From contig NZ_CP155729.1 of the NCBI RefSeq assembly GCF_039724765.1, positions 434,001 through 498,000 of the forward strand: DNA of 64,000 nt. Direction: 5' to 3'. Under the pieces are notes generated by a model. The model made no database searches, was not told the DNA's origin, and saw only the letters and a list, made by a program, of their open reading frames with translations. A program made the translations under genes and the position numbers. Below are positions 1 through 64,000 of the stretch, in pieces (within the stretch, counting starts at the first letter, position 1; every line of letters starts with the position of its first letter). Source of the stretch: Sagittula stellata E-37. Lineage in GTDB: Bacteria > Pseudomonadota > Alphaproteobacteria > Rhodobacterales > Rhodobacteraceae.

Positions 1-22
1 TGCGCGCCCTTCGTTGTGCCTG

Positions 23-616
23 TCAGCCAACCAGCTTTGCGGTCATCTCCACCAGCCTTTTGGCCTGATGGGCAACGGCGGCCTTGCCAGCGTCATCGAA
101 ACCGTCAGGCTTGGTCGAGAACCCATAAGGATTGCCGCCCGCGGCAAAGATCGTTTCGTCCGTGTAGCCCGGCGCAACGATGATCGTACCCCAGTGCATG
201 GCCGTGGTATACAGGCTGAGGAGGGTGGCCTCCTGCCCGCCATGCGGGTTCTGGGCGCTGGTCGTGGCGGTGAAGGTCTTGTTGGCCAGCTTGCCGGACC
301 CCCAAAGCCCGCCCAGCGTGTCGATGAAGGCGCGCATCTGGCTGGCGACCACGCCGAAGCGCGTCGGTGCCGAGAAGAAGTAGCCATCCGCCCATTCCAT
401 ATCGTCGGCAGTGGCCTCTGGTATGTCGCTCATCTTCTCGATCTGTGCCTTCCAGGCGTCCTGCCCCTCGATCACCTCCTTGGGGGCGGTTTCCGGGATG
501 CGGCGCAGGCGGACTTCGGCTCCGGCTGCTTCGGCGGCCTCTGCGGCCGCGAGGGCCACGGCGTGGTTGGTGCCGTAGGTGGTATAGAAAACTACTGCGA
601 TCTTGGGTTGTGCCAT
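23..616 (-). CDS. wrbA: WrbA-type NAD(P)H:quinone oxidoreductase (flavodoxin fold)
   Basis: A 197-residue flavodoxin-like protein that probably binds FMN and reduces quinones by two electrons in the cytoplasm, a protective role. The N-terminal strand and phosphate loop ([16 protein letters not shown]) take the place of the flavodoxin FMN loop. The WrbA-type segments SAPTRFG (about residues 82-88) and SAQNPHGG are followed by a conserved aromatic/His stretch (TTAMHWGT). The start at 616 is chosen because a strong Shine-Dalgarno (GGAAGG) precedes it and the FMN loop follows directly; an upstream in-frame ATG would add 46 non-homologous residues. It lies 47 bases after the pirin gene on the same strand, so the two are probably one transcript. 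WrbA family membership is clear; the exact substrate is inferred. Confidence 0.85.
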
Positions 617-663
617 TTTGGATTTCCTTCCTTTCAGATGGACGTAGGCGTTTGCCGCTCCGG

Positions 664-1572
664 TCAAGCGTTTCTGATGAACGTGCCGTTGTTCAGGTCC
701 CTGAGGGCCTCTCGCAATTCGTCCTGCGTGTTCATCACGATGGGTCCATGCCACGCGACGGGTTCCTGGATGGGACGGCCCGTCATCAGCAGGAAGCGGA
801 TACCTTCGTCGCCAGCCTGTACGGTGATCTCGTCACCTGAACCGAAACGGACCAGCGTGCGGTTGCCGGTCATGTCACGGATGTTCAGTTCCTGCCCGCG
901 ATACTCCTTCTCGACCTTGATACCCACCGGATCGCTGGCGTCGCGGAAGGTTCCGGATCCAGCGAACACATAGGCCAGTGCGTTCGACCGGGTGTCTACT
1001 GGCAGCACCTTGCGGCGGCCGGCCGGGATCGAAACGTCCAGCAGCATCGGGTTGGCCGCGATGCCGTCGACTGGGCCGGTCTTGCCCCAGAACGACCCGA
1101 TGATGACCTTGACGGCTGTGCCGTCGTCGTCGCCTTCCACCGGGATGTCGCTGCCGGTGATGTCCTGATACCGCGGGGCCGTCATCTTCAGCGAAGACGG
1201 TAGATTGGCCCAAAGCTGGAAGCCGTGCATCTGACCCCTGTCGTTGCCGAACGGCATTTCCTGATGCACGATGCCGGACCCTGCGGTCATCCACTGGACG
1301 CTCCCGGCGCCGAGGGTGCCCTTGTTGCCAAGCGAGTCGGAATGTTCCACCTCGCCGTCCAACACGTAGGTGATGGTCTCGATGCCGCGGTGCGGGTGCC
1401 AGGGAAAGCCCTTCGAATACAGCCGCGGATCGTCGTTGCGGAAATCGTCCATCATCAGGAAAGGGTCGGTCAGCGACGGGTCACCGAAGCCGAAGACGCG
1501 ATGCAGATGCACACCGGCGCCTTCGATGGCAGGCTGCGCGGTGGTGGTGGCCGAGACAGGTCTAAAGGTCAT
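664..1572 (-). CDS. Pirin family protein (cupin metalloprotein)
   Basis: A 302-residue bicupin of the pirin family. The iron ligands known from human pirin are all present and spaced as expected: H59 and H61 in WHPHRGIET, and H103 and E105 in GIVHQEMP. Some bacterial pirins have quercetin 2,3-dioxygenase activity and others are transcription co-regulators or stress proteins, so the substrate is not predictable here. The C-terminal half is the second, degraded cupin (pirin_C), ending with the common segment [22 protein letters not shown]. It sits upstream of the WrbA-like gene on the same strand, a pairing that fits a response to quinones or flavonoid-like aromatics; this last point is inference. 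The start ATG at 1572 gives the usual family N-terminus. Confidence 0.9.
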
Positions 1573-2043
1573 GGGACGCTCCGTTTGTCGATGACATCAA
1601 TGTGGGATCCCTGCCGCGAAATGAAATTGGCCAAGAACCCGTACATTCTGTGCGCAGGCGCGCAGAAACCTGCGGTTCTGGCAATGTCGCGCTGCGTGCA
1701 GTTGGTAGGGGAGCCCGTGCCAGTCAGAACCTTCCATGCGTGCTTCGAAGCTGTGAAGGTCTAGCCTGTTGGGTCAGGGGTTCACTGTGAGTCCGGCGCG
1801 GAAGGTCATTGGACGGCAGACGCGGCATCGGCGCATTGTGCGAAAATAGAAGGCTTCCTCCTTTGGACCGGGACATTCCCATCAGCCGTGCACAAACGTC
1901 AGGTTTGGTCTTTTCGCTGCGCCGCGCAGGATCCCGGCGATGCGGCGCTGGCAAGACTAACGGACCGGCCCAAGACAGCGGTGCATCGCGTGCACGCCGC
2001 CGCAGTATCGACCAACGTCCAGTGTACGGCCAACGCGTTCAGG
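1573..2043. other. 471-base stretch without a recognised gene
   Basis: This intergenic stretch lies between the pirin gene start and the cueR stop. Short open frames exist on both strands, but none has a good ribosome-binding site plus recognisable sequence. I see no tRNA or intrinsic terminator. A 5-base inverted repeat (GTGCA/TGCAC) occurs near 1981-1995. The promoter for the pirin-wrbA transcript must lie in the first part of this region but I cannot assign it. Confidence 0.4.
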
Positions 2044-2439
2044 TCAGACCGTCGCGCGGGCGGATAGACCGTCGAGAATGGCGCAATCCGGCGCGTCGTC
2101 GCCGTGGCATTGGCCGATGAGCGCCTCAAGTTCAGCCTCCAAAGTCTTCAACTGGCTGATCTTGTCGCGCACCGCTTCGAGGTTCTGTGCCGCCAGGGCG
2201 CGTACATCTCGGCTGGCGCGTGTCGGGTCGGCGTTCAGGTCCAGCAGGCGGCGGCATTCTTCCAGTCCAAAGCCGAGATGTCGCGCCTGCGCCAGGATCC
2301 GCAGCCGATCCACCGCCGTATCCGAGAAATCACGATACCCGTTCTCGGCACGTTCTGCCTTTACCAGTCCCAGATCCTCGTAATACCGCACGGTCTTGAC
2401 GGTCAGCCCGGCTGCCTTCGCTGCCTGTCCGATGTTCAT
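2044..2439 (-). CDS. cueR: CueR/HmrR-type copper-responsive MerR regulator
   Basis: A 131-residue MerR-family activator. The N-terminal winged helix-turn-helix (MNIGQAAKAAGLTVKTVRYYE) is followed by the dimerisation helix. The metal-binding loop CHGDDAPDC has Cys111 and Cys119 separated by seven residues, matching the Cys112/Cys120 pair that binds Cu(I) in E. coli CueR. By homology it senses cytoplasmic Cu(I)/Ag(I) and untwists target promoters. The start at 2439 is supported by the sequence AAAGGAGA 6-8 bases upstream. A CueR-type dyad promoter lies directly upstream and points into this gene, suggesting autoregulation. No copA or multicopper oxidase gene lies in the window, so its usual targets are elsewhere. 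Confidence 0.9.
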   Translation of the reverse strand: MNIGQAAKAAGLTVKTVRYYEDLGLVKAERAENGYRDFSDTAVDRLRILAQARHLGFGLEECRRLLDLNADPTRASRDVRALAAQNLEAVRDKISQLKTLEAELEALIGQCHGDDAPDCAILDGLSARATV

Positions 2440-2456
2440 GGCGTATCTCCTTTGTG

Positions 2457-2487
2457 CCATTAAACCCTCCAGCGAGTGGAAGGTAAA
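2457..2487 (-). promoter_or_regulatory. MerR/CueR-type promoter driving cueR
   Basis: On the minus strand a -35 TTTACC (2487-2482) and a -10 TAATGG (2462-2457) are separated by 19 bases, the overlong spacing typical of MerR-family promoters. The 21-base dyad at 2464-2484 begins ACCCTCC and ends GGAAGGT on the plus strand and differs from the E. coli copA CueR box at only three positions. The RNA start would fall just ahead of the cueR ribosome-binding site. Confidence 0.75.
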
Positions 2488-2596
2488 GCCACTTCGTTTC
2501 GACCACCCCAGGGCGCAGCATATTGCCGAATGGTCTTGGCCGCCGTCACGGCTTTTCAACTGGCGACAACCCCGGCTGCGTGCGAGAAAAGGCTGC

Positions 2597-3349
2597 ATGA
2601 CACGTTTGTTTCTGACCCTTCCGCTCCTCCTGTCGCTTGCCGTGCCCGCTGCGGCACGGGAGATCACGATATTCGCCGCGGCAAGCCTGCGTGATGCGCT
2701 TGACGAGGCAGCGGAGCTTTACAGCAATGAAACAGGGGACGACACGGTGATTTCCTACGCCGGATCGTCCGCCCTTGCGCGCCAGATCCAGCAAGGCGCA
2801 CCCGCGGATGTCTTCATTTCGGCCAACGCCGGCTGGATGGACGCGCTGGAGGAGGACGGTCTGCTCGCACCGGGCACGCGCCGCGATCTGCTGGGCAATT
2901 CCCTTGTACTCGTGGCCGGGGTCGAAGGGCCGGTTGACGACCTGACACCCGCAAGCGACCTCGCCGGGTGGCTGGAGGGCGGCAAGCTGGCCATGGCGCT
3001 TGTCGACGCGGTGCCTGCCGGGATCTACGGCAAGGCGGCGCTGGAACACCTGGGCCTGTGGGACACCGTGGCCGCACAGGTCGCGCAGGCCGACAACGTT
3101 CGGGCGGCGCTGGCCCTTGTCGCGGTGGGTGCGGCGCCGCTCGGCATCGTCTACCGCACCGACGCGCAGGCCGAACCGCGCGTGTTCGTGAAGGCCGCAA
3201 TCCCGCGCGACAGCCATCCGCCGATCCTCTACCCCGCCGCGGCGATGGCAGAGAAACAGCAGTTCGCCCTGCCGTTCCTGTCCTTCCTTGAAACGGGACC
3301 GGCGCAGGACATCTTCCGACGTCACGGCTTTACGGTGATGGCGGAGTAA
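2597..3349 (+). CDS. modA: Molybdate ABC transporter, periplasmic binding protein ModA
   Basis: A 250-residue secreted substrate-binding protein. A Sec signal peptide (MTRLFLTLPLLLSLAVPAAA) is followed by the ModA-typical segment ITIFAAASLRDALDEAAELY, with the first oxyanion-binding serine, and by YAGSSALARQIQQGAPADVFISA, the second. It captures molybdate or tungstate in the periplasm and hands it to ModB. The start at 2597 is chosen because the signal peptide begins there; a longer in-frame start would not make an exported protein. It is followed after 3 bases by modB and then modC, a complete importer operon. No ModE-type regulator is adjacent; upstream lies cueR on the other strand. Confidence 0.95.
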   Translation: MTRLFLTLPLLLSLAVPAAAREITIFAAASLRDALDEAAELYSNETGDDTVISYAGSSALARQIQQGAPADVFISANAGWMDALEEDGLLAPGTRRDLLGNSLVLVAGVEGPVDDLTPASDLAGWLEGGKLAMALVDAVPAGIYGKAALEHLGLWDTVAAQVAQADNVRAALALVAVGAAPLGIVYRTDAQAEPRVFVKAAIPRDSHPPILYPAAAMAEKQQFALPFLSFLETGPAQDIFRRHGFTVMAE

Positions 3350-3352
3350 CGG

Positions 3353-4042
3353 ATGGACTGGCTCGGACCCGAGGAATGGAGCGCCGTGGCCCTGTCGGTC
3401 AAGGTTTCCTTCTGGGCGGTCGTTGCGTCCCTCCCGTTCGGTCTTCTGACTGCCTATGCGTTGGCGCGGTGGTCCTTTCCCGGCAAGCAAATCCTCAACG
3501 GGCTGGTGCATCTGCCGCTGATCCTTCCGCCAGTGGTCACCGGTTACCTGCTGCTCCTGACCTTCGGGCCAAGGGCGCCGGTCGGCGGGTTCCTCGAGGC
3601 CATCGGGCTGGGCATCGCGTTCCGCTGGACAGGCGCGGCCCTGGCAGCGGCCATCATGGGGTTTCCCCTGATGGTGCGCGCCATGCGTCTGTCCATCGAA
3701 GCCATCGACCCGCGCCTGGAAGAGGCGGCCGCAACGCTCGGCGCCTCCGGGGGGCGCGTCTTCGCCACGGTGACGGTGCCGCTGATGCTTCCGGGTCTGC
3801 TGACCGGTGCGATCCTCGCCTTCGCCAAGGCGATGGGAGAATTCGGTGCAACCATCACCTTCGTCTCGAACATTCCCGGACAGACCCAGACCCTGCCATC
3901 CGCCATCTACGCTTTTCTGCAGATACCGGGCGGAGAGGCCTCTGCCCTGCGACTCGTCGTGGTGTCGATCATTGTGGCGATGGGCGCGCTCCTTGTGTCG
4001 GAATGGGCGTCGCGCCGGGTCGCCGCGCGGGTGGGGGCGTGA
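3353..4042 (+). CDS. modB: Molybdate ABC transporter permease ModB
   Basis: A 229-residue inner-membrane permease with about five transmembrane segments. The cytoplasmic EAA loop that contacts the ATPase is visible (EEAAATLGASGGRVFATVTVPLMLPG, about residues 123-148, given here in part by its conserved EEAA...G spacing). The family length is about 225-230, so it is complete. It forms a homodimer channel for molybdate. Its TGA stop shares bases with the ATG of modC (TGATG), which suggests coupled translation. Confidence 0.95.
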   Translation: MDWLGPEEWSAVALSVKVSFWAVVASLPFGLLTAYALARWSFPGKQILNGLVHLPLILPPVVTGYLLLLTFGPRAPVGGFLEAIGLGIAFRWTGAALAAAIMGFPLMVRAMRLSIEAIDPRLEEAAATLGASGGRVFATVTVPLMLPGLLTGAILAFAKAMGEFGATITFVSNIPGQTQTLPSAIYAFLQIPGGEASALRLVVVSIIVAMGALLVSEWASRRVAARVGA

Positions 4043-5106
4043 TGCTGAACCTGCGCCTGAAACACGCTTTCGGTCGGTTCAGGCTCGACGCAGAGTTCAC
4101 AGCGCCCGCCGGGGTGACGGTGCTGTTCGGCCGGTCCGGCTCTGGCAAGAGCACGATCCTCAAAGCCACTGCCGGTCTCCTGCGCCCGGACGAAGCGCGC
4201 GTCACCCTGAACGACCGGACGCTTTGCGACACGGCAAAGGGCGTCTGGCTGCCGCCCCACAAGCGCGGCCTCGGCGTGATCTTCCAGGAAGGCCGCCTCT
4301 TCCCGCACCTCACGGTCCGGCAGAACCTGTTGTATTCCCGCCGTAAGGCGTCGAGTTTGTCGCGCGTCGTCGAGATGCTGGGGATCGGCGACCTGCTCGA
4401 CCGTCGGCCCCGGGCGCTTTCTGGGGGAGAGCAGCAAAGGGTCGCCATCGGCCGCGCGCTTCTGAGCGACCCGCAACTGATCCTGGCAGACGAACCTCTG
4501 GCCGCATTGGACGAGCCGCGCAAAGCCGAGATCCTGCCCTACTTCGAACGTCTGCGGGACGAGGCGCGCTGCCCGATCCTCTACGTGACCCACTCCCCGG
4601 CCGAGGTTGCGCGCCTCGCCACGACGGTTGTCGTCCTCGATGCGGGCAAGGTGACGCGGCAGGGCACGCCCGCCGACGTACTGGGTGATCCGGACGTTGT
4701 TCCGGCGGGTATCCGTGGCGTCGGGGCGGTGCTCGAAGCGACGGTCGCCCGGCATCACGACGACGGGTTGACCGAACTCGACGCCGGCGGCGTGCCACTG
4801 TTTCTGCCCCGCACCGATGCGGCACCGGGGACGAGGACCCGCATCCGTATCGCCGCACAGGAGGTCATCCTGTCCCGCGAGCGGCCTGTGGGCCTGTCGG
4901 CGCTCAACATCCTGCCCGGCACGGTGGCCAGCCTGCGCGCGGGTGATGGCCCAGGCACGCTGGTCGTCGTCGATACCCCTGCAGGGCGTCTCCTGGCGCG
5001 GGTCACGCGCCGTTCCGCCGAGGCACTGCAACTGGCGCCCGGCGTCGCCTGCCATGCGGTCGTAAAGACGGTCGCCATCGCGCGGCAGGACATCGGACAG
5101 GGTTGA
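4042..5106 (+). CDS. modC: Molybdate ABC transporter ATPase ModC
   Basis: A 354-residue ABC ATPase. Walker A is GRSGSGKST (about residues 32-40), the Q-loop lies in VIFQEGRLFPHL, the signature is LSGGEQQR, and Walker B is LILADEPLAALD. The switch His is in LYVTHSPAE. The C-terminal third is a TOBE/MOP domain, which binds molybdate and can feed back on transport. It energises ModB. It begins inside the modB stop codon. Confidence 0.95.
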   Translation: MLNLRLKHAFGRFRLDAEFTAPAGVTVLFGRSGSGKSTILKATAGLLRPDEARVTLNDRTLCDTAKGVWLPPHKRGLGVIFQEGRLFPHLTVRQNLLYSRRKASSLSRVVEMLGIGDLLDRRPRALSGGEQQRVAIGRALLSDPQLILADEPLAALDEPRKAEILPYFERLRDEARCPILYVTHSPAEVARLATTVVVLDAGKVTRQGTPADVLGDPDVVPAGIRGVGAVLEATVARHHDDGLTELDAGGVPLFLPRTDAAPGTRTRIRIAAQEVILSRERPVGLSALNILPGTVASLRAGDGPGTLVVVDTPAGRLLARVTRRSAEALQLAPGVACHAVVKTVAIARQDIGQG

Positions 5107-5137
5107 AGCGGCGCGGCAGCCCGCTAGCTCGGGCTGC

Positions 5138-5803
5138 ATGGAAAACGCATTGGTCATCGGCGCAAGCGGCGGCATCGGCAGCGCAATCTGCGCGGCACTC
5201 AATGGGCGCGGCGTCTCCGTCACCGGGCTCTCCCGTTCTGTGGACGGACTGGATACTACCGATGAGCAGTCCGTCGCGCATGCGCTTGGCCGGTTGGACA
5301 CCCCCTTCGATCTGATCTTCGTGGCGACCGGCGCTTTGGAGATCGACGGCCACGCACCTGAGAAATCTCTCGACGCCGTGACGGCGCGCGGTCTGGCCGA
5401 CCAGTTCGCGCTGAACGCCATCGGCCCTGCGCTGGTGCTGAAACACGCGCGCCGCCTTATTCCTCGCGACAGGCCGGCGACCGTGGCCGTTCTGTCCGCG
5501 CGCGTGGGCTCTATCGGCGACAACGGTCTTGGCGGCTGGTATGCCTACCGCGCCGCCAAGGCCGGGCTCAACCAGCTTGTGCACGGCGCGGCCATCGAGC
5601 TTGGCCGCAGATATCGCAAGCTCTGCGTCGTCTGCCTGCACCCGGGCACCGTCGCCACCCGATTCACTGCCGACTACCAGGACCGGCATCCGACCGTTCC
5701 GCCGGAGAAGGCCGCCCGAAACCTCCTTGCGGTGATCGATGGCCTGACACCGGCGGACACCGGTCGCTTCCTCGACTATGCCGGGAAGGAGATCCCCTGG
5801 TGA
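5138..5803 (+). CDS. SDR family oxidoreductase (C-factor-like)
   Basis: A 221-residue short-chain dehydrogenase/reductase. The cofactor-binding glycine motif is GASGGIG (residues 8-14). The catalytic Ser lies in VLSARVGSIGDN and the YxxxK pair in WYAYRAAKAG, so it looks active. It is short, like the C-factor/SniffER subgroup of SDRs. The substrate cannot be read from sequence. Its stop overlaps by four bases the GTG start of the photolyase gene, so the two are translated together; the coupling suggests a linked role, perhaps in pigment or flavin/pterin chemistry, but that is a guess. Confidence 0.85.
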   Translation: MENALVIGASGGIGSAICAALNGRGVSVTGLSRSVDGLDTTDEQSVAHALGRLDTPFDLIFVATGALEIDGHAPEKSLDAVTARGLADQFALNAIGPALVLKHARRLIPRDRPATVAVLSARVGSIGDNGLGGWYAYRAAKAGLNQLVHGAAIELGRRYRKLCVVCLHPGTVATRFTADYQDRHPTVPPEKAARNLLAVIDGLTPADTGRFLDYAGKEIPW

Positions 5804-7326
5804 CCCGCCTCGTCCTGGTACTGGGTGACCAGCTCTCCGATCAGGTCGCGGCGCTGCGCAGGGCCGACAAGGCGAAGGACGTGGTTGTCATGGCAGAGGT
5901 CGCGGAGGAAACGGCCTACGTCGGCCATCACCCCAAGAAGATCGCCCTGATCTTCGCCGCCATGCGCAAGTTCGCGGTCCGGCTCCGGGACGACGGCTGG
6001 GACGTCGCCTATTCGGAGCTGGACGACACGGACAACACCGGCAGCATCCCCGGAGAACTCCTCCGACGCGCGGATCAGTACGGCGCGCAGGAGGTGCTGG
6101 CGACAGAGCCGGGCGAATGGCGGCTGATCGCGGCGCTCGACGACACGCCCCTCAAGGTCACGCAGCTTGAGGACGACCGTTTCGTCGCCTCCCACAAGGA
6201 TTTCGAGGACTGGGCCCGGGGCCGCAAGGCACTGCGGATGGAGTATTTCTACCGCGACATGCGGCGCAAGACCGGCCTGATGATGGACGGCGGCGTACCC
6301 GCAGGGGACAAGTGGAACTACGACCACGACAACCGCAAACCCGCCACGGACGAGGTCGACACCGCACCCATGCAGTTCACTCCGGATGACACGGTGGAAG
6401 AGGTGCTCGACCTCGTCGAGGCCCGCTTCTCCGACAACTTCGGCACGCTCCGCCCCTTCACCTTCGCCACCGACACCGGACAGGCTCGCCGGGCACTGGC
6501 GCATTTCGTCAAACATGCCCTGCCGAAGTTTGGCGACTACCAGGACGCGATGATGGAGGGGGAGCGTTACCTGTGGCACGCTCACCTCTCCGCCTACATC
6601 AACATCGGCCTGCTCGACCCGCTCGAGGTCTGCAAGGCGGCGGAAGAGGCATGGCAGGCCGGTGACGTTCCGATCAACGCGGCCGAAGGGTTCATCCGCC
6701 AGATCGTCGGCTGGCGCGAGTACGTCCGTGGCATCTACTTCCACGAAGGGCCTGACTACACCGCCCGCAACGGCTTGGGCCATAAACGCGATCTGCCTTG
6801 GCTCTACTGGGGCGGCGAAACGAACATGCGATGTGTCGCCGAGGCAGTCCGCCAGACGAAAGAGGACGCCTACGCCCACCACATCCAGCGCTTGATGGTC
6901 ACCGGCAGTTTCGCCCTCCTGGCCGGCATCGATCCACACCAGGTGCATGAATGGTACCTCAGCGTCTACATCGATGCCTTCGAATGGGTCGAGGCACCCA
7001 ACACGATCGGGATGAGTCAGTTCGCCGACGGAGGGATCATAGCGTCCAAGCCCTACGTGTCGTCAGGCAATTACATCAACAGGATGTCAGATCACTGCGG
7101 CCACTGCGCCTACGACGTGCACGCCAAGTCCGGCGAAGACGACGCCTGTCCCTTCAACACGCTCTACTGGCACTTCCTTGATCGTCATCGCAAACGGTTC
7201 GAACAGAATGCCCGCATGGCCAACTTGTACCGAAGCTGGGACCGCATGGACGAGGACAAGCGCCGCGACATCCTGCGCGCCGCAGGACGCACTCTGAAAA
7301 AACTCGATGACGGGCAGGTCGTCTGA
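5800..7326 (+). CDS. Fe-S bacterial cryptochrome/(6-4) photolyase (PhrB/CryB type)
   Basis: A 508-residue flavoprotein of the deoxyribodipyrimidine photolyase-related group. Cys345, Cys433, Cys436 and Cys450 match in order and nearly in spacing the four ligands of the [4Fe-4S] cluster in Agrobacterium PhrB. The FAD-binding helical domain includes WREYVRGIY and the conserved His pair in YAHHIQRLMVTG. In this family the protein repairs (6-4) photoproducts with light, or acts as a photoreceptor (Rhodobacter CryB). It starts with GTG at 5800, overlapping the SDR stop. Length is as expected for the family. Repair versus signalling cannot be decided from sequence. Confidence 0.9.
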   Translation: MTRLVLVLGDQLSDQVAALRRADKAKDVVVMAEVAEETAYVGHHPKKIALIFAAMRKFAVRLRDDGWDVAYSELDDTDNTGSIPGELLRRADQYGAQEVLATEPGEWRLIAALDDTPLKVTQLEDDRFVASHKDFEDWARGRKALRMEYFYRDMRRKTGLMMDGGVPAGDKWNYDHDNRKPATDEVDTAPMQFTPDDTVEEVLDLVEARFSDNFGTLRPFTFATDTGQARRALAHFVKHALPKFGDYQDAMMEGERYLWHAHLSAYINIGLLDPLEVCKAAEEAWQAGDVPINAAEGFIRQIVGWREYVRGIYFHEGPDYTARNGLGHKRDLPWLYWGGETNMRCVAEAVRQTKEDAYAHHIQRLMVTGSFALLAGIDPHQVHEWYLSVYIDAFEWVEAPNTIGMSQFADGGIIASKPYVSSGNYINRMSDHCGHCAYDVHAKSGEDDACPFNTLYWHFLDRHRKRFEQNARMANLYRSWDRMDEDKRRDILRAAGRTLKKLDDGQVV

Positions 7327-7331
7327 CCCGG

Positions 7332-7380
7332 CCCTTCATCTTGGCAGCAATACCTTGGGGGTGCGGGGGCAAGGCCCCCG
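7332..7380 (-). repeat. Dispersed hairpin-plus-tail element, copy 1
   Basis: Read on the minus strand, a GC hairpin (CGGGGGC/GCCCCCG with a 3-base loop, 7380-7364) is followed by a tail containing AGGTATT and GCCAAGATGAAGGG (to 7332). The same tail, with 14 identical bases at its end, follows another hairpin at 50964-51027. Here it lies downstream of hslU. Confidence 0.6.
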
Positions 7381-7381
7381 C

Positions 7382-7411
7382 GGATCGGCCCGGCGTCAGC
7401 CGGGCCGATCC
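7382..7411. terminator. Perfect 13-bp stem-loop between convergent genes
   Basis: GGATCGGCCCGGC (7382-7394) pairs perfectly with 7399-7411 around the loop GTCA. It lies between the 3' ends of the photolyase gene (plus) and hslU (minus) and could terminate both, although no U-tract follows on either strand. Confidence 0.55.
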
Positions 7412-7414
7412 ATC

Positions 7415-8725
7415 CTACAGGACGTAACGGCTCAGGTCCGTCGACCGGGTCAGGTCGCCCAGTTGCGCTTCCACGAAGTCGGCGTCCACAGTGACCGCCT
7501 CACCCGCCTTGTCCGGCGCGGCAAAGCTCAGTTCCTCAAACACCCGCTCCATCACGGTATAAAGCCGCCGAGCACCGATGTTCTCCACCGATCCGTTGAC
7601 CTCCGCCGCGATGCGGGCCAGTGCCTCGATCCCTTCCTGGGTAAAGGAGACGGCGACCTCTTCTGTCGCCATCAGCGCGGTGTACTGACGGGTCAGGGCG
7701 TTGTCGGTTTCCGTCAGGATACGCACGAAATCTCCTTCGGTCAGGGCCTTCAGGTTCACACGGATCGGCAGGCGCCCCTGGAGTTCCGGCAAGAGGTCAG
7801 ACGGTTTCGCGATGTGGAACGCGCCCGAGGCGATAAAGAGGATGTGGTCGGTCTTCACCGGTCCGTGCTTGGTGGAAACCGTCGTACCCTCGATCAGGGG
7901 CAGCAGGTCGCGCTGCACGCCTTCGCGGGACACGTCGCCGCCGCGCGCCTCCTGCCGGGCGCAGACCTTGTCGATCTCGTCGAGGAAGACGATCCCGTTC
8001 TGCTCCACCGCTTCCAGCGCGGCGGTCTTTACCGTCTCGTCGTCCAGCAGCTTGTCGGCTTCCTCGGTGATCAGCAGTTCGTAGCTTTCGGCGACGGTCA
8101 TGCTCTTGCGCGTGGTCCGTCCGGCAAACGCCTTCCCGAAGATGTCGCCCAAGTTCATCATACCCATCTGGCCTCCCCCCGGCTGACCGGGGATGTCCAT
8201 CATTGGGAAAGGCGAAGAGGTGTCGGCGACGTCCAGTTCGATTACGGTCTGGTCCAGTTCGCCGCTCTTCAGTTTCTTGCGGAACATCTCGCGCGTGGCC
8301 GAGCGGGCGTCCTTCCCGGCAATCGCCTCGATCACGCGGTCCTCGGCGGCGGCATGGGCGCGGGTCTTCACGTCCTCGCGCATGTGTTCGCGGGTATCGA
8401 TGATTGCCGTATCCACCAGGTCGCGAATGATCTGCTCCACATCACGGCCGACATAGCCCACTTCGGTGAACTTCGTCGCTTCGACCTTGATGAAGGGCGC
8501 ACGGGCCAGCTTCGCCAGGCGGCGCGAGATCTCGGTCTTGCCGACGCCGGTGGGACCGATCATCAGGATGTTCTTCGGGTAGACTTCGTCGCGCAGGTGG
8601 TCGGTCAGCTGCTTGCGCCGCCACCGGTTGCGCAGCGCCACCGCGACTGCGCGCTTGGCTTCCTGTTGTCCGATGATGAACCGGTCCAGTTCGGAAACGA
8701 TTTCACGGGGTGTGAGGTCGGTCAT
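7415..8725 (-). CDS. hslU: ATP-dependent protease ATPase subunit HslU (ClpY)
   Basis: A 436-residue AAA+ unfoldase that feeds proteins to the HslV peptidase. The N-terminus [20 protein letters not shown] is family-typical. Walker A is GPTGVGKTE (about residues 57-65) and Walker B is GIVFLDEID. The intermediate domain lies between them, and the C-terminal tail ends in SRYVL, the peptide that inserts into HslV. The start at 8725 is chosen from the family N-terminus; an in-frame ATG 54 bases upstream adds unrelated residues. hslV is not adjacent but 2.3 kb away on the same strand. Confidence 0.95.
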
Positions 8726-8841
8726 GAGTGTCCTTCCGATGCGTTGCGGCTGAGATAACCTCTGGGGAGGAAAATCCAACCCTTGAAGGAACCTCCATGT
8801 GACCCGACGTGTTGCACCTGAGTATTGGAGGCGCCCAAGAC

Positions 8842-9807
8842 ATGCCGGATCAAGGTTACATACCCATGGAAGATACCGACGTCGTTCCTGGCGATCTTGG
8901 CGTGCGCTCGTTTGGCGACGGGCCGGTTTGTGTCATTACGAACCGCAAATCCGGCCGGAACTCCCGCGACCGCGACGCGGTGGAGGCCGCCGCCAAAGCG
9001 CTGCAGGGCGAAATCGTGTCCTTCAGCGGAGGCAAGGGCCTGATGGAAGCGATCGAGAAGGTGAAGGCGCGCAAGCCATCGCTGGTGGTCGCGGCCGGGG
9101 GCGACGGCACCGCCATGGCCGTGGCCGGGGCCTTTGTCGGGACGGATGTCGCGTTCGGTGTCTTGCCGCTCGGCACATTCAACTATTTCGCGCGCGGACT
9201 CGGTCTCAGCACCGACCCGGCCGAGGCAGGGCGCCAGCTTGCCGGTGGCGAGGTTGTCGAACGCCATATCGGCACCGTGAACGGCCAAGTCTTCCTGAAC
9301 AACGCCAGTGTCGGGATCTACCCGTCGATCCTGAAGGTGCGCGAAAGCGTCTATCGCCGCTGGGGGCGCAGGCGGATCATGGCGCACTGGTCGGTGGTAA
9401 AGACCTTCGCCCGCTTTAGGAAGCCGATGCGGGTGAAACTGGAAGTGGACGGAGACGGCGGGAGATACCGGACCGCATTGGTGTTCGTCGCACGCTCGTC
9501 ATTCCAGCTCGAACGGTTCGGGCTGGAGGGCACCGACATCATCCGCGAAGGCGGCTTCGCGGTTCTTCTGGTGAACGCCCGCACCCGTCTGGAGCTTTTC
9601 CGCCGCATCACGCGTCTGGCGCTTGGCACGGTCGAGGAGGGGGTCGATTATGATCTATTCCCCGGAGAGCGGATCAAGCTTGAGGTTGAGGGCAAGCGCC
9701 GCGTGTTGCTTGCTTACGACGGGGAGAAGAAGCGCATGAGCGCGCCGCTGGAGTTCGGCATGTCCGAGCGCCCGCTGCGTCTGCTCATCCCGGGGAAGGC
9801 CGAATGA
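8842..9807 (+). CDS. Diacylglycerol kinase-family lipid kinase
   Basis: A 321-residue protein with a DAGK catalytic domain. The nucleotide-binding motif GGDGT lies in [14 protein letters not shown], and [14 protein letters not shown] is the conserved second loop. Members phosphorylate diacylglycerol, sphingosine-like lipids or related alcohols at the inner membrane face. The start at 8842 has a GGAGG about 10 bases upstream; a GTG at 8809 and an ATG at 8866 are alternatives. Its stop overlaps the ATG of the following metallophosphoesterase (ATGA). The pair may make and unmake a phosphorylated lipid, which is an inference from coupling only. Confidence 0.85.
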
Positions 9808-10643
9808 GGCGCGTCCTGCATCTTTCCGACCTGCACTACGGCAAGGACCGCGCCAATCTCGAAGCGCCGCTTCTGGAAACGGTGGATCGGCTTGCACCCG
9901 ATCTTGTCGCCATTTCCGGTGACTTCACACAGCGTGCCCGCGTGTCCCAGTTCGACCGGGCGCAGGCCTTTCTCGACAAGCTGACCGTCCCGTGGATCGC
10001 AGTCCCCGGTAATCACGACACGCCGCTCGACGAGTTCTGGATCCGGTTGCTGACCCCGTGGAAACGCTATCGGTCCGCCGTGTCCGGCGATCTGGAACCG
10101 GTCTATCAGGACGACGCGATGACACTGGTTGGGGTGAACACCGTGAACCGGTTTTCCTGGCAGCGGGGCCGGCTGTCGGAAAAGCGGATCAAGCGTGCCT
10201 GTCAACAGTTTTCCGACGCGCCCGACCGGGCCCGTATCGTCATGCTGCACCATCCGCTTCAACACGGGCCGGAGGTCGACAAGCGGTTGATGCGGGGCGC
10301 AGGGCGCGCGCTGAAGGCTTTTGCAGAAAGCGGCGCACAGGTGGTCTTGTCCGGGCACCTGCACAACACGGTCATCGCGCCCTTCCGCGCCTGGCCGCAG
10401 CTTCTATTCGTCCAGGCGGGCACCAGCCTTTCCAGCCGGATGCGCGGCGAAGTGAACACTTTCAACCTGTTGGAGGTCGACGCCCGCAGCGTCACGGTCG
10501 AAAGCTGGGGTGCCGAGGACCTGACCTTCGCGCCTGTGTCCCGTGCCCACTTCGTCCGGACGGACGGTCAGTGGGAGCGCCGCGACGACGCTTCAGCCAT
10601 TGCGCCTGCGGCCCCCATCCGCAGCGCAGGCGCAGCCCGGTAA
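9804..10643 (+). CDS. Calcineurin-like metallophosphoesterase
   Basis: A 279-residue phosphoesterase with all the binuclear metal motifs: DLH (residues 9-11), GDFTQ, GNHD, the His in MLHHPL, and GHLH. These coordinate two divalent metals in the cytoplasm. It could act on a phosphodiester or on a lipid-linked phosphate. It overlaps the lipid kinase gene by four bases. No signal peptide is visible. The substrate is unknown. Confidence 0.88.
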   Translation: MRRVLHLSDLHYGKDRANLEAPLLETVDRLAPDLVAISGDFTQRARVSQFDRAQAFLDKLTVPWIAVPGNHDTPLDEFWIRLLTPWKRYRSAVSGDLEPVYQDDAMTLVGVNTVNRFSWQRGRLSEKRIKRACQQFSDAPDRARIVMLHHPLQHGPEVDKRLMRGAGRALKAFAESGAQVVLSGHLHNTVIAPFRAWPQLLFVQAGTSLSSRMRGEVNTFNLLEVDARSVTVESWGAEDLTFAPVSRAHFVRTDGQWERRDDASAIAPAAPIRSAGAAR

Positions 10644-10710
10644 CGCCTTTTCCTTGGTCCGCTTGCCGGTCCGACTTAGGCTGGCCCGGGGATGTACGGG
10701 GAATCATAAA

Positions 10711-11034
10711 ATGAAAACTGTCTGGATGGCCTTGGGGCTGGTTGCGCTTTGCGGATCTGCTGCCGCGCAGAGTGCCTGCGACTGGGGCAACATGCGGTCC
10801 GAGGGCTCTGACGAGAACCGCGAACTGGTGGTGACGAACGCGGTGGGGGACCGCAGCGCGCGTCTCTACTGGATCGACTTCGACGGCAAACCGGTCTTCT
10901 ACGCCGAGATCCCGCCGAACGGTCGCCATGTGCAGCAGACCCTTCGGCGGCATGTCTGGATTGCCGAGAACAGCTATGGCTATTGCGATGTGATCTTCAC
11001 TGTCGAGAACAACGTCGAGATCGTCATCCGCTGA
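10711..11034 (+). CDS. Secreted VHL beta-domain-like protein
   Basis: A 107-residue precursor with a Sec signal peptide (MKTVWMALGLVALCGSAAAQ). The mature part carries a pattern that matches the beta domain of the von Hippel-Lindau tumour suppressor: LYWIDFDGKPVFYAEIPPNG followed by RHV and HVWIA, i.e. W..FDG.P..Y...PP.G ...H.W. Two cysteines (in SACDW and YGYCDV) could form one disulfide in the periplasm. Bacterial VHL-like beta domains are known but their role is not; a ligand-binding or enzyme-accessory beta sandwich is likely. The start at 10711 is set by the signal peptide. It is the last of three plus-strand genes set between hslV and hslU. Confidence 0.7.
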   Translation: MKTVWMALGLVALCGSAAAQSACDWGNMRSEGSDENRELVVTNAVGDRSARLYWIDFDGKPVFYAEIPPNGRHVQQTLRRHVWIAENSYGYCDVIFTVENNVEIVIR

Positions 11035-11048
11035 CAGAACGCGATGCG

Positions 11049-11600
11049 TCAGCCCAGTGTTTCGACAGTGAGGTTCCCGTTGGTGTAGACGCAGATGTCT
11101 GCGGCGATGGCCATGGCCTCACGCGCGACGGTTTCGGCGTCCTTGTCGGTGTCCATCATCGCCCGTGCCGCGGCCAGGGCATAGTTGCCGCCCGACCCGA
11201 TGGCGGCCACGTCGTGTTCGGGTTCCAGAACGTCGCCGGCACCTGTAATGACGAACAGGTCCGTGCCGTCGGTGACGATCAGCATGGCCTCCAGCTTTGA
11301 CAGGTACTTGTCGGTCCGCCAGTCCTTCGCCAGATCGACGGATGCGCGTTGAAGCTGACCCGGCGTTTCCTCCAGTTTCTTTTCCAGCCGTTCGAGCAGG
11401 GTGAAGGCATCGGCGGTGGATCCGGCGAAACCGGCCACCACGTCCTTGCCGCCGGGGGAAAGGCGACGCACCTTGCGCGCGGTGCCCTTGATGACCGTCT
11501 GGCCAAGCGAAACCTGCCCGTCACCTGCGACGACGACCTTGCCGTCCTTGCGGACGCCGATGATTGTGGTGCCGTGCCAGCCGGGGAATTCGTTGCTCAT
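11049..11600 (-). CDS. hslV: ATP-dependent protease peptidase subunit HslV (ClpQ)
   Basis: A 183-residue threonine peptidase related to proteasome beta subunits; twelve copies form the chamber capped by HslU. After a short propeptide ([10 protein letters not shown]) comes the catalytic Thr11 in [21 protein letters not shown]. An excellent Shine-Dalgarno (AAAGGAGG) lies upstream of the ATG at 11600. A candidate heat-shock promoter lies at 11625-11655. Its partner hslU is on the same strand downstream but separated by three opposite-strand genes. Confidence 0.96.
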
Positions 11601-11624
11601 GAAGGCCTCCTTTGATTGGCCTCC

Positions 11625-11655
11625 ATATGGTCTTCATCGAAAGCCCCGGCAAGGG
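11625..11655 (-). promoter_or_regulatory. Candidate RpoH-type promoter of hslV
   Basis: On the minus strand CCCTTGCC (11655-11648) is followed 17 bases later by CCATAT (11630-11625). This resembles the CTTG...CCNATNT heat-shock pattern of alphaproteobacteria and fits the known heat induction of hslV. The match is partial. Confidence 0.4.
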
Positions 11656-11698
11656 GTGCGGGGCGCTCGTCACGGCGCCCCAGCAAGCGCGAGACCGT

Positions 11699-12127
11699 TC
11701 AGGCGACTTCGGTCTCGACTTCGATGTTGCCCTTCGTCGCGTTGGAATACGGGCAGATGAAGTGACCGCGCTCGGCGATTTTCTCGGCCACGTCCTTCTC
11801 CACGCCCGGCATGGACACGACCAGCTTCACCTTCAGGCCAAAGCCGCCGTCAGAGCGGGGGCCAATGCCCACATGCGCGTTCACGGTGGCATCGTCCGGC
11901 ACGGTGCCCAGCTTCTCGCTTTGTGCCGCGAACCGCATCGCGCCGAGGTAGCAGGCCGCGTAGCCGAGGGCGAAAAGCTCTTCGGGGTTGTGACCCGCGC
12001 CTGAGCCACCGAGCTCTTTCGGGCTGGTCATGGTGACGGTCAGCATCCCGGACTTGAGGGCGGCGATACCGTTGCGGCCGCCACCTGTGGCGTGGCCTTC
12101 GGTCCAGTACTTCGTATCGACGGTCAT
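11699..12127 (-). CDS. ohr: Organic hydroperoxide resistance protein Ohr
   Basis: A 142-residue OsmC/Ohr-fold thiol peroxidase. The two catalytic cysteines are Cys59 (GYAACYLGAM) and Cys125 (HFICPYSNAT), and the supporting Arg18 and Glu50 are present. It reduces organic and lipid hydroperoxides in the cytoplasm, using lipoylated proteins as reductant in studied members. The family length is about 140. It is divergent from ohrR across a 109-base region with two strong palindromes, as expected for an OhrR-repressed gene. Confidence 0.95.
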   Translation of the reverse strand: MTVDTKYWTEGHATGGGRNGIAALKSGMLTVTMTSPKELGGSGAGHNPEELFALGYAACYLGAMRFAAQSEKLGTVPDDATVNAHVGIGPRSDGGFGLKVKLVVSMPGVEKDVAEKIAERGHFICPYSNATKGNIEVETEVA

Positions 12128-12141
12128 TCTTGATTCCTTTC

Positions 12142-12223
12142 AATCGCGCGCGATTATATCGTGCACGATATATATGATCGAGATGAGTCTCTGTCAATCG
12201 CTTGCCAATGTATCGCGCGCGAC
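12142..12223. promoter_or_regulatory. OhrR-type operators (three related palindromes)
   Basis: Palindrome 1 at 12142-12155 is perfect over 14 bases (core ATCGCGCGCGAT). Palindrome 2 at 12155-12172 is perfect over 18 bases (core ATCGTGCACGAT). A third, with one mismatch (ATCGCGCGCGAC), is at 12212-12223, only 13 bases before the ohrR ATG. Sites 1 and 2 have centres 15 bases apart next to ohr; site 3 would block ohrR itself. Binding by OhrR is inferred from position and symmetry. Confidence 0.7.
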
Positions 12224-12236
12224 TTAATTTCAGGGT

Positions 12237-12677
12237 ATGACACTCGCCCCTCAGGACATGTTCTGTTTCGCGCTCTATTCCGCGACACACGCCATGCAGC
12301 AGGCCTATCGCCCGCTTCTGGAGGAGATCGGTCTGACCTATCCCCAATACCTTGTGATGAGTGCGCTCTGGACCGCCGACAAGCCGCTGAGCGTCAGCGG
12401 CATCGGGCGTCAGGTCCAGCTTGAATCGAGCACCCTGACGCCTTTGCTGAAACGTCTCGAAACGGCTGGACACATCGTGCGTCGCCGCAATCCGGAGGAC
12501 GAACGCCAGTTGCAGGTCGACCTGACCGACGAGGGACGTGCGCTTCAGGCACGTGCCGCACATATCCCGGCCTGCATTCTCGAAAAGACGGGGCTGGACA
12601 TAGAGACGCTTCGGAGGCTCCAGGGCGAGATACGGGACCTGACACACCACCTCCGCACCGGGACCGAGGACGCCTGA
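12237..12677 (+). CDS. ohrR: OhrR, MarR-family organic-peroxide sensor repressor
   Basis: A 146-residue winged-helix repressor. The reactive sensing cysteine is Cys10 in MFCFALYSATHAM, the family hallmark. A second, Cys113 (HIPACILEK), places it with the two-cysteine OhrR type known from Xanthomonas, in which peroxide forms an intersubunit disulfide and releases DNA. The winged helix runs from about residue 50 to 95 (SVSGIGRQVQLESSTLTPLL and the RRNPEDERQ wing). It is divergent from ohr. It very likely represses both genes through the palindromes between them. Confidence 0.93.
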   Translation: MTLAPQDMFCFALYSATHAMQQAYRPLLEEIGLTYPQYLVMSALWTADKPLSVSGIGRQVQLESSTLTPLLKRLETAGHIVRRRNPEDERQLQVDLTDEGRALQARAAHIPACILEKTGLDIETLRRLQGEIRDLTHHLRTGTEDA

Positions 12678-12680
12678 CCC

Positions 12681-13139
12681 TCAGCCCCGGCTCCCGCGCC
12701 TTTTCCAAACTCCGTAGGCGAAGGGGACAGTGGCGCAGGCCACCAAGAACAACGCGATCAGGACGAACTTTATCAGGAGCGACATCTCGAACCCTTCGTC
12801 TATACGAACCGTTTGCGGGTCGTCGGAGAGGAAGGTGACGGGAACGACCTGTCCCGGCTGAACGGTCCGGTAGAACCCGTAGGACACCTCGGCGTCCGCC
12901 TCGACTTCGGTTCCGTCATGGTCGAAGCGAACCACGGCGTAATAATGGGTCACGTCTGGCTTTGGATGGCTTTGCGAGAAACTGCGGGTGTAGCGCCCGG
13001 CAAGGGTGGCTTCGGTCCTGATCCCGTCCGCTTCGAAAGCCACCCCGCGGTCGACGGAGGTCCAGAGGATCGCGCCCAGAACAAGGGCGAGGACCGGCAC
13101 CGCGAACAGCAATTCCCACGGCCGCTTCACCTGGCTCAT
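12681..13139 (-). CDS. DUF3592-like two-span membrane protein
   Basis: A 152-residue protein with transmembrane segments near residues 13-30 and 118-142 and an extracytoplasmic beta-rich region between them (VTHYYAVVRFDHDGTEVEADAEVSYG is its centre). The layout, including a YxxGxxVPVxFLxDDP-type segment (VQPGQVVPVTFLSDDPQTVRID), matches the DUF3592 family, whose function is unknown. The start at 13139 overlaps by four bases the stop of the upstream gene. The two proteins share the same architecture and may form a pair. Confidence 0.65.
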   Translation of the reverse strand: MSQVKRPWELLFAVPVLALVLGAILWTSVDRGVAFEADGIRTEATLAGRYTRSFSQSHPKPDVTHYYAVVRFDHDGTEVEADAEVSYGFYRTVQPGQVVPVTFLSDDPQTVRIDEGFEMSLLIKFVLIALFLVACATVPFAYGVWKRRGSRG

Positions 13140-13597
13140 GTCTCCGCGGCGCCTCGGTGTTCTGCCCGTGCCGTGCGGATGGCATGGACGCTCAGCGTAA
13201 TTGCGGACAACAGGAGTAGCGGCCCGAGGATCAGCGCCCATGTTGCCGACGCCCGAAGGCGGCCGGGGTCGAGTAGGTATTCAGGCCCGTCGCTGCTGTC
13301 GAGAACACGCAGCGGCACACTCTGACCTTCGCTCAACGTGTTGAAGAAACGGCCCGAGACATCTTCGAGGTGCGGGCCGGTCGGGGTCGAGACGAAAACG
13401 CGGAAAGTGGTGCTGGTGGAGCCGCTCTGCTGCCGCTGCGACTTGTCCAGCCGCGTGACGGTGGCGTCGATGACTCGGGCGTCGGCGAACCGTGCGGCAT
13501 CGCCCGACTGCCCGGTCCCCGCAAACAGCGCGGCGATCCCCGCCAACGCAAGGAATATGGCGAGCCCAACGCCGCGCTTGAAGGCGAGCCAGATCAT
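13136..13597 (-). CDS. Small two-span membrane protein, DUF3592-like
   Basis: A 153-residue protein. Transmembrane segments lie near residues 9-26 and 122-143, with a beta-rich domain between that contains ATVTRLDKSQR, TTFRVFVSTPTG and LSEGQSVPLRVL. This resembles the neighbour gene and the DUF3592 pattern. The start at 13597 (MIWLAFKRGVG) puts the first membrane helix at the N-terminus; a longer frame would add 26 residues across the trxA terminator region. Translationally coupled to the following gene. Function unknown. Confidence 0.6.
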   Translation of the reverse strand: MIWLAFKRGVGLAIFLALAGIAALFAGTGQSGDAARFADARVIDATVTRLDKSQRQQSGSTSTTFRVFVSTPTGPHLEDVSGRFFNTLSEGQSVPLRVLDSSDGPEYLLDPGRLRASATWALILGPLLLLSAITLSVHAIRTARAEHRGAAET

Positions 13598-13659
13598 CCG
13601 ATCCCTCCGGTTTTCCCCGATGTTGACCGAAAACGACCGTTGCGCCAACGCTTTGACGT

Positions 13660-13686
13660 AAAAAAGGCCCCGCAAGGGGGCCTTTC
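13660..13686 (-). terminator. Rho-independent terminator of trxA
   Basis: On the minus strand GGCCCC and GGGGCC form a stem around a TTGC loop and are followed by a run of six T. It lies 24 bases after the trxA stop and stops the addB-addA-trxA direction of transcription before the small membrane genes. Confidence 0.88.
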
Positions 13687-13709
13687 ACACCAGTCCGAAG
13701 CAGTGAAGA

Positions 13710-14030
13710 TCAGATGGAATCTTCGATCCAGGACTTCAGCGCGGCCTTCGGGGCTGCGCCGGCACGGTTAGAAATCGGCGCGCCGTCCTTGAAGATGAAC
13801 AGCGCCGGAATGCCGCGCACGCCCATGGCGGCGGCGGTGTTCGGGTTCTGGTCCACATCGACCTTGACGACCTTTACCTTGCCGTCGAACTCCTCGGACA
13901 GCTCTTCCAGGGCCGGGCCGATCTGCTTGCACGGACCGCACCATTCGGCCCAGAAGTCGACAACAACGGGAATGTCGGAATTCTTCACTTCGGCGTCGAA
14001 GGTCGTGTCGGATACGGCGACGGTGGCCAT
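13710..14030 (-). CDS. trxA: Thioredoxin TrxA
   Basis: A 106-residue thioredoxin with the active site WCGPC (in [14 protein letters not shown]) and the cis-proline region [14 protein letters not shown]. It is the general dithiol reductant of the cytoplasm. The start at 14030 gives the canonical length; a longer frame has no homology. It lies 77 bases after addA in the same direction, as in other Rhodobacteraceae, and has its own strong terminator. Confidence 0.96.
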
Positions 14031-14107
14031 GGGAATCTCCTGTGGGTTGGGAGGCGGGCAGGGCAGCCCGGTCAGGTGGAGGAAAGTAGGCAGCGACTCA
14101 GGCAGCG

Positions 14108-17100
14108 TCAAGATGCTGTCGCGCGGGCGAGGGCTTGTGTCACAAGTTCGTGGGGGATCGGCATATAGTGGTTGGTGGCGGTCCACAACAGCCCGGTCTC
14201 GATCTCGCGATCCGGATAAAGTTGAGCGAGCGCGGCGTGATAGACCGCGACCTGCCGCAGAAGTCCGTCCGGCGTTTCCTCTGGCGTGGCAGGGGTCGTG
14301 CGGTTGGTCTTGTAGTCGATGGCGACAACCCGGCTATGCCCGACAAGCAGGCGATCGATGATGCCGTGGATGCGACCCAACGGTCCGAGGTCGGCGGTGA
14401 TCGGCACCTCCGCCAGCGAGTCGGGCCCGAAAAAATCGGCGAAGTCCGCATTCTCAAGCACGCGCAGCGCCTCGTCCAAAATCTGGGGAAGTTGTTCGTG
14501 GATCAGGACCGTCTCCGTGTCGGAGGCGTATTGCTGCAGAAGGCTGTCGCCCGCATGGCGCCGGTCTTTTTCTGGCAGGGGGGCCAGCACTTCGAGGAAG
14601 CCATGCAACGCGGTGCCTCGGGCGGTCGCCACCTCTTCGGTGTCGCCCTCCGCCCCGCCCAACGCCTTGGCACCGCCGAGATCGGACGGAGAGCGCGTCT
14701 TCGGCAGCTCCTCGGGCGGAGATATGGGACGGAGCAGGTGCGCCGGCATCTCGACCGTCTGCCGCGTCAGGGGGTGCGGGTCCCTCATCTCCAGACCTGA
14801 CCAGTCGGTGCCGAGAGTCAGGCCCTCACCGGACCCGAGGTCGCCGAACTCGAAGGCAGATGGCATCGCTCCGGAACCGATCATTCCGAGCCTGACCTTG
14901 TCGTACCATGCCTCCGGCTTGTCCGTGCCATCGCCTGCGGCGGCCACGATCAGCCATTTCTCGGCGCGGGTGAGGGCAACGTAAAGCAGGCGGTCGCGTT
15001 CCTGCGCCTCCTTCACCTTCGCGGCCTCGACGGCGGCCTGCTGACGCGGCGGCTGCGCGTCCGAGGTCTGTTTCCAGATCACGCCGTCCGGGTCCGACAA
15101 AAGCTCGGCCTTGATCGATGCATCGGGCGCCGCGCAGTCGGGCAGGATAACGATGGGCGCCTCAAGCCCCTTCGCGCCGTGCACCGTCATCACCCGCAGC
15201 GTCTCGCCCGCACTGTCGGGCGCCCGCTTGATCTGAAGATCGTCCGACTGCGCCCATTGCAGGAAGCCGGTCAGGGTCGGAACGGCCGTCTGTTCGTAGG
15301 CCAGCGCCTGCTGGAGAAGCGCGTTGATCCCATCTTCCGCCTCCTGCCCCAGGCGACCGATCAGCAGGCGGCGGCCCTTGTGGCGGGTCAGGATGCGTTC
15401 GATCAGGTCATAGGGGCGCAGGAAATCGGTCTGGCCGCGCAAGTCGTTTAGGACGGCAAGAACCGCCGGATGCGCCTCGCTGTCCCGAAGCGTCGGCCAG
15501 AGGTACTTCGTCGTGCGCCTGTGGGCGAGCGTGAAGAGGTCTTGCTCCGACAGACCGAACAGGGGCGAGCGGAGTGCGGTGGCCAGCGAAAGCGAGTCCT
15601 CCGGCGTTTCGAGGAAGGACAGAAGTGCGATGATGTCCCGCACCGCCAGTTCGGCCATGACCTTCAGCCGGTCGGCGCCTGCGATCGGCAGGTCCTCCTG
15701 CTTGCAAGCGCGAATGATCTCCTTGAACAGTTGGGAGCGCCGCCGCACCAGTATGAGGAAATCGCCCGCATGTACGGGCCGCGCATGGTAGGTGCCGGAG
15801 TGACCGTTTTCTTCGGGCAGGGGCGTCCCGGCGTCTATGGTCCGGCGAATGAAACGGGCGATACGCTGGGCGAGGATCACCGTGTGGTGCCGCGCGCCCT
15901 TGCGGTCCAACGGCTGGTGCCACGGTCCGTCCTCATCGTCCCGGGTCTTGTCTACGACGGGCCAGAGGTCGACCCGCCCCGGCATCCCCGACTTGAAGGC
16001 GCGGTGCTTCTGGTCCGCACTGAAGCCCGAGGCATCGGCACCTTCGAAGGTCTTGTCCACCACACGGAGGATCGGGTCGGCGGAGCGGAAACTGTACTCC
16101 AGGACCATGGCGTTCAGCGGCGCATCGGTGTTCATCAGCCGTTCGCGGAAGTGCTCGCGCATCCGGTCGAACTCTGACGGGTCGGCGCCCTGGAACGAAT
16201 AGATCGACTGCTTCTTGTCGCCGACGACAAAGATCGTACGACGCGTTTCCCGCGCGCCCTCGCCCGACGTGAATTCGCGCGCCAGCCGTTCGATCACGTC
16301 CCACTGGACGGGGGAAGTGTCCTGCGCTTCGTCCACAAGGATGTGGTCGATGCCGCCGTCCAGCCGATAAAGCACCCAGTCCGCAACCCGTTCGTCGGAC
16401 AGCAGGTCGCGCGCGCGCGTGATGAGGTCGTCGAAATCGAGCCAGCCGCGCCGCATCTTCGCCTCTTCATAAGCGGGCACGAAGCGTGCGGCGAAGGCGG
16501 TCAGCGCGATGTCGCGGTCGGCGGCGATCAGCGCTTTCTCCGTTTCCAGCGCCCCTTCGACGCGGGCCGCAAGCTGGTCGTAGGCCTCGCACAGTTCGGG
16601 GGCGTTCTTGCGGGTAGCCTTTGTCGGGAAGTTCTTTCGGATCGTGCCGGCCTGCGTCAGACAGATCTGTTTCAGCGTGCCAAGCGTGCGGGTGTCGCGG
16701 CCCCTGATCGATTGCAGCAAGGGCACCAGACCCTGTTCGGTCTTGCCGCCCGCCTTGAAATGCGGAACCAGCGCGGCGGCGAGATCCGTCTCGTTGCCAA
16801 GAAAGACCGAGGCCAGAAGGCTGTCTTCGCCGTCGTCCGGTTTCAGACCATAGGCGGCACGGATGGCGTCCGGCGCAGGTGGATCGACGAAGACGTCCCG
16901 CCGCGCGCTGAGGGCAGCCAACAGCTTGCCGGGATCGTCGCCAGAGACCCAGGGCGCGATACCTTCCAGCAATCCCCGATCCGGCCCGGAAGCGATCTGG
17001 TCGAGGATCTCGGCACGCAGCAATTCGGCGGCGCGGTCCTCCATTTCCTGAAACTGGGGGGAGACGCGCGCCTCCAGCGGGAAGCGGCGGAGCAGCGAGG

Positions 17101-17479
17101 CGCAGAAGCTATGGATCGTCTGGATGCGCAGCCCGCCCGGCGTCTCGATGGCGCGCGCAAAAAGGGTCCGCGCCTCCTGCAGGAATGCGTGGGAGGGCGC
17201 TGTCTCGACGCCCAACGCAGCCAACTCATCGCGCAGATCGGGTTCGGGCAGCATGGCCCAGGCCCCCAGCCGCTTGAACAGGCGGTTCTGCATCTCGGTC
17301 GCGGCGGCCTTCGTGTAGGTCAGGCAAAGGATGTGCGAGGGGTCCACACCTTCCAGCAGCAGCCGCGCCACACGGTCGGTCAGCACGCGCGTCTTGCCGG
17401 ACCCGGCGTTTGCGGCCAGCCAGGTCGAGGCATCGGGTGCCGCGGCATCCACTTGCCGTTGGGTCGCCTCGTCCCTCAT
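14108..17479 (-). CDS. addA: Double-strand break repair helicase-nuclease AddA
   Basis: A 1123-residue UvrD-type helicase with a C-terminal nuclease. Walker A is [12 protein letters not shown] (about residues 22-33), Walker B is [11 protein letters not shown], and helicase motif VI-like VALTRAEKW is present. The C-terminal RecB-type nuclease shows [11 protein letters not shown] and the catalytic [10 protein letters not shown]. With AddB it resects DNA ends for RecA. The size equals that of alphaproteobacterial AddA. Its ATG overlaps the addB stop (ATGA). Confidence 0.95.
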
Positions 17480-20412
17480 GTCAGCCTCAGCAGATAGGCG
17501 TCATCGGTCACATCCCATTCGCCGAACCGCGAAAGGTGGTCGTAATCCGCGATGTCGGTGTCCTTCATCAGCGCGCGTCTCGCGGTGTAGCCCTTGTCTT
17601 CATCCAGGTAGGCGGCGATCAAAGCGCAGAACTCCTCCCAGGTCTTTTGTGGCGGGCTGTCGGCCAGCGGCGCCGCGACCTCCTTCGGATCGCCGGGCTT
17701 TAGCTGGATGTAGGTGGCAGCGGCGACATAGCGTGGTGCGATGTTCGGGAAGGCGCTCTGCTGCAGCATCGCCGCCTCCAACAGCAATTGCTTGTCGAAG
17801 TAGAGTTGCTCCTTGGCCGAGGGCGCGCTGCCGGTCTTGTAGTCGTACACATGCGCGCCCGCGTCCGGCGCGATGTCGATCCGGTCCGCGCGTGCCTTGA
17901 GCGTGAACCCCAGCGCGGGAATGGACGCCGCGCCCTCCGTTTCGAAGTTGTCGAGATGCGGGGCGGCCCTTTGCCTGCGGTCTGCCTCGCTCTCGCAGAA
18001 CCAGGGTGCGAACCGGGCGACCCGCGCCAGCCAGAGTGCGCGAACGGTGGGGAAGGGCACGTCATCCAGAAGGACCCGCGCGATCTGCATCAGCCGGTCG
18101 GGCGTCAACCGGTCTGGATCGGCCACTGTCTCGCGAATGAAAGTCTCGATCACCTTGTGGGTCACGACGCCGCGCATCAGGGCATCGGGGGCCTGCATCA
18201 ACGGGTCGAGCGCCTTCAACCGCAGTATATAGCGCGCATAGATGGCATAGGGGTCGCGGACGAGCCGCCGGATCGACGTCACCCACAACTCCTGCGGACG
18301 GCTGATCGTGGGCGGCGCGGGCGAGGGCCTGCGCGCCGGGTCGGCCTCGATCGGGGTTTCGGCAGCGGCGGCCAGCGCGGCCCAGTGCGCGCCACGTTCC
18401 CGCATCTCCTCCAGCGCCTTGCGGCCGTTGCGATCCGGAAGGCCGTTCAGAAGGTTGGTCAGCCGGTTGATCCAGCGCGAGGGGACGGTCTCGGCCTCGT
18501 CGGACTTCAGCGACCGCGTGAGCCAGATCTCCGGCGCGGCGGCGGCTTGCTGGAAGTCGTGCGCGGACAGGCCGATCCGGCGCTCCGGCAGCAGAAGACC
18601 CGCCTGCGCCCGCATTGACCGGTTGAGCCAGGGATCGGCAGCGGGGCTTTCCGGCCAGGCGCCCTCGTTCAGCCCGGCGAGGATCAGCAGGTCGGCGCCC
18701 ATCACGCGCGCCTCCAGCGTGCCCCAGATCAGAATCTTCGGATGGGGGGCATCGCGGTCGCGCACCTCTTCGCGGGATACCAGCGCCCCGAAGAGGTCGG
18801 CATAGTCACGGGCGGTCATATCCGTTCCGTGCTCTGCTTCGAATTGCAGCGTCTCGGTCAACGCGCGCAGCTTGCGACCCGCGTTCTCGGCCCATAGCGG
18901 TGCCGGATCGCCATCGGGTCCGGCCGTCAGGGCCTCGGCAAGCGAGAGATGCCGCTCGATCCAATCGGCCAGCGGCAGCGTGCCTGTCTGCTGGCGGTCG
19001 CACAGGGTCGCGGCCCAGGCGCCCCACCTGTCCGCATCCCGCGCCGTGGCCCAGGCCGTCAGTGTTTCGGCATCGGGGTAGGGCAGGCCAGTCTTGCGGA
19101 TGTGCAGTTCCAGTTCGCGGGTCGTCAGAAGGTGCGGCCCGCGGTCCTGCCCGGCATGGGTCAGCGGGTGTTTCAGCAGGCTCAGCAGCAGTTCCGCGGT
19201 TAACGGCGCGGTGAAGAGTTCGGCGACCAGCCGCAGAAGCCGTCCAGGCGGGGTAAGTTGCGCGGGCGTACCGGCGGAATCGTCAGGCAGGATGTCCCAG
19301 CGGTCGAGCGCGGAGGTTACCTGCCGTGTCAGCATCCGGTCCGGGGTGATCAAGGCGGCGGTTGTCCCGTTTTCGGCGGCCTCCCGCAGCCGCAGCGCGA
19401 TGGCAAGGGCCTCTTCACGTTGCGAGTTCGCCTCAAGCAGGGTGACGTCCTGCATCGCGTCGGGCAGATTGGGCAGGTTGGGGCCTTCGGACAGCCATTG
19501 GTGCGTGACCGGTGCAGGTCGCATCGCGAGAGAAATCACGCGGTTGCGCGCCGCACTTGGCGGCTGACCATACGTCCACGGGCGCACGTCGCGGGCGGTG
19601 ATCTCAAGTTCGCGCATCAGCTTGGCGAACCGGTATTGCGGGTGATCCTCGCTGGTCAGCGGGTCTTCCAGCTTGCTCCAGACGGCGGGCGGCATGTCCG
19701 TGTCGAAGCCGGGCAGCACAATGGCGCCCTGCGGCAACCGCGCCACGGCTTTCATCAGCGCATGCGTCGTCCCGCGCGACCCGGTCGATCCCGCGATGAT
19801 GACCGGGTGCCGGGGGGGCTGCGCCTCCCATGCCTCCAACCGCAGTTCGAGCGCCATTCGGTTGAAGGCCTGCGCATCGGGAGTCGCGTCCTTGTCGAAG
19901 TAGTGCTGAACGATGTTGAAGAAGGTCAGCGCCCGCTGCCAGTGCCCGGACTGGTCGGTGACGTCGAGGTTGGCAACCGTCTTCGGCGATACGCCCTCGA
20001 CGTGCATCTCCTCCATCAGCGTGGCGAGGCTGTCGGACAGGTCGAACAGGGCGGATCGTGGCGCGAGATCGGGCTGCGTTTCCAGCAGGCGCGAGACGAG
20101 GCCAGTCAGTTCCAGTCGCCGGCGCAGCGGGGACACGGGCGCGGGCAGGGCAGCGCGGGTCAGTGGATCGGACAGGTCGGTCAGCAGCCGGATGCGTGGC
20201 AGGAGCGAGGCGGGCCCGGCGTCGAACAGGTTCCGCAGACGCCTGCGCATCCGGTCCGTGGCCACGTAAAGCTCCACCCGGGCGATGGCCTCTGGCGGGC
20301 GGCCAGCCAGCCGCGCGCGCAGGCCGTCGATCAGCGCCGCGGGGAAATCCACGCCGGGGGGCAGGGCAAAGACGCGCGGCCCCGCTTCGTCTTCGGCAAA
20401 GAGGTCAGGCAT
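17476..20412 (-). CDS. addB: Double-strand break repair protein AddB
   Basis: A 978-residue partner of AddA. It lacks a functional Walker A, as in alphaproteobacterial AddB, and ends in a PD-(D/E)XK nuclease domain with ADRIDIAPDAG and VYDYKTGSAPS. It works with AddA in end resection. The start MPDLFAEDE at 20412 is used because an upstream in-frame start would run through the overlapping murU 3' end. The gene overlaps murU by eight bases. Confidence 0.93.
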   Translation of the reverse strand: MPDLFAEDEAGPRVFALPPGVDFPAALIDGLRARLAGRPPEAIARVELYVATDRMRRRLRNLFDAGPASLLPRIRLLTDLSDPLTRAALPAPVSPLRRRLELTGLVSRLLETQPDLAPRSALFDLSDSLATLMEEMHVEGVSPKTVANLDVTDQSGHWQRALTFFNIVQHYFDKDATPDAQAFNRMALELRLEAWEAQPPRHPVIIAGSTGSRGTTHALMKAVARLPQGAIVLPGFDTDMPPAVWSKLEDPLTSEDHPQYRFAKLMRELEITARDVRPWTYGQPPSAARNRVISLAMRPAPVTHQWLSEGPNLPNLPDAMQDVTLLEANSQREEALAIALRLREAAENGTTAALITPDRMLTRQVTSALDRWDILPDDSAGTPAQLTPPGRLLRLVAELFTAPLTAELLLSLLKHPLTHAGQDRGPHLLTTRELELHIRKTGLPYPDAETLTAWATARDADRWGAWAATLCDRQQTGTLPLADWIERHLSLAEALTAGPDGDPAPLWAENAGRKLRALTETLQFEAEHGTDMTARDYADLFGALVSREEVRDRDAPHPKILIWGTLEARVMGADLLILAGLNEGAWPESPAADPWLNRSMRAQAGLLLPERRIGLSAHDFQQAAAAPEIWLTRSLKSDEAETVPSRWINRLTNLLNGLPDRNGRKALEEMRERGAHWAALAAAAETPIEADPARRPSPAPPTISRPQELWVTSIRRLVRDPYAIYARYILRLKALDPLMQAPDALMRGVVTHKVIETFIRETVADPDRLTPDRLMQIARVLLDDVPFPTVRALWLARVARFAPWFCESEADRRQRAAPHLDNFETEGAASIPALGFTLKARADRIDIAPDAGAHVYDYKTGSAPSAKEQLYFDKQLLLEAAMLQQSAFPNIAPRYVAAATYIQLKPGDPKEVAAPLADSPPQKTWEEFCALIAAYLDEDKGYTARRALMKDTDIADYDHLSRFGEWDVTDDAYLLRLT

Positions 20413-21082
20413 TCGCGCGTTCCAGCATCTCTTCGGCCAAAGCGATGCCCTCGGGATGGCCGACGTCGCACCACGTGCCCGGATAGGTAAGGCCATGGAA
20501 GCGGCCCCGCGCTGCAGCGTCCTCCCACAGGCGGTGCATGGAGAAGATGTCGTCCTCTACCCCCTGCAATGCTGCGGTCTTCACGATTTGTGCGCCGGTA
20601 TAGACCACGTCGCCGGGACGGGAGAGCGTGCCGTCCGGGGACAAGGCGAAGTCGCCTCCGCCCTTGCGCCCCACGGCGCGGGCCAGAGGCACACACATCA
20701 GCAGGGCATCCATGCGCTCTGGTTGCCATGCGTCCGACAAAAGTGCCAGCGGATTGGGGCCGGACCAGACCGCGTCGGTGTTCATGGTGAAAACCGGCCC
20801 GTCGCCCAGAAGCGGCAGGGCGCGCTTCAACCCGCCGCCGGTGTCCAGGATGTCGGGGTGTTCCACGCTGACATGCACGCCCGACCCGGCAAGATGCCCC
20901 TCGATCTGGTCCGCGTGATAGTGCGCGTTGACCACGCGCACAGGTACGTCGCGCGCGAAATCCAGCGCGTGATCCAGCAAGGCCCGCCCCGCCACCTCGA
21001 TCAGCGGTTTCGGGCGGTCCTTGGTCAGCGCGCCCATGCGCGTGCCGAATCCGGCGGCGAACAGCATTACTGCGTCGGGCAT
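20405..21082 (-). CDS. murU: MurNAc-1-phosphate uridylyltransferase-like nucleotidyltransferase
   Basis: A 225-residue sugar nucleotidyltransferase. The signature LFAAGFGTRMGALTKDRPKP (residues 7-26) holds the nucleotide-binding loop, and VFTMNTDAVW and GTWCDVGHPE are the metal and product-binding regions. Its closest functional relatives are MurU enzymes, which make UDP-MurNAc from MurNAc-1-phosphate in the cell-wall recycling route that bypasses MurA. This reading is supported by the AmgK-type kinase domain encoded directly upstream with a 16-base overlap. A mannose-1-phosphate guanylyltransferase-like role is the alternative. Confidence 0.82.
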   Translation of the reverse strand: MPDAVMLFAAGFGTRMGALTKDRPKPLIEVAGRALLDHALDFARDVPVRVVNAHYHADQIEGHLAGSGVHVSVEHPDILDTGGGLKRALPLLGDGPVFTMNTDAVWSGPNPLALLSDAWQPERMDALLMCVPLARAVGRKGGGDFALSPDGTLSRPGDVVYTGAQIVKTAALQGVEDDIFSMHRLWEDAAARGRFHGLTYPGTWCDVGHPEGIALAEEMLERANA

Positions 21083-22530
21083 CGTGCCAGGATATCCTGA
21101 AGAAAGGCCGCGTCGGGTGCGGGCAGTTTGGCGATGATCGGTCGCATCGGCTCCAGCGCCGGGTGATGTGACTGGATCTGGATATGCGACCAGCACCGCG
21201 GAAGGAAGTTCAGGTATCGGGTTTTGCCTTGTGTCACTGCCAGCCGCGCAAATACCCCGAGGATACGGAGGTTGCGCTGCACGCCCAGCACAGCGTAGGC
21301 CGCCCGGAACGCCTCCTGATCGGTGCCCGTCGCGTCGATGTAGGTGTTCAGGCAGGCGGCTTCCGTTACGGGCTGGACGTCGCGCCGCACGTCCCGGCAA
21401 AGCGACGCGAGGTCGTAGGCAGGATGCCCGGCCAGCGCGTCCTGAAAGTCGAGCAAACCGACCCGTGCCGCGCCGGAACGCCCCGGCAGCATCAGCAGGT
21501 TCTCGGCATGGAAGTCGCGCAGGACCAGTACACCTTCTGGTGGCGCGTATTGCCTCAGGATCGGCAGGAATGTCTCTGTCGCTTCCGCCAGCAGGTCCGC
21601 CATCTGCGCATAATGCGTGAACGTCAGGTCGATGGCACCGGCAAGGTGTTCCGGCGTCGCGACGGGCAAGGACGCCGGCGCGCTGTGCCCGTGCAGCCGG
21701 ACCAGCGCCCGCACCGCCGCAAGGTAAAGTGACGTTTCGGTTTCGGCGTCGCGGGCCAGCGTCGCGATCAGCCCGTCTCCGAGGTCTTCGAGCAGCAGCA
21801 TCCCGGCAGTCTCGGCCAGAATTTCCGGAGCGGAAAGGCCAAGGCCGTTCAGGTGACGCGCCAGCCGGGCGAAGAGGGCGGTGTCCCCGTTGGGGTCCTG
21901 CATGAGGATCGCCGTCCCGTCGCCGCGTGTCAGGCGCGCGTAGTGTCGGGAAGACGCGTCCCCGGCCATCGGATGAACCTCGGCGTCGCTCCATCCGGTC
22001 TCTGCCAGGAAGAGATCGACGGGATTGTCGCGCGCTTCCATCTGTGCGCCGGCCAAGGCCGTTTTCAGCCGGTCGTCCCAGGCTGGATCGCTCCAGCTGA
22101 TCGTCAGGGCGCGGGTGTCGTCATCGCCGATGGCCTGGAACGTCAGGTGCAGCGCCGAGGCAGGCGCGAGGTCCTGCAACCGGTCCGGCCATTCGACAAG
22201 GCAGATCGCATCTTCGAAGGCGTCCACCAGACCAAGTTCCACGATCTCCTGCGGGCCGGTCAGCCGGTAGAGGTCGGCATGCCAAAGCGACCCGCTGCGC
22301 GTTTCGTATTCCTGGACAAGCGTGAAGGTGGGGGAGGGTACGTCCTCTGGCGTTTCGAGCAAGGATTGCACAAGCGCCCGTGCGAAATGCGTCTTGCCCG
22401 CGCCGATTCCGCCGGACAGCAACACCACGTCGCCCGGTCCCAGGTGGGCAGCGACAGCAAGGGCAAGCGCCTCCGTTGCCTCTGGCGTGGGCAGGGTCAG
22501 CCTGCGGGTACGAGTGTCCTGAACGGTCAT
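21067..22530 (-). CDS. Fusion of TsaE (t6A ATPase) and AmgK-like sugar kinase
   Basis: A 487-residue two-domain protein. Residues 1 to about 155 are TsaE: Walker A in GGIGAGKTHFARAL and the segments VPSPTFTLVQEY and LWHADLYRL are typical. TsaE drives the TsaB/TsaD complex that makes t6A37 in tRNA. Residues about 165-487 are an APH-fold kinase: RLTRGDGTAILMQD, the catalytic loop VLVLRDFHAENLL and metal site VGLLDFQDALAGHP. This half resembles AmgK, which phosphorylates MurNAc at the anomeric carbon. The frame is continuous with no internal start of note. The partner murU follows with overlap. TsaD is also in the window, at 38169-39248. Confidence 0.88.
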   Translation of the reverse strand: MTVQDTRTRRLTLPTPEATEALALAVAAHLGPGDVVLLSGGIGAGKTHFARALVQSLLETPEDVPSPTFTLVQEYETRSGSLWHADLYRLTGPQEIVELGLVDAFEDAICLVEWPDRLQDLAPASALHLTFQAIGDDDTRALTISWSDPAWDDRLKTALAGAQMEARDNPVDLFLAETGWSDAEVHPMAGDASSRHYARLTRGDGTAILMQDPNGDTALFARLARHLNGLGLSAPEILAETAGMLLLEDLGDGLIATLARDAETETSLYLAAVRALVRLHGHSAPASLPVATPEHLAGAIDLTFTHYAQMADLLAEATETFLPILRQYAPPEGVLVLRDFHAENLLMLPGRSGAARVGLLDFQDALAGHPAYDLASLCRDVRRDVQPVTEAACLNTYIDATGTDQEAFRAAYAVLGVQRNLRILGVFARLAVTQGKTRYLNFLPRCWSHIQIQSHHPALEPMRPIIAKLPAPDAAFLQDILARCPTQ

Positions 22531-22570
22531 GGCGCGAGGATAGCCTTCGCGCCTGTGGCTGCAAGCGCGA

Positions 22571-24115
22571 TCAGTCGCGGGCGGCAGCCTCGTTGATCTT
22601 CAATGCGGTAGGCGCCCTCGCAACGTGAGAGAACCGCACCATGGTCGCCCCGGAGGACACAGGTTCGACCGCGCAGTGCAGGTGCTCGCCTTCCGTGGTG
22701 ACCAGTTCGGCGTCCCAGCAGGCCCGTTCGCGCAGGGTCAGGACAAATTCGCGGATCTCGGACCAGATCGGGCTGGGCAGACAACCCGAACTCCAGTCCT
22801 TGGTGGCATCCACGATGGTGATCTCGGCAAAGGCGCTGTCGGGATCGCAATTCCAGCGCTCGCGATAGGCGGCATTGGTGAAGGTCAGGACACCCAGCCG
22901 TGAGAAAACCGCCACCGCGTCGTCGAAGCGGTCCAGCACCGATTGCGTCATTTCAAGCTCGGACCGGAACCGTCGTGTGAGCGAAATCTCGGCGCTGATG
23001 TCCTCGATCAGGAAGGCGACGGCCCCATCGGGATGCGGGCGCCCGGTGATCTTGTAGGTGAGGCCGGATGGCAGGTTCCACGTCTCCGCATAACGGTCCT
23101 CGCGCGCGGCTGAGACCACGTCGTAAATCTTTTCCCGCCACGTGTTGTAGTTCTTCGGTTCCGGCATCATGCGGCTTTCCCGCATGTGGTCGAAGAAAGA
23201 CAACAGGTTCGGCTTGGCGGACAGGAAGTCGACCGGCAGGTGGGTCAGGTCGACCAGAGCGGGGTTGAACAACACCAGCCGCCTATCGCGGTCAAAGACG
23301 GCGAGGCCAATGGGCAGGTGGGCGAAGGTCTTGGTCAGGGTCTGCACGAATTTGCGTTGAGCCATCTCGGCGTCGACGAGGTTGTTGATGGATATGGCAT
23401 AGTGCAGCCAGGACGTGCCGACAGGGCGCGAAATGACCTCGTACCAAAGGACGTCACCGTCGCGGGTCGTCAGGCTCACGCGGTCCGTCTGGTCCGAACG
23501 TTTGATCGGCATCACATGTTCGAAGGGGCATGCGCCCTCGCCGACGGCGCCGGTGTCGTGCTTCAGAGCTTCGAACGTCTCGTTGGTCCAAGTCAGCGTG
23601 CCATCCTCGGTCTGCCAGATCGGGTACGGGGCGTTGTCGCATATCTGGCGCAGCAACTGGTGATCCGCCTCCTGCACCGCCGCCCGGAACAGAAGTGCCG
23701 GCCCGTTGCACGGGCATGACAGGGTGACACGCAGATTGCGGCCAGACGGCACCACGTGCAGATGCGCATCGTTCAACAGGGGAGAGGCCCATGTCGTTTC
23801 GACGTCCGGCGGATCCGCCGGAATCTTCGGAAACCCCGGCATCAAATGCGTGCGTATGTCTTGCCAGCTTGCGCCGTGAAGACCTGAGCGATCAAACAGG
23901 TGGGGCGCGTCCGGCGAATGGTCGATGACCACACCGTTGCGGAACAAAATGACCGTGTCGGTCTGCCGCCGCCCGAACTTCTGGCGCACGTCGTCACGGC
24001 GCTTCGAGACGAGATAGGCAAACAGAGCTGCGAGTGCAGCGGCTCCGCCTCCCGCACTGATGGCCAGGACCATGTAGTTCTCCAAACCGCTTCCCCCGCC
24101 TCGCGAACCAGACAT
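22571..24115 (-). CDS. Membrane-anchored PAS-domain protein, candidate DivL
   Basis: A 514-residue protein with one N-terminal transmembrane helix (about residues 15-36) and several PAS-type modules, for example around QICDNAPYPIWQTEDGTLTWTN, LPIGLAVFDRDRRLVLFNPAL and DRFDDAVAVFSRLGVLTFTNAAY. No HATPase domain follows, so it is not a full kinase. In Rhodobacter capsulatus a PAS protein called DivL controls CtrA phosphorylation through CckA; layout and its position beside regB fit that protein. Two starts are possible: ATG 24115, or ATG 24073, which has a better ribosome-binding site (GGAG 6 bases away) and begins just before the membrane helix. A CtrA-like box lies upstream. Confidence 0.6.
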   Translation of the reverse strand: MSGSRGGGSGLENYMVLAISAGGGAAALAALFAYLVSKRRDDVRQKFGRRQTDTVILFRNGVVIDHSPDAPHLFDRSGLHGASWQDIRTHLMPGFPKIPADPPDVETTWASPLLNDAHLHVVPSGRNLRVTLSCPCNGPALLFRAAVQEADHQLLRQICDNAPYPIWQTEDGTLTWTNETFEALKHDTGAVGEGACPFEHVMPIKRSDQTDRVSLTTRDGDVLWYEVISRPVGTSWLHYAISINNLVDAEMAQRKFVQTLTKTFAHLPIGLAVFDRDRRLVLFNPALVDLTHLPVDFLSAKPNLLSFFDHMRESRMMPEPKNYNTWREKIYDVVSAAREDRYAETWNLPSGLTYKITGRPHPDGAVAFLIEDISAEISLTRRFRSELEMTQSVLDRFDDAVAVFSRLGVLTFTNAAYRERWNCDPDSAFAEITIVDATKDWSSGCLPSPIWSEIREFVLTLRERACWDAELVTTEGEHLHCAVEPVSSGATMVRFSHVARAPTALKINEAAARD

Positions 24116-24149
24116 GACACACCCGGGCTCGACCTTAGCTTCACCTAGG

Positions 24150-24164
24150 TTAACGACCCGTTAA
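24150..24164. promoter_or_regulatory. CtrA-like box (TTAA-N7-TTAA)
   Basis: TTAA at 24150-24153 and TTAA at 24161-24164 are exactly seven bases apart, the spacing of the CtrA full site. It lies 35 bases upstream of the PAS gene start and 17 bases past the regB stop. One flank differs from the best consensus (TTAAA rather than TTAAC). Confidence 0.45.
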
Positions 24165-24181
24165 ACACCAACCGTGTGATC

Positions 24182-25579
24182 CTAGCCGTTGATGAGCTGG
24201 TTTTCTCCAAGCGGCGTGCCGCGGCTGGCCGGGTCCGGGACGACCTTGGCGCGGGGCCAGATGACTTCGACGATGGCGCCTGTTGGTTGTCCGGTGCTGC
24301 TCGATGGCGCGTAGGGGTCGGACGCATTGGCAAAGCTCAGTTCCGCCCCCGAGCGTTCCAGAAGGGTCTTGGCGATGAACAGGCCCAGCCCCATGCCCTC
24401 GTATTCGGGCCGCGCCCTGCGCTCCGCGTCCGAGCGGCGGCGGCGCATGAAGGGGTCGCCGATGCGCCCGATCACCTGCGGCGGGAAGCCCCGGCCATCG
24501 TCGAGAATGCGGATCGAGATCAAGTCGTCGGTCCACATCGCCTCTACCCAGACGGTCGTGCGGGCGAAATCGACGGCGTTCTGCACGAGGTTGCGCAGGC
24601 CGTGGATGATCTCGGGCCGGCGCAGGATCTGTGGCGGATTGTACTCTCCGCCGGGGCCGGGACCGTCCTCGATCAGGATCTCCTTGCCGCGGTCCTGATG
24701 CGGCTCGGCAGCTTCGCGGATGACCTCCACGATCGGGGCCTGACGCATGTGCAGGTCGTCCTTCCCAGCGCGGCCCATGCTGCGCAGGATGTCGCGGCAG
24801 CGGTCCGCCTGTCCGCGGATCAGCAGGGCGTCCTCTTTCAGGTCGGGGAAGTCGTCCAGTTCCTCCGCCAGTTCCGCCGATGTCAGCTTGATCGTCGCCA
24901 GCGGTGTGCCCAGTTCGTGCGCCGCCGCCGCCACCACCCCGCCGAGGTCGTTCAGCTTCTGTGCCCGGGCCAACGCCATTTGCGTGGCCGCCAGCGCGTC
25001 GGACATGGAGTTCATCTCGCGCGTGATGCGGCGCGTGTAGGCCGACAGGAACACCAGCGCGATCATGATCGCCACCCACTGCCCATAGACGAAGACGTCC
25101 GGTATGCGGAGGATGAAGCCCTCTTCCGTCCGGAGCGGCAGATGCCAGAACACCATGCCCGTCACCAGCACCATAGCCGTGACCATCAGCGTGATCGTCG
25201 AACGGAGGCTGAGAACCGTGGCCGAGATCGTCACCGGCCCAAGCACAAGCAGCGAGAATGGGTTGTGCAGCCCGCCGGTCAGGTACAACAGGAAGCAAAG
25301 CTGCAGCAGGTCGAACATCACCATCAGGAAGTTCTCCGTTTCCGAAAGGCGTTTGCTTTCGGGGAAGACGAAGATGGCGACGAGGTTGCCGACGACCGAC
25401 GTGCCGACGGCGAGGTAGGCCAGCCCAAGTTCAAGCTGCAGATTGTACAGCCTTTGCGCGATCGTGATCGCGGCAAGCTGGCCAAGGATGGCGACCCAGC
25501 GTAACAGGATCATCGTGCGGAGACGGATCCAGTTGCTGCGCTGCTCTTCGCCAATCAGACCGAGTTCACTTGTGCTCAT
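24182..25579 (-). CDS. regB: Redox-sensing histidine kinase RegB/PrrB
   Basis: A 465-residue membrane kinase with six predicted helices in the first 185 residues. The quinone-sensing loop GGLHNPF (residues 102-108) matches GGXXNPF of RegB. The phospho-accepting His221 lies in HELGTPL, and the redox-active cysteine is Cys261 in ADRCRDIL; both are offset by four from His225 and Cys265 of Rhodobacter RegB. The N, G1 and G2 boxes follow (LVQNAVDFA, LDDGRGFPP, GMGLGLFIA). It phosphorylates RegA in response to respiratory redox state. It is divergent from senC and regA. Confidence 0.95.
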   Translation of the reverse strand: MSTSELGLIGEEQRSNWIRLRTMILLRWVAILGQLAAITIAQRLYNLQLELGLAYLAVGTSVVGNLVAIFVFPESKRLSETENFLMVMFDLLQLCFLLYLTGGLHNPFSLLVLGPVTISATVLSLRSTITLMVTAMVLVTGMVFWHLPLRTEEGFILRIPDVFVYGQWVAIMIALVFLSAYTRRITREMNSMSDALAATQMALARAQKLNDLGGVVAAAAHELGTPLATIKLTSAELAEELDDFPDLKEDALLIRGQADRCRDILRSMGRAGKDDLHMRQAPIVEVIREAAEPHQDRGKEILIEDGPGPGGEYNPPQILRRPEIIHGLRNLVQNAVDFARTTVWVEAMWTDDLISIRILDDGRGFPPQVIGRIGDPFMRRRRSDAERRARPEYEGMGLGLFIAKTLLERSGAELSFANASDPYAPSSSTGQPTGAIVEVIWPRAKVVPDPASRGTPLGENQLING

Positions 25580-25665
25580 TTGGATTGTTTCGTCTGTCGC
25601 GGCTGGTTAGGCAAGCGCAGGATGACATTCCGCCAACAATATGTGTCGTGCCGAGGAGAGTGCCC

Positions 25666-26298
25666 ATGACCCGAACCTTGTCCTATGCCGCAATTGGCGC
25701 TGTCGTCGTCTTGCTGGGTGGCACCTACGCGGCCTCCGCGGGCTGGCTGGATTCCTTGTTCGGCGGCAGCTCAGAGGACGTCTACGCCGACTGCCGTCAG
25801 GGTGCCGTCGCGGGCGACATCGGCGGGCCTTTCGAACTGGTGAACAAGGACGGTGCCACAGTGACCGACGCGGACGTCATCACCGAGCCGACGCTAGTCT
25901 ACTTTGGCTACACCTTCTGCCCCGATGTCTGCCCGTTCGACACTGCGCGCAACGCCGAAGCCGTCGATCTGCTGGCGGAACGCGGGATGAGCGCGACGCC
26001 GGTTTTCATCAGCATCGACCCGGAACGGGATACGCCCGAAGCGGTCGGAGAGTTCGCCGCCAACCTGCATCCGAAGATGATCGGGCTGACCGGCTCTGAC
26101 GAGCAGGTCAAGGCGGCGAGCCAGAGCTATCGCACCTACTACAAGAAGCAGGACGGCGATCCGGACTATTACCTCGTGGATCACTCGACATTCACCTACC
26201 TCGTCCTGCCTGAAGCGGGTTTCGTCGATTATTTCCGTCGCGAAGTCACGCCGGAGCAGATGGCAGACCGCGTCGCCTGCTTCATAGAAGCCACTTGA
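25666..26298 (+). CDS. senC: SCO1/SenC/PrrC copper chaperone
   Basis: A 210-residue membrane-anchored thioredoxin-fold protein. One N-terminal helix (about residues 5-25) anchors it with the domain in the periplasm. The copper ligands are Cys85 and Cys89 (FCPDVCP) and His173 (VDHSTF). It helps build the CuA centre of cytochrome c oxidase and in Rhodobacter influences Reg/Prr signalling. The start at 25666 has a GAGGAG site upstream. Its place between regB and regA is the conserved order. Confidence 0.94.
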   Translation: MTRTLSYAAIGAVVVLLGGTYAASAGWLDSLFGGSSEDVYADCRQGAVAGDIGGPFELVNKDGATVTDADVITEPTLVYFGYTFCPDVCPFDTARNAEAVDLLAERGMSATPVFISIDPERDTPEAVGEFAANLHPKMIGLTGSDEQVKAASQSYRTYYKKQDGDPDYYLVDHSTFTYLVLPEAGFVDYFRREVTPEQMADRVACFIEAT

Positions 26299-26379
26299 CA
26301 GAGGCGATTGGTAGCGTTTGACCCCGCCAGTACGCGTGGTTAATAGTGATCTCCACGGCAGCGCAGCGGGAGACAGGCC

Positions 26380-26934
26380 TTGGCAGAACGCGATATCGAC
26401 GACCTCGGCGACGACAAGTCCCTGCTGCTCGTGGACGACGACGAACCCTTTCTGAGACGTCTGGCCAAGGCCATGGAAAAGCGCGGTTTCGAGGTCGAGA
26501 TGGCGGGCTCCGTCGCGGCGGGATCGGCCATCGCAACGGCGCGTCCGCCGGCCTACGCGGTCGTCGATCTTCGGCTTGAGGACGGTAACGGACTGGACGT
26601 GGTGGAGGTGCTGCGCGAGAAGCGGCCCGATTCGCGGATCGTCGTCCTGACAGGCTACGGTGCCATCGCCACGGCGGTCGCCGCGGTCAAGATCGGTGCA
26701 ACGGACTACCTGTCGAAACCGGCGGATGCGACGGACATCACCAATGCCCTGCTGTCCAAAGGGGATGAACTGCCTCCTCCGCCTGAGAACCCGATGAGCG
26801 CCGACCGCGTGCGCTGGGAGCACATCCAGCGGGTCTACGAACTGTGCGACCGCAACGTGTCAGAGACGGCGCGCCGGTTGAACATGCACCGGCGCACCCT
26901 GCAGCGGATCCTCGCGAAACGCTCGCCGCGCTAA
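26380..26934 (+). CDS. regA: Redox response regulator RegA/PrrA
   Basis: A 184-residue response regulator. The receiver domain has the acidic pocket VDDDE (18-22) and the phospho-acceptor Asp63 in VVDLRLEDGNG, the same number as in Rhodobacter RegA. A proline linker (PPPPENP) leads to a Fis-type helix-turn-helix ending NVSETARRLNMHRRTLQRILAKRSPR, spelled here by its ends and core. It switches genes for respiration, carbon and nitrogen use with oxygen. The start is a TTG at 26380 with GGAGACAGG upstream; the next ATG would cut into the receiver. Confidence 0.95.
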   Translation: MAERDIDDLGDDKSLLLVDDDEPFLRRLAKAMEKRGFEVEMAGSVAAGSAIATARPPAYAVVDLRLEDGNGLDVVEVLREKRPDSRIVVLTGYGAIATAVAAVKIGATDYLSKPADATDITNALLSKGDELPPPPENPMSADRVRWEHIQRVYELCDRNVSETARRLNMHRRTLQRILAKRSPR

Positions 26935-26947
26935 GCGTCAGATCGTA

Positions 26948-26968
26948 GGGCGGGGCTACGCGCCGCCC
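26948..26968. repeat. GGGCGG/CCGCCC palindrome between convergent genes
   Basis: GGGCGG (26948-26953) pairs with CCGCCC (26963-26968) between the 3' ends of regA and the lipoprotein gene. A related, longer palindrome is at 30511-30531. It may stop transcription from both sides; no U-tract is present. Confidence 0.4.
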
Positions 26969-26977
26969 GCCTTCCGG

Positions 26978-27691
26978 TCAAAGCAGGCTGATACGAGACC
27001 TGGCCGACACCGCTTCGTCTTCCAGCGTCTCGATCGACATGATGTGCCAGTCGAGCCCGGTCTGGCCCTTGGCTCCGGCGTCCTTGAGCGCCATCTTCGC
27101 CGCGCGTGCCTGATCTGCCGACATCGTCAGTGCTTCGGCGACCTCCGCGCGGGCGGTCCGGATCTCGGTCATCCGCTTGTCATAGGTATGTGCCGAAATC
27201 TCTCCTGCCGCCCGTGCCGCATTCAGGTCGGCGATTTCCTGATCTTGGGTCTCCAGCAGACCCGGCATGGTTTCAGTCAGATGCGCCATCTGCTTCTGCG
27301 CGCCGGAAATCGCCGGGGTCACGCGGGACAGGGATACGATCTCGATCCGCTCCTTCACCTGCCGTTGACCGACGGCGCTCCCCACCACGGCCCCAGCGGC
27401 GCCACCCGCCAGCGCGCCCATCAGGCATTTGCCGCCTTCCGATACCGACACCACGGCCAGGCCGCATCCGGCGGCCGCGCCGATTGCCGCGCCCCGCATC
27501 GTCGCCCGGCGCAGGATGTCTTTGGTCATCTTGTCCAAGGCCTGCGCCTGTTCCACCATCGCGTCGTCCGTCGATCCCTGCGCCGCGGAGAAGGAGAGGG
27601 CTGACGTGTTGCGGCTGACCGACGGCGTCTGGCCACATGCGGCAACACTCATGACGAGGGCGAACAGGATGAGGATCTTTGCTGGCAACAC
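26978..27691 (-). CDS. Lipoprotein with glycine-zipper region
   Basis: A 237-residue envelope protein. The lipobox VAAC places the lipid-bearing Cys at residue 19 after a signal peptide. A Gly/Ala-rich hydrophobic zipper follows (GAAIGAAAGCGLAVV and GALAGGAAGAVVGSAVGQ, about residues 67-110), then a helical, charged C-terminal part of about 120 residues. The zipper suggests membrane insertion or packing against the outer membrane. The start is GTG at 27691 with AAGGAG eight bases upstream. Two cysteines inside the zipper are unusual for this type. Function unknown. Confidence 0.75.
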   Translation of the reverse strand: MLPAKILILFALVMSVAACGQTPSVSRNTSALSFSAAQGSTDDAMVEQAQALDKMTKDILRRATMRGAAIGAAAGCGLAVVSVSEGGKCLMGALAGGAAGAVVGSAVGQRQVKERIEIVSLSRVTPAISGAQKQMAHLTETMPGLLETQDQEIADLNAARAAGEISAHTYDKRMTEIRTARAEVAEALTMSADQARAAKMALKDAGAKGQTGLDWHIMSIETLEDEAVSARSRISLL

Positions 27692-27821
27692 GGGCGCACT
27701 CCTTCAGGTATCGACACAATGCGGGTCTAAACCCGCGATTTGTTCGCTATCTCAAGAAAATGCGGCCAGATTTTGACGAATTTTCCCCGATTGATTGGCA
27801 AGGTCGCGCAACGCGCCGCGT

Positions 27822-28292
27822 TCAGAGCGGGTACCGCTTTACGACCCGGTCCACCACAGTACCGTCCTTTCGCGTCACGTCGCCCGGTATCACATGATCG
27901 TCCGCAAAGCCCATGTGGCTGTAGTATCCAAGACCGGATGCGTTGTCGGAAGTGATCCGCGCGAGGATCGCAACGCCGCCACGCGCCCGGCACGCTGCCA
28001 GCGTGGCGTTGAACAGGGCTCGTCCCGCACCTTTGACGGGGGCTTGCCGGTCGGTGAAGCTGCCGATGGAATACAGCCCGTCGCCGATGTCGAACGCGCT
28101 CTGGAACCCGACGATGCGGTCGAGTGTCTCGACCACGATGCCGATGGCGGGGCGGTCGATCAACTCCTCGATGAAAGCCCGTTGGGTAAACGGCTCCTCG
28201 TAGGCGGTCGTGCCACCCTGCGCGATGGTGAAGTTCAAGATCTCCATGCAGGCCAGCGCATCGTCGGCGGTTATGGGGCGAGTCTTCAGCAT
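27822..28292 (-). CDS. GNAT family N-acetyltransferase
   Basis: A 156-residue acetyltransferase. The acetyl-CoA loop is in QAPVKGAGRALFNATLAACRARG and the C-terminal GLGYYSHMGFADD is the conserved GNAT strand-helix end. It looks like the phosphinothricin/methionine sulfoximine acetyltransferase branch (FTIAQGGTTAYEEPFTQ near the N-terminus). The substrate is an amine, probably a small amino acid analogue. It shares one base with the upstream HD gene stop. Confidence 0.85.
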   Translation of the reverse strand: MLKTRPITADDALACMEILNFTIAQGGTTAYEEPFTQRAFIEELIDRPAIGIVVETLDRIVGFQSAFDIGDGLYSIGSFTDRQAPVKGAGRALFNATLAACRARGGVAILARITSDNASGLGYYSHMGFADDHVIPGDVTRKDGTVVDRVVKRYPL

Positions 28293-28885
28293 CAGAACAT
28301 CTCCATCAGGGTTGCGTGACGGGCAGTGAAATCCTGCCGCGTCTCGACCGGCGGGCGGAGACGGATCGACAGGTCGGCGATCATGTCGATGTCTGGCGCG
28401 CCGAAAAAGCGGTTTGCCTCGGCCCGGGTGAACCCGGCGATCTGCGTCGCCTCCATCCAGGCCGAGATCCGGTCGGCCTTCTTGATCTGCTTTTTCAGTC
28501 GCGCGGGCGTGACGGCCTGCAGGCCAAACCGTATGTGGATCGCTGCGGACAACCGCTTGTCCAGGTCCTCGTAGCCGGGTCCGACAGCGGCCTTCACCGG
28601 GCTGATCATGTCGCCGATCACGTACTCCGGCGCGTCATGCAGCAGCGCCGTCAGCCGCTCTGCCGGAGTGGCCCTGGGGCACAGGCGGCCAAAGAGCTCC
28701 TCCACCAGCAGCGAATGCTCCGCGACGGAATAGGCGTAGTCGCCGTGGGTCTGGCCGTTCCAGCGGGCCACGAAGGCCAACCCGTGGGCAATGTCTTCGA
28801 CTTCGATGTCCATCGGGGTCGGGTCCAGCAGGTCGAGCCTGCGGCCGGACAACATCCGTTGCCACGCGCGAGGGGGTTTGGCCAT
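28292..28885 (-). CDS. HD-domain phosphohydrolase, YfbR-like
   Basis: A 197-residue HD protein. Metal ligands are seen in SVAEHSLLV (His), LLHDAPEYVIGDM (His-Asp) and the distal Asp in KKADRISAWMEA. The overall pattern resembles 5'-deoxynucleotidases of the YfbR type. The start at 28885 is used because the preceding in-frame residues run into the region upstream of ahcY without homology. It is divergent from ahcY and coupled to the GNAT gene. Confidence 0.82.
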   Translation of the reverse strand: MAKPPRAWQRMLSGRRLDLLDPTPMDIEVEDIAHGLAFVARWNGQTHGDYAYSVAEHSLLVEELFGRLCPRATPAERLTALLHDAPEYVIGDMISPVKAAVGPGYEDLDKRLSAAIHIRFGLQAVTPARLKKQIKKADRISAWMEATQIAGFTRAEANRFFGAPDIDMIADLSIRLRPPVETRQDFTARHATLMEMF

Positions 28886-29110
28886 GACGTCTCCGGTGTC
28901 CTGTCCTGTGCGCCCTTTGGTTAAGGTTTCGCGGCGGCGGTGTAAATCGGGGGGCACTTCGCCGGGAGGCGAGCCTTGTGAAAGGACTTCTTAACCGTCT
29001 GCAGCCTATGCGCGGTACAAGCGCATTGTGTGGCATCCGTCGGGATGTTACCTGCGCCGGGAGGAATTTGGCCCGTTTCCGGGCAGCTCACAGGATGCAG
29101 AGGAACTGCA

Positions 29111-30499
29111 ATGTCGCAAGATTATACCGTCAAGGACATTTCGCTGGCCGCGTTCGGTCGCAAGGAACTGGACATCGCCGAAACCGAAATGCCGGGTCTG
29201 ATGGCGCTTCGCGAGGAATACGGTGAGGCAAAGCCGCTGGCGGGCGCACGCATCGTCGGATCGCTGCACATGACCATCCAGACGGCTGTCTTGATCGAGA
29301 CGCTCGTGACGCTTGGCGCTGACGTCCGCTGGGCCTCTTGCAACATCTTTTCCACCCAGGACCACGCGGCTGCCGCCATCGCGGAGGCCGGCATTCCGGT
29401 CTTTGCAGTCAAGGGCCAGTCGCTGGAAGAGCACTGGGATTACCTCGACAAGTCCTTCATGTTCCCGGAAGGCGCGAACATGATCCTTGACGACGGCGGC
29501 GACGCCACGCTTTATGTCCTGCTCGGTGCACGTGCCGAAGCGGGCGAGGACATCATTCCCGTGCCGCAGTCCGAAGAAGAGGCCGTCATCAAGGCGCAGA
29601 TCAAGAAGCGGATGGAAGCCTCTCCGGGTTGGTTCACAAAGGTGCGCGATGCCATCCAGGGCGTGTCCGAGGAAACCACCACCGGGGTACACCGCCTGTA
29701 CGAGCTGCAGAAGGAAGGCCGCCTGCCGTTCCCGGCGATCAACGTGAACGACTCGGTCACCAAATCGAAGTTCGACAACAAGTACGGCTGCAAGGAGTCG
29801 CTGGTCGACGGCATCCGCCGCGCCACCGACACCATGATGGCCGGCAAGGTTGCCGTGGTCTGCGGTTACGGTGATGTGGGCAAGGGCTCTGCCGCGTCGC
29901 TGCGCGGCGCCGGTGCGCGGGTGAAAGTTACCGAGGCCGATCCGATCTGCGCGCTTCAGGCCGCCATGGACGGCTTCGAGGTCGTGCTGCTGGAGGACGT
30001 TGTCGACAGCGCCGACATCTTCATCACGACCACCGGCAACAAGGACGTGATCCGCATCGAGCACATGCGCGAGATGAAGGACATGGCCATCGTCGGCAAC
30101 ATCGGCCACTTCGACAACGAGATCCAGGTCGCCGCGCTGAAGAACCACAAGTGGACCAACATCAAGGACCAGGTGGACATGATCGAGATGCCCTCGGGCA
30201 GCCGCCTGATCCTGTTGTCCGAAGGCCGCTTGCTGAACCTCGGCAATGCGACCGGCCACCCGTCTTTCGTGATGTCGGCATCCTTCACAAATCAGGTTCT
30301 GGCGCAGATCGAGCTTTGGAAGAACGGCGACAACTACAAGCCGGGCGTCTACATCCTGCCGAAGCACCTCGACGAAAAGGTGGCGCGGCTGCATCTCGGC
30401 CGCATCGGCGTCAAGCTGACCCAGCTGTCCGCAGAACAGGCGGCCTACATCGGCGTGAAACCGGAAGGCCCGTTCAAGCCGGAACACTACCGCTACTGA
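29111..30499 (+). CDS. ahcY: S-adenosylhomocysteine hydrolase
   Basis: A 462-residue NAD-dependent enzyme that splits S-adenosylhomocysteine to adenosine and homocysteine. The N-terminal domain shows [16 protein letters not shown] and the substrate-site [13 protein letters not shown]. The NAD fold carries [15 protein letters not shown], and the C-terminus ends KPEHYRY as in the family. The start at 29111 follows AGAGGAACTGCA. In Rhodobacter capsulatus ahcY lies close to regB-senC-regA-hvrA and is activated by HvrB; the closeness to regA is kept here, but hvrA and hvrB are absent. No known SAH or SAM riboswitch is recognisable upstream. Confidence 0.97.
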
Positions 30500-30510
30500 T
30501 TGCGGGAAGC

Positions 30511-30531
30511 AGGGCGGAGAATCTCCGCCCT
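30511..30531. repeat. Perfect AGGGCGGAG/CTCCGCCCT palindrome
   Basis: Nine paired bases around an AAT loop, 12 bases after the ahcY stop. It belongs to the same GGGCGG...CCGCCC type as 26948-26968 and may be a REP-like element. Confidence 0.5.
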
Positions 30532-30551
30532 ACATCCTGTCGTACAATTTG

Positions 30552-30583
30552 AAGGCCGGGCCGCGACGTGCCCGGCCTTTGTG
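30552..30583 (+). terminator. Terminator-like hairpin after ahcY
   Basis: AAGGCCGGGC (30552-30561) pairs with GCCCGGCCTT (30570-30579) around an 8-base loop, followed by a short T-rich run (TTGT). It probably ends the ahcY transcript. Confidence 0.7.
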
Positions 30584-30666
30584 TGTCGTGGTGGATCGAG
30601 AGCGGTTCCCTTCTGTGCAAGTCCCCGGATAAGGTCGTGCCACGAAAAAGAAACTGAGGTCGGGAC

Positions 30667-31641
30667 ATGCGGATCATCGTTTACGGACTGGGCGCCATCG
30701 GTGGGTGTGTCGCGGGGCTTCTGGCGCGGTCGGGAACTGACGTGGTCGGCATTGCCCGCGGCGCCATGCTGGAGGCGGTGAAGGCGGACGGTCTGTGGCT
30801 GAAGGGGCATGAGCTGGACGAAAGTGTGCCCCTGACGGTGGTCGGCAATCCCTCGGAGATCGACTTCCGCGACGGTGACATGATCCTGATGTGCATGAAG
30901 GCGCAGCACATGGCGGGCGCGCTGGAGGATCTGCGTGCAGCGGGTGCGGGCGATCAGCCGTTGTTCTGCCTGCAGAACGGCGTCGTCAACGAGGACATGG
31001 CACTGCGGTTGTTCCCCAAGGTGCACGGTGTCATGGTCTGGATGCCCGCGACGTATCTCGAGCCGGGGCGCGTGCTAAGTTTTGCCTCTCCGAAGTTCGG
31101 CGTTTTCGAGACCGGGCTGTTTCCCGGCGGTGCGGACCATGACGACGAGGATTTCGTGCGCGCAATCGATGCGGCGGGTATGGCCGGGTTCACGCATCCG
31201 AACGTCATGGCTGCCAAATACGGTAAGCTCCTGATGAACCTGGAGAACATCCTGAACGCGGCGATGGGGCCCAACGCGGAAAAGGGCCCGCTACCCGACC
31301 TGATGCGGACGGAGGCGCTGGCGGTTCTCGACTCGGCCGGGATCGTTTGGGAGGACCGCGCCAAGTTGGTGCCGGAGCGGCGCGACCTTGCGAGGATTTC
31401 GGACCTGCCGGGCGAGGCGCGATCGGGAAGCTCGTCGGCGCAAAGCCTGCTTCGCGGCACAGGGTCGATCGAGACCGACTATCTGAACGGCGAAATCACG
31501 CGCCTTGGCCGGCTTTATGGTGTGCCGACACCTGCCAACGCCGCAATGCAGCGCATCGGGGCACGGATGGTTCGCGACGCGTTGCGGCCCGGGGACCTGA
31601 CCCTGTCCGATCTGGTGGCAGAGGTCGGGACCACAGACTGA
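30667..31641 (+). CDS. Ketopantoate reductase family protein (PanE/ApbA-like)
   Basis: A 324-residue NADPH-dependent reductase. The Rossmann loop is YGLGAIGGCVAG (residues 5-16), the catalytic Lys lies in AAKYGKLLMNLEN, and the helical C-terminal half carries SIETDYLNGEI, the family substrate motif. Ketopantoate reduction in pantothenate synthesis is possible, but many paralogues act on other 2-keto acids and no pan genes are nearby. It ends 2 bases before the stop of the convergent hybrid kinase gene. Confidence 0.82.
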   Translation: MRIIVYGLGAIGGCVAGLLARSGTDVVGIARGAMLEAVKADGLWLKGHELDESVPLTVVGNPSEIDFRDGDMILMCMKAQHMAGALEDLRAAGAGDQPLFCLQNGVVNEDMALRLFPKVHGVMVWMPATYLEPGRVLSFASPKFGVFETGLFPGGADHDDEDFVRAIDAAGMAGFTHPNVMAAKYGKLLMNLENILNAAMGPNAEKGPLPDLMRTEALAVLDSAGIVWEDRAKLVPERRDLARISDLPGEARSGSSSAQSLLRGTGSIETDYLNGEITRLGRLYGVPTPANAAMQRIGARMVRDALRPGDLTLSDLVAEVGTTD

Positions 31642-31643
31642 CG

Positions 31644-33866
31644 TCAGGCACGGCGCGCCTCCGCCAGCGTTTCGAGCCAGCGGGTTATCGTTTCAAGAAG
31701 CTCGATCCTTCGGACAGGTTTGGCCAAAAAGTCGGACATGCCCGCGTCCAGGCAGGCTGTCCGGTCTTCCGTCATGGCATTGGCGGTCAGGGCAATGATC
31801 GGCACACCCGGCCAGCCCGATGTCTCCTCCAGTTCCCGTATCCTTCGGGTGGCTTCGTAGCCGTTCATGACCGGCATTGAGACGTCCATCAGGACGATAT
31901 CCGGCGCCTCGTTGATGTAGCAGTCCACGGCCTCTGCCCCATTGGCCGCGATTTGCAGCGCAACGCCGCTCCCGGCCAGCAGTTTGCGGATCACGAGCTG
32001 GTTGGTGGCGTTGTCTTCGGCCAGAAGAATGCGGCGCCCGGCGAAATCGGGCATACGGGCGGTGGACCTTGGCGGGACAAGCGACTTGCCAGTTATGCGC
32101 TTGCCCTGCGTCCGGCACAGTTCGCTGGCCAATGTCTCCTGCAACAGCGGTTTGCGAACCGCACCGACAAATCCCTGTTCCGCCAGCGCCTCTTTCGGCA
32201 CGTCGCGGTCCGCGCGGAGCATCAGCAGGCAGCGCGGACTATCCGATCCGAGCGCCTGGCGCAGCGCCTCGGCCAACGCCTGCGCCGTCATATCCGTCAA
32301 TTCGTCGGACAACAGGGCAAGCTGGAAGACGGTGCCCTGTTGCGCATAGGCCCGGGCGAGTGACAGCGCCTCTTCACCGTTGCGGGCCACCACCGGGCGC
32401 AGGCCCATGCCGCCCAGAACGGTGCGAAGTGCCGCGCGCGTGACCGCCGAGGCATCGGCCAGAAGAATGCGCTTTCCGGACAAGTCACGCCGCGCCATCC
32501 GCCAGAACGCGATTGTGCCCGGTGGCGTTTCGGTTGCGGGAAACGGCAGGCGCATCTCGAAAACAGAGCCCTCGTCAGGGCGCGACCTGGCGGACAGGCT
32601 TCCACCCATCAGCCGGATCAGCCGGAGCGATATGGCCAGTCCGAGCCCGGTGCCGTCGTAGCGGCGGGTGTGCGTGCTGTCTATCTGGGAGAATTCCTCG
32701 AAAATATGGTCCAGCTTGTCTTCGGCGATACCGACACCGGTGTCCGTGACCTTCACCACGATCTGGCCGTCTTCAGACCTGTTCAGCCAGATGTGGACGT
32801 TTCCTGTCGCCGTGAATTTGACCGCGTTGCCGATGACGTTCAGCAGGCATTGCCGTAGCCGGGCGCTGTCGCCCATGACCATGAGAGGCATCTCAAGAAC
32901 CGACTCTACGCAGATCTCGACGCCCTTGGCTGCCGCGGCCGGAGAAAACAGCGTGGCCACCTCCTCCACCAGATTGATCGGGTCGAAAGGCTCCGCGTGC
33001 ACCAGCATCTTCCCGGCCTCGATCTTCGAGAAGTCGAGGATGTCGTTGATGATCGCAAGAAGCGCCACGGCGGAGGAAGAAATCGTAGATGTCATGGAGC
33101 GCTGTTCCGGGTTCAGCGTGCCCTGTTCCAGCAGTTCTGACATGGCGATGATGCCGTTCATCGGCGTCCGTATCTCGTGGCTCATGTTGGCGAGGAAGGC
33201 GGACTTGATGCGCTCTGCCTCCTCTGCACGTTTTCGGGCGTGGTCGAGACCGGCGGCTGTCTTCTTGAGCTGAACCCAGTAGTAGAGCCCTGTTGCGATG
33301 GGGATCAGCATGGTGGTCGCGATCAGGAGCGCAATGCTGAACACGAGGTGGCTGTACAGCTTCGCGATGGCATCGGACGCGCGCGTGATGTCGACATACA
33401 TCTCGTAGACGCCCACGATCTCGCCATTGATGCGGACCGGACTGTAAATTTCTGCATAACGTCTGGCGTCGATGACGGATGCCACGATCTCCGTCACGAA
33501 ACTGCCGGTTTCCAGCACTTCAAGGGCATTCAGGCTGGCGTCGTCCTTGTGGGGCAGGCCCTTCGGGCCATCCAGCCTGAAGATTTCCTGACCCCGACGA
33601 TCGAACAGCCTGAACTCCAGCACGCCTTCGTCGGTTGCCATCTCAGACAAGCGTTCAAGGTCCGTTGGTGATAGTGTCTTCCCGTCGAGCAGGGCGCGCA
33701 GGCCTGTGTAACGCCCTTCAACGTGGTGCAGCCAGATACTGGCCCGCTCTTCGGCGCGTGCGACAAGGTCGTGGTGCGCGGCGTCGTGCGCCAGCCGGTT
33801 CCCCAACCAGAGGCTGAGAGCCAGAGCCGTCACACAGGCAGAGACGATATAGAAGATGCGATGCAT
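31644..33866 (-). CDS. Hybrid histidine kinase with a degenerate first receiver
   Basis: A 740-residue inner-membrane sensor. Helices at about 4-22 and 174-198 flank a periplasmic sensing domain of about 150 residues. His230 in NMSHEIRTPMNG is the phosphorylation site. The HATPase region has NVIGNAVKFTA and TDTGVGIAED. Two receiver-like domains follow. In the first (about 470-590) the acceptor Asp is replaced by Ser (LALLSDELTDM). The second (about 612-735) is intact with DIVLMDVSMPVMNG. No response-regulator gene is adjacent, so the output partner is unknown. Confidence 0.9.
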   Translation of the reverse strand: MHRIFYIVSACVTALALSLWLGNRLAHDAAHHDLVARAEERASIWLHHVEGRYTGLRALLDGKTLSPTDLERLSEMATDEGVLEFRLFDRRGQEIFRLDGPKGLPHKDDASLNALEVLETGSFVTEIVASVIDARRYAEIYSPVRINGEIVGVYEMYVDITRASDAIAKLYSHLVFSIALLIATTMLIPIATGLYYWVQLKKTAAGLDHARKRAEEAERIKSAFLANMSHEIRTPMNGIIAMSELLEQGTLNPEQRSMTSTISSSAVALLAIINDILDFSKIEAGKMLVHAEPFDPINLVEEVATLFSPAAAAKGVEICVESVLEMPLMVMGDSARLRQCLLNVIGNAVKFTATGNVHIWLNRSEDGQIVVKVTDTGVGIAEDKLDHIFEEFSQIDSTHTRRYDGTGLGLAISLRLIRLMGGSLSARSRPDEGSVFEMRLPFPATETPPGTIAFWRMARRDLSGKRILLADASAVTRAALRTVLGGMGLRPVVARNGEEALSLARAYAQQGTVFQLALLSDELTDMTAQALAEALRQALGSDSPRCLLMLRADRDVPKEALAEQGFVGAVRKPLLQETLASELCRTQGKRITGKSLVPPRSTARMPDFAGRRILLAEDNATNQLVIRKLLAGSGVALQIAANGAEAVDCYINEAPDIVLMDVSMPVMNGYEATRRIRELEETSGWPGVPIIALTANAMTEDRTACLDAGMSDFLAKPVRRIELLETITRWLETLAEARRA

Positions 33867-33934
33867 GCAGTCCTGAGGGCCGAAGGCGTTTTGCTCCTCG
33901 ATACCCCAGGCCGATTAAGACCTGCTGAACCGTT

Positions 33935-34540
33935 TCAGGCCACAAGCCGAGAAACGTAACCTTCTTGCAAGACAGCCTTGTCGTAGGCTTTCCGTGAAAA
34001 CACCTCGACGACCATTGGCTCGAAATGCTCCAGCGGCAGCGTGTCGTAGTCCGGGTCGAACGACGACTGGTCCCAGCGTTCGCAGAACTCGGCGCAATTG
34101 TCGAAACAGGGATGATTCCGGAACCGGTCACGCGCGTTGCGGTCCCAGCCGTAGTGGTGCGCGTAGTACAACATCTGGAAGATGCCGTGATGCTCGACCA
34201 CCCAGGCGACGTCCCAGCGCACGAATGGGCGGATGACCTCGGCGGACATGCGGTCGTGGTTCTGCGGGGCCAGGCCGTCGCCGATGTCGTGCAACAGGGC
34301 GCCCACGATCCAGTCCAGATCGGCGCCGTCACGTTCCGCGCGGGTGGCCGACTGCAACCCGTGTTCCAGCCGCGTGATCCGATAGCCTTCCAAAGTGACC
34401 TCTCCGGCACGGCGCAACTCGTCCAGGACACGGGCGGCGGTCAGCGCGAGAAACGGTTTCTCCTTTTCCTCAAGCAAAAGGTAGTCTTCGCGTGTCCCAT
34501 CTTTCATCCGTGTGAAACTGACAGTTCGGTCGTCGGTCAT
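33935..34540 (-). CDS. HD-domain protein, candidate mixed-valence di-iron oxygenase
   Basis: A 201-residue HD-fold protein. The ligand series is His60 (RLEHGLQ), His84-Asp85 (LLHDIGD), His95 (QNHDRM), His118 (VEHHG) and a distal Asp around 161-165 (FDPDYD). This order and the 24-residue first gap resemble PhnZ and related HD oxygenases that cleave organophosphonates, as well as myo-inositol oxygenase. A plain HD phosphohydrolase is the alternative. The start at 34540 gives the best N-terminus. No phosphonate genes adjoin it, so the substrate is open. Confidence 0.65.
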   Translation of the reverse strand: MTDDRTVSFTRMKDGTREDYLLLEEKEKPFLALTAARVLDELRRAGEVTLEGYRITRLEHGLQSATRAERDGADLDWIVGALLHDIGDGLAPQNHDRMSAEVIRPFVRWDVAWVVEHHGIFQMLYYAHHYGWDRNARDRFRNHPCFDNCAEFCERWDQSSFDPDYDTLPLEHFEPMVVEVFSRKAYDKAVLQEGYVSRLVA

Positions 34541-34746
34541 ATGCGGTGTCCTTCTCTTGCGGGTGCGATGCTGGCAGCGTTTCCGGCGGCGGACCAGCGA
34601 ATTCCGACCCTCGGCCCAAAGGCCCACGTCAGGTCATTTTCCTTGCCTGTCCGACCGGAACGTTTAACCATTCCCCGTAAGGTCGCGAGGGCCGGAAATT
34701 CAAGCAAAGTGCGCTTACTGCGCCGCGAACGGGGGAGAGTGAAGTC

Positions 34747-35088
34747 ATGGGAAAACGTGACGAACTGATTCAGAAATATGCCGAAGATCTGCGCACCAAG
34801 TGCGGGATGGAGCCGGACATGGATCTCCTGACGAAAGTGACCATCGGTTGCGGTCCGTCGATCTACAACGCGGATTCTTCGACTGTGGCCTCCAGCCAGC
34901 CGGGTGAACTCGAAACGGTGAAGGACAACTTCCTGATCAAGAAGCTTGGCCTGAGCGATAGCGCGGATTTGATGGAAGCGATCAACCAGGTGGTCGAAAC
35001 CTACGGCAAGTCCGAGCGCAACAAGTATAGGGCCGTCGTGTACTACATGCTGACCAAGCACTTCGGTAAGGAAGCCGTCTACGGCTGA
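34747..35088 (+). CDS. DUF2853 family protein
   Basis: A 113-residue soluble, highly charged and mostly helical protein. The segment KRDELIQKYAEDLRTKCGM and the C-terminal KYRAVVYYMLTKHFGKE match DUF2853, for which structures exist but no function. A good Shine-Dalgarno (GGGGGAGAG) precedes the ATG. It is a single-gene unit between divergent and convergent neighbours. Confidence 0.85.
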   Translation: MGKRDELIQKYAEDLRTKCGMEPDMDLLTKVTIGCGPSIYNADSSTVASSQPGELETVKDNFLIKKLGLSDSADLMEAINQVVETYGKSERNKYRAVVYYMLTKHFGKEAVYG

Positions 35089-35263
35089 GCCGCAGCGCAT
35101 TGCCCTTTTCGAGCGTTCCCTGGCTCGGGTTTGCCGAAAATTGCCCGGACATCTCGATTGCGGCATCGGACGCCTGACGCTAGGATTTCAGGGACATCTG
35201 GCCAGAACGGCTGGACCCGAAATCCGGTTTCACGTGTGGTGCGTAGGGAGCACGTGGGTGAGA

Positions 35264-35289
35264 GGGGGGTCCGGTCTTACGGACCCCCC
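35264..35289. terminator. GC hairpin between convergent genes
   Basis: GGGGGGTCCG (35264-35273) pairs with CGGACCCCCC (35280-35289), a perfect 10-bp stem with a 6-base loop. It lies between the DUF2853 and DUF1761 genes, which converge. It has no clear U-tract. Confidence 0.5.
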
Positions 35290-35291
35290 GT

Positions 35292-35335
35292 ATTCTTGCA
35301 GAGCATCGTCATCATTCTTGCAGAGCATCGTCATC
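35292..35335. repeat. Perfect 22-base tandem duplication
   Basis: The unit at 35292-35313 (starting ATTCTTGCAGAG and ending CATC) is repeated exactly at 35314-35335 with no spacer. It lies outside any gene, beside the hairpin at 35264-35289. It looks like a recent slippage duplication. Confidence 0.85.
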
Positions 35336-35368
35336 GCCGAATTTTTCGTTCGGCGGATCAGGCGCGGT

Positions 35369-35770
35369 TCAGAAAAGGGTCAGGACGATCCCTTTGATCG
35401 TGCAGGCCAGCGTCGCATAGCCACCGTCGATCAGAGTCAGCTTCGGATTCCGCATCGTGTAGGTGTTGTTCAGCGCGATCCACGGCGTGATGAAGAACAG
35501 GCCGATCCCCAGCCCGCCGACAAGCCCGGCGCCGAGCGTCTCGATACCGTTCAGGACGAAGACATGGCGCATCATGCCCGCAACGATCAGTTGCATAAGG
35601 AACCCCAGACCGAAGATGACTATGGGCGATCCTCCGCCCTGTGGCTTGCCGTTCTCGTCGGTCGGGATACCGGCGGCCCTGAGCCACGGTTTCGACAGGA
35701 CGCTGTACCAAGCCGCCCCGGCGATGAACGCCGCAACCGTGGCACAGATGATGCTGACAAGGTCCGCCAT
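35369..35770 (-). CDS. DUF1761 family membrane protein
   Basis: A 133-residue protein with four predicted transmembrane helices and the family features AGAAWYSVLSKPWLRAAG near the N-terminus and GLGIGLFFITPWIALNN in the second half. Its function is unknown. The start MADL at 35770 is preferred; an ATG 15 bases upstream (MEQER) is possible. Confidence 0.8.
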   Translation of the reverse strand: MADLVSIICATVAAFIAGAAWYSVLSKPWLRAAGIPTDENGKPQGGGSPIVIFGLGFLMQLIVAGMMRHVFVLNGIETLGAGLVGGLGIGLFFITPWIALNNTYTMRNPKLTLIDGGYATLACTIKGIVLTLF

Positions 35771-36002
35771 CCGCTCTTGCTCCATGCAGTTGTGTGCGGA
35801 AAACCGCGTTGATCTCATCCAGAATTGCCACCTGACACAGTCTGTCAATCTCGATCTGCAGGAGGGTCAGCGCGGTCGTTGGAAACCGCACAGACGAAAG
35901 AAGTCTTTACTACCGCAACCGGAGATTGTTACTGAGGAATTGGTGTGTGTGTCTCTCGTTGGCGTCAGCACGCGTCGGCGTTTAGTTGAAAGTGAGGGTA
36001 CT

Positions 36003-36503
36003 GTGCTTTCATTGGAAAAATTCCCCGCACATGGGCTGGCCGTCATCAGGTGCGACGGGGCCCTGAGACGCTACGACGTGTTCGAATGCCTCGAAGCGAC
36101 GTTGAGTGGTCCGGAGGATCTGCAACGCCGCTCTGTTTTTCTGGACCTTTCCGGCATGACGTTCACGGATGTGAACTTCATAGATTGGGTGGAGGTCTCG
36201 CAAAATCTTCAGGACATCAACGATGGCGCGGACCGGGCGGGGGTCAGAATCGCGATCTTTGCGCCGGGAACGCTAGGCTTCGGGGTGGCGCGCATGTGCC
36301 AGCAGCTCATGGAGCTTTGCGGTCCCTACGAGTTCTGCGTCACGCGTGTCCGGTCCGTCGCACTTGCGTTCCTCGACCTCAACGACCTCCCCGCCAGACC
36401 GGAGCCGGAAGCCAGGATCAACGCGATGCTCAGACGGTTGACCCCGGTATGGCGGGCTGCCATCGCACCAGGAGGCGGCGCGCCCAAGAGCGACGGCTTC
36501 TGA
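36003..36503 (+). CDS. Conserved hypothetical protein, possibly STAS-like
   Basis: About 166 residues. I do not recognise it firmly. Residues 3-120 alternate strands and helices, with RRSVFLDLSGMTFTDVNFIDW resembling the strand-loop-helix around the phosphorylated site of STAS/anti-sigma antagonist domains, but the usual Ser is not present (DVNF). The start is taken as GTG at 36003, with GAGGG eight bases upstream; upstream sequence in frame reads poorly. It precedes the EVE-domain gene in convergent orientation. Confidence 0.5.
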   Translation: MLSLEKFPAHGLAVIRCDGALRRYDVFECLEATLSGPEDLQRRSVFLDLSGMTFTDVNFIDWVEVSQNLQDINDGADRAGVRIAIFAPGTLGFGVARMCQQLMELCGPYEFCVTRVRSVALAFLDLNDLPARPEPEARINAMLRRLTPVWRAAIAPGGGAPKSDGF

Positions 36504-36518
36504 AAGGGGTGAGCAGGG

Positions 36519-36938
36519 TCAGCCCTGCTTGCCACCCATGGTGCAGATCACGTCCCACTCTTCAGCCGTGACCGGCTGAACGGACAGACGCGAATTCCTG
36601 ACAAGCACCATGTCGGCCAGCCGGGGTTCTGCCTTGATCGCGTCGAGAGTGACCGGTGCAGGCAGCGGTTCGACCGCCTTGATGTCCACGCACTCCCATC
36701 GCGCGTCGTCGGTTGTGCTGTCGGGATGTGCGGGCGCGCTGACTTCGACGATGCCCACGATCTCGCGGTCTTTCTGGGAATGATAGAAGAACCCGAGATC
36801 GCCCGGTGTCATCTCGCGCATGAAATTGCGCGCCTGATAATTGCGCACACCATCCCATTCCTCACCCGCGTCGCCCTTGGCCACCTGATCGTTCCAGGAC
36901 CAGGTGGACGGCTCTGACTTGAACAGCCAGAACTTCAT
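36519..36938 (-). CDS. EVE domain-containing protein
   Basis: A 139-residue PUA-like EVE domain protein. The N-terminus MKFWLFKSEPSTWSW and the core WDGVRNYQARNFMREM and GDLGFFYHS are hallmark segments. EVE domains bind modified bases in DNA or RNA. Its ATG overlaps the stop of the YciI-like gene by four bases, so it is the last gene of the tsaD-gpsA-yciI-eve run. Confidence 0.92.
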   Translation of the reverse strand: MKFWLFKSEPSTWSWNDQVAKGDAGEEWDGVRNYQARNFMREMTPGDLGFFYHSQKDREIVGIVEVSAPAHPDSTTDDARWECVDIKAVEPLPAPVTLDAIKAEPRLADMVLVRNSRLSVQPVTAEEWDVICTMGGKQG

Positions 36939-37207
36939 CCGATTACCTTTTTCCAGGCAGTCAGGGTCACGCTTTCGAACAGGCCGGCCTTGGCATACGG
37001 GTCGGAGTCCGCCCAGGCGCGGGCGCTAGCCATGTCCTCGACGTCGAGGATCACCAGAGATCCGGCCATCTCGCCGGCTTCGTCCAGCAGAGGACCGGCC
37101 TGTGTGACGACGCCGGTCGCTTCGATGTAGGCGAGGTGGGCATCCCGGTTGTCCTTGCGGGTCTGGAGGTGACCGGTCTTGTCCTTGGCCATGAGGGCGA
37201 TAAGCAT
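36935..37207 (-). CDS. YciI-like protein
   Basis: A 90-residue ferredoxin-like-fold protein. The conserved His is in RDAHLAYIE, the Asp in the terminal region SARAWADSDPYAKAGLF. YciI proteins are suspected small hydrolases or binding proteins. Start choice: ATG 37207 has a GGAAG eight bases upstream; ATG 37213 overlaps the gpsA stop and would add two residues. Between gpsA and the EVE gene with overlaps on both sides. Confidence 0.85.
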   Translation of the reverse strand: MLIALMAKDKTGHLQTRKDNRDAHLAYIEATGVVTQAGPLLDEAGEMAGSLVILDVEDMASARAWADSDPYAKAGLFESVTLTAWKKVIG

Positions 37208-37209
37208 CG

Positions 37210-38172
37210 TCATTCTTCCTTGAGTGGTCGTGAAAGCAGGTCGTCCATCGCCTCGGGCACCGTCAATACACCTGTGGTCAGGCGCGCAGTGACGGTAGCG
37301 ATGGGCGCGGAGATATCGTTGTCGCGGGCCAGTTGCGCAGCAGCGCGGGCGGTGGCGGACCCTTCGACGGTGATCTCGGGATCGAACGCCTCGCCACGGC
37401 CAAGCGACAGCCCGTACCGGTAGTTGCGCGACAGGTCCGAGGTGCAGGTCAGCGTCAGGTCGCCAAGGCCCGAAAGACCGGCGAGCGTATCCGGCTTAGC
37501 GCCAAGGTGTTCGGCAAGGCGCGTCATCTCGGCAAAGCCCCGGGTCATGAGCGCGGCACGCGCGCTGTCGCCCAACCCCGCACCGATGCAGGCGCCGCAG
37601 GCGATGGCGATCACGTTCTTCAGCGCACCGCCTAGCTCGGCACCCGTCACGTCGCTGGTCCGGTAAAGGCGCAGGGACGAGGTGGACAGCTGGTGCTGAA
37701 GCGCGAGGCCGATGGTCTCGTCCGCGCAGGCCAGCGTCAGGGCGGTCGGCAGGCCCTTCGCGATGTCGGCAGCAAAACTCGGGCCGGTCAGGACGGCGGG
37801 GATCACGCCGGGCTTCACCCGCCGTGCGGCATCCGAAACGCCCAACCCGGTTTCGAGGTCGATGCCCTTGCAGCACAGCACCAGCGGCCGGCCTGACATG
37901 GGGGTGTCGATGCGCTGCAAAACGCCGCGCAAGCTCTGGGTCGGCACGCTGACAAGAACGGTCTCGGCCTTTGCCGCCGTGTTCAGATCGGTTGTCGCGC
38001 TGACCATCTCGGGAAGTTGCACGCGCGGCAGGCGCGGGCTTTCGCGATGGTCCCTGATGCGCGAAACGGCATAGGGGTCGCGCGCCCAGAGTGTGACCGG
38101 ACGTCCTTCCTGTGCAAGTGCGACGGCAAGTGCCGTGCCAAAGGCACCGGCGCCCAGGATGGCGATAGTCAT
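37210..38172 (-). CDS. gpsA: Glycerol-3-phosphate dehydrogenase [NAD(P)+] GpsA
   Basis: A 320-residue enzyme that reduces dihydroxyacetone phosphate to sn-glycerol-3-phosphate for phospholipid synthesis. The NAD(P) loop is [12 protein letters not shown], the catalytic Lys is in [13 protein letters not shown], and the substrate Arg region is [10 protein letters not shown]. It overlaps the tsaD stop by four bases at its start. Confidence 0.95.
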
Positions 38173-39248
38173 GCCTTGGCTCCTTTCCGGCCGTGGCCGA
38201 TCAGTGGCGCCGCCCGCGTGTCGAGCGGCCAGCGTGGGCGGGCGGCGAGCGTCATGTCATCCTCGGCGCCCGCCGCCAGCAGTTCCGAGCCAGCATATGC
38301 AATCATAGCCGCATTGTCCGTACAAAGTGCCAAGGGCGGTGCGGTGAACTTCAGGTCGGTTTCGGTGCAAACGGTCTCCAGCGCGCCGCGTATCGCCAGG
38401 TTGGCCGCCACACCGCCCGCAACGGCAAGGGCCGGTGCGTCGGGCTGTTCGTCGAGGTAGAGCGCCACGGCGCGGCGGGTCTTTTCCGCCAGGGTGTCGC
38501 GCACCGCCGCCTGGAACCCGGCGCAAAGGTCGGCCCGATCCTGCCGGGTCAGCCCGTTCTTCTCGGCCACGATCTTGTCGCGCTGGCGCATCAGCGCGGT
38601 CTTCAGGCCGGAGAACGACAAGTCGCAGCCCGGACGGTCCAGCAGCGGTCGCGGGAACCGGAAGCGGCGTTCGTCACCCAGCCGGGCCTCGGCTTCGACC
38701 GCCGGTCCGCCAGGTTGCGGCAAGCCCAGAAGGCGCGCGGTCTTGTCGAAGGCTTCGCCGGGGGCATCGTCGATGGTTCCGCCCAAGCGGGTGAAATCCG
38801 CCGCGCCGCGCACGATGAGGAACTGGCAGTGCCCGCCGGAGACCAGCAGCATGAGGTACGGATACCGCAGCCCGTCGGTCAGCCGCGGGGTCAGGGCGTG
38901 TCCCGCAAGGTGGTTCACCCCGATCATCGGTTTGCCCAGTCCGGTGGCCAACCCCTTGGCCAGCATCACGCCCGAAAAGACTCCGCCGATCAGCCCCGGC
39001 CCGGCAGTGACGGCAATCGCGTCGATCTTCGGCAAGGCGACGCCCGCCTGTTCCAGCGCCCGTTCGACGCACAGGTCGAGCCGTTCGGCATGGGCGCGGG
39101 CGGCGATTTCCGGGACGACACCGCCGAAGTCCGCGTGCAGCGCGTTCTGGCCCTCGACCACGGAGGCGAGGATGTCCCGCCCGCGCAGCAACGCGGCGGC
39201 GGTATCGTCGCAACTGCTTTCCAGCCCGAGGATCAGGGGGTCGTTCAT
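38169..39248 (-). CDS. tsaD: tRNA t6A37 threonylcarbamoyltransferase TsaD
   Basis: A 359-residue ASKHA-fold protein that transfers threonylcarbamoyl to A37 of ANN-decoding tRNAs. The metal-binding His pair is in VNHLAGHAL, nucleotide loops are [12 protein letters not shown] at the N-terminus and VSGGHCQFL, and [13 protein letters not shown] closes the site. The start at 39248 gives the family N-terminus; a longer frame has no homology. Its activator TsaE is encoded in the fusion at 21067-22530. Confidence 0.96.
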
Positions 39249-39321
39249 CCAGCGCTCCCGTGGACATGCGTGAGCACAGCGAGTACCACCGGAGAACGCG
39301 CCCGACAACGCCAGAGGCCAC

Positions 39322-40068
39322 ATGCATGAGACGCTGCCCGTTCTGCTTATGACACGGCCCCACGCCGCCTGCGCGCGATTCGTGGCGGAACTGGACCGGG
39401 CCGGGGCGCGCTTCACACCGATTATGTCGCCCCTTTTCCAGATCGTGCAGACCGAGGCGCATCTGCCACTGGACGGCGTACGCGGGCTGATCTTCAGTTC
39501 CGTGCACGGCGTGGCGGCCTGGAAGGCGCGTGATCTGCAGTTCGACATGCCCTGTTACATCGTCGGGCAGGCTACGGCGCAGGCGGCGCAGGCGGCCGGT
39601 TTGCGGCCTGCCATCGTGCAGCCGACCGCCGCGAGTCTGGTGAAGAAAATGCTCGATACCGGGGTCGAAGGTCCGCTTCTGCATCTTCACGGGACGCACA
39701 CCCGCGGCGACATTGCCCGGCGACTGACCTTCGATGGGCTTTATACCCGGGCCGTTGCCGTCTACGATCAGCCTGAGTTGGAATTGAACGAAACCGCACG
39801 GGCCGCGTTGGTCGGGGATGTGCCAGTCGTTGCGCCGGTGTTTTCTCCGCGGACGGCTTCTTTACTGGCGCGGGAAAAGGCAAAAGCGCCGCTTCTTGTC
39901 GCGGCAATGAGCGAAGCGGTGGCCTTGGCCCTGCCTCCGCTTCATATAGTGTTTTTGAAGGTCGCGGACCGCCCCGACTCGGGCGCGATGCTGGCTGCAG
40001 TGCAAGAGACGCTCGACAGGGCGCATGCGCAGATGGAAAGATCCGGGGCCTCTCCGGACGAAGGTTGA
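39322..40068 (+). CDS. hemD: Uroporphyrinogen-III synthase HemD
   Basis: A 248-residue two-lobed protein. The N-terminal [17 protein letters not shown] and the segments [12 protein letters not shown] and [13 protein letters not shown] are HemD features; sequence conservation in this family is low, so context counts. It closes and inverts hydroxymethylbilane to uroporphyrinogen III for heme and cobalamin. It leads the hemD-mitofilin-hemY operon, the usual alphaproteobacterial order, divergent from tsaD. Confidence 0.9.
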
Positions 40069-40082
40069 AAGGGTGACGGGAC

Positions 40083-41498
40083 GTGGCAGACACGACTGAG
40101 GACAAATCGGCGAAGGAAAAGACCGACGCCGCAACCGAAACCGTACCGGAGGAAGGCCGCAAGACGGACGAGACCCCACAGGAGACAGATGAGACTGTCG
40201 AGACGTCCTCTGACACCGATCCCGAAACGCCTGATTCAGACGCCAGCACCGATGGCACGGTCGAAGAAGCCGGGAACGACGCTTCGATTGACGGAACGGT
40301 GGACGAGGGAGCAGCGCCGGAACAGGGCGTGACGCCGTCAGGCGAACCGGCTCCGGAAGAACCCCTTCCCGCAGCCGAGGATACGAAGACCGCGAACGGG
40401 ATGGTTCCGGTGGCCGCCCCGGCAGAGACGAAGCGCAGCGGCGGTTTTGTCCCGATGTTACTGGGCGGCGTAATCGCCGCTGGTCTGGGCTATGGCGCGG
40501 CCTACTACGGCCTGACGACCGGCGGCCCCGACGAGCCCGACCCGTTCTTCGCCGAAACACGGGCCACCCTTTCTGACCAAAGCGCGGAGCTGGAGCGTCT
40601 TTCTGCCGGCGCCGACGCCTCGCGCGGCGACCTGGACGCCATCCGGTCGCAGGTCGAGGGGATCGACCTTTCCGCGCTGGAAGGCGGACTGACCTCGGTG
40701 CAATCGGCACTGAGCGACATCGACAGCCGGATCTCCGGGTTGGGCGATGACATGGCAGCCATCGACGGACGTCTGACCGCGCTGGAAAAGCGCCCCGTGG
40801 AAGAGGCCGTCTCGCCGGAAGCCATTGCCGCATACGAGCGCGAGCTCGACGCCCTGCGCGGCGAGGTGACAGCCCAGAAAGAAGCGCTGGAGGCCGAGAA
40901 GGCCGCCCTTACCAAGCAGATCGAAGCGCAGACCGCCGAGATGGAGCGCGTTCTTTCGGAAGCGCAGGCACTGGAGGTCAGCGCCGAGGATCAGGCACGG
41001 CTTGCCGAAAACCGCGCGGCGCTTGCCGATCTGACGGCCCGCGTGCAGGACGGGCGCCCGTTCTCCGAACCGGTCAACATCCTGACGACAAACGGCGTGT
41101 CCGTGCCCGGCGCACTTGAAGCGACGGCGGGCGACGGTGTGCCCTCGATCCCGACGCTGGCGGAAAGCTATCCGGATGCGGCGCGCGATGCGCTGGCCGC
41201 TGCCCGCAAGGCCCCGGCTTCGGATGGCGAGGAAGGCGGTGGCGGTCTTGCCAGCTTCCTGACCAGCCAGATGGGTGCTCGCTCTGTCGTACCGAAAGAA
41301 GGCAACTCCGCGGACGCGATCCTTTCGCGCGCGGAGGCGGCCATCAAGGGGGGTGACCTTCAGGCCGCGCTCGCGGAACTGGACGCACTTCCGGAGGAGG
41401 CGAAGGCCGCGATGTCCGACTGGATCGCGCTGGCCCGGTTGCGTGCAGACGCGCTCGCCGGGGCGGACACGCTCGCCCAGCAACTGAACCAGCAATAA
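40083..41498 (+). CDS. Mitofilin (Mic60)-family inner-membrane protein
   Basis: A 471-residue protein with an acidic, low-complexity N-terminus (about 115 residues rich in E, T, D and P), one transmembrane helix near residues 122-142 (MLLGGVIAAGLGYGAAYYG), a long coiled coil (about 155-320) and a C-terminal mitofilin-like helix. Alphaproteobacterial Mic60 shapes inner membranes. It starts with GTG at 40083. It stands between hemD and hemY as in most alphaproteobacteria. Confidence 0.88.
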   Translation: MADTTEDKSAKEKTDAATETVPEEGRKTDETPQETDETVETSSDTDPETPDSDASTDGTVEEAGNDASIDGTVDEGAAPEQGVTPSGEPAPEEPLPAAEDTKTANGMVPVAAPAETKRSGGFVPMLLGGVIAAGLGYGAAYYGLTTGGPDEPDPFFAETRATLSDQSAELERLSAGADASRGDLDAIRSQVEGIDLSALEGGLTSVQSALSDIDSRISGLGDDMAAIDGRLTALEKRPVEEAVSPEAIAAYERELDALRGEVTAQKEALEAEKAALTKQIEAQTAEMERVLSEAQALEVSAEDQARLAENRAALADLTARVQDGRPFSEPVNILTTNGVSVPGALEATAGDGVPSIPTLAESYPDAARDALAAARKAPASDGEEGGGGLASFLTSQMGARSVVPKEGNSADAILSRAEAAIKGGDLQAALAELDALPEEAKAAMSDWIALARLRADALAGADTLAQQLNQQ

Positions 41499-41511
41499 GG
41501 GTCCGGAAATC

Positions 41512-43080
41512 ATGTTGTGGTCATTGATCAAGATTGTCGTATTCGTCGTCATCGTGGCGGCGCTGACCCTGGGGCTGGGGTATCTCATCGAAGCCGACGG
41601 CACCGGCCTGGCGCAGGCCCGCATTACCCTGAACGGCGTGGAATACACGCTGACCCCGGTGATGATGGTCATCGGCGCGCTTGTCCTGCTGCTGGCGGTC
41701 TGGCTGCTGCTGAAGCTTGCCAGCTTTCTGGTTGCCCTGCTGCGGTTCATCAATGGCGATGAAACCGCCCTGTCGCGCCATTTCCACCGCAACCGGGAAC
41801 GCAAGGGCTACGCAGCCCTGTCGGATGGCATGATGGCGCTGGCCTCGGGCGAGGGTCGGCTGGCCATCGCCAAGGCGCAGAAGGCGGAGAAGTACCTTCA
41901 CAAGCCGGAACTGACGGACCTTGTGACCGCGCAGGCCGCCGAGATGATGGGCGACCGCAAGAAAGCGGAAGAGACCTACAAGAAACTGCTGACCCGCGAC
42001 GGAACCCGTTTCGTCGGCATTCGCGGGATCATGAAGCAGAAGCTGGCCTCCGGCGATACCAACACCGCCCTGCAACTGGCGGAGCGCGCCTTCGCGCTGA
42101 AGCCGAAGCACGAGGAGGTGCAGGACACGCTCCTCCAGCTTCAGGCTGAGAAGGCCGACTGGACCGGCGCCCGCAAGACACTGCAGGCCAAGCTGAAGCA
42201 CGGCACCCTGCCGCGCGACGTCTACAAGCGGCGCGATGCGGTGCTGGCGCTCAGCCAGGCGACCGAGATCGAGAACCGGGACGAAAGCATCGCCGCCGCC
42301 GAGAAGGCGATAGAGGCGAACCGCAATTCGCCGGACCTCGTGCCCGCCGCCGCGAAGGCCGCGCGCGCCTACATCGCCCAGAAGCGCCCGCGCAACGCGA
42401 TCCGCGTGCTGAAGAAGGCGTGGGAAACCCATCCGCACCCGGACCTGGCCGCGGCCTACGCGGAGATCGAGCCGAACGAGACTCCGGACGAGCGCATCAA
42501 GCGGTTCGTACCGCTGACCCGGATCAACCCGGACCACCGCGAAACCCGTCTGCTCAAAGCAGAGCTGAACCTTGCGGCGGAACACTTCCCCGAAGCCCGC
42601 CGTTCGCTGGGCGATCTGGTGGAAAAGGAGCCCGACGCCCGCGTGCTGGCGATCATGGCAGCGATCGAGAAGGGCGAAGGCGCGCCCGATCAGGTGGTGC
42701 GCGGCTGGTTGGCGAAGGCTGTGACCGCCCCGCGCGGCCCGCAGTGGGTCTGCGACAACTGCAAGACCATCCACGGAGAATGGCGCCCGACCTGCACGAA
42801 CTGCGGCGCGTTCGACACGCTGTCGTGGAAGACACCGGCCCAGTCCGAGGTCGTGCTGCCCGCGCAGGCCAACATGCTGCCGCTCATCATCGGCGCACTG
42901 GAGGACAAGTCTCCTGCCGAGGACCCCGCCGTGGTGCCCGAAGCCAACCCCGGCATGATCGACGTCAGCCCGGTGGAGCGCGAACCCAAGGCTCCGGACG
43001 CGACGGAGCCCGCCGATGCGGAGATCCTCGGGGAGCCGAACGAGGCGGCGCGTGCGGAAGCGGCCTCCGCGTCAAAATAG
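41512..43080 (+). CDS. hemY: HemY-type TPR membrane protein with zinc ribbon
   Basis: A 522-residue protein with two N-terminal transmembrane helices (about 5-27 and 46-72), the HemY_N domain, and TPR-like helical repeats to about residue 395. Near 408-431 lies a zinc ribbon, WVCDNCKTIHG and TCTNCGAFDTL, two CxxC pairs like those of LapB/YciM. The acidic C-terminal tail is disordered. This is the HemY of hem operons, not protoporphyrinogen oxidase. Role unclear; a scaffold for envelope or heme enzymes is likely. Confidence 0.88.
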   Translation: MLWSLIKIVVFVVIVAALTLGLGYLIEADGTGLAQARITLNGVEYTLTPVMMVIGALVLLLAVWLLLKLASFLVALLRFINGDETALSRHFHRNRERKGYAALSDGMMALASGEGRLAIAKAQKAEKYLHKPELTDLVTAQAAEMMGDRKKAEETYKKLLTRDGTRFVGIRGIMKQKLASGDTNTALQLAERAFALKPKHEEVQDTLLQLQAEKADWTGARKTLQAKLKHGTLPRDVYKRRDAVLALSQATEIENRDESIAAAEKAIEANRNSPDLVPAAAKAARAYIAQKRPRNAIRVLKKAWETHPHPDLAAAYAEIEPNETPDERIKRFVPLTRINPDHRETRLLKAELNLAAEHFPEARRSLGDLVEKEPDARVLAIMAAIEKGEGAPDQVVRGWLAKAVTAPRGPQWVCDNCKTIHGEWRPTCTNCGAFDTLSWKTPAQSEVVLPAQANMLPLIIGALEDKSPAEDPAVVPEANPGMIDVSPVEREPKAPDATEPADAEILGEPNEAARAEAASASK

Positions 43081-43126
43081 GCCTTCCCCTCGGTCGGGCG
43101 GCCTGCTAATAGGCCGCCCACCAGAT

Positions 43127-43202
43127 GCCGCTGTAGCTCAGCTGGTAGAGCACGTCATTCGTAATGATGGGGTCGGGGGTTCGAGTCCCTTCAGCGGCAC
43201 CA
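43127..43202 (+). tRNA. tRNA-Thr (anticodon CGT)
   Basis: A 76-base cloverleaf. The acceptor stem GCCGCTG pairs with CAGCGGC, and A plus an encoded CCA ends it. The D-arm has AGCTCAGCTGGTAGAGC, the anticodon loop is TTCGTAA (CGT, reading ACG), and the T-arm contains GGTTCGAGTCC. A strong terminator follows. Confidence 0.97.
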
Positions 43203-43232
43203 CTTTTTCCCGGGCATGACCGGGACCTTAAG

Positions 43233-43256
43233 AAGCCCCCGATCCGGGGGCTTTTT
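43233..43256 (+). terminator. Rho-independent terminator of tRNA-Thr
   Basis: A 9-bp stem with core GCCCCCG/CGGGGGC around a 3-base loop is followed by a run of T. It lies 30 bases after the tRNA. On the opposite strand the same hairpin would follow the glcB stop. Confidence 0.9.
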
Positions 43257-43278
43257 GCGTTTCAAAGGGCAGGATGGC

Positions 43279-45444
43279 TCAGTGCTGGCGCGCCTTCAGT
43301 TGCAGGCGGCGGCGGTGGAGCACCGGTTCGGTGTAGCCGGAGGGCTGCTTGCGCCCGTCGAAGACAAGGTCGCAGGCCGCCTTGAATGCAATGCCGTCGA
43401 AGCCCGGTGCCATCGGCACGTAGTTCGGATCGCCTGCGTTCTGCCGGTCCACCACATCGGCCATCTGCTTCATGATCTCTTCGACCTCGTCGTTCGAGAC
43501 GACGCCGTGATGCAGCCAGTTCGCGATGTGCTGGGCCGAGATTCGGCAGGTGGCGCGGTCCTCCATAAGGCCCACATCGTTGATGTCCGGCACCTTGGAA
43601 CAGCCCACGCCCTGGTCGATCCAGCGCACCACGTAGCCGAGGATGCCCTGTGCGTTGTTCTCGACCTCGCGGCGGATCTGGCCTCGGGTCCACTGACGGT
43701 AGGCGGCGAGCGGTATGTCGAGAAGCGCGTCGACGTAAGCGCGCCGTCCGCCCTTCGCCAGATCGGACTGGACCGCCATCACGTCGACCTTGTGGTAATG
43801 CGTGGCGTGAAGTGTCGCGGCCGTGGGCGAGGGCACCCAGGCGCAGGTGGCCCCGGCGCGCGGATGTTCGATCTTCTGTTCCAGCATGGCCGCCATCTTG
43901 TCGGGCATGGCCCACATGCCCTTGCCGATCTGTGCCTTGCCCGAAAACCCGCATTCCAGACCGATGTCGACGTTCTGGTTTTCGTAGGCGGTGATCCATG
44001 ATTTGCGCTTGATGAAGTCCTTGCGCGAGAATGGCCCGGCCTCCATCGAGGTGTGGATCTCGTCCCCGGTCCGGTCGAGGAAACCGGTGTTGATGAAGCA
44101 GACCCTGTGCCGCGCGGCGCGGATGCAGGCCTTCAGGTTCACCGAGGTGCGGCGCTCTTCGTCCATGATGCCCAGCTTGACCGTGTATTGCGGCAGGCCC
44201 AGCACTTTCTCCACATGGGTGAAGATCGCGTCGGTGAACGCCACTTCCTCAGGTCCGTGCATCTTCGGCTTCACCACGTAGACGGACCCTTCGACCGAGT
44301 TGCGCGGGCCCGTCGTCTTTTTCAGGTCGTGCATGGCGATGAGCGTGGTGAACATGGCGTCCATCAGCCCTTCGAAGATCTCGTTTCCGTCGCGGTCGAG
44401 GATCGCGGGGTTGGTCATCAGGTGGCCGACGTTGCGCACCAGAAGCAGGGCGCGGCCCTTCAGCGTGATCTCCGACCCGTCCGGCGCGGTGTAGGTCCGG
44501 TCGCCATGCAGGCGGCGGGTCATCTGCTTGCCGCCCTTCTCGAAGGTCTCCGCCAGATCGCCCTTCATCAGGCCCAGCCAGTTGCGATAGGCAAGCGTCT
44601 TGTCCTCCGCGTCGACGCAGGCCACCGAATCCTCGCAGTCGATGATTGCCGACATGGCGGATTCGAGTTGCACGTCGGCCAGGCCAGAGGGCGTCTGGCT
44701 TCCGATGGGGTGGCTGGCGTCGAAGACCAGTTCCACGTGCAGCCCGTTGTTCTTGAGCAGGATCGCGGTCGGGGCATCGGGGTCCCCCTTGTAGCCGGCA
44801 AAGACTTCCGGCGCCTTCAGTGCGGAGGCGTCGACCTCCAGCGCGCCGTCCTTCACGAGGTATCTGGTCGCCACCGCGTGGCTGGTGCCGGTCAGAGGGA
44901 AGATCTCGTCGAGGAACACGGCAGCGCGCGCCACGACCCGGGCGCCGCGACCGTCATCGAACCCGCCCGGAGGGGGCAGAACTCCCATTGCATCGGTGCC
45001 GTAGAGGCAGTCGTAAAAGCTGCCCCAACGCGCATTCGCGGCGTTCAGTACAAAGCGGGCATTGGTCACGGGCACGACAAGCTGCGGCCCGGGCACGGTG
45101 GCGACCTCCGGGTCGACGTTCGCGGTGTCGATCGTGAAGTCGCCGCCCTCGGGCACGATGTAGCCGATCTGCTCCAGGAACCCCTTGTAGGCGACCCTGT
45201 TGTGCGGTGTGCTGCGGCGCTCCTTGTGCCACGCGTCCAGTTGTTTCTGGATGGTCTCTCGCTTGTCCAGCAACGCGCGGTTCTGTGGCCCGAAGTCATG
45301 CACCAGCGCCGAGAAACCGGACCAGAGGTCGGCGGGGTCGATGCCGGTGCCGGGCAGGACCTCCTCCTCGACAAAGCGTTTCAGCCCGGCGTCGATGGAC
45401 AGGCCTTCGGTGTCGATGCGGGGCGCGGCGGTCTGGTCAGGCAC
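43279..45444 (-). CDS. glcB: Malate synthase G
   Basis: A 721-residue monomeric enzyme joining glyoxylate and acetyl-CoA to malate. Visible family parts are [14 protein letters not shown] (metal and catalytic region), [16 protein letters not shown], the N-terminal clasp, and [21 protein letters not shown] near the CoA site. The start is GTG at 45444 with GAGGAA upstream, giving the normal family length. It allows growth on acetate, glycolate or fatty acids. No isocitrate lyase is present in the window. Confidence 0.95.
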
Positions 45445-45746
45445 GGATGTTCCTCTTTCTGGTCGTGAAGCGGCGTTGCATGCCGCCGTGTGCAGAATGG
45501 TGCATTGTTCTGTCTTCGCCAATGGGTCGTGGTCCGCGCGGGGCCAAATCCGCGCGTCGAATGTGGGAAAGCGGGCAGTTGCGAGCCGGACGTGGGCCGA
45601 CATCTCTGCGCAGAGCGTGTGGATCGCTCAACGTCTGCGCGCCCCTGCACGCCCGTATCGCTCGACGCGTCCTGCGTCCCACCTTTCCCTTGCCATGCCC
45701 GACGCCCTGCGGGACAACGCAACCGACGCACGAACGGAGTACAGAC
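45445..45746. other. Divergent intergenic region, glcB / phosphohexomutase
   Basis: 302 bases hold the promoters of both genes. GTGCA occurs at 45490-45494 and 45500-45504, one helical turn apart, and a third TGCA at 45477-45480; this could be a regulator site for glcB but I cannot name the protein. No RNA gene or intrinsic terminator is seen. Confidence 0.35.
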
Positions 45747-47138
45747 ATGGCGCCCAAATTCGGAACAAGCGGCCTGCGCGGCCTGGTGGTGGAGCTCACC
45801 AAAGACCTGGTGCAGGACTACGTGTCCGCGTTCCTCACCTCCTGCCCACATGGCGGATCCGTGCATGTGGGCCGGGACCTCCGCCCCTCGTCGCCGCAGA
45901 TTTCGGGCTGGGTCATAGACGCGGTGCGCAGCGCCGGGCTGGAGGCCGTGGATTGCGGTGCCCTGCCCACACCGGCGCTGGCGCTGTCTTCGCTGGAAGC
46001 CGGGGCGGCAGCTGTCATGGTTACCGGGTCCCACATCCCGGCGGATCGCAACGGGTTGAAGTTCTATGTGCCTTCCGGCGAGATTTCGAAAGCCGACGAG
46101 ACCCGGATCAACGCCGCCCTCGGCCAGCCGCGCGCGACCGGTGCACAGGGCGACCTGGCGGTCGCACAGGCGCAGGACGCTTACCGGGCGCGTTACGTGT
46201 CCGCTTTCGGGCGATGCCTCGACGGGATGACCGTGGGTGTCTACCAGCACAGCTCCGTGGCGCGCGATCTGATGATGGAGGTTTTCCAGTCGCTTGGCGC
46301 GGAAACCGTCGCAATTGCGCGCTCCGACGTGTTCATCCCCGTCGATACAGAGGCGCTGGATCCCGAGACGAAGGAGTTGTTCGCCGGATGGTTTCAGGCA
46401 CACGGTCTGGATGTCCTTGTCTCCACCGATGGCGATGCCGACCGGCCCATGGTGGTGGACGATGCGCAACGGGTGGTGCCGGGCGATGTGCTGGGCGCGC
46501 TGACTGCCAAGGCGCTGGGGGCAAAGATCGTCTGCACGCCCGTGTCCTCGAACTCCATGATCGGCGATGCCTCGTTCGGTTTTGAACGTGTGGAGCGGAC
46601 GAAGATCGGATCGCCCTTCGTGATCGCCGCTGTGGAAGAGGCGCTGGCCGGCGATCCCGCGGCGCGCGTCGTCGGCTACGAAGCGAACGGCGGCTTCCTC
46701 CTCGGTTTCAATGCCGACGCCCCTGCCGGTCCGCTGAAACCGCTGATGACCCGCGACTGCCTGCTGCCCATCGTGGCCCCTCTGGCCGCGGCCAAGGCAG
46801 AGGGCGTCACCCTTTCGGCGCTGTGGGACGCTCTCCCTGCTGTGTACACCGCCGCCGACCGTATCCAGGGAATCGAAACGGAGGTGTCCAAGGCCTTCAT
46901 CGCGGAACTCAGCGGCTCCGCCGACGCGCGGGCGGCGTTCTTCGACGGCTACGGGACAGAGGTGGGCGTGGACGAAACCGATGGCCTTCGCACGACCTTT
47001 TCCGATGGCAGCGTCGTGCACCTGCGCCCCTCCGGAAACGCTCCGGAATTCCGCTGCTACGCCGAGGCCGCGACCCGCGACGGCGCGGAAAAACTTGTAA
47101 CGGGGACGTTGGCAAAGCTGCGTGAGCGTCTTTCCTGA
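45747..47138 (+). CDS. Phosphomannomutase/phosphoglucomutase-family enzyme
   Basis: A 463-residue alpha-D-phosphohexomutase. The phosphoserine loop reads VTGSHIPADRNGLKFY (the usual TASHNP form is varied but the Ser is kept), the metal loop is STDGDADRPMV, the sugar-binding loop is GYEANGGFLLG, and the phosphate site is RPSGNAPEFRCYAEA. It moves phosphate between C6 and C1 of mannose or glucose. With the UDP-glucose dehydrogenase downstream it likely feeds polysaccharide synthesis. Confidence 0.87.
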   Translation: MAPKFGTSGLRGLVVELTKDLVQDYVSAFLTSCPHGGSVHVGRDLRPSSPQISGWVIDAVRSAGLEAVDCGALPTPALALSSLEAGAAAVMVTGSHIPADRNGLKFYVPSGEISKADETRINAALGQPRATGAQGDLAVAQAQDAYRARYVSAFGRCLDGMTVGVYQHSSVARDLMMEVFQSLGAETVAIARSDVFIPVDTEALDPETKELFAGWFQAHGLDVLVSTDGDADRPMVVDDAQRVVPGDVLGALTAKALGAKIVCTPVSSNSMIGDASFGFERVERTKIGSPFVIAAVEEALAGDPAARVVGYEANGGFLLGFNADAPAGPLKPLMTRDCLLPIVAPLAAAKAEGVTLSALWDALPAVYTAADRIQGIETEVSKAFIAELSGSADARAAFFDGYGTEVGVDETDGLRTTFSDGSVVHLRPSGNAPEFRCYAEAATRDGAEKLVTGTLAKLRERLS

Positions 47139-47249
47139 CCCTACCGGGGCGGCGGCGAAGGACGGCCTGCGCCGTCCCGGTCCGTTGACAAACACCTGCG
47201 CGCCGCCCAAGGGTCTGCACCGAACGGCGGGCAGTTTGGGAGTGCGTTC

Positions 47250-48569
47250 ATGAAAATCGCGATGATCGGAACCGGCTACGTGGGCCTCGTGTCGGGTGTC
47301 TGTTTCTCGGACTTCGGGCACGACGTCGTCTGTGTCGACAAGGACCTCCGCAAGATCGAGATGCTCGAGGCGGGCAAGGTGCCGATCTACGAACCGGGCC
47401 TCGACGTACTGATGGCCAAGAACGTGGAGGCCGGACGTCTCAGTTTCACGCTGGATCTGCAACAGGCCATCGACGGCGCTGACGCCGTGTTCATCGCCGT
47501 GGGCACACCGACGCGCCGGGGCGATGGCCATGCGGATCTCACCTACGTCATGGCCGCCGCCGAAGAGATCGCAAAGGCGGCGAAGGACTACGTTGTGGTC
47601 GTGACCAAGTCGACCGTGCCCGTTGGCACCAACGCGCAAGTGCGCGACGTGGTAGCGAAGGCCAACCCGGATCTCGACTTCGACGTCGCCTCCAACCCCG
47701 AATTCCTGCGCGAAGGCGCGGCCATCGACGATTTCATGAAGCCCGACCGCGTGGTTGTCGGCGTGGAGACCGAGCGCGCGGCGAAGGTCATGGAGGACAT
47801 CTACCGGCCGCTCTACCTGCGCGATTTCCCGATCCTGACGACCGATCTCCAGTCCGCGGAGATGATTAAATACGCCGCAAACGCGTTTCTTGCGACGAAG
47901 ATCACCTTCATCAACGAGATCGCCGCTCTGTGCGAACGGGTCGGCGCGGACGTCAAGCAGGTGTCGAAGGGCATGGGTCTCGACGGGCGGATCGGCAACA
48001 AGTTCCTGCATGCCGGGCCGGGCTACGGCGGGTCGTGCTTCCCGAAGGACACCAAGGCGCTGGCCCGCATCGGCCAGGATCACGCCAGCCCGGTCAGCCT
48101 TGTCGAGACCGTCATCAAGGTGAACGAGGACGTGAAGCGGCGCATGATCGAAAAGCTCATGGACCTCTGCAACGGCTCGTTCAACGGAAAGCGGGTGGCG
48201 GTGCTGGGCGTGACCTTCAAGCCCAATACCGACGACATGCGCGACGCGCCGTCGCTGACCATCGTGCCCGCCCTCATCGGAGGCGGAGCGGATGTGCGCG
48301 TCTGCGATCCACAGGGCCGGCGCGAGGGCGAGCACCTGCTGCCCGGTGTGTCGTGGCACGACGATCCCTATTCCGCGGCGGCGGAAGCCGACCTCGTGGT
48401 CTTCCTGACGGAGTGGAACGAGTTCCGCGCGCTCGACCTGCCGAGGATGGCGCAGGGCATGCGCGGACGCCGCATGGCCGATCTGCGCAATATCTACAGC
48501 GCGGATGCCGCGCGTGAGGCAGGTTTCACCGTCTACGACAGCATTGGCCGGGCGGGTTTCTCCGACTGA
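47250..48569 (+). CDS. ugd: UDP-glucose 6-dehydrogenase
   Basis: A 439-residue NAD enzyme that oxidises UDP-glucose to UDP-glucuronate. The NAD loop is MIGTGYVGLVSGVCFSDFGH, the catalytic Cys is in GPGYGGSCFPKDTKAL, and the C-terminal domain has LGVTFKPNTDDMRDAPS. Complete. Follows the phosphohexomutase by 111 bases on the same strand. UDP-glucuronate is a precursor for acidic exopolysaccharide, which fits the glycosyltransferases at the window end. Confidence 0.95.
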   Translation: MKIAMIGTGYVGLVSGVCFSDFGHDVVCVDKDLRKIEMLEAGKVPIYEPGLDVLMAKNVEAGRLSFTLDLQQAIDGADAVFIAVGTPTRRGDGHADLTYVMAAAEEIAKAAKDYVVVVTKSTVPVGTNAQVRDVVAKANPDLDFDVASNPEFLREGAAIDDFMKPDRVVVGVETERAAKVMEDIYRPLYLRDFPILTTDLQSAEMIKYAANAFLATKITFINEIAALCERVGADVKQVSKGMGLDGRIGNKFLHAGPGYGGSCFPKDTKALARIGQDHASPVSLVETVIKVNEDVKRRMIEKLMDLCNGSFNGKRVAVLGVTFKPNTDDMRDAPSLTIVPALIGGGADVRVCDPQGRREGEHLLPGVSWHDDPYSAAAEADLVVFLTEWNEFRALDLPRMAQGMRGRRMADLRNIYSADAAREAGFTVYDSIGRAGFSD

Positions 48570-48679
48570 AGGCAATCGCGCAACATCCTTTCCCGAAATG
48601 AACACGCCGTCCTTCCCGGGGCGGCGTATTGCGTGTTATGGCAGGCTGGCCCGGGGGGGCACGAAGACCGAGGACAGAG

Positions 48680-49681
48680 ATGATCCGCCTGTTTGCCGTG
48701 GCACTGATCGCCACGCTTGCGTTTGCCCCCGCAGCGCATTCCCAGAGTTATGACGCCGATGCGGGTTACGACCCGGATGCCAGCTATGGGGCAGAGCCGG
48801 TCTATGCGGCGCCCACGACTTATGACGTGCCGGGACGCATCGTGCTGGGCCATGGGCGCCTGACGAACAACGACCTTCTGGGCGATCTCGACGACCGGTG
48901 GCAGACCGGGTCCGTGACTTCATCGCGCGTGGTGGGGCGGAACTGGACAGGGATGTTGCCGGACCGACCTTTCGACCTGCTGGAATACCGCCTCGGGGGC
49001 CAGATCATCGCGCCGGAAAACATGCGCCGACCCGCGCCCGACGACCGTCCCTGGGCCGGGGCGCTGTCGCTGGGCCTGCACACCCACTTCATGCGTGGAC
49101 CGGTCGAAATGAGCATGGGCGGCGACCTTGTGGTGACCGGTCCGCAGACCGGTCTGAGCGATTTCCAGACCTTCGTGCACGATGCCATCGGCGAACAGCC
49201 GGCCTCGAAGTCGGTGCTGTCGAACCAGATCGAGAATGGCGTGCATCCGACGCTGGTGCTGGAAGCGGGCAACAGTATCCCGATGGGAGGGCAGTCGGTG
49301 CTGCGGCCATTCGGCGAGGCGCGTGCCGGCATCGAGACACTGGTGCGGGCCGGTTTCGACCTGACCATCGGTTCGGTGGGGCAGGGCGAGCTGCTGGTGC
49401 GAGACCCTGTGACCGGCCAGCGCTACCGCGCGGTGACCGACTCCGTACCCGGGTTCAGCTTTGTCATGGGGGGCGACGTCGCCTACGTGGACAGCTCGGT
49501 GTTCCTGCCGTCGGGCCGCGGCTATGACCTGAGCAACACCCGGACCCGCGCCCGAGCCGGCCTGCACTGGCAGGGGCAGAGCAATGCGATGTTCTACGGA
49601 TTTACGTGGATGTCGAAGGAATTCGACGCGCAACCCGAAGGTCAGGTGCTGGGGTCCGTCCGGCTGGACCTCCGCTTCTGA
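48680..49681 (+). CDS. LpxR-like outer-membrane lipid A deacylase family protein
   Basis: A 333-residue secreted protein (signal peptide MIRLFAVALIATLAFAPAAHS) predicted as a 12-strand beta barrel, ending in Phe. LpxR-family segments are NNDLLGDLDDRW with the Asn/Asp pair, DDRPWAGALSLGLH, and FVHDAIGEQPAS with the catalytic His. LpxR enzymes remove the 3'-acyloxyacyl chain of lipid A. The region between the signal peptide and the barrel is Tyr/Asp rich and not typical. Start at 48680 has GAGGACAG upstream. Confidence 0.78.
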   Translation: MIRLFAVALIATLAFAPAAHSQSYDADAGYDPDASYGAEPVYAAPTTYDVPGRIVLGHGRLTNNDLLGDLDDRWQTGSVTSSRVVGRNWTGMLPDRPFDLLEYRLGGQIIAPENMRRPAPDDRPWAGALSLGLHTHFMRGPVEMSMGGDLVVTGPQTGLSDFQTFVHDAIGEQPASKSVLSNQIENGVHPTLVLEAGNSIPMGGQSVLRPFGEARAGIETLVRAGFDLTIGSVGQGELLVRDPVTGQRYRAVTDSVPGFSFVMGGDVAYVDSSVFLPSGRGYDLSNTRTRARAGLHWQGQSNAMFYGFTWMSKEFDAQPEGQVLGSVRLDLRF

Positions 49682-49779
49682 TGCATTCGCGCTACGGTTT
49701 CCGGGCTTGAGCCCCCTGACCTGATCTCGAAAGCATAGGGTAGGGTTCACAGAACTCGGTTGATCGGTTAACGTTCCAT

Positions 49780-49785
49780 TATAAT
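49780..49785 (+). promoter_or_regulatory. Perfect -10 hexamer in an AT-rich patch before the Hint gene
   Basis: TATAAT at 49780-49785 lies in an unusually AT-rich patch (about 49765-49815). A possible -35, TTGATC at 49760-49765, is only 14 bases away, so the -35 is uncertain. It lies 41 bases before the Hint gene ATG. Confidence 0.4.
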
Positions 49786-49825
49786 AGAAAATAAGCAGCA
49801 GTACTTTTAGGCAGGTAGTACAGGC

Positions 49826-50890
49826 ATGGGAACGGGCTTTCGAGGCACGTTCGTCATCTCCTGGTCGCAGACGGAAATAGACGGCCTGAAGGCCGCACCC
49901 ACGTCTGCACTGACGGTCGGGGCCGCGTGGTCCTGGGCGGGTGAACCGGTGCGGGTGGATGGCCCGTCATCGGTCTTGCGGCTTGACCAGGCTGACGGCG
50001 AGGTGGATTTGCGCAAACGCGCGGCACGAATGGTGCGGCGACTTGTCGGCGCCGCACTGACGCAGAAGATCAGGATCGACGATGTCGAAGTGGAGCATCC
50101 GATGACGGACTCCGGCTTCGTGGTGACCGACGGGTCGACCAGTTACATGGTGACGTTGATCGACGTGGAGCGTGGGGCGCGACCGCTCCTGATGTTTCTC
50201 GACGAAATCCCGCCCGCCGGGCGCGACCTGTGGATCGTTCACCACAATCTCGATCCCTTGGGCACCCATGCGGCTGGAGAGCAGTCCAGCGGTGTGATCT
50301 GCTTCACGCCCGGCACCCGCATCCTGACGCCCGGGGGAACGCTGCCCGTCGAGGACCTGCGTGAAGGCGATATGGTGCAGACCAAGGATTCCGGACCGCA
50401 GCAGATCCAGTGGATCGGTTCGCGGCGCATGTCGGGCGCGCGGCTGTTTGCCATGCCGAAACTCAGGCCGATCCGCATCCGCCCCGGCGCTTTCGGGATC
50501 AACGAGCCGGACGACGAGATCCTGGTGTCGCCGGAACACAGGATGGTCGTGAAGGGGGTGGTGGCGCGCGCGCTGTTCAACACGCCCGAGGTGCTGGTCG
50601 CGGCGCGCGACCTTGTGAACGGAAGCACGGTGCGGCTGGACATGACCCTGAAGGAGGTGACCTACATTCATCTCCTCCTGCCTCGCCACGAGGTGTTGTT
50701 CGCCAATGGCGTCGAGACGGAGAGCTTCCACCCGGCCAACACTGCGCTGTCGACGATCTCGGAAGCGGATCGCGGTCGGTTGTTGAACCGCCTGCCCCTG
50801 ATCGCGGACAACCCCCATGCCTACGGGTCCTACGCGCGTCGCAACCTGTCGAGCTCCGAGGCGGCGATCCTGCTGCATGAGGCGGCCTAG
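49826..50890 (+). CDS. Hint-domain (Hedgehog/intein-type) protein
   Basis: A 354-residue protein. Residues 1 to about 155 are an unrecognised N-terminal domain. The Hint_2 domain begins at Cys159 in ICFTPGTRILTPGGTLPVED and continues through WIGSRRMSGARL and EILVSPEHRMVVKG, with the TxxH-like block near the middle. It ends FHPANTAL rather than His-Asn-Cys/Ser, so protein splicing is unlikely, but Cys-driven self-cleavage is possible. Such proteins are abundant in Rhodobacteraceae and of unknown role. No signal peptide is visible. Confidence 0.85.
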   Translation: MGTGFRGTFVISWSQTEIDGLKAAPTSALTVGAAWSWAGEPVRVDGPSSVLRLDQADGEVDLRKRAARMVRRLVGAALTQKIRIDDVEVEHPMTDSGFVVTDGSTSYMVTLIDVERGARPLLMFLDEIPPAGRDLWIVHHNLDPLGTHAAGEQSSGVICFTPGTRILTPGGTLPVEDLREGDMVQTKDSGPQQIQWIGSRRMSGARLFAMPKLRPIRIRPGAFGINEPDDEILVSPEHRMVVKGVVARALFNTPEVLVAARDLVNGSTVRLDMTLKEVTYIHLLLPRHEVLFANGVETESFHPANTALSTISEADRGRLLNRLPLIADNPHAYGSYARRNLSSSEAAILLHEAA

Positions 50891-50963
50891 GCGCGAGCCG
50901 GGTCGGGCGGGGCTGCCTCGGCTCGTGGCGGAAGTCCGGGCCGGACGCGACGTATCCATCGGC

Positions 50964-51027
50964 GGAGGGGGCGCTGCCCCCGTCGCGTACCGCGACTCCC
51001 CCGAGGTATTTTGGCCAAGATGAAGGG
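50964..51027 (+). repeat. Dispersed hairpin-plus-tail element, copy 2
   Basis: A hairpin GGGGGC/GCCCCC with loop GCT (50967-50981), a second perfect hairpin GTCGCG/CGCGAC (50982-50996), then a tail with CCCCCGAGGTATT and GCCAAGATGAAGGG (to 51027). The last 14 bases are identical to copy 1 at 7332-7380. It lies downstream of the Hint gene. Confidence 0.6.
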
Positions 51028-51033
51028 TCGAGG

Positions 51034-51528
51034 TCAGTCGCGGATCTCGTCGAGGCCGACGCCCCAGAGCGCGGACTTGTCTGCCCAGCCCCTGTATCCG
51101 TCGGCGCTCAGTTCGCACCAGTCGATGCCGCATTCGCCAAGCCTGGCGATGACGCCCATTTCCAGCCGCGCGGTGACGTTGCTGTCGGCCTCCGGCCTTT
51201 TGTGCAGGGCCAGCATGTCCTGATCGACGATCACGGTGCGCACGCCCGACAGGAGCGCGTAGTGCACCCAGCCGCCTGCGCCGTCTCGGTCGCGCACACG
51301 GCGCCAATGTCCGTATTCCGCCGTGATTTCAAGCGGCATGTCGCGGCGCTTGTAGACCCAGTCGATCCGGTGGGACAACGACGGGCCCCGACGCACGTTG
51401 ACCTCTGCCGCCTTCATGGAAACGAAGCGGGGAAGCGGCAGGTTCGTCACGGGGCCGCGTTCGGCTGCCAGGGAGGCTGTGGCCAGGACGTTCAGCGACA
51501 GGATCGCCGACAGGATAAGTCTGAACAT
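51034..51528 (-). CDS. Secreted bacterial SH3-domain protein
   Basis: A 164-residue exported protein (signal peptide MFRLILSAILSLNVLATASLAA). Two SH3b-type repeats follow: one with AAEVNVRRGPSLSHRIDWVY and GHWRRVRDRDGAGGWVHYALL, the other with MLALHKRPEADSNVTARLE and DWCELSADGYRGWADKSALW. Such domains bind peptidoglycan or envelope proteins. A pair of Cys in GECGIDWCEL could form a disulfide. Divergent from the dehydrogenase gene. Confidence 0.85.
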   Translation of the reverse strand: MFRLILSAILSLNVLATASLAAERGPVTNLPLPRFVSMKAAEVNVRRGPSLSHRIDWVYKRRDMPLEITAEYGHWRRVRDRDGAGGWVHYALLSGVRTVIVDQDMLALHKRPEADSNVTARLEMGVIARLGECGIDWCELSADGYRGWADKSALWGVGLDEIRD

Positions 51529-51631
51529 GAGTTGCTGCCCGAATTATTGCGGCGGGGTTCTTGTGCCCCGTCCGGTCCTGACGCAGGTTAGCAAACGAAC
51601 GCCGTCCGCGAGAAGCTTTGGGAGAGATTTC

Positions 51632-52618
51632 ATGCCATCAAAACGTCTGAGTGTTGTCGTGACGCGACGCTTGCCGGAGGTGGTCGAGACCCGCCTGTCC
51701 GAGCTGTTCGACGTCCGGCTGCGCAGCGACGATACTCCGATGACTCGCGAACAGCTTGTTTCGGCGGTGCAGGACGCGGACGTTCTGGTGCCGACGATCA
51801 CCGACAGGGTCGATGCGGGGTTGATCGGGCAGGCCGGCGAACGGTTGAAGCTGATCGCCAACTACGGCGCAGGTTTCGATCATATCGACGTGGCCACGGC
51901 CCGGTCGCGCGGGATTCTGGTGTCGAACACGCCCGGGGTGGTGACCGACGACACCGCCGACATGGCGATGGCGCTGATGCTGGGAGTGACCCGGCGAATC
52001 CCGGAGGGTCTGACCGCGATGCAGGAGGGATCCTGGCAGGGCTGGGCGCCGAACGCCTTCCTTGGCGGGCGCCTTGGGGGCAAGCGGCTTGGCATCCTCG
52101 GGATGGGACGGATCGGGCTGGCGGTGGCGCGCCGCGCCCAGGCCTTCGGGATGCAGATCCACTATCACAACCGGCGACGCCTGCGGCCGGAGGTCGAGGA
52201 TGGGGTCGAGGCCACGTGGTGGGAAAGCCTCGACCAGATGGTTGCGCGCATGGACGTCATCAGCGTGAACTGTCCTTCCACGCCCTCGACCTTTCACCTG
52301 TTGAATGCACGGCGCCTGCAGCTGATGAAGCCGACAGCGGTGATCGTGAACACGTCGCGCGGCGAGGTGATCGACGAGAACGCGCTGGTCCGGATGCTCA
52401 AGGCAGGCAAGCTGGCGGGGGCCGGTCTGGACGTCTACCAGCAGGGCACGCAGGGCAACCCCGATCTGCGGGCCATGCCGAACGTCGTCATGACGCCGCA
52501 CATGGGGTCGGCCACCCGCGAGGGGCGGATCGAGATGGGTGAGAAGGTCATCATCAACATCAAGACCTTCGCCGACGGTCATCGCCCTCCGGACCAGGTT
52601 GTCCCGTCGATGTTGTGA
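51632..52618 (+). CDS. D-2-hydroxyacid dehydrogenase (glyoxylate/hydroxypyruvate reductase-like)
   Basis: A 328-residue NAD(P)-dependent enzyme. The cofactor loop is LGILGMGRIGLAVARRA, the substrate Arg is in VNTSRGEVIDENAL, and the catalytic His is in VVMTPHMGSATREGR, with Glu in the GVEATWW/NPDLRAM region. GhrB-type glyoxylate reductase is the best guess, which would connect to malate synthase G, but other 2-keto acids are possible. The start at 51632 has GGGAGAG upstream. It overlaps by four bases a GTG start of the LrgA-like segment. Confidence 0.88.
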   Translation: MPSKRLSVVVTRRLPEVVETRLSELFDVRLRSDDTPMTREQLVSAVQDADVLVPTITDRVDAGLIGQAGERLKLIANYGAGFDHIDVATARSRGILVSNTPGVVTDDTADMAMALMLGVTRRIPEGLTAMQEGSWQGWAPNAFLGGRLGGKRLGILGMGRIGLAVARRAQAFGMQIHYHNRRRLRPEVEDGVEATWWESLDQMVARMDVISVNCPSTPSTFHLLNARRLQLMKPTAVIVNTSRGEVIDENALVRMLKAGKLAGAGLDVYQQGTQGNPDLRAMPNVVMTPHMGSATREGRIEMGEKVIINIKTFADGHRPPDQVVPSML

Positions 52619-53028
52619 CCCGGGACTTTGCCGTCCTGCTGCTGTACCAGCTTGGCGGAGAGACCCTGGCGCGTGCCTTCGATCTTGCCGTGCCAGGTCC
52701 GGTGATCGGCCTTGCCGCGCTGTTCGCCACCTTTGTTGCCGCGCCGCGGCTGGCGGATTGGATGCGCGAGACGGTGGCCGGGCTGCTGGGCCATCTGCCC
52801 CTGCTGTTCGTCCCGGCGGGCGTAAGCGCGGTGGCGCATCTGGACACCTTCTCGCACAATGGGATCGGGCAGCCCGTGGCGCTGGTGGCGAACACGGTCA
52901 TGGCGATCCTCACCTCTGTGTTTGCCCCTCTGGCCGTCGGCCTCCTGTTCCGAGCCTCAAGAGCATTGGCCTTTCGGCAAAATCGGCTACCCTCACGGCA
53001 GAACGCAAAACAATCAGGGAGTGTGGCG
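52615..53028 (+). CDS. LrgA/CidA-like membrane segment running in frame into ggt
   Basis: From a GTG at 52615 (overlapping the dehydrogenase stop, GTGA) 138 codons read without a stop into the ggt ATG at 53029. Residues 5-112 look like a complete LrgA/CidA protein: LLLYQLGGETLARAF, VPGPVIGLAALFATFVA, LLFVPAGVSAVAHL and VALVANTVMAILTSVFAPLAVGL, four membrane helices. LrgA proteins have been linked to murein hydrolase control or to pyruvate/acetate transport. A separate LrgA would normally end near residue 115 and be followed by lrgB; neither the stop nor lrgB exists here. Either the product is fused to GGT or a deletion joined them. Confidence 0.6.
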
Positions 53029-54816
53029 ATGCGTATATCTGGATGGGTGGCACTGTTCGGTGTCATGGCCGGGACGGCTATGGCGCAACAGGCGACGGAT
53101 GCGGTGGACGCAGAGGCGGAAACCGGGGAAACGATGGGCTTCGCTGCCATCTCTGCAGAGGTCGGCGCTGCGCTGGCGGCCAAGGAAGCGAGTGAACCCG
53201 TGGCCGCGTCGAAGTGGATGGTTGCGGCGGCCAACCCGCATGCCGTGTCTGCCGGTGCCGAGGTGCTGCGCAACGGCGGAACGGCGGCGGACGCGATGAT
53301 TGCGGTGCAGACCGTGCTGGGGCTGGTGGAGCCGCAGTCCTCAGGTATGGGCGGCGGTGCGTTCCTCGTCTGGCACGATGGGGAAACGGGCGAGATCACC
53401 ACGCTCGACGGTCGCGAGACTGCGCCGCTGGACGCGACGCCGCGGCTGTTCCAGGACGAGGCGGGCGAACCGCTGGGGTTCTGGGATGCGGTGGTTGGCG
53501 GTCGCTCGGTCGGCGTTCCGGGTACACCCGCGCTGATGCAGGCTGCGCACGACAAGTGGGGCAAGGCGGAATGGGCCGGACTCTTCGATGCGGCCACCGC
53601 GCTGGCTGAGGACGGGTTCGAAGTCTCTCCCCGGCTCGCGGCGCTGGTGGCAGAGGACCCGCTGAAACTGACCCGGCAGGACGTCGCCGCCTCGTATTTC
53701 TTCCCGGACGGAGCACCGGTCGAGGCGGGCACGACCTTGACCAACCCGGACTACGCCGAGGTGATGAAGACGCTCGCGGCGGAGGGGGCCAAGGGGTTCT
53801 ATGAAGGTGAGATCGCGCAGGGCATCGTCGACACCGTTACGGGGTTCACCGACAACCCTGGCGTGATGTCCCTGCTCGACCTCGCATTGTACGAGGTGAA
53901 GGAACGCCCCGCCGTCTGTGCGGAGTTCCGCGATCACGAGGTCTGCGGCATGGGGCCTCCGTCCTCCGGTGCGCTGACCGTCGGTCAGATCCTCGGGATG
54001 CTCGACGCGTCTGAGCCGGGCGCGGCGGATGACCCGGACACCTGGCGCAAGATCGGCGATGCCTCGCGTCTCGCTTTCGCCGACCGGGGCCGCTACATGG
54101 CCGACAGCGATTTTGTCCCGATGCCGACGAATGGCCTTGTCGATCCCGCTTACCTCGCCGACCGCGCCAAGCTGCTGGAGGGCGACGATGCCTTGCCGGA
54201 AGTCGCCCCGGGTGCGCCGGAATGGGATCACGCGATGCTCTACGCCGATGACGAGAGCATCGAGTTTCCATCGACTTCGCACATCTCGATCGTCGACCAG
54301 TACGGCAACGCGCTGTCCATGACGACGACCATCGAGAACGGTTTCGGTTCGCGCCTGATGACCAACGGCTTCCTGCTGAACAACGAACTGACGGACTTCT
54401 CCTTCCGGTCGCACGACGGCGGCGTGCCGATTGCCAACCGGGTTGAGCCGGGCAAGCGGCCGCGGTCGTCCATGAGCCCGACCATCGTGCGCAAGGACGG
54501 TGCACCGGTGCTGGTGATCGGCTCGCCAGGCGGTTCGCGGATCATCGGTTACACCGCGCAGGCGATCATCGCCTTCATCGACTGGGGGATGGACGTGCAG
54601 CAGGCGGTCGCCATGCCCCACGGGCTGAACCGTTTCGGCACCTTCGATCTGGAAGAGGGAACCGACATGGCCGGAATGCAGGACGCGCTGACGGAAATGG
54701 GGTTCGAGGTCAGCGTGCAAGGCTTGACCTCCGGTCTCCATGCTATTGCCGTGGGCGCGGACGGGCTGACCGGCGGGGCAGATCCCCGGCGCGAAGGCAT
54801 CGCGCTCGGCGAATGA
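53029..54816 (+). CDS. ggt: Gamma-glutamyltransferase
   Basis: A 595-residue precursor. It has its own Shine-Dalgarno (AGGGAG) and a signal peptide (MRISGWVALFGVMAGTAMAQ) at 53029. The large subunit shows ANPHAVSAGAEVLRNGGTAADA and SSGMGGGAFLVWHD. Self-cleavage should occur before Thr416 in STSHISIVDQYGN, making the catalytic small subunit; GSPGGSRIIGYTAQ follows. It moves gamma-glutamyl groups from glutathione in the periplasm. The reading frame is open upstream into the LrgA-like segment, so a longer membrane-tethered form is possible. Confidence 0.93.
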   Translation: MRISGWVALFGVMAGTAMAQQATDAVDAEAETGETMGFAAISAEVGAALAAKEASEPVAASKWMVAAANPHAVSAGAEVLRNGGTAADAMIAVQTVLGLVEPQSSGMGGGAFLVWHDGETGEITTLDGRETAPLDATPRLFQDEAGEPLGFWDAVVGGRSVGVPGTPALMQAAHDKWGKAEWAGLFDAATALAEDGFEVSPRLAALVAEDPLKLTRQDVAASYFFPDGAPVEAGTTLTNPDYAEVMKTLAAEGAKGFYEGEIAQGIVDTVTGFTDNPGVMSLLDLALYEVKERPAVCAEFRDHEVCGMGPPSSGALTVGQILGMLDASEPGAADDPDTWRKIGDASRLAFADRGRYMADSDFVPMPTNGLVDPAYLADRAKLLEGDDALPEVAPGAPEWDHAMLYADDESIEFPSTSHISIVDQYGNALSMTTTIENGFGSRLMTNGFLLNNELTDFSFRSHDGGVPIANRVEPGKRPRSSMSPTIVRKDGAPVLVIGSPGGSRIIGYTAQAIIAFIDWGMDVQQAVAMPHGLNRFGTFDLEEGTDMAGMQDALTEMGFEVSVQGLTSGLHAIAVGADGLTGGADPRREGIALGE

Positions 54817-54841
54817 GGCGCGTTTCTGCGCATTGAAACCG

Positions 54842-54888
54842 GCGCGGTCGGGATCTGGGGCGTGCCCCCGGGACGGACTCGACCGCGC
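54842..54888. terminator. Stem-loop after ggt
   Basis: GCGCGGTCG (54842-54850) pairs with CGACCGCGC (54880-54888); the loop contains a smaller GGGG/CCCC hairpin. Its position 25 bases after the ggt stop suggests transcript end processing or Rho-assisted termination. No U-tract. Confidence 0.35.
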
Positions 54889-54986
54889 ACCGAAACGGCT
54901 CGGGGGCGCAGGGCTCCCGCACTTGGCTTCGGCGCCCCGGCGATATGCACTTGTGGCTGAAGCCCCGCTTGGTTAAGCCCCCAAGC

Positions 54987-55427
54987 ATGAAGAATATTGT
55001 TCTGTATCGCACACTTGTTGCAGTGCTGATGGCGGTTTCGGTTGCAGGTTGCGCAGCCCGGACGCCCGGCCCATCGGTCCCGCTTCGCGCGGGATCAGAC
55101 CTCGACACGGCGCGTGCCGCCTTCCAGTCCTGCCTTGGCCCGGCGGCGCAAAGCGGGCAGACGACCCTTGCCGGACACTACGTCGGCAGCGTGCTTTGGG
55201 GCGGTGTTGTCGTCGGTCCGATCTTCGTCGCCTCCAATGCCGACGCCCTGCGCTATAACGGCGAGGTGTCGGGAATGGATCGCTGTATGAACAAGAACGG
55301 CTTTGTCCGGCGCGATCTGACGCCGCAGGAAATGCGCGCACTCGAAGGCGCAGATCCGGCGACCCGGCAGGCCATCCTGAACCACCTTGTGGCCGGTGGC
55401 ACGCTGGATACCATGGCGCGTGGCTGA
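54987..55427 (+). CDS. Small lipoprotein, unknown function
   Basis: A 146-residue protein with a signal peptide and lipobox VAGC (Cys22) right after VLMAVSVAGC. The mature part has AAFQSCLGPAAQSG and MDRCMNKNGFVRRDLTPQE, the latter resembling the end of other small Rhodobacterales lipoproteins, and a hydrophobic Gly-rich segment (GSVLWGGVVVGPIFVAS). The start at 54987 lacks a clear Shine-Dalgarno. Function unknown. Confidence 0.7.
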   Translation: MKNIVLYRTLVAVLMAVSVAGCAARTPGPSVPLRAGSDLDTARAAFQSCLGPAAQSGQTTLAGHYVGSVLWGGVVVGPIFVASNADALRYNGEVSGMDRCMNKNGFVRRDLTPQEMRALEGADPATRQAILNHLVAGGTLDTMARG

Positions 55428-55469
55428 GCCTGCGCCAGACACAGCCAAGAAAACCACGGAGACACGACC

Positions 55470-55982
55470 ATGCCCCAATGCGCCCTTTGCAAGTCAGACG
55501 GAGCGGCGCCCTTCGCCGTTGCGCCGAAAGACGTGGAAATCCTGCTCTGCGAGACGTGCCGCGAGGGGACGACCGGCACTCCGCAGGATGGTCCGCACTG
55601 GCAATGCCTGAACGAGGCGATCTGGAGCACGGAACCCGCCGAACAGGTCGTGGCGTGGCGGGTGCTGAACGGGCTCGACGCCGCCTGGGCCAACGAATTG
55701 CTGGACATCGCCTATCTCGAACCCGACGTTCTGGAGTGGGCGCAGGCCGGAGCGCCGTCCGGAGATGACGTCGTACACCGCGACTGCAACGGCACGGTGC
55801 TTCAGAACGGTGACACGGTGACTCTCATCAAGGCGCTGCAGGTCAAGGGTGCGGGTTTTACCGCCAAGCAGGGCACTGCGGTCCGGCGGATCAGCCTCGA
55901 ACCCGACAACGCAGAGCACATCTCAGGCCGGGTGGAAGGGCAGCGGATCGTCATTCTTACTAAATTCGTAAAAAAGTCCTGA
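55470..55982 (+). CDS. PhnA/YjdM-domain zinc-ribbon protein
   Basis: A 170-residue protein. The N-terminus has CALCKSDG and LLCETCREG, a four-Cys zinc ribbon. The C-terminal half DCNGTVLQNGDTVTLIKALQ and KGAGFTAKQGT is the PhnA (YjdM) domain. Despite the old name, YjdM has no proven role in phosphonate use. The middle 60 residues (WQCLNEAIWSTEPAEQVVAWRVL) form a helical insert typical of the longer form. Good start context. Confidence 0.88.
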   Translation: MPQCALCKSDGAAPFAVAPKDVEILLCETCREGTTGTPQDGPHWQCLNEAIWSTEPAEQVVAWRVLNGLDAAWANELLDIAYLEPDVLEWAQAGAPSGDDVVHRDCNGTVLQNGDTVTLIKALQVKGAGFTAKQGTAVRRISLEPDNAEHISGRVEGQRIVILTKFVKKS

Positions 55983-56058
55983 TCTGTCCACCTGCTTGCA
56001 CAATCCTGCCCATTTGCTCTTTCACCCTCGGACGAGAGTGGATGATGGGAAAACGACG

Positions 56059-56259
56059 ATGTCCTCAGATGTGACGATCCTCGCAATCGTGGCCGCATTC
56101 GTGACTTACGCAACGGCGCGCGCAAGCGGCTGGAAATTCAGTGCCAGCCGCTTCCTGGCCGAGAAACTCGTTCGCGCGCTCTACAAATGCGTCGGGGCAA
56201 GCTACGCCGAAAAGAAAGAGCCGCAAAAGCGCAGCACTGCCTGGGACTTCGCGAACTGA
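56059..56259 (+). CDS. Small membrane-associated protein of unknown function
   Basis: A 66-residue protein with one hydrophobic helix at the N-terminus (VTILAIVAAFVTYATA, residues 5-20) followed by a basic, amphipathic stretch (SRFLAEKLVRALYKCVGASYAEKK). The coding look (codon bias, GGGAAAAC ahead of the ATG at 56059) supports it. I do not recognise the family. Confidence 0.5.
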   Translation: MSSDVTILAIVAAFVTYATARASGWKFSASRFLAEKLVRALYKCVGASYAEKKEPQKRSTAWDFAN

Positions 56260-56291
56260 AAGCGCCGGGGCGTGCCCCGGCGCGTCGTGTC

Positions 56292-57854
56292 TCAGAGTTC
56301 CTTGTAGCTGATCTCGCGCTTGTCGGCGCCAGCGCCGACCTTTTCGCGACGGACGACAAGGCGGTTCAGCGCCTGGATATAGGCCAACGCCGAAGCGACC
56401 ACGGTGTCCGTATCGGCGGATTGGCCCGTGGCGATCACGCCGTCTTCTTCCAGCCGCACCGATACGGTGGCCTGCGCATCCGTGCCGGCCGTCACAGCGT
56501 TCACCTGGTAAAGCTGGAGCCGCGCCATGTTCGGGTGCAATGCGCGGATCGCCTTGAAAGTGGCGTCCACCGGGCCATCGCCTTCGGAGGTGGCCGTCAG
56601 GTCCTTTCCGTCGATTTCAAGTTCCACCTGTGCCTCCGCAGGGCCGCCCGTGCCGCAGACCACGCGCAGGTTCACGAGCGTGATGGCGTCGGCGCCTTCT
56701 GTGGTCGCGGAGACCAGCGCAAGGATGTCGTCGTCGAAGACCTCCTTCTTGCGGTCGGCAAGGTCCTTGAAGCGGACAAAGATGTCCTTGAGCTGATTGT
56801 CGCCCACCTCGGTCCCAAGGTCTTTCAGCTTGGCCCGCAGGGCGGCCCGGCCGGAGTGCTTGCCAAGCGGCAAGGAGGTGCCGGCGAGGCCGACATCCTC
56901 GGGGCGCATGATCTCGAAGGTTTCCGCGTTCTTCAGCATCCCGTCCTGGTGGATGCCCGATTCATGCGCGAAGGCGTTCTTTCCCACGATGGCCTTGTTC
57001 GGCTGCACCTGGAAGCCCGACACGGTCGCAACGCGACGCGAGATGTGCATGATCTTCTTCGTGTCGATCTGCGTGTCGAATGGCATGATGTCGTGCCGCA
57101 CGCGCATGGCCATCACGACCTCTTCCAGCGCGGTGTTGCCCGCGCGCTCACCCAGGCCGTTGATCGTGCACTCGATCTGGCGAGCGCCGGCCTCCACTGC
57201 GGCAAGGCTGTTCGCCGTCGCCATGCCAAGGTCGTTGTGACAATGCGTGGCAAAGACAATCTCGTCCGCGCCGGGCACCGTTTCGATCAGGCGGCGGATC
57301 AGGTCTGCGCTTTCGCGGGGCGCAGTATAGCCGACCGTGTCTGGGATGTTGATCGTCGTGGCGCCCGCCTTGATGGCGATTTCGATGACGCGGCAGAGGT
57401 AATCCCATTCAGTTCGTGTCGCGTCCATCGGCGACCACTGCACATTGTCGCAGATGTTGCGGGCGTGGCTGACGGTCTGTTCGATCCGCTCGGCCATTTC
57501 GTCCATGGTCAGGTTCGGGATGGCACGGTGCAGCGGCGAGGTGCCGATGAAGGTGTGGATGCGCGGGCGCTCCGCCTTCTTCACGGCTTCCCAGCAGCGG
57601 TCGATGTCGGGGATCTGGGCACGGGCGAGGCCGCAGATCACGGAGTTCCTGGACCGCTCGGCGATCTCGGAGACGGCGCGAAAGTCGCCTTCGGATGCGA
57701 TGGGGAATCCGGCCTCGATGATGTCGACGCCCATGTCGTCCAGAAGTTCGGCGATCTCCAGCTTCTCGTCGTGGGTCATGGTGGCCCCGGGCGATTGTTC
57801 GCCGTCGCGGAGCGTGGTGTCGAAGATGAGGACGCGGTTGCTGTCGGTGCTCAT
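56292..57854 (-). CDS. leuA: 2-Isopropylmalate synthase LeuA
   Basis: A 520-residue enzyme, the first committed step of leucine synthesis. The TIM barrel starts LIFDTTLRDGEQSPGATM; metal ligands are in FATHCHNDLGMATAN; NGLGERAGNTALEEVVMAM follows. The C-terminal LeuA regulatory domain (about 395-500), which binds leucine for feedback inhibition, is complete. It is 12 bases downstream of the cupin gene and thus shares its promoter, and the leucine-rich leader peptide upstream of the pair fits control by leucine supply. Confidence 0.96.
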   Translation of the reverse strand: MSTDSNRVLIFDTTLRDGEQSPGATMTHDEKLEIAELLDDMGVDIIEAGFPIASEGDFRAVSEIAERSRNSVICGLARAQIPDIDRCWEAVKKAERPRIHTFIGTSPLHRAIPNLTMDEMAERIEQTVSHARNICDNVQWSPMDATRTEWDYLCRVIEIAIKAGATTINIPDTVGYTAPRESADLIRRLIETVPGADEIVFATHCHNDLGMATANSLAAVEAGARQIECTINGLGERAGNTALEEVVMAMRVRHDIMPFDTQIDTKKIMHISRRVATVSGFQVQPNKAIVGKNAFAHESGIHQDGMLKNAETFEIMRPEDVGLAGTSLPLGKHSGRAALRAKLKDLGTEVGDNQLKDIFVRFKDLADRKKEVFDDDILALVSATTEGADAITLVNLRVVCGTGGPAEAQVELEIDGKDLTATSEGDGPVDATFKAIRALHPNMARLQLYQVNAVTAGTDAQATVSVRLEEDGVIATGQSADTDTVVASALAYIQALNRLVVRREKVGAGADKREISYKEL

Positions 57855-57866
57855 GGTCTTGATTCC

Positions 57867-58223
57867 TCAGATGCTCGGTTTGGAGGCCGGGGTCATGTCG
57901 GCGTCTCCGGAATTGGGTTCGCCCGCGGGCTCGATCAGGAGGACCTTGACCTCCTCCGTTGCGCGGGGCCTGTGGGTCTGTCCGGCGGGCACGACGACGA
58001 TTTCGCCCGTCCGCACCGTCACCGGGTCGTGGTCGTCGTAATCCATGACCATCTCGCCTTCGAGAACAAGGAAAAAGTCATCGGTCGTGTCGTGCTTGTG
58101 GAAGGGGAATTCTCCCTTGAATTTCACCACCATGACGTCGTTGCCATTGTAGCCGGCGACCACGTGCGGGTCCCAGTGGGTGGAAAACAGGGCCAGCTTT
58201 TCAGCCAGATTTATCGCTTTCAT
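57867..58223 (-). CDS. Small single-domain cupin protein
   Basis: A 118-residue cupin. Metal ligands are in KGEFPFHKHDTTDDFFLVLEG (two His and the Glu region) and PAGQTHRPRA (His). Substrate unknown; such cupins are often sugar- or small-molecule isomerases or sensors. The start at 58223 has AGGA eight bases upstream. That ribosome-binding region can pair with the leader RNA (8 bp), so translation is probably controlled. Its tight position before leuA suggests a link to branched-chain amino acid metabolism; this is inference. Confidence 0.85.
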   Translation of the reverse strand: MKAINLAEKLALFSTHWDPHVVAGYNGNDVMVVKFKGEFPFHKHDTTDDFFLVLEGEMVMDYDDHDPVTVRTGEIVVVPAGQTHRPRATEEVKVLLIEPAGEPNSGDADMTPASKPSI

Positions 58224-58228
58224 GAAGT

Positions 58229-58316
58229 ATCCTAACTCGTGCGTGAAGTGGGTCGGCGCGTCACACATGTCCTCTGAGCACGCGCGCCGATCGGGCCACG
58301 CTCAGAGGCGAGTTAG
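58229..58316 (-). promoter_or_regulatory. Leader RNA with alternative stems upstream of cupin-leuA
   Basis: On the minus strand: A CTAACTCG (58316-58309) pairs with A' CGAGTTAG (58239-58232), next to the cupin AGGA; B CCTCTGAGC (58308-58300) pairs with B' GCTCAGAGG (58279-58271); C TCGGCGCG (58290-58283) pairs with C' CGCGCCGA (58260-58253). All are perfect. C lies in the loop of B:B' while C' lies outside, so B:B' and C:C' either exclude each other or form an H-type pseudoknot. A covers the last Leu codons of the leader peptide. Confidence 0.6.
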
Positions 58317-58388
58317 CAGCAGGTCCAGGCCACGCGCAAACGGCGCCGGAAGGCGCTGGATGATCGCGATATGGGCCAAGGTCGTCAT
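58302..58388 (-). CDS. Putative leucine leader peptide (28 residues)
   Basis: The peptide is MTTLAHIAIIQR, then LPAPFARG, then LDLLLTRL. Its last eight codons are ctg gac ctg ctg cta act cgc ctc, five of them Leu, including CTA, which is rare in GC-rich genomes. The ATG is 7 bases after a good -10 element, so the mRNA is probably leaderless. The stop codon lies inside stem segment B. Both features resemble trp/leu attenuators of alphaproteobacteria, in which ribosome position on such codons decides the RNA fold. Not proven to be translated. Confidence 0.62.
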   Translation of the reverse strand: MTTLAHIAIIQRLPAPFARGLDLLLTRL

Positions 58389-58395
58389 GGCCGCC

Positions 58396-58423
58396 ACTAT
58401 ACGGACGGAATCGTGAATGAAAA
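58396..58423 (-). promoter_or_regulatory. Candidate promoter of the leader-cupin-leuA transcript
   Basis: Minus-strand -35 TTTTCA (58423-58418) and -10 TATAGT (58401-58396) are 16 bases apart. The expected RNA start coincides with or just precedes the ATG of the leader peptide. Confidence 0.55.
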
Positions 58424-58520
58424 CCCATGAAGTTTGCGAAATGATGCCGGGGCGGCCCGGCGGTTCTTTGCGGGTGGGCCGGTATGGGGCATACTCCTTG
58501 AAAACAGGCAGGGCAGAACG

Positions 58521-61478
58521 ATGATCAGGACATGGGTAACGGCGGGCGCGCTGGCATTGGGCATAGCCCCGGGCGCGGGCCGGGCAGAGCTTTCGGTCGC
58601 AGAGGTCTATTTCTTCGGTAACTCGCTCGTGCATCACCTGAGCGAACAGTCGAAGGTCACCAACGTTCCGCACTGGTTGAACGAATTGGCGCAAGCCGAC
58701 GGGCGGTCCTTCGGCGTCGACGGCCAGTGGGGGTTCCTGCGCAACTTCTCGGACGGGCTGCCGCCGACCGCCAACTGGTCCTTCGACGGCGTTCAGGGCG
58801 TGTGGGGGCCGTCGCGGGGGTCCTTTGGCGATGCCGGGTTCGACGCGGTGGTGCTGACGCCGGCGAATTTCATCCAGTACCAGCTTCCCGACGTGCCCTA
58901 CGACGGCGACAACCCCAATGGCGAGACGCCGCTTGGCGCGATGCAGAAGCTGTTCGACTGGGTGCATGAGGAAAGCCCCGAAAGCACGTTGTTCATCTAC
59001 GAAGGCTGGGCGGAGATGGACGGCATCACCGGCCGCTTCCCCCCGCGCGAACGGGCCTTCGAGACGTATCACGAGGTCAATCGGGGCGATTACCACCAGT
59101 GGTATCTGGACCTGATCGACATGCTGGAGGTCACGCGCCCCGACTACGAAGTGGAACTGATCCCCGTCGCCTCGGTGCTGGCGGGGCTGATGGCGAAGGG
59201 CGGGCCGCTGGCCGATGTGCCGCCGCGCGATCTTTATGAGGACAGCGCGCCGCATGGCACGGCGTCGCTATATTTCCTTGCAGCCATGGTGACTTACGCC
59301 TGGATCTACGAGGTGCCGCCGCCCGAGGGATATCGCCCGCCCGCCACGCTGGTGCCCGCAGTGGTTGAGAACTACGCTGAGATTGCTCGCCTGATCTGGG
59401 AGGCCGCCCCGGTGCGCGAGGCTCGGGCCGCCGCCGAAACCGGGGGGGGCGTGGCTGTCGCCGAGGCGGTCGAGGCTTCGGGCGCCGACCTGCCGGAGCG
59501 CGAGGCGGTGATCCTGCCACCCGCCGGCATCCGGCCCGACGGGGTGCCGTCGCTGGGCATGGGTCTGAACGGGATCGCCGACTGGTCGACCCAGCATCCC
59601 TTTGTAGACATGATGAAATCTGCGCGCGGCTGGGTCGGACACACGTCAGAGGGCTGGGGCGCGATCTCGACGGCGGAACTGCGCGCCGGTGGCTACCTCG
59701 ACGAGAACGACTGGCCGGTGCGCGTTCCGGAAGAGGCGATTGCGCTGGAGTCGGTGCTGCTGACGGATCAGAACCCGGACCAGAGCTGGCTGCGTGGCTC
59801 CTACGTGCTGCGCTATGAGGGCACCGGCGAGCTGAAGGTATCGGGCCGGGCGAAGCGGGTGCGCTATGGCGATCACGAGGTTGGCTTCTTCTACGAGCCG
59901 GGCGAGGGTCTGGTGGGGGTCAGGATCACCGAGACGTCGGCCGACGATCCGATCCGCAACATCTCGGTCGTGAAGGAGGAGATGGTGCCGCTGTGGGAGG
60001 CGGGCGCGCTCTTCAATCCCTTGTTTCTTGATACAATTCAAGACGTTCGCGAAGTCAGGTTCATGGACTGGATGATGACCAACGGGTCCCCCGTGATGAC
60101 TTGGGAGGACCGCCCGGTCGTGGAACTGTCGACGTGGAGCGAGTGGGGCGTGCCGCTGGATGTGATGATCCGGCTGGCCAACGTCATCGGCGCCGACCCG
60201 TGGTTCACCATGCCGCATCAGGCCGACGACGCCTATGTCCGGCAGTTCGCCGAGATGGTGGAGCGCGATCTGGACCCGGGACTGAAGGCCTACGTGGAGT
60301 ATTCCAACGAGGTCTGGAACCAGATCTTTCCGCAGGCGGTCTATGCGCGGGAGCAGGCGACGGCGCTTTGGGGTGAGAGCGAGATGGGCTGGATGCAGTG
60401 GTACGGGCTGCGCTCGGCACAAGTGATGGACATCTGGACCGAAGTTTTCGGCGATGCGGCGGACGACCGGCTGGTTCGTGTGGCCGCGACACACACCGGT
60501 TGGCCGGGGCTTGAGGAGAACATCCTCGTGGCGCCGCTGGCCTATCTGGCGCTTGGCAAGAAGCCGGTGGAAAGCTTCGATGCCTATGCCGTCACGGGCT
60601 ATTTCGGATACGAAATGGGCACCGAGGAGATGGCCAAACGGATGGATGGATGGCTTGACCAGTCCGAGGCACTGGCGACCGAGGCCGGCGAGGCGGAGGG
60701 CCTGCGCCGCGTCGCGCTGCGCGAGTTCGTGAAGGGCGCGCGGTTCGAGGGGGCCATCGCGCCGGTGGCCAAGGCATTGGAAGAAGGGTCTTTATCGCAA
60801 CTCGTTAACGAAGTGTTCCCCTACCACGCCGACGCGGCAAGGAAATACGACCTGACGCTGGTGATGTACGAAGGCGGCACCCATGTCGCCGGGCATGGCG
60901 CGCGGGTGAACGACGAACGGCTGACCGCGTTCTTTCGGGAATTCAACTATACCCCTGAAATGGCGAAACTTTATGAAATCCTGATGGGCGGCTGGGCGGC
61001 TGCCGGGGGCACGTTGTTCAACGCCTTCGTGGACGTCGCACCGGCCACGCAATGGGGGTCCTGGGGCGCGTTAAGACATCTTGAGGATTCCAACCCGCGT
61101 TGGGACATGCTGATGGCCTACAACGCCTCTGGCCCACAGTGGGAAACCCGCGATCCCGTTGTTTTCGAAGACGGAATCCGGGCGCTGGGCTCTGGCGCGG
61201 ACGAGCGTGTGGAAGGCACGGCGGCAGAGGACTACCTCGTCGCGCTGGGCGGGGACGACGTTATCCTGACACGCGGCGGCGCGGACGTGGTGAACGGCGG
61301 CGCCGGGCGCGACGTTGCGGTTCTGCCCTTGCCCAAGGAAAGCTATGAATTCCAGAAGGTTGGCGACCGGCTGGAGGTCACCGGACCGGATGGCACAATC
61401 CGTATGTTCGGAGTCGAGGCGCTGCGATTCGAGGCCGAGGACGGTCCCGAGATGGCGGTCGAGAGCCTCGGGGGTTAA
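58521..61478 (+). CDS. Large exported SGNH-like plus glycosidase-like protein with RTX-type tail
   Basis: A 985-residue protein with a signal peptide (to about residue 22). Part 1 (about 25-330) resembles an SGNH hydrolase: Ser35 in FFGNSLVHH and Asp241/His245 in EDSAPHG. Part 2 (about 345-880) looks like a TIM-barrel glycosidase of clan GH-A: YVEYSNEVWN with candidate acid/base Glu597 and VMYEGGTH with candidate nucleophile Glu784. Part 3 (about 895-985) has one to two Gly-Asp repeats (TRGGADVVNGGAGRDVA) of the calcium-binding RTX kind. It likely acts on an exported, acylated polysaccharide. The start at 58521 follows a weak GGCAGGG. Next to glycosyltransferases. Confidence 0.65.
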   Translation: MIRTWVTAGALALGIAPGAGRAELSVAEVYFFGNSLVHHLSEQSKVTNVPHWLNELAQADGRSFGVDGQWGFLRNFSDGLPPTANWSFDGVQGVWGPSRGSFGDAGFDAVVLTPANFIQYQLPDVPYDGDNPNGETPLGAMQKLFDWVHEESPESTLFIYEGWAEMDGITGRFPPRERAFETYHEVNRGDYHQWYLDLIDMLEVTRPDYEVELIPVASVLAGLMAKGGPLADVPPRDLYEDSAPHGTASLYFLAAMVTYAWIYEVPPPEGYRPPATLVPAVVENYAEIARLIWEAAPVREARAAAETGGGVAVAEAVEASGADLPEREAVILPPAGIRPDGVPSLGMGLNGIADWSTQHPFVDMMKSARGWVGHTSEGWGAISTAELRAGGYLDENDWPVRVPEEAIALESVLLTDQNPDQSWLRGSYVLRYEGTGELKVSGRAKRVRYGDHEVGFFYEPGEGLVGVRITETSADDPIRNISVVKEEMVPLWEAGALFNPLFLDTIQDVREVRFMDWMMTNGSPVMTWEDRPVVELSTWSEWGVPLDVMIRLANVIGADPWFTMPHQADDAYVRQFAEMVERDLDPGLKAYVEYSNEVWNQIFPQAVYAREQATALWGESEMGWMQWYGLRSAQVMDIWTEVFGDAADDRLVRVAATHTGWPGLEENILVAPLAYLALGKKPVESFDAYAVTGYFGYEMGTEEMAKRMDGWLDQSEALATEAGEAEGLRRVALREFVKGARFEGAIAPVAKALEEGSLSQLVNEVFPYHADAARKYDLTLVMYEGGTHVAGHGARVNDERLTAFFREFNYTPEMAKLYEILMGGWAAAGGTLFNAFVDVAPATQWGSWGALRHLEDSNPRWDMLMAYNASGPQWETRDPVVFEDGIRALGSGADERVEGTAAEDYLVALGGDDVILTRGGADVVNGGAGRDVAVLPLPKESYEFQKVGDRLEVTGPDGTIRMFGVEALRFEAEDGPEMAVESLGG

Positions 61479-61508
61479 CCCGCCGCCCGCCGCGTTCATC
61501 CCGCACCG

Positions 61509-61572
61509 TTAACCATTTCTTATGGTGAGTCCCGGCCGTTTCGAGCCCCTGAACCGGCCGGTTGTTAACCAT
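61509..61572. promoter_or_regulatory. Two TTAACCAT motifs between the exported protein and GT4 gene
   Basis: TTAACCAT occurs at 61509-61516 and 61565-61572. This 8-mer is a CtrA half-site in alphaproteobacteria. Both genes around it end here (convergent), so a promoter role is doubtful. A hairpin CTCACG/CGTGAG lies at 61651-61666. Confidence 0.25.
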
Positions 61573-61705
61573 GGATTCCGGCACATCGGGCGCGATCCGG
61601 CAAAAATGCCGGGCCTGAGCCGCTTCGCACCGGAAACAGCGTTTTCGCGCCTCACGTTTCCGTGAGCGCCGTCAAAAATCCAGGCTGAGACGCCCGATGT
61701 TCTCG

Positions 61706-62923
61706 TCAGGATTTGTCCGCCGCGAGGCGCTCGATTTCCTCGACCAGCACCTCGGCCCCGAGGGAGGCGCGGAAGTTCGACACGATATGCGCGCGCCCCG
61801 CGGCAGAGAGGCGCATGAGCGCGTCGGGGTCGCCCGCCAGCGCCCGGATGGTGCGGGCCAGTTGCCCGGGGTTTTTCGGTTCGATGAGATAGCCGGTCGA
61901 TCCGTCGTCGATCAGTTCGCGCACCCCGCCGGCGTCGGTGCCGATGGTGGGCACGCCCATTGACATCGCCTCCATGTAGGCGACGCCCAACGGTTCGTGC
62001 CACGAGGCGAGGACGAAAAGGTGAGCCTCTTCCAGCTTGGCCTTCACCTGCTCGGCCGAGATCGCGCCCAGCAGTTTCACGTGGTCCTGAAGGCGAAGCT
62101 TCTTGAGGTGGGCCTCAAGCTCCTGCCGGTAGCCGGTGCCGCCATCGTCGTCTTCGCCCGCGATCTCGACACGCACGTCGGTGCCCTGGTCGATGAGCTG
62201 CCGGGTGGCGGTCATCAGGTCCTGATGGCCCTTAACCACGTTCAGCCGCGCACAGGAGAAGATGCGCAGCGGGCGGCCGTGTTCCGGCGGGGCGTAGGCG
62301 GATGTGCGCGAGAGGATCTCAGTGTCGACGCCCATGGGCCGGACGACAAGCCGTTCGGGCAGGTCGCCCTCCAGTTCCTCGTGCACCTCGGCCAGCAGCT
62401 TTTCGGTGATGACCGTGGCAAAGGAGGCGCGGCGCCATTTGAAACGCTGTCCGGGCCCGTAGTCCGACAGCGGGCCGTGCAGCGTCAGCGAGTAGTTCGG
62501 TCCGCCCATGCGATGCGCCAGCGCGGCGATGAAGGCGGCGCGGGCGGCGGAATGGGCGTGGATGTGATCCAGTTGCAGGCGGCGCGCGGCGGAGTGCAGG
62601 CGGTCGGCGGCCGCAAGGCAGACGGTCACGTCCTTCATGAAGGTCCGCGGTTCGGACAGCACCCATTTGGCAAGCCCCTTCGGCAGCAGCCGGACGATGG
62701 CGGCGCTGGCGCGGATCGGGTCGAGACGGCCAAGATAGGTGGTGCGGGCGATGGCCTCTTCAGACCAGTCGTGCGATATCAGTCCGGCGGGGGGCCTGCG
62801 TGTCGAGAAGACGTGAACGTCGTGTCCCATCGCTTCGAGCGCCTTGATCTCGCGCCAGAAGAAGATGTGAGTTTGCCCCGGAAATTGCGGGACCAGATAA
62901 CCGATGCGGAGGCCTTGCGGCAC
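61706..62923 (-). CDS. GT4-family glycosyltransferase
   Basis: A 405-residue GT-B enzyme. The N-terminal domain has IGYLVPQFPGQTHIFFWREI and HIHAHSAARAAFIA; the C-terminal nucleotide-sugar site shows LRIFSCARLNVVKGHQDL and LFVLASWHEPLGVAYMEAMSMG with the EX7E motif. It resembles colanic-acid-type transferases. The start is GTG at 62923, with AGGGAA eight bases upstream; longer reading gives no homology. Divergent from the GT2 gene. It probably adds a sugar to an exopolysaccharide. Confidence 0.88.
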   Translation of the reverse strand: MPQGLRIGYLVPQFPGQTHIFFWREIKALEAMGHDVHVFSTRRPPAGLISHDWSEEAIARTTYLGRLDPIRASAAIVRLLPKGLAKWVLSEPRTFMKDVTVCLAAADRLHSAARRLQLDHIHAHSAARAAFIAALAHRMGGPNYSLTLHGPLSDYGPGQRFKWRRASFATVITEKLLAEVHEELEGDLPERLVVRPMGVDTEILSRTSAYAPPEHGRPLRIFSCARLNVVKGHQDLMTATRQLIDQGTDVRVEIAGEDDDGGTGYRQELEAHLKKLRLQDHVKLLGAISAEQVKAKLEEAHLFVLASWHEPLGVAYMEAMSMGVPTIGTDAGGVRELIDDGSTGYLIEPKNPGQLARTIRALAGDPDALMRLSAAGRAHIVSNFRASLGAEVLVEEIERLAADKS

Positions 62924-63103
62924 GAATGATTCCCTGAAGTTTGGCAGCCCTGCCCTCCCACTGGCAGGCCGCCCAACTATTCCGGGGGGTTCCATCATTT
63001 GGCCATAGTTAACTGAAAGTAAGGGGCTGCAACCTACCCGGTTTTTCGCCGGGTGTGGCGTGGCGGGTACGGGTACTTGTATAACAGTGACGATGAATAT
63101 GTG

Positions 63104-63934
63104 ATGCGGGCGGCGGTGATCCTCCCCGCGAGCAACGAGGCGGCGCTGATCGGCGACTGCCTTTCGGCGCTTGTCGCGTCCGACTGGGACGGTCCGGGCG
63201 GCGTGTCGGTCGTGGTGGTGGCGAACGGCTGCACGGACCGGACGGCGGAACGGGCGCGCGACTTTGCCGGGGCCTTCGCCGCGAAGGACTGGCGGCTGAC
63301 GGTGCTGGAGCTGTCGGAGGGTGGCAAGCTGGGCGCGCTCAACGCGGGCGACGCGGCGACGCGGGCGCCGGTGCGGCTGTACCTCGACGCCGACGTGACG
63401 GTGGGGCCGGGCGTGGTGCAGCAGGTGGTGGAGGCGCTGGAGGTCGATGCCCCGCGCTATGCCAGCGGCCGGCTGCAGATCGCGGCGGAGGGTGCGGTGT
63501 CGCGTGCCTACGCCCGGATCTGGCGCCAGATGCCTTTCATGGCGGCTGGCGTGCCGGGATGTGGTCTTTTTGCGGTCAACGCCGCGGGACGCGCACGCTG
63601 GAGGACCTTTCCGGACATCATTTCCGATGACACCTTCGTGCGGTTGAACTTCACTCCGGAGGAGCGGGTGGGCGTCGATGCCGCCTACCGCTGGCCTATC
63701 GCCGAGGGTTTTTCCCGGCTCGTGCGTGTAAGACGCAGGCAGGATGCCGGCGTCGAGGAGATCGAGCGGATGTACCCGCACTTGCTGAAGAACGACGACA
63801 AGGTGCCGCTGGGAACGGGCGACCGGGTGCGCTTGGCGCTGCGCGACCCGCTGGGCTTTGGCGTCTACGCCGGTGTGGCGCTGGCGGTGAAGGCCACGCG
63901 CGGGCGGCAGAGCGGCTGGAGTCGCGGGCGATGA
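63104..63934 (+). CDS. GT2-family glycosyltransferase
   Basis: A 276-residue GT-A enzyme. VILPASNEAALIGDCLSAL holds the nucleotide site, VRLYLDADVTVG the DXD metal site, and DIISDDTFVRLNFTPEER an ED-type catalytic motif. No membrane helices, so a soluble or peripheral enzyme of polysaccharide assembly. Start ATG 63104 is preferred; GTG 63101 is adjacent. The stop overlaps the next ATG (ATGA). Confidence 0.87.
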   Translation: MRAAVILPASNEAALIGDCLSALVASDWDGPGGVSVVVVANGCTDRTAERARDFAGAFAAKDWRLTVLELSEGGKLGALNAGDAATRAPVRLYLDADVTVGPGVVQQVVEALEVDAPRYASGRLQIAAEGAVSRAYARIWRQMPFMAAGVPGCGLFAVNAAGRARWRTFPDIISDDTFVRLNFTPEERVGVDAAYRWPIAEGFSRLVRVRRRQDAGVEEIERMYPHLLKNDDKVPLGTGDRVRLALRDPLGFGVYAGVALAVKATRGRQSGWSRGR

Positions 63935-64000
63935 TCGCGCTGACAAAGCTGCGCGGCGGCTCGCTGGGTGCACGGGTCATGCGCTCTTCCCTGCTGACGG
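63931..64000 (+). CDS. 5' end of a probable polysaccharide flippase (truncated by window)
   Basis: An ATG at 63931, overlapping the GT2 stop, opens 23 codons to the window edge: MIALTKLRGG, then SLGARVMRSSLLT. Positive residues before a hydrophobic start and the gene context fit a Wzx-type flippase (lipopolysaccharide biosynthesis protein). Only the start is visible, so the family is a guess. Confidence 0.5.
   Translation, partial: MIALTKLRGGSLGARVMRSSLLT

Follow-up and report, generated by a model that had tools for sequence, protein, structure and literature searches.

A probable leucine-responsive translational attenuator upstream of leuA in the Rhodobacteraceae

The leuA transcription unit of Sagittula stellata E-37 is preceded by a short leader that ends in a cluster of leucine codons, and by RNA segments that can pair into three stems, P1, P2 and P3. 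Together these parts probably constitute a leucine-responsive translational attenuator, in which a ribosome would stall on the leader when leucine is short. The leader, its codon bias, the promoter spacing, the P1, P2 and P3 pairings and the gene order were obtained by sequence comparison, and from them we infer the transcription start, the stalling, the response to leucine and the coupling of the genes. The window is the whole stretch of DNA analysed, 64,000 nucleotides in length. The genes lie on its minus strand in the order leader, cupin, leuA, with 12 nt between the cupin stop and the ATG of leuA. The features are:

58418..58423, minus strand: -35-like hexamer TTTTCA
58396..58401, minus strand: -10 hexamer TATAGT, separated by 7 nt from the leader ATG (58388)
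58302..58388, minus strand: leader ORF of 28 codons plus stop, ending LDLLLTRL-stop, predicted leaderless
58314..58316, minus strand: Leu codon -4 of the leader (CTA in the window)
58309..58316, minus strand: P3 5' arm CTAACTCG, Leu codon -4 plus downstream bases
58298..58308, minus strand: P1 5' arm, holding the leader stop UGA
58283..58290, minus strand: P2 5' arm TCGGCGCG, in the P1 loop (putative pseudoknot)
58271..58281, minus strand: P1 3' arm
58253..58260, minus strand: P2 3' arm CGCGCCGA
58232..58239, minus strand: P3 3' arm CGAGTTAG, overlapping the cupin Shine-Dalgarno AGGA (58233 - 58230)
57867..58223, minus strand: cupin gene (Cupin_2), 118 aa, between the leader and leuA
56292..57854, minus strand: leuA, 2-isopropylmalate synthase, 520 aa

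A divergent plus-strand frame of about 985 aa (58521 - 61478) starts close to the leader promoter; in its product Pfam recognised only a short RTX calcium-binding repeat near the C-terminus. Another plus-strand open frame, 682 aa long (56187 - 58235), is antisense to leuA and the cupin gene and probably results from the high G+C content of the coding DNA. A search of the genome of S. stellata for further copies of the element yielded none that was credible among the 150 of 6174 first-look candidates that were scored, the next best having an E value of 2.1.

Relatives used for the comparison

Taken by itself, the element in the window folds only mildly better than shuffled sequence (z = -2.1), and therefore the relatives had to decide. 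A search of the family's 198 genomes matched LeuA in 191 (E <= 1e-200). DNA upstream of leuA was taken from 110 of the 191 genome matches (30 loci and 80 regions) and from 80 named leuA loci on genome contigs. Removal of 7 loci without the LeuA orientation motif and of 5 duplicates reduced these 190 loci to 178 unique ones. Nearly all of them carry the label Rhodobacteraceae or Rhodobacterales; for a few named records the label is Alphaproteobacteria only, and one is Neomegalonema. Leaders were recognised in 175 loci by a rule demanding at least 3 Leu in the last 8 codons. Removal of near-identical rows left 151, and omission of a false leader (L157) left 150. In the resulting alignment the window's row lacks its 3' part and the other 149 rows are unaffected. 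The start of the next gene could be assigned in 147 of the 150 nonredundant loci, and the remaining 3 were left out wherever that start was needed.

L215, another gene whose product has a LeuA dimerisation domain and which we take to resemble the citramalate-synthase type, was rejected, as its frame departs from the LeuA motif applied here; no leader was visible by eye in the 357 nt before its start.

The leader and its leucine codons

The 28 codons of the window's leader are MTTLAHIAIIQRLPAPFARGLDLLLTRL. The last eight, CTG GAC CTG CTG CTA ACT CGC CTC, comprise five Leu codons. The frame, the five leucines and the CTA are all where the first-pass annotation, which was made from the letters of the window alone, had placed them, and the usage in leuA bears out its statement that CTA is rare.

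The annotation had proposed looking for conserved Leu codons upstream of leuA in relatives. Scanning the 1000 nt before leuA for a frame whose last 8 codons include 4 or more Leu finds one in 171 of the 178 unique loci compared to 1 of 178 on the reverse strand. The relaxed rule of at least 3 raises the number to 175, and no leader was found at L081 (for which 207 nt of upstream DNA were at hand), L120 and L193. The leader stop is UGA in all 175 leaders found by the relaxed rule, and in 173 of them it stands in the context TGAGCG. Every one of the 175 leaders has Leu at codon -4, written CTA or CTT in 171 of them. CTA makes up 21.9% of the 590 leader Leu codons compared to 0.8% of the 3064 Leu codons in 83 leuA coding sequences, an enrichment of about 27-fold. 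The search rule selects in part for the Leu counts, while the TGAGCG context, the choice of codons and the promoter spacing are free of that selection.

Near the start of the window's leader, His-Ile (58368 - 58373, codons 6 and 7) is written CAT ATC, and related leaders also use these codons beyond what codon usage predicts. The His codons of 139 leaders are CAT in 85 cases and CAC in 9, compared to 542 CAT and 662 CAC in leuA coding sequences. From the CAT ATC bias, there seems to be conservation at the nucleotide level about 15 - 20 nt after the predicted start.

The promoter and the predicted leaderless start

The -10 box that the annotation described, ending 7 bases before the leader ATG, is present, and its spacing is conserved: of the 150 nonredundant leaders, 139 have a -10 box (at least 4 of 6 positions matching) whose end lies 6 - 9 nt ahead of an in-frame ATG, the distance being 7 or 8 in 122. 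Other ATGs, drawn as matched controls, pass this rule in 8.9% of cases. Among the 139 leaders, T occupies -35 and -34 in 125 and 126, respectively, and a pyrimidine directly precedes the leader ATG in 138. The transcript thus probably begins at or beside the A of the leader AUG, and translation of the leader would be leaderless.

Interlocking stems P1 and P2

All three perfect stems described by the annotation are present in the window. The first, 58308-58300 with 58279-58271, belongs to P1 and includes the leader's UGA (58304-58302), which had likewise been placed in a stem segment. The second, P2, joins TCGGCGCG (58290-58283) to CGCGCCGA (58260-58253) without a mismatch; the third is P3.

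Across the 150-sequence alignment, 98.3% of the cells are paired at the 10 pairs of P1 and 92.0% at the 6-pair core of P2. Two pairs extending P2 form in 62.7% of cells, and the outer pair of P2 is unpaired in 59 of 148 cells. Cells changed on both sides number 89, where shuffles give 26.5. The covariation score was not reached in any of 500 shuffles, which are of a kind that does not preserve the relatedness of the sequences. Pairing falls to 35 - 54% when the partner strands are slid, a control in which the native register is favoured because the structure was derived from the same sequences. The longest P2 stem has 7.3 pairs on average, compared to about 5.6 with shuffled 3' sides.

The annotation had left open whether the two interlocking stems exclude each other or form a pseudoknot. 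That they interlock is confirmed, and their joint conservation makes an H-type pseudoknot more probable than stems that exclude each other. The loops around the core, mostly 7 - 8, 3 and 6 - 11 nt long, look compatible with both helices forming together. The predicted pseudoknot is a feature of the Rhodobacteraceae set.

Pairing of the leucine codons with the next initiation region

For 147 loci, P3 was given the score of the strongest stem that leader nucleotides -21 to -5 can form with the stretch of at most 45 nt before the next start. The mean score is 16.3 for native leaders, compared to 12.65 when leaders are swapped between loci (standard deviation of the replicate means 0.22) and 12.4 when their codons are replaced by synonymous ones according to leuA usage; native leaders score higher than synonymous ones in 113 of the 147 loci. 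The initiation region is also predicted to be less open with native codons (0.496) than with synonymous codons (0.549), the native value being lower in 100 of 147 loci.

Compensatory changes in all three stems had been proposed as a check. P1 and P2 do show them; P3 is strong, with a score of at least 16, in only 78 of 147 loci and falls below 16 in the other 69. In 46 of the 78 strong loci its 3' arm ends 14 - 20 nt before the start, which is beside the Shine-Dalgarno sequence, just upstream, and not on it.

A ribosome placed on codon -4 raises the mean predicted openness of the initiation region from 0.50 to 0.61 in the 147 loci, in a calculation that ignores the pseudoknot. Openness increases by more than 0.05 in 67% of these loci and decreases by as much in 8%; in the window it changes from 0.242 to 0.467. 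A ribosome on the other Leu codons gives 0.578 - 0.601 and one on the stop codon 0.607. The calculation thus shows that occupancy would open the initiation site but does not single out codon -4, so that discrimination would have to come from dwell time.

The element outside the Rhodobacteraceae

A covariance model built from the alignment was searched against 385 genomes of the class and gave a match (E <= 0.01) in 37, of which 32 are outside the family. From these outside matches 25 loci were taken, and 24 of them lie ahead of a LeuA frame. A separate search for LeuA in 105 genomes gave 56 matches (E <= 1e-120), 54 of them outside the family, and one locus was examined from each of 48 of the 54. 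The leader rule that asks for 4 or more Leu among the last 8 codons is satisfied by 13 of the 48 loci on the forward strand compared to 2 of 48 on the reverse strand; with at least 3 Leu the counts are 32 and 11. A tail rule that was composed after inspecting the outside-family tails, L(R/L)Lxx with P, L or A next and then a stop, finds 28 of 48 loci compared to 0 of 48 in reverse. These 28, together with 21 loci from the model or from named contigs, comprise an outside set of 49 loci.

P1 in this set averages 9.8 pairs compared to 5.8 in shuffled sequence, a property for which the set was partly selected. The stop is UAG or UAA in place of UGA in five loci; the partner strand matches the changed stop in four (L260, L268, L272 and L285), and the fifth, L282, is doubtful. 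The P3 score is 16.8 for native leaders, compared to 14.0 for swapped and 13.8 for synonymous ones, and is higher for the native leader in 38 of 49 loci. It reaches at least 16 in 29 loci, in 17 of which the arm ends at most 11 nt from the leuA start; an example is TCCTTCGA paired with TCGAAGGA. P2 and the pseudoknot are unsupported in the outside set (mean stem 5.8 pairs, shuffled 6.0), and the leaderless promoter spacing occurs in 5 of 49 loci compared to 9.2% in the control, with ATG starts alone considered. On this comparison, the leader, the stem at its stop codon and the Shine-Dalgarno pairing persist in other families of the class, as a simpler form of the element, whereas the predicted pseudoknot and the leaderless promoter do not and are features of the Rhodobacteraceae.

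These loci bear on a different, unlikely reading, in which the pseudoknot binds a protein or another factor, as was proposed for the actinobacterial LEU element, the Leu codons serve mainly as RNA that pairs with the Shine-Dalgarno sequence, and translation of the leader is not the sensor. Such a reading would suit the very conserved sequences of P1 and P2, and PMC1262725 argues for protein binding in Actinobacteria; it sits poorly with a codon -4 that is Leu in 175 of 175 leaders, and with the enrichment of rare CTA, while the pairing bases vary between lineages. The frame, the -10 spacing and the stop codon, all of which are kept, also speak against it, as does the persistence of the leader and of its pairing with the initiation region where the pseudoknot is unsupported.

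Transcription termination and reinitiation

Classical leu attenuators act by transcription attenuation, and an untranslated leuA mRNA could be a target for Rho. With these as models, the ribosome on the leader might decide between an antiterminator and a terminator, possibly with the help of Rho, as no run of U follows P1 or P2. This is slightly less likely still than binding of a protein. At least 5 T in 8 nt occur after P1 in 4 of 150 loci and after P2 in 4 of 150, and the annotation was right that U-rich terminators are missing from the stretch that follows these two stems. Between the leader stop and 75 nt into the next gene, terminator-like sites are found in 12 of 147 loci compared to 1.9 expected from shuffles, an excess in favour of transcription attenuation. 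Yet in 11 of the 12 loci, the window included, the site is within the first codons of the next gene, where it may follow from the protein sequence encoded there. An intrinsic terminator with a U-tract between the leader and the structural gene is not the rule, being present in 1 of 147 loci. In the window, two overlapping weak sites (minus strand, 58208-58191) lie within the first cupin codons. The extra constraint on the leader codons is, moreover, their pairing with the initiation region, which argues against a terminator. Two findings favour translational control over control by a terminator: the rarity of terminator-like sites between the leader and the next gene (1 of 147 loci) and the pairing of the Leu codons with the initiation region.

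Short upstream ORFs near the next gene have been proposed to raise its translation (PMC4833913), but a leader that merely loads ribosomes or feeds the next gene by reinitiation, with no sensing of leucine, is highly improbable here. The next start follows the first base of the leader stop at a distance of at least 60 nt, and such a leader would account for neither the Leu bias nor the P3 pairing.

The inserted cupin gene

A cupin gene separates the leader from leuA in only 12 of 178 loci. As judged from these loci, the element belongs to leuA, and the cupin gene has been inserted in a minority of the genomes. The cupin gene is present in one of three congeners and gave no match in the other two. 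In 13 of 13 cupin loci (the 12 and one congener) the 3' arm of P3 lies on the cupin Shine-Dalgarno sequence and ends 4 - 10 nt before the start. The mean P3 score is 19.3 for the native leaders of the 13 loci, compared to 14.1 for the leaders of other cupin loci placed on the same Shine-Dalgarno sequence. The native stem is better than the mean of the foreign leaders in 12 of 13 loci; the exception, L029, has a P3 of 4 pairs and scores below that mean. In 6 of 13 loci at least one foreign leader outscores the native one. The two arms differ together between loci: CTAACTCG is found with CGAGTTAG, TCCTAACC with GGTTAGGA, TCCTTAGCC with GGCTAAGGA and TCTTAGTCG with CGACTAAGG. In 12 of the 13 loci the leuA ATG starts 13 - 18 nt downstream of where the cupin stop codon begins, which suggests that the translation of leuA is coupled to that of the cupin gene.

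No credible remnant of a cupin gene was found in the long spacers of L056, L044, L064, L121, L139, L039 and L197 or in the congeners L299 and L300 (best E 0.34 across all spacers and congeners searched). When the leaders of L024 and L298 were compared by eye with those of L299 and L300 and of L025, L028, L056 and L058, the window's leader (RLPAPFARGLDLLLTRL) appeared closer to leaders of other genera than to those of the two cupin-less congeners, and because of this likeness this stretch may have been exchanged between genera. L056 has a similar leader and no cupin match.

Proposed mechanism

The stalling attenuator would work as follows. The leader would be translated as a leaderless message from a transcript starting at, or next to, the A of its AUG. 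With leucyl-tRNA plentiful, the ribosome would pass the Leu codons, stop at UGA and leave. P1 and P2 would then form the pseudoknot, and P3 would close the ribosome-binding region of the next gene (the cupin gene in the window) by pairing it with the segment of Leu codons. With leucyl-tRNA short, the ribosome would stall on the rare Leu codons and cover the 5' arm of P3, so that the initiation region would stay open. The leuA gene, 12 nt past the cupin stop, would follow by translational coupling. The comparison of orthologous regions, in which a missing Leu cluster or missing stem covariation would count against this mechanism, was carried out and did not refute it.

Should the mechanism hold, it would add a step governed by leucine to what is known of common marine bacteria, and it would show how a gene that has been inserted behind an attenuator can come under it when its own ribosome-binding site changes.

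Comparison with known systems

Rfam (release 15), its Leu leader included, has no covariance model that matches the window between 57800 and 58700 at E values up to 1. Among the papers listed by searches of the open literature, none is an earlier report of the element in Alphaproteobacteria. The Leu leader of enterobacteria, RF00512, is a leader with Leu codons before the leu operon and has a transcription terminator. The trpL attenuator of Sinorhizobium meliloti responds to tryptophan and acts by transcription termination, and its regulatory codons are not known to pair with a Shine-Dalgarno sequence. According to PMC10117765, trpL (rnTrpL) shares with the present element a leaderless leader peptide in an alphaproteobacterium. 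The upstream ORF uORFC-8-2 before cysS of Rhodobacterales, as described in PMC8632094, is also specific for an amino acid and belongs to the same order of bacteria, but it has cysteine codons and a terminator stem.

The closest likeness is with the LEU element of Actinobacteria (Seliverstov et al. 2005, PMC1262725). Both elements are upstream of leuA and have a leader ORF with a run of Leu codons, a pseudoknot (a predicted one here) and a base stem between Leu codons and a Shine-Dalgarno sequence. A pseudoknot downstream of the Leu codons is supported in the family by the covariation of P1 and P2. The stem between Leu codons and the Shine-Dalgarno sequence can form in the window, in 12 of 13 cupin loci and in many Alphaproteobacteria outside the family; where the stem is strong in Rhodobacteraceae, its arm mostly lies just upstream of the Shine-Dalgarno sequence. 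On the sequence evidence, the architecture matches that of the LEU element. The two differ in phylum. The leader described here mostly has about 28 codons with its stop inside P1, the pseudoknot is supported only in the Rhodobacteraceae set, and a cupin gene is inserted in 12 of 178 loci.

The leuA leader of Streptomyces lividans is leaderless and lacks a typical terminator, according to PMC8079986. In Streptomyces coelicolor, mutations in the leuA leader had an effect that was not consistent with classical attenuation, and the conclusion given in PMC1262725 is that mutation of the Leu codons does not influence the regulation. Its authors favoured a binding protein, on the grounds of these mutation data and of the lack of conserved unpaired nucleotides for a ligand pocket. 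The S. coelicolor data count against the stalling step and are the main limit on confidence in the stalling attenuator.

It is tempting, though rather speculative, to suppose that an old alphaproteobacterial leucine attenuator shares its plan, and perhaps its origin, with the LEU element. Its Leu codons would act as an anti-Shine-Dalgarno sequence, and its stop would stay in a stem even when the stop codon changes. The Rhodobacteraceae would have gained the pseudoknot and the leaderless start, and new genes such as the cupin gene would be captured by landing behind the leader and matching their Shine-Dalgarno sequences to its codons. The mechanism of the LEU element was left open in 2005 (PMC1262725). 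The alphaproteobacterial form offers some two hundred sequences for comparison (150 from the family and 49 from outside it), covariation and tractable hosts, and its natural variants with and without the pseudoknot make the roles of leader translation and of the pseudoknot directly testable.
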